A DNA stretch of 28,372 bases from a virus, in the IMG/VR virus record IMGVR_UViG_3300015360_000155, positions 1 through 28,372 of that record. One strand, written 5' to 3'. Of the stretch, positions 1 through 28,372 are shown piece by piece; positions within the stretch are counted from its first letter, which is position 1; every line of letters starts with the position of its first letter. The notes beneath the pieces were generated by a model. The model saw nothing but the letters and a program-made list of their open reading frames with translations, was not told where the DNA came from and made no database searches. Made by a program: the position numbers and the translations under genes.

Positions 1-2
1 GA

Positions 3-314
3 GCCGAGATGCACTTCGATATGGCGAATTGGTTAAAGTCCGAAATGGGGGTGATACCGAAGTCGTCGGACTTGGTCCGGGAGTTGTGCGCACAGACTTA
101 TTATTTTAGTAATGACAGGTTTATTTTGGACGACAAAGAGAAGGTTCGTGCAATAATCTGCGAATCTCCCGATCTGGCTGATGCGCTTGCTATGACGTTT
201 GCGTTCCCCGTGGCCCCAAAAACACGCGGTATTGATTTGTCCGGTGGTAGGCAAAGCCGTACGAAGATAGCCCACGAATACGATCCGTTCAGCGATGAAG
301 CCATGGCCCGTTAG
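3..314 (+). CDS. Large terminase subunit, C-terminal fragment (5' end outside the window)
   Basis: The frame is open to the left edge, so this is only the last ~104 residues of a longer protein. The segment SPDLADALAMTFAFP matches the end of the nuclease domain of phage large terminases, where a late Asp helps bind the catalytic metal. The enzyme pumps DNA into the prohead with its missing N-terminal ATPase and cuts the concatemer with the nuclease. The downstream portal, scaffold and capsid genes fit this. The ATG at 9 is internal rather than a true start, because the reading frame continues upstream and a 101-aa protein would lack the ATPase. The assignment rests on one motif plus gene order. 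Confidence 0.82.
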   Translation, partial: AEMHFDMANWLKSEMGVIPKSSDLVRELCAQTYYFSNDRFILDDKEKVRAIICESPDLADALAMTFAFPVAPKTRGIDLSGGRQSRTKIAHEYDPFSDEAMAR

Positions 315-339
315 CCCCTATTATTTCATAAGGAAAAAC

Positions 340-564
340 ATGTGCTTTGCATCTAGCCCCAGTGCGCCAACTCCCCAAGTGGTAGCGCCGCCGCCGACGA
401 TGTCGGCCCAACAACAAGAGATTGATACGCAGTCGGTAGACGCGCGGGACCGTGAACGCCGCCGGATGCTGTCACGCTTCGGTAGGTCGTCTACCCAGGC
501 GACGGGAGCGGCAGGGCTAGGTAACCCGGCAAGCGTTTCACAAAAAACGGCTCTTGGGCAGTAA
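340..564 (+). CDS. Small Pro/Ala/Arg-rich phage protein between terminase and portal
   Basis: This 74-aa protein begins MCFASSPSAPTP, continues with a run of prolines, a charged stretch (DARDRERRRM) and a tail GRSSTQATGAAGLGNPA. Short proteins of this pattern, an MCF start, proline run, arginine-rich helix and a G-R-S-S-T loop, recur immediately upstream of portal genes in many podophages. Their function is not established. I chose the ATG at 340 because AAGG lies six bases upstream (327-333 reads cataagg); the in-frame ATG at 295 would overlap the terminase gene and has no such site. It ends 45 bases before the portal gene. Its position suggests a virion or packaging role, which is inference. 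Confidence 0.75.
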   Translation: MCFASSPSAPTPQVVAPPPTMSAQQQEIDTQSVDARDRERRRMLSRFGRSSTQATGAAGLGNPASVSQKTALGQ

Positions 565-609
565 GAGCTACCGGCTAGGCACCAGACACGGGCACATAAG
601 GGCGACACG

Positions 610-2328
610 ATGGAGATGTTAAAAGAAACGGTACGGCAAAGTGTTATGCGCAGGAAAGCCGCGCTAGAACAGGAGCGTTCGTATTTTTTAGCCGATTGGA
701 AAGAGCTATCGGACTTCATAACGCCGAGAGCAGCGCGCTTTTTACAGAGTGACAAGAACAAGCCGCGTCGGGCAAATCGGGCGATAAACAACATGGCAAC
801 GCTTGCCGCGCGTACGCTAGCGGGCGGCATGGGTGCAGGGGTAACTAACCCGGCTAGACCATGGTTTCGAATGACGACCAACGACCCGGAGTTAGCGGAC
901 TACGGCCCGGTGAAGACTTGGCTCTACATCGTAGAATCTCGTATGCGTGAGATTTTTATACGTTCTAACTTGTACAACGTCTTGCCGAACATCTACGCCA
1001 ACATGGGCGTGTACGGCACGGCGTGCATGTTGGAGTTAGAAGACCCGATCGACGTTGTGCGCTTTTACCCGGTAGCTACTGGCTCATATTCCTTAGGGCA
1101 ATCTCATCGCTTGGCGGTTGATACCCTCGTACGAACGTTATCGATGAGCGTGCGACAACTCGTTGACCGGTTTACGTTAGAACGCTTATCGAAAAGTACG
1201 CAGGGGCTATACAAAAGTCGGTTAGGGGACCAACAGGTGGAAGTGGTCCACATTATTGAGCCGAACCCTAACGCTGACGAAAATAGGCTAGAGGCGAAGT
1301 ACAAGCGTTTTCGTAGTGTTTACCTGGAAACGGGTGGCAGCGAAGGCGATATCCTTTCGGAGTCGGGCTTCGATGACTTCCCGGCGTTTGCCCCGCGATG
1401 GGACGTTACGGACGACGACACCTACGGTAATGGCCCGGGACTTTTAGCGTTAGGCGACGTAAAAGGGCTACAGCTAGAGGAGAAGCGTAAGTATCAAGCC
1501 TTGGACAAGAAGATAAGCCCGCCGATGACTGCGCCATCATCGATGATAAACAAAGACGCGTCTATCATGGCCGGTGCGATTAGCTACTACGATCAAATGC
1601 AGGGTACCCAGGGGTTTACACCGGCCTATCAGGTTAACTTGAACTTAAACGAGTTAGTCGCGGACATGGAACGGGTTGAAGAGCGCATTAACAAAGCGTT
1701 TTTTGTTGATTTGTTTTTGATGATGGCTAATGACCGCCGCAGCGGAACTACTGCACGGGAAGTAGAAGAGTTATCGCAAGAACGATTGATGCAGTTAGGC
1801 CCGGTATTGCAGCGGATTGACGAGGATTTGCTCGACCCGTTGATCGACCGCACGTTCAATATCATGGTACGCAAAAGCGAGCCGTTTTGGAAAATGGGCC
1901 AGTCGGGCTTATTACCCGTGCCGCCGCCAGAATTGTCTGAAATGCAGCTTAAGATCGAGTATATCTCGGTTATGGCGCAAGCGCAGAAGATGGTAGGTAC
2001 GCAATCGGTCGAGCGGCTTACTTCGTTCGTAGCAAATCTTGCTGCGCAAGGACAGCCGCAAGCTTGGGATAAGATCGAACTTGATGCGATTATCGACAAC
2101 TATGCTGATAGCGCGGGTTCGCCTCCGACGCTCGTAGTACCGACGGCAACGGCTAACAAGATCCGCGCTGAACGCGCCGCCGCACAGCAGAAGCAAGCAG
2201 CGATGGAACAAGCCATGGCCGCCGCGCAGGGGGCGAAGACACTCTCGCAGGCTGACACCAGCGGGGAAAACATGTTAACGGCCTTATCGGGTGCAGGCGC
2301 GTTAACGCAACAACCGACGGCGCAATAA
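610..2328 (+). CDS. Portal (head-to-tail connector) protein
   Basis: This 572-aa protein has the features of the T7/BPP-1-type head-to-tail connector family. MGVYGTACMLELED lies in the N-terminal third, and FPAFAPRWDVTDDDTYGNGPGLLALGD (split here as RWDV, then YGNGPG at ~272-277) is the family hallmark. The C-terminus is Ala/Gln-rich and probably disordered. The portal forms the dodecameric ring at one capsid vertex through which DNA is packaged and ejected, and to which the tail adaptor binds. Length is close to the usual 500-600 residues. The start at 610 has a weak AAGGG upstream. The stop is one base before the next ATG. Confidence 0.93.
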   Translation: MEMLKETVRQSVMRRKAALEQERSYFLADWKELSDFITPRAARFLQSDKNKPRRANRAINNMATLAARTLAGGMGAGVTNPARPWFRMTTNDPELADYGPVKTWLYIVESRMREIFIRSNLYNVLPNIYANMGVYGTACMLELEDPIDVVRFYPVATGSYSLGQSHRLAVDTLVRTLSMSVRQLVDRFTLERLSKSTQGLYKSRLGDQQVEVVHIIEPNPNADENRLEAKYKRFRSVYLETGGSEGDILSESGFDDFPAFAPRWDVTDDDTYGNGPGLLALGDVKGLQLEEKRKYQALDKKISPPMTAPSSMINKDASIMAGAISYYDQMQGTQGFTPAYQVNLNLNELVADMERVEERINKAFFVDLFLMMANDRRSGTTAREVEELSQERLMQLGPVLQRIDEDLLDPLIDRTFNIMVRKSEPFWKMGQSGLLPVPPPELSEMQLKIEYISVMAQAQKMVGTQSVERLTSFVANLAAQGQPQAWDKIELDAIIDNYADSAGSPPTLVVPTATANKIRAERAAAQQKQAAMEQAMAAAQGAKTLSQADTSGENMLTALSGAGALTQQPTAQ

Positions 2329-2329
2329 G

Positions 2330-2671
2330 ATGAAAGAATATAACGCAGACGATGAAGACCAAGTCAATACGCGACGCGCAAACACGAAGCGAGAGCGTAA
2401 GGCTCAGTTAGACGACTTGCGTACGGTGCTATCTACCCGTCCGGGGCGGAACTTGATTTGGCGGATGCTTAGCCAAGCAGGTATCTATCAGACGCCATTC
2501 GGGCCGGACGATAGGATCAGTAACTACAACATGGGACGACACAACTACGGCATGTGGTTGCTTGCCGAAGTGATCGAAGTAGATTCGGCCGCATGGATAT
2601 CGATGCAACAAGAAGCGCAAATTGACGCAAAACGAGGAAAACAACTTACCCAAGGGGGCAGCAATGACTGA
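2330..2671 (+). CDS. Bbp19-like structural-module protein
   Basis: This 113-aa soluble protein has a charged N-terminus and a conserved-looking core GRNLIWRMLSQAGIYQTP, followed by a YNMGRHNYGMWLLAEV helix. The G-R-x-x-[LI]-W-x-[LM]-L-S-x-x-G pattern with a later G-R-H/R-x-x-G-x-x-L matches the Bbp19-like domain known from Bordetella phage BPP-1 and many phages, usually coded between portal and scaffold as here. Its molecular role is unclear. It starts one base after the portal stop and overlaps the scaffold start by eight bases, so the three are likely coupled in translation. Confidence 0.8.
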   Translation: MKEYNADDEDQVNTRRANTKRERKAQLDDLRTVLSTRPGRNLIWRMLSQAGIYQTPFGPDDRISNYNMGRHNYGMWLLAEVIEVDSAAWISMQQEAQIDAKRGKQLTQGGSND

Positions 2672-3371
2672 TGTAACCAACGACAGTACGACGGACACCG
2701 GCGAAGATGCTGGCTCTACGACTGAATCTGTTACGAGCAACAACACAAATAAAAGTAGTGATACATTAGCTCCGAATAAGTCCAGTAATCAAAAGATTAC
2801 GGGCAGTAACGCTACAAATGATAACGGTACCGGCGCAGATGGTGAGACATCGTCCCCTGAGGATACGAAACCACAAGGCGCTCCCGAAAAATATGATTTC
2901 AAAGTGCCAGAGGGAATGACGGTTGACGATAAAATCGTTCAACAGTTTGAACCGATTGCGCGTGAACATAATTTATCCAATGAAGCAGTTCAAGCGCTTG
3001 TTGATTTTGAAGCGGCCCGCGTAAAGTCGGCCGGGGAAGCACAAGCTGCGGACTTAAAAACAGAGCGGGAACTGTGGGCTAAGGAACAACAGAAGTGGAT
3101 AACCGATTTAAAAGCGGATCCTGATTTCGGTGGCGCTAAGCACAACGAAGCGGTACAGGCCTCCCACAAGGCAATCGGTGCTTTTGCAGATAAGGACTTT
3201 GTGGAATGGGCAAAAGAAACAGGGATGGGTAACTTTCCGCCCTTAGTTAAGTTGCTCTCACGGATTGGACGCGCTATGGGCGAAGATAAAGTCCACAATG
3301 GCGACCCAACCGTAGGTAAAAAGACCGCTGCCGAAGTGATGTATCCAGCGTACGTTAAAGCCGAAGCGTAG
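2664..3371 (+). CDS. Capsid scaffolding (assembly) protein
   Basis: This 235-aa protein lies directly upstream of the major capsid gene. The N-terminal ~75 residues are Ser/Thr/Asn/Asp-rich and low in complexity. Next come PEKYDFKVPEGM and a helical charged region (LVDFEAARVKSAGEAQAADL, RELWAKEQQKWI), typical of podophage scaffolds. Scaffolds guide coat assembly into proheads and then leave. I chose the ATG at 2664 because AAGGGGG precedes it at 2652-2658; an in-frame upstream start at 2622 would overlap the previous gene by 50 bases. The segment DPDFGGAKHNEAVQ is common in this class. No protease domain is visible, so scaffold removal probably does not depend on self-cleavage. Confidence 0.82.
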   Translation: MTDVTNDSTTDTGEDAGSTTESVTSNNTNKSSDTLAPNKSSNQKITGSNATNDNGTGADGETSSPEDTKPQGAPEKYDFKVPEGMTVDDKIVQQFEPIAREHNLSNEAVQALVDFEAARVKSAGEAQAADLKTERELWAKEQQKWITDLKADPDFGGAKHNEAVQASHKAIGAFADKDFVEWAKETGMGNFPPLVKLLSRIGRAMGEDKVHNGDPTVGKKTAAEVMYPAYVKAEA

Positions 3372-3408
3372 TTCTGCCCTTTTACAACTAAATTTCATAA
3401 GGTAAATT

Positions 3409-4404
3409 ATGGCTACGATTGGAAATACTAACTTAACGATAGTAGATTGGGCAGCGCGAGTTGACCCTGATGGCAAACCTGCGGTTATCGCAGAATTGTT
3501 GATGCAGTACAATCCTATTTTAACTGACGCCGTTTTTGTTGAAGCAAATGGCGCTACTACTCACCGCGTAACAGTGCGCACCGGATTACCGACCGTGTAC
3601 TGGCGCATGCTTAACGCCGGTGTACCAACTAGCAAGTCAACGACTGCACAAGTCGACGAAGGCATCGGTATATTGGAAGGCTATTCAGAAATTGATGTTG
3701 ACGTAGCAAAGCTAAACGGTAATACCGCTGCTTTCCGTTTGTCGGAAGACAAGGCGTTTTTAGAGTCGATGTCCGAAACAATGGCACAGACTTTAATATA
3801 CGGTAACCCGGCAGTTGATCCTAAAACGTATTTAGGCTTGGCACCACGTTACAGTTCTTTGTCATCTAGCGTTGGTAATAGCCAAAATATTATTGACGCC
3901 GGCGGTACGGGTACTGATAACACTTCGATTTGGTTAGTTGTTTTTGATGATGATAAGGTTTTTTGTACCTTTCCTAGAGGCTCCGAGTCTGGCGGGTTGA
4001 TGCACAAAGACTTAGGCGAAGACACTATTATCGATGCAAACGGCGGGCGTTTTCAAGCGTACCGTACTCACTTCCAGTGGAAGAACGGCTTAGTAGTTCG
4101 CGACTGGCGTTACGTGGTTCGTATTGCAAACATCGACGTATCGAACTTAGTTGCTAACACAAGTGCGGCGGATTTGATTAACTTAATGTCAATTGCAATA
4201 GACCGTTTGCCCACCCAAGGCGGTAACCCGGTTTTCTACGCAAACCGTACAGTAGCTTCGCGTATTAAATTGCAAGGCTTAAGTAAATCAGGCAGTGCAG
4301 TTACCGTAGAGCCTGGATTGCGTCAATTTGAGACTGGCTTTTTAGGTATCCCCGTGCGTAAAGTGGATCAGATTTTAAACACTGAAGCCCGCGTGACCTC
4401 CTAA
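3409..4404 (+). CDS. Major capsid protein, Bbp17-like
   Basis: This 331-aa protein starts MATIGNTNLTIVDWAARVDPDG and resembles the BPP-1 major capsid protein class (HK97-fold coat of podophages). It is preceded by scaffold and followed by a cement protein. Recognisable segments are TTHRVTVRTGLPTVYWRM early, and near the C-terminus NPVFYANRTVASRIK and FLGIPVRKVDQIL, the usual end of HK97-type coats. It forms the icosahedral shell. A Shine-Dalgarno site (cataagg, 3396-3402) sits six bases before the ATG, as for the small gene at 340. Leucine codons are mostly TTA (14 of 27 by hand count), which sets the phage's baseline codon use. Confidence 0.9.
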   Translation: MATIGNTNLTIVDWAARVDPDGKPAVIAELLMQYNPILTDAVFVEANGATTHRVTVRTGLPTVYWRMLNAGVPTSKSTTAQVDEGIGILEGYSEIDVDVAKLNGNTAAFRLSEDKAFLESMSETMAQTLIYGNPAVDPKTYLGLAPRYSSLSSSVGNSQNIIDAGGTGTDNTSIWLVVFDDDKVFCTFPRGSESGGLMHKDLGEDTIIDANGGRFQAYRTHFQWKNGLVVRDWRYVVRIANIDVSNLVANTSAADLINLMSIAIDRLPTQGGNPVFYANRTVASRIKLQGLSKSGSAVTVEPGLRQFETGFLGIPVRKVDQILNTEARVTS

Positions 4405-4438
4405 CTCTTCATCTCATAATTATATAAAGGAACTTACC

Positions 4439-4876
4439 ATGGCTATTTTAGATTCTTTGTGCACTTTTTCCCTTGCCCAAGCTGTTACAACTACCGCCGT
4501 ATCAACGAATGTTTTTGATGCGGGCGTTGCGCGGGAACTTGCGGTATCTGATATTGAAATTTTAATTGACGTAGATACCGCGTTTACCGCTGCCGGCTCT
4601 GCGACTATGACTATCGACTTGCAAGAAGATAGCGCGGTTGGTTTCGGTACCGCAACGGTAGTTGCTACAACAGGCGCGATTCCGGTAGCCACCTTGGTCG
4701 CCGGTTATGTGATATTTTTAAGTATTCCGCGTAACCCAGCGGGGCCACGACGTTACTATCGTTTGAACTATACTGTCGCAACAGGTCCTATGACCGCCGG
4801 TAAAATTACTTCAACTATGGTGCTTGAGAGTTTCGATCTTACGCAGAAATACCCTGCTAACTCTGCAATCCTATAA
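4439..4876 (+). CDS. Capsid cement protein, Bbp16-like
   Basis: This 145-aa beta-rich protein without charged helices follows directly after the major capsid gene. It resembles the Bbp16 family of cement proteins that clamp the shell from outside in BPP-1-like phages. Supporting features are the N-terminal MAILDSLCTFSLAQAVTTTA, central repeats of small and beta-branched residues, and SIPRNPAGPRRYYRLNY near the C-terminus, which is typical of the family. AAAGGA upstream of the ATG is a good ribosome site, consistent with high expression. The identification relies on family pattern and gene order. Confidence 0.8.
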   Translation: MAILDSLCTFSLAQAVTTTAVSTNVFDAGVARELAVSDIEILIDVDTAFTAAGSATMTIDLQEDSAVGFGTATVVATTGAIPVATLVAGYVIFLSIPRNPAGPRRYYRLNYTVATGPMTAGKITSTMVLESFDLTQKYPANSAIL

Positions 4877-4903
4877 TCGACGGTTAACTAAAAAGGAACT
4901 ATC

Positions 4904-5257
4904 ATGCCAAAATATAAAGTGCTTAAAAAAAGTTACATCAATGACCGAATCGTTGAAGAAGACGAAGTGGTTACGTTGAACGAAGGTATTGAAGAAGGTG
5001 ATGCCAAGTTCATTACCCCCGGTAAACACCTGGTTCAAGTAGGTGACGATGCGTACTTCAATCCGCAAAACGCACAGCAACCCGTGCTTGGTCCGCATTC
5101 AGCCGACCCCCGCGGCGATGACACCCCGGCGGTTGAAGAAGAGAAAAATGTTGATCTTGCAAAAGCAAACGCAGAAGTTGCACAACAGCAAGCAGAGTCT
5201 TTAGAGAAGTCCGCACAAGCGCTACAAAAAGTAAACGCACCAGTTCGTAAACACTAA
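4904..5257 (+). CDS. Small acidic head-associated protein of unknown function
   Basis: This 117-aa protein has two parts. Residues 1-55 (KYKVLKKSYINDRIVEEDEV ...) look like a small beta domain of a type often seen in phage head-decoration or head-fibre genes. Residues ~70-110 form an Ala/Gln/Lys-rich, probably coiled-coil tail (LAKANAEVAQQQAESLEKSA). AAAGGA before the ATG is a strong ribosome site. It is the last gene before the 5265-5282 stem-loop that separates head from tail genes. I do not recognise a precise family. A minor capsid or head-fibre role is inferred from position only. Confidence 0.7.
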   Translation: MPKYKVLKKSYINDRIVEEDEVVTLNEGIEEGDAKFITPGKHLVQVGDDAYFNPQNAQQPVLGPHSADPRGDDTPAVEEEKNVDLAKANAEVAQQQAESLEKSAQALQKVNAPVRKH

Positions 5258-5264
5258 TCGGGCC

Positions 5265-5293
5265 GCGGGGGTTACTCCCCGCTCCTCCGTTTT
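5265..5293 (+). terminator. GC-rich stem-loop after the head genes, possible weak terminator
   Basis: A perfect six-pair stem, GCGGGG (5265-5270) with CCCCGC (5277-5282), encloses the loop GTTACT. A short T4 run follows seven bases later (5290-5293). It lies eight bases past the stop at 5257 and before the ribosome site of the adaptor gene. The late T tract makes it a poor intrinsic terminator. It could instead attenuate transcription or protect the upstream abundant head mRNAs from 3' degradation. Confidence 0.45.
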
Positions 5294-5304
5294 AAGGTAG
5301 ACAC

Positions 5305-5952
5305 ATGGCACAGCAAAGCGACGTTAGTATCAGTAATCGTGCGTTGTCGCATGTAGGCGTTACTGCGTTTATCGACGACTTAGACGGTCGTTCAAAAGAA
5401 GCGCGAGTTTTAAACCTTCATTACGACGCAACGCGCGATTCGTTATTAGAAGTGTTCCCCTGGGCGTTCGCGGATCGTCATATTACTATGACCCTGCGGA
5501 ATGAGACGCCTCCTAGTATCTGGCTTTACTCCTACACCTACCCCATTGACGCCGTACGTATTTTAGGCATCCCATACCCGGGCGCGCGAACTATTCGTAG
5601 TGACCAACGTATACCGTATAAGCTAGCTAATAACGGATCGGAACGAGTGATCTATTCTAATTTAGCTTTAGCCGGGCTAATGTACACGCAACGAGTGACT
5701 AACCCTACGTTGTTTTCTCCACTATTTACTACGGCCCTAGAGTTTTTACTAGCATCAAAACTGGTTATGCCGTTAGCGTTAATACCGAATTTAATCGATA
5801 AAGCGGTTAACAGCTACAACATCGCTTTAAGCGCGGCTCGTACCTCTGACATTACGCAAAGCGTATCGTACCCTGAAGCGGATTCGCAACTTTTAACTAT
5901 CCGCGATACCGATACAACGTATTTCGATGACCCCCGCTTTAGGACTTTTTAA
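5305..5952 (+). CDS. Tail adaptor, T7 gp11 (tubular protein A)-like
   Basis: This 215-aa protein is near the 196 residues of T7 gp11. The opening pattern VSISNRALSHVGVTAFIDDL plus KEARVLNLHYDATRDSLLEVFPWAFA is a hallmark of podophage adaptor proteins (N-x-A-L-x-x-[LV]-G ... Y-x-x-x-R-D-x-[LV]-L ... W-x-F-A). Twelve copies normally sit beneath the portal and join it to the nozzle. TTTAAGG precedes the ATG. The stop overlaps the next start as TAATG. Family and order agree. Confidence 0.9.
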   Translation: MAQQSDVSISNRALSHVGVTAFIDDLDGRSKEARVLNLHYDATRDSLLEVFPWAFADRHITMTLRNETPPSIWLYSYTYPIDAVRILGIPYPGARTIRSDQRIPYKLANNGSERVIYSNLALAGLMYTQRVTNPTLFSPLFTTALEFLLASKLVMPLALIPNLIDKAVNSYNIALSAARTSDITQSVSYPEADSQLLTIRDTDTTYFDDPRFRTF

Positions 5953-8384
5953 TGGGTATCAACCTACTACAACCGTCTTTTAGCGCGGGAGAAATTTCGC
6001 CTTCAAATTACGGACGAGTGGATCTACAACGCTACGGAATTGCGTTAAAAACCTGCCGTAACTTTATTGTGTTGCAGTACGGCGGCGTGGCTAACCGACC
6101 TGGCACTGGTTTTATCGATACGTTGTTGAACCCAAGCAAAAAAGGTAGGCTCATTAGCTTTAATTTTTCTGATAAACAAAGCTACGGCTTAGTGTTTGAA
6201 AACTTAATAATGCGGGTTATAAAAGACGGCGGTTTAGTGTTGAACACTACCGGGCCGAATATCGGCTTACCGTTTGAGCTAGTTACTCCGTACCTAGAAG
6301 CTGATCTTCCGTTTTTAAAGTACACACAATCGTTTGATACGCTAACGATTACCCACCCAAACCATAAAATTAAACAGATTACGCGTACCGCGCACGACGT
6401 GTGGACTATCGCGGATTTTGCTTTTATCAACGGCCCGTTTCAGGACTTAAACGTAGCTATCGGAACTACTGTTACGTCAAGTGCGACTACGGGTACGGTA
6501 ACGTTAACGGCTAGCGCGGCGCTGTTTACTACGGCGAACATCGGTCAACTATTCTATTTGGAAATAAAAGATTTAGGACTCCCCTGGGAACAAGCCAAAG
6601 TGGTAGCTATAGGTGACATACGACGTTCAGATAGTAAGTATTATAAATCTCTTACCGCAGCTACTACCGGATCAGCTAAACCGCTTCACGATCACGATAC
6701 GGCGTCCGACGGCGCGGTAAGTTGGGAGTATTTGCACGACGGGTACGGTATCGCGTTGATTACGGCGAGTAGTGGCCCGACAAACGCTACCGCAACCGTA
6801 AAATCCTACATACCTGATTCGTTAGTGGGCGGCGGATCGAACACAACCTACCGATGGGCGCTCGGCGCATGGGGCGGCAGTCAAGGATACCCTACTTGCA
6901 CAACGTACACACAGCAACGTCAGGTGTTCGGCGGTACTCCTGCACAACCCGAAGACTACTGGATGTCGAAAACGGACGGTTATATCGACTTTGGTAAATC
7001 TGCCCCTGGGCAAGATGATGACGCTATCCGGCGTCGGGTAAGTGGGCAAAAGGCCAATTTTATTAAGCATTTCCTTCCGACCGATAAGCTAGGGATATTG
7101 ACGTCCGGTGGCGAATTTGTGGAGTCCGGTAATCAAAATGGCGTGTTGACGCCAAGCGAACCGAACATTAAACAACAAAGCGCGCGGGGGACGTCGGAGG
7201 TTGCACCGTTAATCGTTGGCGATACTGCGTTATTTGTACAGTCGCGCGGGTCAGTAGTGCGCGATTTTGCTTACTCGTTTGAAGCCGATAAGTTTACTGG
7301 TTCGGACCTAACGGTATGGTCATCTCATCTATTTAAAAACCATACGGTTTTGGATTGGGCTTTTGCACAGATCCCTTTTTCGTGCGCGTGGGTGGTCCGT
7401 GAAGACGGAACCTTGCTCGGTTTAACGTATATGCGCGAGCAACAAGTAATTGGTTGGCACCGTCACGATACCGACGGCTTGTTCGAGTCAGTTTGCGTAG
7501 TCAGCGAGGGCGACGAGGATATTTTGTACGTTATCGTTAAACGTATCGTAAATAATAATACCGTTCGGTATATTGAGCGTATGCACTCTCGGCAATTTAC
7601 CGATCAGCGTGACGCTAAGTTTTTGGACTGCTCGTTAAGTTACGATGGCCGTAATACTACTATTACTACTATTAACATCTTGCAAACGCCGGGAACGGCC
7701 ACGTGGGGGTGGAGATACGGAATATTTGAGATTGACGCTTCCGCAGCTATCTTTACTTTTGCAGACGTAGGCCGAGAATTTCATTTTCCGATAGACGATC
7801 AGGTTATTCGTTTGATGGTAACGGGCTACACGGATAGCCAACGCTTAACCGCTACAGCTAACCGAGATATACCTGTCGGCTTACAAAATTTACCTACGAG
7901 TAATTGGGGTAAAGCCATTTTTCGTTTCCCGGGGTTTGCTCATCTAGAAGCGAAAAAAGTAGGGATTTTAGCGGACGCCTTTGTAGTTACTCCTCAAACA
8001 GTAGTCGGTGGCGTAGTAGAACTCCCAAAAGCTGCGGTAGTAGTTCATATCGGCCTACCGATTGAAGCTGATTTTGAGACGTTAGATGTAATAGTTCAAA
8101 ACGCAGATACAATTCGGGCTAAACAAAAAAACATTCCAACGCTTCGTTTACTGGTTCAAGAATCTCGCGGCATATTTGCAGGACCGGACGCCGCTCACTT
8201 GGATGAAGCTTTGGGGCGAGACGTAGACGACAACTACGATACCCCGATTCAATTAAAAACTGGCGTAGTTGAAATTCGTATTACAAATGGATGGGATAGT
8301 TCAGGCACAACTTTTGTACGACAATCTGACCCGTTGCCTTTAACTATTTTAGCTGCTATACCGGAAGTTGTGGTCGGGGGTTAA
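5952..8384 (+). CDS. Tail nozzle, T7 gp12 (tubular protein B)-like
   Basis: At 810 aa it is about the size of T7 gp12 (794). The N-terminus carries the family pattern SFSAGEISPSNYGRVDL, RNFIVLQYGGVANRPGTGF, seen in most podophage nozzle proteins. The middle contains beta-propeller-like segments (EDYWMSKTDGYIDF, DKLGILTSGGEFV), and the protein ends in a beta-rich C-terminus. It forms the hexameric tube tip to which fibres attach and through which the ejection proteins pass. It overlaps the adaptor stop by one base and ends immediately before the GTG of the next gene, indicating translational coupling. Confidence 0.88.
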   Translation: MGINLLQPSFSAGEISPSNYGRVDLQRYGIALKTCRNFIVLQYGGVANRPGTGFIDTLLNPSKKGRLISFNFSDKQSYGLVFENLIMRVIKDGGLVLNTTGPNIGLPFELVTPYLEADLPFLKYTQSFDTLTITHPNHKIKQITRTAHDVWTIADFAFINGPFQDLNVAIGTTVTSSATTGTVTLTASAALFTTANIGQLFYLEIKDLGLPWEQAKVVAIGDIRRSDSKYYKSLTAATTGSAKPLHDHDTASDGAVSWEYLHDGYGIALITASSGPTNATATVKSYIPDSLVGGGSNTTYRWALGAWGGSQGYPTCTTYTQQRQVFGGTPAQPEDYWMSKTDGYIDFGKSAPGQDDDAIRRRVSGQKANFIKHFLPTDKLGILTSGGEFVESGNQNGVLTPSEPNIKQQSARGTSEVAPLIVGDTALFVQSRGSVVRDFAYSFEADKFTGSDLTVWSSHLFKNHTVLDWAFAQIPFSCAWVVREDGTLLGLTYMREQQVIGWHRHDTDGLFESVCVVSEGDEDILYVIVKRIVNNNTVRYIERMHSRQFTDQRDAKFLDCSLSYDGRNTTITTINILQTPGTATWGWRYGIFEIDASAAIFTFADVGREFHFPIDDQVIRLMVTGYTDSQRLTATANRDIPVGLQNLPTSNWGKAIFRFPGFAHLEAKKVGILADAFVVTPQTVVGGVVELPKAAVVVHIGLPIEADFETLDVIVQNADTIRAKQKNIPTLRLLVQESRGIFAGPDAAHLDEALGRDVDDNYDTPIQLKTGVVEIRITNGWDSSGTTFVRQSDPLPLTILAAIPEVVVGG

Positions 8385-8861
8385 GTGCGGGGTACAAGTT
8401 ATTCAGTTATCCCAGCGACAATTGAACATATTATCGCTATTGGGCCATATATCCGGGAAGCAGACCGTTGCGAGGTGTACGCAGGTCGGCTTGCTACGGT
8501 TGATGACGCTTTAATCGACGGTTTAATCGTGTCTAGCGAGTGTTGGGTAGGGTTAATTGATGATGAACCGGCGTGCGTGTTCGGAGTGTCGCCTATATCA
8601 ATTATCGGTGGGATAGGTAGCCCCTGGCTACTAGGTACTGATACGTTAGCGCTGCACGCATTACCGTTTTTACGAAGAAACAAGCGCTATCTACACCGGA
8701 TGTTAAAAATATATCCTACATTAGTTAACTACGTAGACGCGCGTAACACCGTTGCAATCGCGTGGCTCGAATGGCTCGGATTTACGTTAGGTGAAGCGGA
8801 ACCATGGGGGGCTTTGCAAATGCCTTTTAAAAAATTAGAGATGAAAGCGAAAGATGTGTGA
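8385..8861 (+). CDS. T7 gp13-like protein with a GNAT-type fold
   Basis: This 158-aa protein starts at GTG 8385, directly after the nozzle stop. The C-terminal half, LVNYVDARNTVAIAWLEWLGFTLGE, shows the N-x-x-A-x-x-W-L-x-x-L-G-F element of GNAT-like proteins. It also fits the T7 gp13 family, needed for correct T7 virion assembly though not a structural core component. SPWLLGTDTL in the middle is also typical of the family. Acetyltransferase activity is not shown for the family and should not be assumed. The following gp14-like gene overlaps it by eight bases. Confidence 0.78.
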   Translation: MRGTSYSVIPATIEHIIAIGPYIREADRCEVYAGRLATVDDALIDGLIVSSECWVGLIDDEPACVFGVSPISIIGGIGSPWLLGTDTLALHALPFLRRNKRYLHRMLKIYPTLVNYVDARNTVAIAWLEWLGFTLGEAEPWGALQMPFKKLEMKAKDV

Positions 8862-9423
8862 ACCAGCTACGATTGCTTTAGTTGTCGGCGGGGCCGTTTC
8901 GGCCTATGGCGCGTATTCCGGCGGGCAGATGCAAAAACAATTAAGTAACTATAACGCTAGCTTGTCGGATGAGAACGCGAAAATACAAGCACGCGCAGCG
9001 GAAGATGCTACGGCACAAGGGAGTATTAAAGAAGATCAACATCGCGCTAAAATACGCCAATTTTTAGGGAAACAAACGGCAGCCTACGGCGCTAGCGGCG
9101 CCGGCTTTTCTGGTTCAGTATCTGACACTTTAACGGAAACCGCTTTATTTGGAGAGCAAGATGCGCAGACAATTCGAGCAAACGCAGTTCGGGAAGCATA
9201 CGGCTTCCGCGTGGGTGAAGCTAACAGCCTTAACGCGGCGGCTGGTTCTCGCTTTCAAGGCGCAATGGCGGCGGCTAGTGGAAAGAATAAAGCAATTGGC
9301 TCGTTAATCACGTCCGCGGGCGCTGCTTACGGCGCTTACAACAGTTGGTTTAACGCGCCAACTCCTGCCGCGAATTTCAACACGCCATTTATTAACAACT
9401 ATAACAGTTTGAACTACGGATAA
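8854..9423 (+). CDS. Internal virion protein, T7 gp14-like
   Basis: This 189-aa protein begins MCEPATIALVVGGAVSAYGA, a short hydrophobic N-terminus, followed by a long Ala/Gln-rich helix (KQLSNYNASLSDENAKIQAR, AYGASGAGFSGSVSDTL) and a second hydrophobic Gly/Ala stretch near the C-terminus. The pattern matches gp14-type ejection proteins of podophages, including the central G-[AV]-S-G-[AV] motif. Such proteins leave the capsid first and form a pore in the outer membrane. It is the first of three genes arranged like T7 14-15-16. Its stop overlaps the next ATG (TAATG). Confidence 0.82.
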   Translation: MCEPATIALVVGGAVSAYGAYSGGQMQKQLSNYNASLSDENAKIQARAAEDATAQGSIKEDQHRAKIRQFLGKQTAAYGASGAGFSGSVSDTLTETALFGEQDAQTIRANAVREAYGFRVGEANSLNAAAGSRFQGAMAAASGKNKAIGSLITSAGAAYGAYNSWFNAPTPAANFNTPFINNYNSLNYG

Positions 9424-11570
9424 TGCCCAGCATACCGCGTCTTGACGGCCCGACAGTCGGCCTATCGGCTCCCAGTACACCGGCGTATACCGGCGTAAGC
9501 ACAAACGCGGACACGGGGCTAGAAGCCCTTGGCCAAAGTGTAACTGGCTTAGGTAAAGTTCTTGATACGGTAGCGCTTCAGGCGGATGACTTACGCGCGC
9601 AGGAAGCGTTTAACCGATTACAGGAAAAAAAACTTGATTTAACCGTTGGTCAGCAAAACGGTTTTATGCAAATCAAGGGCGGAAATGTTTTAAAAAAAGA
9701 TGAGAACAATAACTCGCTTTCTACTCGGTATATTTCTCAATTCGATGACGCACAAAACGAAATTGGGCAACAACTAGGTAACGAGCGTCAACGGCAAATT
9801 TTTAGTAGGTTATCCGGCGGTGCGCGTTTGCAGTTTCAAAACGGCGTTATGGGGCACGAGCAGCAGCAAGTAGAAGAGCACGCTAAGTCAGTTTATAACG
9901 GTACAGTAGATATGGCCGCCCTGGATGCTAAAGCGAATTGGAATAATAAAAACATCATTAATCAATCGATAGCGTTATCGGAAAAAGCGATACAAGATCA
10001 AGGTAGGATGTTGGGTTGGGACCCACGCGATGTTAACGCGATAAGTCATAAAAAGATTAGTTTATTGCTTAAAGATAGCATTCAACAAGCGCTTGATTCT
10101 AAAAATTACTTAATCGTCCAAGAGCATTTACACACGTATTCGTCCATGATGGACGTGAACGACACGTTAAAACTTCGTTCAACGATGAATGAAGAAGTTG
10201 AATTAGCGACTAGTCACCAATTAGCTGTAAAGACTTTTGATAAAGTAACGGCTGGCGTTACGCCCTCAGCTATGCGGGTGTTAAGTAGTGAATTAATTAG
10301 GGCAGATGGCGGCGTTAACGTGTTGGCGTTAAATAAAAGTGTTAGAAACGTTGAATCTGGCGGTAAAGATTATAACGCCGACGGTAGCGTAGTACGGCCT
10401 ATCGATCCTAAAACAGGTAAGCTTCTTAGCAGCGCAGAAGGGGCTATGCAGGTATTGAAAGGTACCGCGCGTGACCCTGGGTACGGAGTAACGCCCGCAC
10501 GTAATAATAGCGTGGAAGAACGTACCCGCGTGGGCGAAGAATATTCCGCGGCTTTAGTGGTGCACTACCGCGGAGACGTAGTTAAGGCGGTTGCGGCGTA
10601 TGGGTGGGGGCCGGGCCAGGTTGATAAAGCAATTAAAAACCACGGTAACGCGTGGTTTGATAGCGTTCCTGCGGATAAGCAACAATACGTAGCAAAGGTA
10701 TTAGCCCCCTTCCAAGAAAGAATTGCTGCTCCCGCCAGAGTAGCTACGGAGGAAGATCACCTAAACGCGGTGCGGGCGGATCCTATCTATCAAAGGCTTT
10801 CGGTCAAAGGCAAAGAAGCCGTTGAAAGAGTAACAAAAGATCGGGTATCAACACATCAAAGATCGACAAAAGAAACAGGTGAAAATACCTATGCAGAAGC
10901 AATTCGTCGAATTGATTCAGGCGTTTTATTTGATGATTTGCCTGCATCGTTTAAAGGTCAAATACCTGCCGAAAAATTTGGCGCATTGCGAGAGTATGAA
11001 CGCAACGTACGCGGCAACGGTAAGGTCGAAACGAATTGGGAGTTTTATACCAAGTACGATACGAACCCTGGCGCGTTAAAGGATGTAAATTTACTGGCGC
11101 ATAAGCACGAACTAGATACCCCTGAATATAAGCACTTGTTAAAATTGCAAAAAGAGATTAAATCAGGTAATGACACGCACTTAACCGCGGTGTATACCCA
11201 AACTCAAGTGCTTGATAACTTATTCGATCAGGTAGGGATCACAACGGCTGATAGAAATACTAAAAACGGGGCAAGGAAAGTAGGTCAACTTAGGTCGCAA
11301 TTACAACAAAACGTTAATTTGCTAGAAGCTACTAAGAAAAATAAGTTAACCCCGAAAGAATTTGCAGAGGAAGCCGCTAAGTTGTTTACTTCGAAAAAAG
11401 TAGGTAACTTTTGGACCAGTGAAAAGTCGTGGGTTGAACTCGATCCGGCTAACGATAAAATACCAGAGGACGCCCGGGTGGCGCTTGTAAAATCTTACCG
11501 AAACAACGGTATAGCTCAGCCGACCGAAGAACAACTCATGGCGGCGTACATAGAGTCTACGGGGCGTTAA
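9423..11570 (+). CDS. Ejected internal virion protein with lytic transglycosylase domain
   Basis: This 715-aa protein is at the gp15 position. Residues ~305-435 form an SLT-type lysozyme-like domain: VRNVESGG with putative catalytic Glu311, EGAMQVL (339-345) and AYGWGPGQVDKAI (392-404) are its three standard motifs. It would cut peptidoglycan locally during DNA entry. The flanks are helical and charged, without membrane segments, like other ejection proteins. In T7 the transglycosylase is part of gp16; here it sits in the smaller preceding protein. It begins and ends in TAATG overlaps with its neighbours, pointing to coupled synthesis of the injection set. Confidence 0.85.
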   Translation: MPSIPRLDGPTVGLSAPSTPAYTGVSTNADTGLEALGQSVTGLGKVLDTVALQADDLRAQEAFNRLQEKKLDLTVGQQNGFMQIKGGNVLKKDENNNSLSTRYISQFDDAQNEIGQQLGNERQRQIFSRLSGGARLQFQNGVMGHEQQQVEEHAKSVYNGTVDMAALDAKANWNNKNIINQSIALSEKAIQDQGRMLGWDPRDVNAISHKKISLLLKDSIQQALDSKNYLIVQEHLHTYSSMMDVNDTLKLRSTMNEEVELATSHQLAVKTFDKVTAGVTPSAMRVLSSELIRADGGVNVLALNKSVRNVESGGKDYNADGSVVRPIDPKTGKLLSSAEGAMQVLKGTARDPGYGVTPARNNSVEERTRVGEEYSAALVVHYRGDVVKAVAAYGWGPGQVDKAIKNHGNAWFDSVPADKQQYVAKVLAPFQERIAAPARVATEEDHLNAVRADPIYQRLSVKGKEAVERVTKDRVSTHQRSTKETGENTYAEAIRRIDSGVLFDDLPASFKGQIPAEKFGALREYERNVRGNGKVETNWEFYTKYDTNPGALKDVNLLAHKHELDTPEYKHLLKLQKEIKSGNDTHLTAVYTQTQVLDNLFDQVGITTADRNTKNGARKVGQLRSQLQQNVNLLEATKKNKLTPKEFAEEAAKLFTSKKVGNFWTSEKSWVELDPANDKIPEDARVALVKSYRNNGIAQPTEEQLMAAYIESTGR

Positions 11571-14500
11571 TGGCGGAGTTTACTCTACCCAACTTAGCCG
11601 AGGCTGACCCGGCGCTAAAGCGCGTACCGGACGATGCTTCCGGCACTGATCAGATAGTAGCTCGCATAGTAGCGCGGGAGCGGGAGCGTAAGGCTTCCGC
11701 CGATGTTTCCGGCACTGATCAGATAGTAGCTCGCATAGTAGCGCGGGAGCGGGAGCGTAAGGCTTCCGCCGTAATGGCGGCGGTTAATACTGTAGCGGAG
11801 CGTAATCCCGAGGAGGAAGTGCTACTTCAGCGTCATGCAAAGGTCTTAGGTGTACCGGTAGATACGTTACGCGTCCAACCTAAAGAGTTTCAACGCCAAC
11901 AAGCGGTCGTTAAGGCTAACCCGCAAGCCTTAGCTATCGACGCCCCAAGAACCGCTGAATTCTTGTCTGACCCAAACAACGCGGCGGTCATGTACGACGA
12001 CACGAAGCCTTTGTCGTTTATCGAACGTCTAGTTGGACCAAGTAAAGAACGTATTAACGCGGCTGACCAGCGAGCGTTAGCCCAACAACGCGGCGAGATA
12101 CCCTTGACTGATTCGGTATCTCCATCGGTCGGGACTAGGCCGGACGCTGCGAGCGTTAGTACCGGACTAATTAAATCTTTAATCCGTGGCAGTGAACAAA
12201 CAAAAGCCGGTATGCGTATGCAATTCGCGGACGCGTTAAACGCGGCCGGGGTTAGTTACGGTCATGATGAAGTAATTGCGCAAGAGCGACGGAGGTTTAA
12301 GCATTCCCAAAATTTAGAAGCGATTGATACTCCGGCGTTTGAATCAGATACCGTGGCGTCGGTGTACGGTGGCACATTGAGTACGCTTAAAATACTACCG
12401 GCGATTGCCGCTTCTCTCCTAACGCGCAGTACTGCTCCGGTTTTAACTTCTGCTTTTGTAGATACGGAAACACAAGCTTACGCAAAATACCGTACTCGCG
12501 GTGCCACCCCTGGGCAAGCGTTGCTGGGCGGAGTAGGTGAAGGTGCGGTTGAAGTACTAACTGAAAAAATGCCAATGAGTTTTCTTGTAAACAAACTTGG
12601 GAAAACTGGGTTCAAGGAATTTGTAAGTGGAATCCTTTTGCGTGAAGGACTTACCGAGCAGGTAGCAACGGTTTTACAAGATGCGTTAGACACGGCAATT
12701 GCGAACCCTGATAAAACCTGGGGGCAATACCGCCAAGAACGTCCGGCGGCCGCGTGGCAAACGTTTATCGCTACAATTACCCAAATCGCGCTATTGGGCG
12801 GTGCCCACGGGGTTGTGCGCTTTTTAAATAAAAACCAGCAAAAAGATAATCAAAAAGCTGCGGTGTTATCAACGCAAGAAACGTTGGCGGCCATTAGTGA
12901 AGCGGCTAAGGCGTCAACGTTGCAAACTCGGATGCCGGAGAAATTTGAAGAGTTTGTTGCGAAAGCAAAAGACGGTGGCCCGTTCGATACGGTCTACATC
13001 TCCGCTGAACAATTCCAAAAGTATTATCAATCTCAAGACATTGACCCACAAGCCGTTGCTAATGAGGTAGGCGCTACTAACTACGAAGAGGCGTTAGCCA
13101 TCGGCAGCGACGTAGCTATCCCGTTAGAAAAATACGCTTCTCAAATTGCAGCGACTAAAGACCACGAAGGCCTAGCCCCTGATATTCGTTTTCATCAAGG
13201 CGATTTAACGTTGCGTGAGTTGCAAGAAGCCCCGCAAGCAGTGTCCGCCGACGTAACCCAAGGAGCGGTGTCCGCACCAGACGTTAAGCAGGCTAAAGCG
13301 TTTGCTATCCAAGAAGTTCTTCAAGAACAGTTAAGTAAGGCAGGCTTTGAACCGTCTACGGCGAATACGTATGCCACGATTTATTCCAAGACTATATCAA
13401 CCCTGGCTGAACGTGCGGGTATTGAGCCTGATGTTTTGCATAGTCGCTATGGTTTAACGGTTACGCGCGATGCGTTAAAAGAAAACCCTGACGCTACTAC
13501 TTTTAAACAAGATAGTACTAAACGTGGTTATATCCAATTCGGTAAGGATCGTAAGTTTAATATTGGGCTACTCGATGACGCGAACCTTTCAACCTTTGTA
13601 CATGAATTAAGTCATTTTCATTTAGAGATACTGAACGATATCGCTACGATGCCTGAAGCGAACGAGCAGTTAAAAGGGGATCACCAGCTACTACGCGATT
13701 GGTTAGGGGCCGAAGCTGGCGCTCCGTTTACAGAAGATCAACATGAGACGTTTGCGCGGGCGGGGGAAGCGTATCTACGCGAGGGTAAGGCCCCTAGTAA
13801 AGAACTTCAAGGGGTGTTTCAGCGGTTACGCGCATGGCTTGAGCTAGTATATAAAAGTGCTGCACAATTAAAAGTAAAACTTAATGACGATGTGCGCGGG
13901 GTGTTTGACCGTATTTACGCGTCGGACACTGAAATCGAAATAGCGCAAAAGGAAATGGATTTAAAGCCTCTTTTCCTGGATGCCAAAGAAGCGGGTATGA
14001 CCGACGTGGAGTTCGCAGCTTATACTAAAACAGTAGCACAAGCTGGCGCTAAGGCTAAAGCTGCGTTAGAAAAGCGCTTGGTTCAAGAGTACGAACGTGA
14101 GAAAACTAAAGCATGGAAAGAGAACCGCGAAATAATTAAACGTGAGGTTGAAAAAGAAGTTAATGAACTGCCGATTTATAAAGCGTTTGAAGAGTTAATT
14201 AGTACGGAGGAGTTTGCTTTAAAACTTAGTAAAAAAGAGTTGCAACAACGTTTTACTTCAGAGGAGGTAGCTAAGTTACCCCGGGGATTTAGTAAGGCGT
14301 TTACTACCGATGAAAACTTTCCAATCGATACCGTTGCTGAGCTATTAGAGTTTCAATCGGCTGACGAGTTGTTTACGCAGCTACGCGACATGGTACCTAA
14401 GAAGCAGTTAATTGAGGATCAAACTACTGCGCGTATGCACGAGAAATACGGGTCCTTAGCATCCGATGGTCGGCTCCCTGAAGCGGCGGTAACCGCGCTA

Positions 14501-17320
14501 CACAACGCGGAACGTACTAACATTCTTATGGCAGAACTGAAAGCCCTTCGGCGTAAGCGCTCAGAAGTGCGACCTTTTGTCATGGCTGAGCGTAAAGCCG
14601 GTAAAGAGGTGTTGCGCGAAGAGAAAACTAAAAACGCCGATACGTTGCAAGACCTTAAGGATAAGCGTAATCAAGATCGCATCGCCGCTCGTCTATCGCT
14701 GGAAATTCCTACCTTAGATAAATTCCGTGGGGCAGCGGTCCTTATGGTTAGCCAAACCAAGTACAAAGAGTTAAACCCATACGCGCACTTACTTGCAGAA
14801 CGCAAAGCAAATCGATTAGCGTTTAAAGCCATGGCGGTTAAGGACTACGACGCCGCTAATTTGCAAAAACAGCGTGAAGTACTTAACCACTACTTGTATT
14901 TGGAAAGTACTAAAGCCCGCGATGCCGGTGAAGCAACCTATAAGTATATGACCAAGTTCGATACGACGAGCGTACGCCAACGTATCGGTAAAACCGGCGG
15001 TAATTACTTAGAGCAGATCGACGCGCTACGCGAACAGTACGAATTCGTAAAAACATCAAACGTTCAATTAAGCAGGCGCGAAGGTTTAGCCACGTGGGTA
15101 GCCGCGCAAGAAGAACTCGGTAATCGAATCGACATTGACCCATTAATAGTAGCTAGTAGCCAACAAATTAATTACCGGCAATTAACCGTTGCGCAATTAA
15201 GAGCGTTGGAAGACGCGGTCCGTAATATCGCGCATTTAAGTTCTTTGAAGAATAAATTACTTACTCAAAAAGCTGGTAAGGAGTTTACGGAAGCGTTAAA
15301 CGATGCCGTGCAATCGATAATGGCGAATGCCCGTAATACCCGCGTCGATAAGATCGTAGAGATTGGTAAGTTAGACGCAGCTATTAGTGGTTTAGAAGGC
15401 TTTGCGGCTATCCATCGTAAGCTTGCAAGTCTGATTTACGAAATGGACGGCTATAAAGAAGACGGCGTACTTTGGAACTTAATCGTACGTCCGATGAATG
15501 AACGTACGGACTTTGAAAACGTGCGCCGCGGGGAAGCTAATCGCGCTATGAATGAAATATTTGATCCGCTGTTTAACGACGGTGGGATTACTACGATGGT
15601 GTATATACCGGAAATTAAAGCTAGCTTGCCACGTCAGGCGCGTTTAACGGTTGCGTTGAATCAGGGTAACGACACCAATAAAGCCCGTTTAATGGCCGGT
15701 GAGGAATGGGACCAATCTCAAATAAACGCAGTACTTGCTACTTTAAAGCAAAAAGATTGGATATTCGTACAGAAAATTCTTGATAACATTGAAACTTATT
15801 GGCCTGAAATTGCTGCTAAAGAAAAGCGCTTAACGGGCTTAGAACCGGAGCACGTTGAAGCGACCCCTATTGTTACCCCTTACGGTACGCTTCGCGGCGG
15901 CTACTTCCCTATCGTATTTGACCCACGGCGGTCTACGCCTGCCCAAAACGACGCCGACGCGGAGGCCGTTAAGATGCAGATGCAAGGAGCGTACAGCGCA
16001 GCTACTACGAAGCGCGGGCACACTAAGGCCCGCACTACGCAGGACGTTAAACGCCCGCTAAAGTTAGATTTCAATACGATTTTTCAACACCTTAATAGTG
16101 TAGTACACGATCTTGCCTGGCACGAATGGTTGATCGATACTAACCGCCTATTACGTTCTAATAAGATGGACAAGGCTATCCGTACTACGCAAGGCCCGGC
16201 GGTTATACGTACTATGAAAGCGGCGGTCGAGAACATTGCCGTGGGGGAAGTTGGCGCGCAGAACCACGTAGAACAAGCGTTAAGCCACCTACGTAACGGT
16301 ACTACCGTTGCAGCACTATCCTACAACCTCATAACCGCTGCGGTACAACCAGTGGGGTTAGCACAAACCGCGCACCGTATCGGCCTTCGCGCGGTATTAG
16401 ACGGTATACAAACCTGGGCGGGCGGGGCTGTCCACAAAGAAGGTTTAGTAAAAAGCATGTACGAACGTTCGCCGTTCATGCGGTTACGCGGCGAGAACTT
16501 GAATCGTTCATTAACTGAAATTAGAAACAAGATCGCAGTTGACGGTAAGAGCAATGTACTTAAAGACAACTATTTTATCTTTATTGAAAAAGCGCAGTTA
16601 CTGGTTGACGTTCCGTCGTGGTTCGGTGCTTACAACAAATACCGCGCAGAAGGTAAGGATGAAGCTACCGCGGTAGCACTGGCCGATCAAATAGTACGCG
16701 ATACTCAAGGCACTGGTAATATCGCGGATTTGGCTCAAATACAACACGGAAGCGCATATTTAAAGGTTTTCACGAACTTCTATAATTTCGCTAATGTTCA
16801 GTTAAATTTAACAACAGAAGCGATAGGTAAAACTAACATTTTCCAAAAGGAAGATGGGCGTACCTGGGGGGAGTACACCAAGGACACCGGGCGATTAGCT
16901 ATTGATTTACTGCTACTCTATAGCGTACCGATTCTTTGGATAACAGCGTTAAAAGGCGCTTTCGCCGGGGACGACTGGGAAGAGTATTTAAAGCGCGTTG
17001 CTAAGGAACACGCAAATAGCTTACTTGGATTATGGGTAGGCGTGCGCGAACTAGCGGCGGTTACTCAAGGCGCGATAGGGTACGAAGGCCCCGCCGGAAC
17101 ACGCGCATTTTCTAGTATTGTGCGCTTCAGTAAACAAATAGCGCAAAATGAAGCTGACTACCCTTTAGTTCGATCAGCAATCGCGGTAGCAGGGCCACTC
17201 TTTCACCTACCGTCAGTGGCAATACAACGCGTTGGGGACACCATCGTAGCGTATAACGAAGGTAGAATAAACGGGCTTCAAATACCTGGTTCAGTAATCG
17301 CAGGGCCGCCTAAACCTTAA
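11570..17320 (+). CDS. Giant internal virion / large polyvalent protein with metallopeptidase motif
   Basis: This 1916-aa protein is the last of the ejection set. The N-terminus carries a 23-residue tandem repeat (about 22-67). Near residues 678-682 is HELSH, the zinc-metallopeptidase signature H-E-x-x-H. It is followed ~50 residues on by HETFARAGEAYLREGKAPS, where a Glu could be the third zinc ligand, as in metallopeptidase domains of phage polyvalent proteins. Residues ~790-1100 are highly charged helix and coiled coil. The C-terminal third includes YFIFIEKAQLLVDVPSWFGA and RDTQGTGNIADLAQI, recalling the last conserved domain of large polyvalent phage proteins, then a hydrophobic segment near 1783 (LLLLYSVPILWITALKGAF). 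It probably extends the DNA-ejection channel, as T7 gp16 does. Protease activity is inference. Confidence 0.83.
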   Translation: MAEFTLPNLAEADPALKRVPDDASGTDQIVARIVARERERKASADVSGTDQIVARIVARERERKASAVMAAVNTVAERNPEEEVLLQRHAKVLGVPVDTLRVQPKEFQRQQAVVKANPQALAIDAPRTAEFLSDPNNAAVMYDDTKPLSFIERLVGPSKERINAADQRALAQQRGEIPLTDSVSPSVGTRPDAASVSTGLIKSLIRGSEQTKAGMRMQFADALNAAGVSYGHDEVIAQERRRFKHSQNLEAIDTPAFESDTVASVYGGTLSTLKILPAIAASLLTRSTAPVLTSAFVDTETQAYAKYRTRGATPGQALLGGVGEGAVEVLTEKMPMSFLVNKLGKTGFKEFVSGILLREGLTEQVATVLQDALDTAIANPDKTWGQYRQERPAAAWQTFIATITQIALLGGAHGVVRFLNKNQQKDNQKAAVLSTQETLAAISEAAKASTLQTRMPEKFEEFVAKAKDGGPFDTVYISAEQFQKYYQSQDIDPQAVANEVGATNYEEALAIGSDVAIPLEKYASQIAATKDHEGLAPDIRFHQGDLTLRELQEAPQAVSADVTQGAVSAPDVKQAKAFAIQEVLQEQLSKAGFEPSTANTYATIYSKTISTLAERAGIEPDVLHSRYGLTVTRDALKENPDATTFKQDSTKRGYIQFGKDRKFNIGLLDDANLSTFVHELSHFHLEILNDIATMPEANEQLKGDHQLLRDWLGAEAGAPFTEDQHETFARAGEAYLREGKAPSKELQGVFQRLRAWLELVYKSAAQLKVKLNDDVRGVFDRIYASDTEIEIAQKEMDLKPLFLDAKEAGMTDVEFAAYTKTVAQAGAKAKAALEKRLVQEYEREKTKAWKENREIIKREVEKEVNELPIYKAFEELISTEEFALKLSKKELQQRFTSEEVAKLPRGFSKAFTTDENFPIDTVAELLEFQSADELFTQLRDMVPKKQLIEDQTTARMHEKYGSLASDGRLPEAAVTALHNAERTNILMAELKALRRKRSEVRPFVMAERKAGKEVLREEKTKNADTLQDLKDKRNQDRIAARLSLEIPTLDKFRGAAVLMVSQTKYKELNPYAHLLAERKANRLAFKAMAVKDYDAANLQKQREVLNHYLYLESTKARDAGEATYKYMTKFDTTSVRQRIGKTGGNYLEQIDALREQYEFVKTSNVQLSRREGLATWVAAQEELGNRIDIDPLIVASSQQINYRQLTVAQLRALEDAVRNIAHLSSLKNKLLTQKAGKEFTEALNDAVQSIMANARNTRVDKIVEIGKLDAAISGLEGFAAIHRKLASLIYEMDGYKEDGVLWNLIVRPMNERTDFENVRRGEANRAMNEIFDPLFNDGGITTMVYIPEIKASLPRQARLTVALNQGNDTNKARLMAGEEWDQSQINAVLATLKQKDWIFVQKILDNIETYWPEIAAKEKRLTGLEPEHVEATPIVTPYGTLRGGYFPIVFDPRRSTPAQNDADAEAVKMQMQGAYSAATTKRGHTKARTTQDVKRPLKLDFNTIFQHLNSVVHDLAWHEWLIDTNRLLRSNKMDKAIRTTQGPAVIRTMKAAVENIAVGEVGAQNHVEQALSHLRNGTTVAALSYNLITAAVQPVGLAQTAHRIGLRAVLDGIQTWAGGAVHKEGLVKSMYERSPFMRLRGENLNRSLTEIRNKIAVDGKSNVLKDNYFIFIEKAQLLVDVPSWFGAYNKYRAEGKDEATAVALADQIVRDTQGTGNIADLAQIQHGSAYLKVFTNFYNFANVQLNLTTEAIGKTNIFQKEDGRTWGEYTKDTGRLAIDLLLLYSVPILWITALKGAFAGDDWEEYLKRVAKEHANSLLGLWVGVRELAAVTQGAIGYEGPAGTRAFSSIVRFSKQIAQNEADYPLVRSAIAVAGPLFHLPSVAIQRVGDTIVAYNEGRINGLQIPGSVIAGPPKP
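11633..11770 (+). repeat. Perfectly in-frame 69-bp tandem duplication (two copies)
   Basis: Bases 11633-11701 and 11702-11770 are identical except at the fifth position (C versus T). Each encodes 23 residues, SGTDQIVARIVARERERKAS framed by D-A/V and A. The duplication lies in the N-terminus of the giant ejection protein and keeps the frame. The third-base conservation indicates a recent event rather than selection on the protein alone. Confidence 0.97.
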
Positions 17321-17331
17321 TGGATTAAATC

Positions 17332-18576
17332 ATGACTATTGAAAGTGAAGTTTCTTCCGCGTTTTTTCTAGGTCCTAATACTTTAGGCCCGTATCAATGT
17401 AACTTTCACATTGAAAACGATACGGAAATCCAAGTGGTTGTTACCACGGCGGCTAACGTACAAACTACCCTAGTCTTAACGACGAACTATTACGTAGTCA
17501 GGGATATCGGCCCCGACGGCTTTAACCTGTATTTAAATATAACCTACGCTAACGACAGTACGTTGTACGTAGGTTTGAACTTGCCGTACACGCAAAGAAC
17601 CGACTTCCGCAATGAAGGGGAGTTTTCCCCCGAAACGCATGAAGTAGCTTTAGATAAAATGACGCGATTAGCCCAACAGCTAAAAGCGTTGTTTACTCGC
17701 GCGTTAAAACTGCCAGTGGGTTTTCCTTTCGTATCCGCTACCCTTCCGGCACCTTCTGCCGGTAAGTTACTCGGTTGGAGCCAAGACGGGGCTTCTATAG
17801 TCAATACCTCCGCGGTAGCCGTCGGAGCAGGCGCTATAGGTACTACTGAAATTGTTTCGGGCGCGGTTACGGCGAGTCGTTTAGCGGATGGCGCAGTAAC
17901 GTCGATCAAGCTTAACGACGCCGTGTTTTCTGGGCTAGTGGATGCCGGAACTATTCAGACGACGGATTACGTAGTCATCGCAGACGCTAGTAACTCATTC
18001 AATAAGCGAAAAGCTTTGGTGTCTGGGCTACCTATCGGTATTACCACTATCGGTCGTCATACTATATTTGAACCGGCGATGTCTATGCGTTCCCGTACGG
18101 CGAGTAGCGGACTAATTGTGGGTAACACCCCCGGTGGCGTAGGGCAACCTGACCGTACGGGGTTAGACTTTGATCAAACGACGCAGGAATTCGCCGAATT
18201 CATTATCGCTATGCCGAAGTCGTGGAATAAAGGAACACTGATCGCTAAGTTTCATTGGCAACCGATGGGCGGCGCTACTAGTCAGGGGGTGGTATGGCAG
18301 CTTTCGGCGTTAGCCGTAGGGGATACCGAAAGTACCGCGCAAGCGTTTGGAACGCCTCAACAAATAGCAGATACCTACGCAAGCGGCACGGCGGCTACGC
18401 TGTTCATAACCGCTGAAACTCCTGCGATCACGGTGGCAAACACTCCGGCTAATGGCGATTTAGTATTCTTCCAAGTGGCACGGTCCCCCGCGGATGCTGC
18501 GGACACCTTGGCCGCGGATGCTCGGTTGTTAGGGGTATCTCTCTACTACACAACTGACGCCGAGACGGACGCGTAA
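17332..18576 (+). CDS. Tail fibre protein with phage-binding N-terminal domain
   Basis: In this 414-aa protein, residues 1-130 follow the N-terminal anchor pattern of podophage fibres and spikes. They show VVTTAANVQTTLVLTTNYYV, a beta domain, then TQRTDFRNEGEFSPETHEVA and LDKMTRLAQQLKALFTRALK, which link the fibre to the tail. A short repeat region (GTTEIVSGAVTASRLADGAV) recalls the A-[IL]-x-D-G-A-V-T repeats of fibre shafts. The C-terminal 170 residues are beta-rich and end SLYYTTDAETDA; I could not assign them to an enzyme. It lacks the length of a full shaft, so the glycine-rich protein coded next may form its tip. It overlaps that gene as TAATG. Confidence 0.82.
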   Translation: MTIESEVSSAFFLGPNTLGPYQCNFHIENDTEIQVVVTTAANVQTTLVLTTNYYVVRDIGPDGFNLYLNITYANDSTLYVGLNLPYTQRTDFRNEGEFSPETHEVALDKMTRLAQQLKALFTRALKLPVGFPFVSATLPAPSAGKLLGWSQDGASIVNTSAVAVGAGAIGTTEIVSGAVTASRLADGAVTSIKLNDAVFSGLVDAGTIQTTDYVVIADASNSFNKRKALVSGLPIGITTIGRHTIFEPAMSMRSRTASSGLIVGNTPGGVGQPDRTGLDFDQTTQEFAEFIIAMPKSWNKGTLIAKFHWQPMGGATSQGVVWQLSALAVGDTESTAQAFGTPQQIADTYASGTAATLFITAETPAITVANTPANGDLVFFQVARSPADAADTLAADARLLGVSLYYTTDAETDA

Positions 18577-19442
18577 TGGTGTTGCGTGTAAATAACTTAA
18601 ACGGTATGGGCGATTTAGTCGCCGGTGAACCAGTGTCGTCTACGGGGCCAATCCCTGTAAACTTAGTAATTGGGGGTAACACTGTTAACTACAACGTGTT
18701 TACCGCTGCGGGTTCACCTGCGTACGACGTTGACGTAACGGTTACGATAAACCCCGGAGTTTACGTTTATTCAGCGAGTGCTAGTTTGTCATCTTTTCGT
18801 ACCGGCACCGGATGGACAGCAGGTTCAATTGTTCGCTTAGTAAACAACGGTAGCATATTCGGTACGGGTGGGTCCGGCGGCAACGGTGGCGGAACTTCGA
18901 CCAGTCCCACTACGGGCGGCGCAGGCGGTAGCGCAATACTCCTTGAAAAAGCTTTAGAAATTACCAACGCGGCGGGTTACATCTTCGGCGGCGGCGGCGG
19001 CGGCGGCGGCGGCGGGGCGGCCACGAACGGTAGTTTTTACGTAGGTGCAGGATCCGGCGGCGGCGGGGCCACGTATACGAGCGCACCCAGCGGGGCTAGG
19101 GGCTTAAGCTCCCCTGGGTACGGACTTGTACAGTCTACGGCGGGAAGTTCCGGTAATACGAGTGGAGGAGGCTCCGGCGGCGCGGGCGGGAACTCTGGGG
19201 AGATAAACAACGGCAGTAATGAAAGTCCTAATTTTGTAACGTTTATCGGCGGTAACGGCGGTGCGGCGGGTACTTTTGGCGCATCGGGGACGGCGGGTTC
19301 AGGGGGGCTAGCCAACGTTAACGCCTACGGCCAATCCGGGCAAGCCGCAGGCGCAGGCGGTAAAGCAATTAATTTAAACGGTTTTGTAGTTACGTTCTTA
19401 AGCGGTAATAACGGCTCTCAAGTGAAAGGTGTTGTGTCATGA
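18576..19442 (+). CDS. Glycine-rich receptor-binding adhesin
   Basis: In this 288-aa protein the first ~100 residues are beta-rich, with a strand-like segment (TVTINPGVYVYSASASLSSF) and RLVNNGSIFGTGG. From residue ~95 on it is dominated by Gly-Gly runs: a ten-Gly block near 138-147, GAGSGGGGATY, and GGGSGGAGGNSG. The Gly blocks alternate with short hydrophobic segments such as NAAGYIF and FVTFIGGNGGAAG. This resembles distal adhesins of the T-even gp38 type, in which polyglycine-II helices form a sandwich whose loops bind host receptors, though it is not clearly homologous. Location after the fibre and before a chaperone-like gene supports a receptor-binding role. Confidence 0.72.
   Translation: MVLRVNNLNGMGDLVAGEPVSSTGPIPVNLVIGGNTVNYNVFTAAGSPAYDVDVTVTINPGVYVYSASASLSSFRTGTGWTAGSIVRLVNNGSIFGTGGSGGNGGGTSTSPTTGGAGGSAILLEKALEITNAAGYIFGGGGGGGGGGAATNGSFYVGAGSGGGGATYTSAPSGARGLSSPGYGLVQSTAGSSGNTSGGGSGGAGGNSGEINNGSNESPNFVTFIGGNGGAAGTFGASGTAGSGGLANVNAYGQSGQAAGAGGKAINLNGFVVTFLSGNNGSQVKGVVS
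18987..19016 (+). repeat. (GGC)9-GGG trinucleotide run coding ten glycines
   Basis: Nine GGC codons (18987-19013) and one GGG (19014-19016) stand in a row inside the adhesin gene. Slippage by one unit would keep the frame and change only the length of the glycine block. Confidence 0.95.
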
Positions 19443-20155
19443 TTATTCTACGTTGGCAAAAAGACCGTGGACAACTACGCGACGCTAAAGGGGGCTATGA
19501 TTTTTTTGAAAAACCGGCGTTCTCTTTTAATTACAATAGCTTTAATTACGATCCAGTTGGCCGATATTACGACGATAACCAACCGTTAGACAAACGGCAG
19601 CAAGTAGAAATTGAAGCGTTTGCCTACGCAATACGGCGTGACCACCCCAATACGGTAGTTGCCGCCGACGTGGATAATAAGTTTATTGGTTGGGTTGACG
19701 TAGGCGACCCTAGAATTGGAAAGATAGTTCCGGTTGCACCGCCAACGGATGACCACTACGTTTTGGTAGGGGACAACGAATGGCGGTACGTCATCGCGGT
19801 AGATGCTCAAGGTAGCTATTTAGGTAACATAGACGCGTCAACCGAAGGCGTTACCTTGGTTGATACGCAACCGAATGACGTGAGGAAGCAGGTTTGGTCT
19901 TTTAGAAAGTCTACCTGGGTTGAACAACCCCTTGATCTCCGTACGTTACAACTGAATACTATGAGTCAGATCGATTCTTTGTTCAGCCCGTGCATTAACG
20001 CTGCTATATTGGCTGGCGACTACCGTAAAACGCCCTTAATAATCGCGACACGTGACGCGCGTAAAGAAGACGTAAAAACCGGAAGTACCCCCGCTGATAT
20101 GCGGATATTGATTAACCGCGCGACCAATGAGGCGCTTAGCTCTCCTGATGAGTAA
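19439..20155 (+). CDS. Fibre-assembly / tail-associated protein, chaperone-like
   Basis: This 238-aa protein starts in an ATGA overlap with the adhesin stop. The N-terminus has FSFNYNSFNYDPVGRYYDD. The middle contains a GNIDASTEGVTLVDTQPNDV element and VWSFRKSTWVEQP, similar in layout to tail-fibre assembly proteins, which end their N-terminal domain with W-x-x-x-x-W-x-x-x-P. The C-terminal third (LRTLQLNTMSQIDSLFSPCI, TPADMRILINRATNEAL) is helical, like the DUF4376-type tail of some fibre-assembly proteins. It probably folds or caps the adhesin coded just before it. This is inferred from pattern and gene order. Confidence 0.6.
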   Translation: MIILRWQKDRGQLRDAKGGYDFFEKPAFSFNYNSFNYDPVGRYYDDNQPLDKRQQVEIEAFAYAIRRDHPNTVVAADVDNKFIGWVDVGDPRIGKIVPVAPPTDDHYVLVGDNEWRYVIAVDAQGSYLGNIDASTEGVTLVDTQPNDVRKQVWSFRKSTWVEQPLDLRTLQLNTMSQIDSLFSPCINAAILAGDYRKTPLIIATRDARKEDVKTGSTPADMRILINRATNEALSSPDE

Positions 20156-21191
20156 ACGTTTAATCCACTATAGCCTTCCACTCGAAGGCTTAAGCCCCGA
20201 CATAGCGTCAATACTTCCACTGGTGCCCGGTACGCAATTAATAGATCGTACTGGTACGTTAAAAATGGGGCGTGACTTTAAATTCCTAGATGCTCTTCCG
20301 ACCTACACTACTAATAAATCCTTTGCTCAGATATGCGACGAACGCGCGCGCGAACTAGCCGCGCTAAACCACCCAATAGACCTATATTGGTCCGGTGGAA
20401 TCGATTCTACGGTGGCTTTGGTAGCCCTTATCAACGCAGGGGCGTCCGAACGTATTACCGTATGTCTTAATCGCGATTCGATTGTAGAATATCCGTTGTT
20501 CCATGCAAAACATATTAGCGGTAAGTTAACCGAACGGCTCGTACCGCCTACCGTAAAACTTGCCTGGCGTCCTGAACCGTTAACGGTTACGGGGGAACTG
20601 GGCGATCAGATTTTTGGTTCGGTGCTACTTAGTCGTTTTCGCGAATGGAAACCCCCTATTAACACCGCAGATTACGAGAGTAAGAAACACAATCTATTCC
20701 GCGCGTTCGACGAACCCTGGGAAAAGTGGGTTGGTGCCTTACTTCGTTCCCGTGGCGGGGATGAGGGCACCGCTATCGCTAATTTGACGCGATTAACGGC
20801 GAAAGCGCCTTTCCCTATTAAGAACTTTTTTGATGCCACTTGGTGGTTAAATATCACCTGTAAATGGCAAGATGCTACCTTGCGGTTCTTTAAAGATATC
20901 GACGTGACCGAAGAACAGTTTAGCCGGTGCCATCATTTTTTCCGCACTGATGACTTTCAAGCCTGGTCAATGACGGAAGAAAACCATCGCCATAATAAAA
21001 TCATCGTAAGCGGTCAACACCCTATCTATAAAACCTATAAATTTACCGCTAAAGACTACATTTACGCCTTCACCCGCGATCAGGACTACCGAGATAATAA
21101 AATCAAAGTAGGATCCTTACCGGCTGACGCAAACAACGTATACAAAGAGATGTTTGAAAACTTCACACGGGAGGGTAATGGACGTAATTAA
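20148..21191 (+). CDS. Stand-alone asparagine-synthetase-type PP-loop ATPase
   Basis: This 347-aa protein has a PP-loop ATP-binding motif SGGIDS at 82-87, in DLYWSGGIDSTVAL, and a second asparagine-synthetase-like motif TGELGDQIFGS at 148-158. The latter resembles the G-x-G-G-D-E-[LI]-F-G element that follows the PP-loop in AsnB. It lacks the N-terminal glutaminase (Ntn, Cys2) domain of AsnB, so it would need free ammonia or another amine donor. Such enzymes activate a carboxylate or amide with ATP, releasing AMP and pyrophosphate. The substrate is unknown. It overlaps the chaperone-like gene by eight bases and the cupin by 14. No clear ribosome site precedes the ATG at 20148, or the alternative at 20127, which fits re-initiation. 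QueC-type or WbpG-type PP-loop enzymes remain possible. Confidence 0.75.
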   Translation: MSKRLIHYSLPLEGLSPDIASILPLVPGTQLIDRTGTLKMGRDFKFLDALPTYTTNKSFAQICDERARELAALNHPIDLYWSGGIDSTVALVALINAGASERITVCLNRDSIVEYPLFHAKHISGKLTERLVPPTVKLAWRPEPLTVTGELGDQIFGSVLLSRFREWKPPINTADYESKKHNLFRAFDEPWEKWVGALLRSRGGDEGTAIANLTRLTAKAPFPIKNFFDATWWLNITCKWQDATLRFFKDIDVTEEQFSRCHHFFRTDDFQAWSMTEENHRHNKIIVSGQHPIYKTYKFTAKDYIYAFTRDQDYRDNKIKVGSLPADANNVYKEMFENFTREGNGRN

Positions 21192-21846
21192 GAATAACCA
21201 AGTTGGCGGTTTCCCAGGAGTAGACGATAGCGCGGTAATGGCCTTCCAAGCTGCCCTAGATAGCCCCAAAGACGTAACGCTATACATGGACGGGGCAACC
21301 TACTACGGCTTCGTAGTGTCCGGCGAATGGAACTATCGCGGCTTCCCCCTACAGCAAGGCGGCTACTTCGCTATTAAAGGGGGACCTGAAGTATCGTTAA
21401 ATGGGGTAGGTCGCTTAATTGTGTTCTTATCGTTTTCTGACGGTATGACGGTGTTAGGTGAAGCTATCGAAACGAGTGGACGCTTGCAGTACATCGACGG
21501 CTGTACGGATTCGCTATTGATTGCTCCGTTGAAATTCGGAGAACCATGCTTAAACGTGTTGTATTTTCCAAAGGATACGAATCAATCTTTCCACACTCAT
21601 CCGTCGTTACGCTTCGGTTGCGTAGCAAGCGGGTCGGGCGTTGCCTGCATTGGTAACGTTTTACTACCGCTAGAAGTAGGGGATGCTTTCCACTTACCAG
21701 CGGGGGAGTTGCATAGATTTAAAACTACAGATACTGAAATGGTTATAATCGCCTATCATCCTGACAGCCAGTACGGCCCAAAAGATGAAGATCACCCGAT
21801 GATCATAAGCACCCAGGTACAACCTTTAATCGCGAGGGCGATATGA
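21178..21846 (+). CDS. Cupin-domain (probable bicupin) protein
   Basis: In this 222-aa protein the C-terminal half is a clear cupin: SFHTHPSLRFGCVASGSGV (His139 and His141 as metal ligands), then PLEVGDAFHLPAGELHRFKT with His179 as the second-motif ligand. The N-terminal half (GFVVSGEWNYRGFPLQQGGY) looks like a second, degenerate cupin without a His pair. Cupins bind a metal and serve as dioxygenases, isomerases or sensors; the reaction here cannot be read. I chose the ATG at 21178, with GAGG at 21171-21174; a TTG at 21154 is an alternative. It overlaps the PP-loop gene by 14 bases and the next gene by four, so the two enzymes are made together within the late operon. Confidence 0.78.
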   Translation: MDVIKNNQVGGFPGVDDSAVMAFQAALDSPKDVTLYMDGATYYGFVVSGEWNYRGFPLQQGGYFAIKGGPEVSLNGVGRLIVFLSFSDGMTVLGEAIETSGRLQYIDGCTDSLLIAPLKFGEPCLNVLYFPKDTNQSFHTHPSLRFGCVASGSGVACIGNVLLPLEVGDAFHLPAGELHRFKTTDTEMVIIAYHPDSQYGPKDEDHPMIISTQVQPLIARAI

Positions 21847-22199
21847 TTAAAAAAATGACATCAAACGCCGAGCAGCCTTCTACCCCGCATCGTAGAGCAA
21901 CGGACGCATCTATGGAGAACGCGATTAAAAGCATTCACGTCTTGGTCGCGGTAGCAGCGTTTACCCTAGCTTTCCTTGGTCAAACAATTTACGTAGCTTA
22001 CCGAGCAGGCGAAATAACCCAAACGGTTACGCGCCTAGATAAGAGCATCGAACTTCTTCTAAAAGAAAAGTATACCCGTGAAGATTTCCAGCGCGATACC
22101 GGCCGCTTAGACGCGATGAACGCGGAACAAGACCGGAAGTTGATCGATCACGAAGCGCGTATCCGCGCCATGGAGTACCGTAGCTCCGTAGTTAAATGA
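21843..22199 (+). CDS. Single-span membrane protein of the lysis cassette
   Basis: In this 118-aa protein one hydrophobic segment (~residues 31-53, SIHVLVAVAAFTLAFLGQTI) follows a polar N-terminus. A long charged, probably coiled-coil tail (TVTRLDKSIELLLKEKYTRE, DRKLIDHEARIRAMEY) follows. A small N-in single-span protein just ahead of the endolysin could be a holin, antiholin or accessory lysis protein. An internal ATG at 21855 is an alternative start. It joins both neighbours by ATGA overlaps. I do not recognise a specific family. Confidence 0.65.
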   Translation: MIKKMTSNAEQPSTPHRRATDASMENAIKSIHVLVAVAAFTLAFLGQTIYVAYRAGEITQTVTRLDKSIELLLKEKYTREDFQRDTGRLDAMNAEQDRKLIDHEARIRAMEYRSSVVK

Positions 22200-22531
22200 G
22201 CGAACTACTACAAAAACAGTTCCGTTTTACCGAAATGACAGGTAAGCTCATCGCTTGGGCGTACGCTAATGGGTATACGCTAACCTACGGCGAAGCGTTG
22301 CGCACACCGGAACAAGCCAAGTTAAATGCGGCAAAAGGTAGCGGTGTATCAAATTCATTACATTTATCAAAACTGGCGGTGGACCTTAACTTATTTAAAA
22401 ACAGGAAATTTTTAAATAGGACAGAAGACCATACGCCGCTTGGTGAATATTGGGAAAGCTTAGGCGGAACCTGGGGCGGACGATTTAACGATGGCAACCA
22501 TTACTCTTTAGAGCATAACGGAGTTAAGTGA
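22196..22531 (+). CDS. Endolysin, M15-type D-Ala/L-Ala-D-Glu peptidase
   Basis: This 111-aa protein carries the M15 peptidase pattern. NSLHLSKLAVDLNLF places zinc ligands at His56 and Asp63 (S-x-H-x6-x-D), and FNDGNHYSLEH places the third ligand at His102 and the catalytic acid near Asp99. LTYGEALRTPEQA is also a usual segment of phage peptidases that cut the peptide stem of peptidoglycan. It has no signal peptide, so it needs the downstream holin to reach the wall. The start overlaps the previous stop (ATGA), and the end overlaps the GTG of the holin gene. Confidence 0.88.
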   Translation: MSELLQKQFRFTEMTGKLIAWAYANGYTLTYGEALRTPEQAKLNAAKGSGVSNSLHLSKLAVDLNLFKNRKFLNRTEDHTPLGEYWESLGGTWGGRFNDGNHYSLEHNGVK

Positions 22532-22773
22532 AAAAACTACACTTAGTACCTAATTGGCGCGTCGCTTATAAATTCTGGTCCGTATGGATCCAAGCCCTGG
22601 TAATTTCACTATCGCTTTTATACGAATACCTTCCAGCGCTCCAAGACCACCTACCTAAACAGTGGGTCGCTATCCTGTTAATATTATCGATACTCGCACG
22701 AATTACCCGTCAACCTAACATCCCTTCGGAAACCCCTCCGCCGTCTCCAATAATTAAGCGTAAAAGGCCATGA
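22528..22773 (+). CDS. Holin-like small membrane protein
   Basis: This 81-aa protein begins at GTG, overlapping the endolysin stop. The opening LVPNWRVAYKFWSVWIQALV resembles phage holins of a family starting with V-x-N-W-R-x-A-x-x-x-x-S. It is followed by two hydrophobic helices (~residues 20-36 and 46-60, VAILLILSILARI) and a Pro/Lys-rich basic tail. Such proteins make lesions in the inner membrane that release the endolysin. Position between endolysin and spanins supports this. Its stop overlaps the next ATG (ATGA). Confidence 0.8.
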   Translation: MKKLHLVPNWRVAYKFWSVWIQALVISLSLLYEYLPALQDHLPKQWVAILLILSILARITRQPNIPSETPPPSPIIKRKRP

Positions 22774-23150
22774 TACTGGCCTGGTTAATGGCGCGGCTGT
22801 CGCCCATTCTAGGGGCGCTATTGGTCGTTGCTTTACTTTGTATCGCGGGGGAACGTCATCAAATGAACGTGTTGCAAGAAGCGCTGGTAACTACTAATAC
22901 TAAATTACTGGAAGCAATGCAGGCTAAATTATCCTGCGAAAACAGTTTACGATCGGCGGAGTCCTTGGCCGAAACGCGAGCAACGCTTGCGCAACAGGCT
23001 ATGCGACAAGCTGAAGAAACTACGAAAGTCTATAAGGCCAAGAACGCCCGACTAGTAAATGCCCATAATAAAGTAATTTACGTTCCATCCCCTGGTGGAA
23101 CACCTATCGGCGACATTGAAAAATTGCTTAATGAAAATCTTCCTAGTTAG
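22770..23150 (+). CDS. Inner-membrane spanin, Rz-like
   Basis: This 126-aa protein has an N-terminal transmembrane segment (ILGALLVVALLCIAG), then a long charged helix to about residue 105 and a Pro/Gly-containing end (YVPSPGGTPIGDIEKLL). This is the layout of an i-spanin. The periplasmic helix would bind the Rz1-like lipoprotein encoded by the overlapping next gene and fuse inner and outer membranes in the last step of lysis. The gene ends 20 bases inside the Rz1-like gene. Confidence 0.85.
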   Translation: MILAWLMARLSPILGALLVVALLCIAGERHQMNVLQEALVTTNTKLLEAMQAKLSCENSLRSAESLAETRATLAQQAMRQAEETTKVYKAKNARLVNAHNKVIYVPSPGGTPIGDIEKLLNENLPS

Positions 23151-23385
23151 TTTCTTAGTCCTTCTAGCGGTAGGCGGTTGCGCTAGTACGCGCGAGCCTT
23201 TGCGCGAAACTACTAAGATTATTATTCCTTGTAAAATAGCCCCACCAGCTAAGCCTGTATTCGCTTTCAGTACTGCCACAAAAGAAACGCCTACATTAGA
23301 TAAAGTTGTACTATTATTAGCCGAACGCAACCAGCGGATAGGCTACGAGACTGAACTAGAAGCCGCCGTCCAAGCTTGCCAATAA
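23131..23385 (+). CDS. Outer-membrane spanin lipoprotein, Rz1-like
   Basis: This 84-aa protein starts MKIFLVSFLVLLAVGGC, a signal peptide with a lipobox-like V-G-G-C, so Cys17 would be lipidated. The mature part is short and Pro-rich at first (IAPPAKPVF), as in o-spanins. I chose the ATG at 23131 because it puts the signal peptide at the N-terminus; the GTG at 23095 would precede it with 12 unlikely residues. It overlaps the Rz-like gene by 20 bases out of frame, a common spanin arrangement. The lipobox is not canonical (L-A-G-C), so lipidation is inferred. Confidence 0.82.
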   Translation: MKIFLVSFLVLLAVGGCASTREPLRETTKIIIPCKIAPPAKPVFAFSTATKETPTLDKVVLLLAERNQRIGYETELEAAVQACQ

Positions 23386-23395
23386 GGAGATAGTT

Positions 23396-23626
23396 ATGGG
23401 AGTTGATAACACGTTTTTTACCGGCAATGGTAGGGATAAAATCGTTATAGAAGAAGATGCTTCGGGAAACCCGCTGTACATCGGTAGGGCGTCTCCGGGA
23501 GCGGCTACGAGCGCTACCGTTTGGACTGTTACGCGCGTAGTACGTGTAGTTGGCGCTACCACTATCACTACTTATACTACTGCTAGCGGTAGCTTCGATA
23601 ACCGTGCTGCGTTAACCTACGTCTAG
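23396..23626 (+). CDS. Small tail-fibre-associated protein
   Basis: This 76-aa beta-rich protein is preceded by a strong AAGGAG site. The sequence IGRASPGAATSATVWTVTRV, ending SFDNRAALTYV, has the P-G-x-x-T-S-x-x-x-W ... x-x-N-R-A-x-L-x-Y pattern of short proteins encoded beside phage tail-fibre genes. It lies six bases before the LamG-like gene, opening the second receptor-binding locus. Its exact role is unknown. Confidence 0.65.
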   Translation: MGVDNTFFTGNGRDKIVIEEDASGNPLYIGRASPGAATSATVWTVTRVVRVVGATTITTYTTASGSFDNRAALTYV

Positions 23627-23632
23627 GTAATA

Positions 23633-25243
23633 ATGCCTTTTTCTCCTGCATCGATTAATGATCTAGTGTACTGGTATCGCGCAGGTGCAGAAAACTACAC
23701 CGATCAAGCGCTCACGACTGCCGCGACTGCCGACGGCGCTTTGGTAGGCTCGGTACGCGACCTTGGCCCACTTGGTGGAGCGGGCGCGAACCTTACTTCT
23801 GGCGGCTCTTCGTTTAGGCCAACATTACGAACAGGCGTTAACGGGTTAAATGGCTACCCTATTTGGTCCTTTAACGCAAGCTCATTAAACTTCTTAGTTA
23901 CAGGTGTCACGCCAATAGCACTTACGGTTCTCACGGATAATGGCACAGGAACAGCGACAGGGACTACCGCAGCGGCGCACAGTTTAGTAGTTGGTGACGC
24001 TATAACCATTGCGGGCTGCACACCTACGAATTACAACATTGTAACTAGGGTTTTAACGGTGCCACTTACGACCACTTTTACCTACGCGATGTTGGGTACT
24101 GGTCCAAACACTGTTTTAGGTACGGTAGCACGCACCCAACAAGCTATCCCGCATCCTCATACCCGTTTCCTGGTTGTGCGTAGCCGCGCAGCAACAGCCG
24201 CAATATTTTGCGACGGTATTACCGCCACGAACTTATCTCAAATAGGCCAGACTGTAGCGGTTTTCACCGCGGCGTCAGGCGCTACGCTTACGACGGACAA
24301 GGCAATCGATACTAACTGGCACATTATTGCGGTCGTTTATTCAGGCAATGGCAGTGAAATGTATATCGACAACGTTCTATCAGGCGGGAACCTGGGGGCG
24401 CACGTATGCACTGGATTAAGGCTTGGCGCTAACTTTGGGAATGGCTCTGCGGCGAACTGCGAAATAGCGGAATGTTTTGGCTTTTTAGGTGCGCTTGGCC
24501 CGTTTCAAATTAGCTTAGTTACCGAAGCATTAGCATCACGGTACGGTCTTACTGTGGCTAAAGTGCCGTATAGCTTCTATGATGACTTTAATAGAGCAGA
24601 TAACACGATACTAGGTAGAAGCCCGAGCGGGCACTTGTGGGCCGAAACTGGCGCAGCGTTACTAAAAATTGAAAGTGGCCGGTTAGTCTGCCAAAACGCT
24701 GAAACAGGCTACGGGTATGGGCTGATAAATTTAGCTGCTCCTCCTGTAGTTATGGGCGGCATGCTATCGTGGACTGACGACGGGGACATTGTTCCTAGTG
24801 GTGGAACGTTAATTGCCATGACAGATAAAGCATTCACTATAGCGCACGCGGTGCATTGTTTTGCAACAAATACCGGATGGACTATTCAGGTAGTGTCGTT
24901 TAGTGGGTCCTTTGTTAATTTGGCGCAAGGCACGTATGCCACTCCGTGTTTATTAGATGGCACTGCCTACGAAGTTCGCATGACAATTTCTGGGGACACC
25001 GTCACACTACTTACACCCGATGGGGCTTCAAACAGCGTGACCGATGTACGTATTGGAGCAGTGCACGGTAGATTTTGTATTTGGGAAGTAGATGACCACC
25101 CCGACAGACCGTCGTCAAGATGGGATTCTGTTTATGCTACTTGTCTTCCGCCAGATGGGGAGGGCACTTACTCGCCCTCTAAAATAGTATTAATAGACGG
25201 CGAACTAGCCCGTGTAAAAGATAAAATCGGCATAAGGCTATAA
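23633..25243 (+). CDS. LamG/concanavalin-like receptor-binding protein
   Basis: This 536-aa beta-rich protein starts PFSPASINDLVYWYRA, the usual opening of phage and bacterial LamG-like jelly-roll domains. NWHIIAVVYSGNGSEMYIDN (~230-250) is the core strand pattern of that fold. An insert near residues 105-165 (NGTGTATGTTAAAHSLVVGD, ITIAGCTPTNYN) is a beta module common in phage tail proteins. From ~320 on (YSFYDDFNRADNTILG, HLWAETGAALLKIE) a second sugar-binding-like domain appears. Carbohydrate binding is likely; no catalytic motif is visible. The protein probably recognises a surface polysaccharide and is part of a branched tail structure. Confidence 0.72.
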   Translation: MPFSPASINDLVYWYRAGAENYTDQALTTAATADGALVGSVRDLGPLGGAGANLTSGGSSFRPTLRTGVNGLNGYPIWSFNASSLNFLVTGVTPIALTVLTDNGTGTATGTTAAAHSLVVGDAITIAGCTPTNYNIVTRVLTVPLTTTFTYAMLGTGPNTVLGTVARTQQAIPHPHTRFLVVRSRAATAAIFCDGITATNLSQIGQTVAVFTAASGATLTTDKAIDTNWHIIAVVYSGNGSEMYIDNVLSGGNLGAHVCTGLRLGANFGNGSAANCEIAECFGFLGALGPFQISLVTEALASRYGLTVAKVPYSFYDDFNRADNTILGRSPSGHLWAETGAALLKIESGRLVCQNAETGYGYGLINLAAPPVVMGGMLSWTDDGDIVPSGGTLIAMTDKAFTIAHAVHCFATNTGWTIQVVSFSGSFVNLAQGTYATPCLLDGTAYEVRMTISGDTVTLLTPDGASNSVTDVRIGAVHGRFCIWEVDDHPDRPSSRWDSVYATCLPPDGEGTYSPSKIVLIDGELARVKDKIGIRL

Positions 25244-25289
25244 CGGGATATCCTTCGGCAATAAAAAAGTAATTATTTATCAGTATCAA

Positions 25290-25307
25290 CTAATCGCCTA
25301 GAGGAAC
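25290..25307 (+). repeat. Direct repeat, left copy, containing the esterase ribosome site
   Basis: The 18-base sequence ctaatcgcctagaggaac recurs exactly at 26490-26507. This copy ends three bases before the ATG at 25311 and supplies its GAGG ribosome site. The distance between copies is 1200 bases and encloses the SGNH gene. The 25244-25289 stretch before it is AT-rich and shows no gene. Confidence 0.95.
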
Positions 25308-25310
25308 AAT

Positions 25311-26486
25311 ATGCAAGGAATTCAACGTCCTTTTAACGGAATTTTCGATGAAGTAACAGGTGCGCTTGAGGGGTACCGTAACCCGGTCACCAACGAAGAT
25401 GTCGCGGGTACTTTCGCAGCTACTGACGTCCTAACGTCCGGATTTTCTTCCGCCAATTTTAGACGTTGGCGTACCGCGCTTGCGAATGTGCGAAACGGCG
25501 CAAGTGGAATGAAAGTGCTCTGCATAGGCGACAGTACTACACAGGGCCAGGGCAGCGATACCCGCCTATCGATCCCGCAGAACGCTTCTTATCCGATACG
25601 ATTGGCGAGCCTTCTAAACTCCTACTATGCCCCCGCGATGCACGGTTTGGTAACCGCGCCGCAAGTACTAAACTCCCTTGCCGATAACCGATGGACGTAC
25701 ACCGGAGAGTGGGCAGAATCGACTTTTTCACTCGGCAACAGCGGAACGCTAATCAACCAGAACGGGCTGACAGGTTCAGCTATCTGTACGCCGGGGGTTG
25801 ACGCCGACACCTACGATGTCTATTACATAGCTTATCCAGGCGGCGGGACAATCACAGCAACAGCGACGGGTGGAACGCCCGTAGTCCAATCTACGAACGT
25901 CGCGGCTAATATCCTCAAAATTACGTGTGTTGCGGCTTCTTCGTCAACAGCGAATACGGTGACAATTACGAACGCGGTAGGGAATTCCTATATCTCTTGT
26001 ATTGAGCCGCGCAACTCCTCCGTAGCTCAGATCCGCGTGGGCAATGCTGGGGTGGGTTCGTCTAAGGCGAGCGATTGGGTGCTGAATCCGACGTCGTTTG
26101 GCGCGCCTAAATTCATCAACGTCTTCGCTCCTCACCTGACGATTATACAGCTCGGTATCAACGACGCCGCAGGCACAACCCCCTCCGTCGCAACGTTTAC
26201 CGCGAATCTTCAAACCTTGATTACTTCGGCAAAAGTTTCAGGCGACGTGATTATTGCGACTTCCATTGCTTCGAACGGACTACCGTATCTAACACATCAA
26301 ACAAATTACAACGCAGCTATGCAAACCCTTGCCGAAACGAATAATTGCGGATTCGTGGACATTTACACAAGGTTGGGCGGCGTCTACTCTGCGTCAAACA
26401 CTTTATATTTTGATGGGCTACATCCGAGTAGCGCAGGGTATTGGGACATTGCCGACACCCTTTTTAAAATTCTTAGACGGCTGTAA
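25311..26486 (+). CDS. SGNH/GDSL-type tail esterase (deacetylase-like)
   Basis: In this 391-aa protein the catalytic SGNH elements are all visible: VLCIGDSTTQGQG with nucleophile Ser75, LGINDAAG with Asn284 (block III), and YFDGLHPSSAGYWD with Asp368 and His371 (block V). Residues 1-60, GALEGYRNPVTNEDVAGTF, look like a tail attachment segment. Phage enzymes of this type remove acetyl groups from capsular or O-antigen sugars. Leucine codons are unlike the neighbours: about 1 of 29 is TTA, against 14 of 27 in the major capsid gene. Together with the 18-bp repeats on both sides, this marks it as an exchanged cassette. Confidence 0.85.
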   Translation: MQGIQRPFNGIFDEVTGALEGYRNPVTNEDVAGTFAATDVLTSGFSSANFRRWRTALANVRNGASGMKVLCIGDSTTQGQGSDTRLSIPQNASYPIRLASLLNSYYAPAMHGLVTAPQVLNSLADNRWTYTGEWAESTFSLGNSGTLINQNGLTGSAICTPGVDADTYDVYYIAYPGGGTITATATGGTPVVQSTNVAANILKITCVAASSSTANTVTITNAVGNSYISCIEPRNSSVAQIRVGNAGVGSSKASDWVLNPTSFGAPKFINVFAPHLTIIQLGINDAAGTTPSVATFTANLQTLITSAKVSGDVIIATSIASNGLPYLTHQTNYNAAMQTLAETNNCGFVDIYTRLGGVYSASNTLYFDGLHPSSAGYWDIADTLFKILRRL

Positions 26487-26489
26487 TAC

Positions 26490-26507
26490 CTAATCGCCTA
26501 GAGGAAC
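26490..26507 (+). repeat. Direct repeat, right copy, with no gene behind it
   Basis: This is an exact copy of 25290-25307. Here the GAGG is followed by no start codon and no plus-strand gene; the minus-strand 61-aa gene ends at 26519. It looks like the relic of the leader of a further plus-strand gene, or the right border of an inserted cassette. Confidence 0.95.
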
Positions 26508-26518
26508 GACGTAGAAAG

Positions 26519-26704
26519 TTACTCGAATAACTCAGGGCTATACTTTCGCATGATCGCGTTACACTTAGCTAGGTACTCTCGCATAGCGCGTTGACGACCC
26601 ACCTTGTCTTCCTCCGTTAATTCCGCACGTATTTGATTAAGTACTCGGGTATAGTGGTCAGCGGGATCGGTACGCTGCGAAAACGGAATAAGCTTTGCGC
26701 TCAT
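26519..26704 (-). CDS. 61-aa hypothetical protein
   Basis: This short polar protein (MSAKLIPFSQRTDPADHYTR ...) is helical, Arg/Glu-rich, with a Cys at ~49 and no membrane segment. Its start overlaps the helicase stop (ATGA), so it is likely re-initiated from the same message. Small genes behind an SNF2-type helicase are common in phage replication regions, but I do not recognise this one. It is convergent with the late operon, with 32 bases between the two stops. Confidence 0.6.
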   Translation of the reverse strand: MSAKLIPFSQRTDPADHYTRVLNQIRAELTEEDKVGRQRAMREYLAKCNAIMRKYSPELFE

Positions 26705-28146
26705 ACCTTTCCCCCTTGTCGTTTTTTAATACCGGCTTTTAATACTTCCATTGTTTCATTTTTATTAATACGGCTTTCGATCACGTCTTCATCGACGGTG
26801 TTCTTGGCTATGATGTTATAAATAAACACCGGCCGGTCGTAGCCGGATTGCAACTGGCGTACCGGCCCGATACGTTCTACCACCTGCAAGTAGCTTTCCA
26901 AGTTCCACCAATGGCCGTAAAAGACAATGATGTTACCGCCATGTTGTAGGTTCAACCCATGCCCGGCACTTTCTGGATGGGTGAGAAGTATAGGTATCTT
27001 GCCTGCGTTCCAGTCGCGTTGCGTTTGCGGTTTATTATCTAATACTCGCGCGTTTTTAAAATGCTTTTGCAACCGTATTAGGTCCGGCCTGAAATGGTAG
27101 GCTACTACCACGGGCATACCCGCAGCTTCTTCAATAATATCTTCAAGCGCCGAAAGCTTTTCATCGTGCACTTCTTCGTAAGCCTTAGTTTCCGTATCGG
27201 TGTAAACCGCACCTTGCGCTAGCTGTAAACACTTAATGCTTCTAGCCGCAGCGTTGAACGCTTCTACCTCTTGCCCCGTTTCTAGTTGAAAATACAACGC
27301 ACGCTCCATGGCGTTGTAGTGCTTACGAACGTTCGGCGGTAGCTCAACGTATACCGGAGTTATGATCGGATCAGCAAGATTAAAGTAGTCCTTAGGGTCT
27401 ACGTACAAGCATACGTCGCTCAGTAGTTTTTGAACTTCCCCTTGGGCGTGAGGCAGGGCTTCCCATTTATAACCGCTGTAATCGCGTTTAAACCAGCGGT
27501 CAGCAAACGCAGTAAAACTTCGGCCCAATCTTACCCCCTTATCGATAAACCAGGTCTGCCCCCACAGGTCCATTAAGCCGTTCGGGGCAGGCGTACCTGT
27601 TAAGTTAATCCAGCGGTTGGTATGGTGCGCGATTTTCGCGATTGCCTTAGCCCGCTTAGCGCCTTGACCGCTTACGTACTCCTTACCCGTCTTTTTATTA
27701 ATCTTGACGGTAACGCGTAGCCCTTTTAACTTTGTCGATTCGTCAGCTACGATAGTCCCGTACGGCCACTTGGTTTTCGTTGCGATATGGTAGTCGAGTA
27801 GCCAGGGTAAGTTTTCATAGTTGATTGTGTAAACCTGCGCTTTTTCGCGCATAGCCCGTACGCGTTGCATTTCATTACCGATAAGCGGAACTACGCGCAA
27901 GTTGGCCAGGTGCGCCCATTGCGCGACTTCTTCCGGCCACGTGGTTTTTGCCACGCGTAGCGGTGCGATAACTAACGCGGGCTTTAGCTCGATACCTGTT
28001 AACTGCATAAGGTCGATAGCGGTTAAGACGCTAACCGTTTTACCCATTCCCATTCCCGCCCATACCGCGCAACGCTGATGGGCTATGACGTGATCAATTA
28101 TTAACGGTTGGTATTTACGCGGCTTGAATTCCTTACGCGGCGTCAC
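26701..28146 (-). CDS. SNF2-type superfamily-2 helicase
   Basis: This 481-aa protein starts at GTG. RecA-like domain 1 has Walker A AGMGMGKT (30-37, Lys36), a Walker B with DES at 135-137, and motif III LTGTPAPNG (182-190). Domain 2 shows PVVVAYHFRPDLIRLQKHF, SAGHGLNLQHGGNIIVFYG, and motif VI QVVERIGPVRQ, where typical SNF2 proteins have Q-x-x-x-R-x-H-R-x-G-Q. No nuclease or HNH domain is attached. Phage members of this group are thought to act in replication, recombination or DNA remodelling. It is coupled by a TAGTG joint to the gene upstream and by ATGA to the 61-aa gene downstream. Confidence 0.85.
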   Translation of the reverse strand: MTPRKEFKPRKYQPLIIDHVIAHQRCAVWAGMGMGKTVSVLTAIDLMQLTGIELKPALVIAPLRVAKTTWPEEVAQWAHLANLRVVPLIGNEMQRVRAMREKAQVYTINYENLPWLLDYHIATKTKWPYGTIVADESTKLKGLRVTVKINKKTGKEYVSGQGAKRAKAIAKIAHHTNRWINLTGTPAPNGLMDLWGQTWFIDKGVRLGRSFTAFADRWFKRDYSGYKWEALPHAQGEVQKLLSDVCLYVDPKDYFNLADPIITPVYVELPPNVRKHYNAMERALYFQLETGQEVEAFNAAARSIKCLQLAQGAVYTDTETKAYEEVHDEKLSALEDIIEEAAGMPVVVAYHFRPDLIRLQKHFKNARVLDNKPQTQRDWNAGKIPILLTHPESAGHGLNLQHGGNIIVFYGHWWNLESYLQVVERIGPVRQLQSGYDRPVFIYNIIAKNTVDEDVIESRINKNETMEVLKAGIKKRQGGKV

Positions 28147-28372
28147 TAGTCAGTCCGTCCTTTCCGTGTATTGTAAAAGCCCCGCCGTTGTTGTACAACG
28201 ACGAGGCACGCAGCCGCATACTCAGCACGAGCAGCAACAATAGCAGTATATGCGGCATACGGCTTGGTTATGCCATCAATTATTTTGATGCATTCGTAAA
28301 TATCAAACCGGCTAATATGCGCGTCTTTTTGTTCGATCCCTAGTTGCACTGACAGGAATTTGCAAGCTTCGC
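28146..28372 (-). CDS. Hypothetical protein, 5' end outside the window
   Basis: The frame is open to the right edge, and GTG at 28349 is not certainly the start: upstream in-frame codons read EACKFLS. The visible sequence (KDAHISRFDIYECIKIIDGI) is helical, then Ala-rich with Arg/Gln near the C-terminus. It ends one base into the helicase GTG (TAGTG), indicating a shared transcript. I recognise no family. Confidence 0.5.
   Translation of the reverse strand, partial: EACKFLSVQLGIEQKDAHISRFDIYECIKIIDGITKPYAAYTAIVAARAEYAAACLVVVQQRRGFYNTRKGRTD

Follow-up and report, generated by a model that had tools for sequence, protein, structure and literature searches.

What do a PP-loop protein and a cupin do among the late genes of a phage, encoded between a tail adhesin and an endolysin? 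The two genes lie in a window of 28,372 nucleotides, which is the whole stretch of viral DNA that was analyzed (the source record is a fragment of 28 kb). By the PHROG families of its head, connector, and tail genes, the window belongs among the epsilon15/phiV10-like podophages, and a tail protein of this group matches the window with 46% identity over its full length; a search with the 1916-aa virion protein returned no near relative of the phage. On the plus strand, positions 18576-22531 form a single overlapping series that encodes a Gly-rich adhesin, a 238-aa protein, the PP-loop protein, the cupin, a small membrane-type protein, and an M15 endolysin. The two open reading frames of interest, at 20148-21191 and 21178-21846, have the coordinates and overlaps that a preliminary description of the sequence had given them.

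The series opens with a 288-aa tail adhesin-like protein (18576-19442; phrog_10745, E = 9.8e-16) that also matches phrog_11439 and phrog_2056 ("tail fiber; host specificity"). Its richest 80-aa stretch is 40% Gly, and it resembles the Gly-rich neighbors of PP-loop genes in other viral loci. The 238-aa protein that follows (19439-20155) was searched against Pfam, PHROGs, PDB sequences, and 50,697 phage records with no match, which leaves unconfirmed its earlier designation as a fiber chaperone; on position and look it is perhaps a candidate for a fiber-assembly chaperone-like protein. Its reading frame ends within that of the PP-loop protein, which starts at 20148, and the latter in turn overlaps the cupin ATG at 21178, with a Shine-Dalgarno-like GGAGGG (21170-21175, plus strand) ahead of this ATG and within the PP-loop gene. 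The cupin gene overlaps by 4 nt the first of the lysis genes, that of the small membrane-type protein (21843-22199; weak PHROG matches only), and the M15-family endolysin follows at 22196-22531 (PF13539, E = 4.2e-7; endolysin families phrog_1768, phrog_465, and phrog_2649).

The PP-loop protein (347 aa, 20148-21191, plus strand; hereafter PP) is, from its motifs and an AlphaFold model, a predicted ATP-dependent ligase resembling asparagine and β-lactam synthetases. Some 55 residues precede the PP-loop domain and no GATase match was found in the protein, hence it has no glutaminase domain, as the preliminary description had noted together with the motifs SGGIDS and GELGDQIFGS. Both motifs are mostly invariant among 44 phage and cellular relatives: in SGGIDS (residues 82-87, 20391-20408) Ser-82, Gly-83, Gly-84, Asp-86, and Ser-87 do not vary, and in GELGDQIFGS (residues 149-158, 20592-20621) the same holds for Glu-150, Asp-153, and Gly-157, with Gln-154 conserved in at least 90%. 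A C-terminal KxKxGSL motif (residues 318-324, 21099-21119) contributes the invariant Lys-318, Lys-320, and Ser-323, and Arg-34, Ser-111, Glu-114, Trp-232, Trp-273, Lys-298, and Lys-302 complete the set. Matched by eye, GELGDQIFGS appears to be the positional equivalent of the GEGxDE of asparagine synthetases, with Glu-150 and Asp-153 as its Glu and Asp, and Lys-302 and Lys-320 would correspond to the C-terminal Lys motif of those enzymes. Cysteine is absent from the invariant or nearly invariant positions, unlike the catalytic or zinc-binding cysteines of MnmA, ThiI, and QueC.

PP has no convincing family in Pfam, NCBIfam, or PHROGs and no match among PDB sequences. Of the profiles suggested in the preliminary description, Cupin_2 recognizes the cupin, but the asparagine synthetase C-domain (PF00733) does not reach its cut-off with the window PP or any of the 44 relatives (best E = 0.029), and for QueC there is a weak PHROG match to PP. 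When the PP profile is compared with Asn_synthase proteins, the PP-loop segment alone aligns (53 columns, 96% probability). Two loci contain full-length asparagine-synthase-type proteins adjoining cupin-PP pairs (L147:4523-6202, which carries GEGGD, and L148:4516-6207); their N termini (MFGFAG and MFSVVC) have no Cys at position 2, where glutaminases usually carry it.

The model of PP, built on a 21-sequence alignment (pLDDT 74, pTM 0.80), predicts the same fold as in the ATP-binding half of asparagine/β-lactam synthetases. Structural alignment ranks β-lactam synthetase highest (1mc1; Z 12.0, rmsd 4.7, 237 aligned), followed by human ASNS (Z 11.3, rmsd 3.6, 212 aligned), TsnB9 (Z 11.3), AsnB (Z 10.7), and carbapenam synthetase (1q19; Z 10.0), with GMP synthetase, LarE, and NAD synthetase behind this group. 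Foldseek alone gave no E below 0.001 against the PDB; against viral models it returned relatives bearing the name asparagine synthase. The term amidotransferase in the preliminary description is thus right in fold class, but because the glutaminase is absent the enzyme could equally be an amide or isopeptide ligase. That PP carries out ATP-dependent acyl activation is probable.

The cupin (222 aa, 21178-21846, plus strand) matches PF07883 Cupin_2 (E = 6.3e-9; 35.9 bits versus a cut-off of 27.2). The HxH of its putative metal site, His-139 and His-141 (21592-21600), the third putative ligand His-179 (21712-21714), and Cys-109 (21502-21504) are identical in 67/67 cupins paired with PP and in 22/22 cupins paired with a different PP-loop family, PAPS-reductase/DUF3440; the three-histidine site had been picked out in the preliminary description, and it and other key residues do not change with the partner. 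Among 57 distinct cupins, 24 share a locus with the asparagine synthetase-like PP and 22 with PAPS-reductase/DUF3440 PP-loop and ParB-like genes (the latter label is a by-eye reading of sequences that gave no Pfam match), and in none of the 57 loci do both PP-loop families occur together. Where the flanks are complete, 32 of the 37 cupins have some PP-loop partner. The DUF3440-type loci, found in other phages (within L154-L232, e.g. L195, L209, and L227), encode IbrA-like proteins with weak DndC similarity, and some additionally encode another PAPS-reductase-type protein along with a stand-alone GATase_6 glutaminase.

Single-sequence searches of IMG/VR found no close relative of PP and none of the cupin, so a degenerate DNA motif was used, which yielded 33 viral contigs; a PP relative is present in most of them, and in 16 it is joined by a relative of the cupin. 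Alignment-based scans raised these numbers to at least 505 viral stretches encoding PP relatives and 424 for the cupin. Across all loci fetched, from phages and bacteria, there are 67 distinct PP-cupin pairs, defined as lying on the same strand within 2.5 kb; 34 of them overlap or sit within 30 nt, with PP first in 45 and the cupin first in 22. The distance matrices of the two proteins correlate at 0.52, compared with a maximum of 0.13 over 2000 permutations, and the correlation drops to 0.14 for distant PP pairs. The cupin does not accompany every PP (28/75 viral loci in which 2.5 kb or more is available downstream). Recurrence of the two genes as neighbors had been proposed as a check on the idea of a joint pathway, and it bears that idea out; we consider it very probable that PP and the cupin serve one pathway.

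In cultured phages a PP relative occurs in 1 of 50,697 records, that of Pseudomonas phage Cygsa01, and is distant (∼25% identity); a search of cultured phages with a T4-like cupin found none. Cygsa01 (L001) encodes two distant PP relatives, annotated MnmA, near baseplate genes, with a Gly-rich protein alongside. PP paralogs form tandem arrays in L108 (up to five), L085, L014, L096, L049, L054, and L077, and in some they alternate with the gene that we call X. Two loci (L135 and L032) have two opposite-strand reading frames (231 and 228 aa) between PP and the cupin, perhaps an inserted element. An anti-phage defense system was also considered and rejected, as PADLOC profiles gave no match to PP, the cupin, or X.

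The pair is not confined to phages. GTDB contains 41 loci with PP relatives, many adjoined by the cupin, in hosts that include Tenacibaculum, Aquimarina, Lewinella-type bacteria, Planctomycetota, Sulfidibacter, Kaiserbacteria, and Bdellovibrio. Five whole genomes have one copy each of PP and cupin, side by side, and two Bacteroidota loci that we inspected lie in ordinary chromosomal surroundings with no tail genes. In two Bacteroidota groups totaling 449 genomes, PP is present in three and the cupin in exactly those three (2/150 and 1/299), two of the three being the chosen centers of the comparison. The pair is therefore sporadic, scattered among related bacterial genomes.

An association with adhesins or fibers, suggested by the preliminary description for this locus, recurs elsewhere. 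Gly-rich proteins are encoded within 3 kb of PP in 22 of 88 viral loci, the window itself (L002) being one of the 22, although their similarity is weak after low-complexity masking (best E 0.01). In unrelated baseplate-J phages the order is fiber, X, PP, small gene, cupin, and a 2OG-Fe(II) oxygenase (PF13640), and the order fiber-X-PP-cupin-2OG oxygenase recurs in the genome of Xanthomonas sp. GPE 39 (L135). In T4-like marine phages PP is not next to the fibers: it adjoins gp46/47 or is flanked by gp16 and gp17. A family-less N-terminal extension of ∼210 aa is fused to PP in seven loci (L003, L004, L007, L008, L013, L025, and L047) and their relatives, and these extended genes sit immediately after Gly-rich adhesins or cupins. 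Four loci (L151, L174, L175, and L222) have a radical-SAM gene (PF04055), a 116-aa gene, X, PP, and cupin in succession.

X adjoins PP in phage as well as cellular loci, and profile comparison relates its clusters from phages and from bacteria to one another (95, 88, 84, and 77%). Its model is confident (pLDDT 93.8), and the first 79 residues weakly match 5yvq_B of the Mu tail-fiber/chaperone complex (Z 3.7, rmsd 2.1 over 58 residues, 19% identity), a match far below a firm Z. A prefoldin reading of X was set aside, the matches being weak (E = 0.003) and mostly over a helical stretch. In the window the 238-aa protein occupies the place that X has in baseplate-J phages; hhalign related it neither to X nor to the ∼210-aa extension. 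Genes of transporter type are also seen near PP. A DctP-family solute-binding-type gene is found in L071, L084, L112, L040, L111, L096, L014, and L020 (the L084 translation has no obvious signal peptide), and SSF-type sodium:solute symporter genes adjoin PP in viral (L041, L088, L092, L098, and L102) and cellular (L122, L133, L136, and L140) loci, where Pfam shows SSF (PF00474) for the cellular cluster only and the viral cluster matches phrog_20720.

Given that dozens of unrelated phages, and some bacteria in their chromosomes, carry PP and the cupin together, we read them as a two-enzyme modification kit, and tentatively favor a mobile module that most likely acts on the tail adhesin or fiber. 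A joint modification pathway is suggested by the conserved acyl-activation residues of a protein that has no glutaminase, by the fixed residues of the metal cupin, and by oxygenase and radical-SAM genes nearby. In such a pathway the SGGIDS loop of PP would use ATP to adenylate a carboxylate, and PP would then link the activated group to ammonia or an amine, so that an amide or isopeptide bond forms. Either ahead of the PP step or following it, the cupin may act on this group through its three-histidine metal site. In the window phage both enzymes would be produced late, coupled to the adhesin, and the target would most likely be the tail adhesin or fiber, or an adjoining assembly protein, at virion assembly. 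The adhesin and fiber association recurs in unrelated phages, so a virion protein is the likeliest substrate, a choice we make with less than even confidence. More speculative again is the full reading, in which a previously undescribed ligase-cupin system, together with X and with 2OG-oxygenase and radical-SAM variants, chemically modifies tail adhesins post-translationally in many uncultured phages and has been borrowed by free-living bacteria.

Because of the transporters and the chromosomal copies, a small molecule stays the main rival. Here the two enzymes would make a modified amino acid, an amide, or a peptide-like metabolite, and the tail position would merely provide late expression. 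The SSF and DctP-family genes adjoining PP in several loci, the chromosomal pairs away from tail genes, the small-molecule synthetases as nearest folds, and the pathway-like tandem paralogs (up to five in L108) all agree with this. The adhesin or fiber neighborhood repeated in unrelated phages and the presence of X beside PP in both phages and cells speak against it, as does the window, in which there are no obvious further biosynthetic genes, and we regard a small-molecule product as rather unlikely. By analogy with other PP-loop enzymes, the pair might instead modify nucleic acid (a DNA base, the backbone, or tRNA), and the 22/57 cupin loci with PAPS-reductase/DUF3440 and ParB-like genes, their weak DndC similarity, and the weak QueC-type match of PP fit such a role. 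However, the PP fold is closest to carboxylate-amidating synthetases, the family does not have the conserved Cys of MnmA, ThiI, and QueC, and no modification genes were noticed in the window, which makes this explanation improbable.

O-antigen conversion is a known trait of epsilon15-type phages, and this, with an adhesin in the neighborhood, could suggest that the pair modifies the host surface or receptor. The preliminary description raised this idea as superinfection exclusion or receptor masking, for which we found no support: the run contains no glycosyltransferase or acetyltransferase, its position implies late rather than lysogenic expression, and the same pair occurs in bacteria without phage context. 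We consider such a role quite improbable. Viral "asparagine synthase" genes have been interpreted as auxiliary metabolic genes for nitrogen assimilation (PMC10465536), and database relatives of PP bear that name. We reject a genuine asparagine synthetase as very improbable, since PP has no glutaminase, all 44 relatives fall under the Pfam Asn_synthase cut-off, and PP is tightly coupled to a cupin; caution is warranted, as viral genes of this name do not necessarily serve nitrogen assimilation.

Returning to the module that we favor, if the adhesin is the target, phages would be adjusting the chemistry of their own receptor-binding tip. The recurrent PP-cupin link points to undiscovered chemistry in a family that, with at least 505 viral stretches and scattered bacteria, has no Pfam, PHROGs, or NCBIfam profile and is nearly absent from cultured phages. 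We found no paper that treats phage and cupin together with asparagine synthetase or PP-loop, and none, with the terms tried, on phage-encoded modification of tail fibers.

Several known systems share part of this arrangement. Lasso-peptide cyclases, asparagine-synthetase homologs of the McjC type, perform acyl-adenylate chemistry on a peptide carboxylate and have no glutaminase activity; PP would share the chemistry, but no precursor peptide or leader protease was seen here. BacB of bacilysin biosynthesis, among the best PDB profile matches of the cupin (E = 2.4e-4), has the Cupin_2 domain and HxH in common with it but other partner genes, and the present cupins have family-specific Tyr-105, Cys-109, Gln-136, Arg-145, His-194, and His-206. 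The phage pairs of the IbrA/IbrB type (PAPS-reductase/DUF3440 with ParB-like proteins) have the same cupin subfamily alongside, whereas their PP-loop belongs to a different family that never shares a locus with the asparagine synthetase-like PP. Mu gp50-type tail-fiber chaperones resemble, weakly, the N-terminal part of X, which follows the fiber gene in baseplate-J phages. Closest to PP are the C-terminal domains of AsnB, β-lactam synthetase, and carbapenam synthetase, with which it shares the predicted fold, SGGxDS, GExxDx, and the C-terminal Lys motif; it differs from them in having no glutaminase or glutaminase-like domain, in an identity of only ∼10% and escape from PF00733, and in its late phage context here and its coupling to a cupin.
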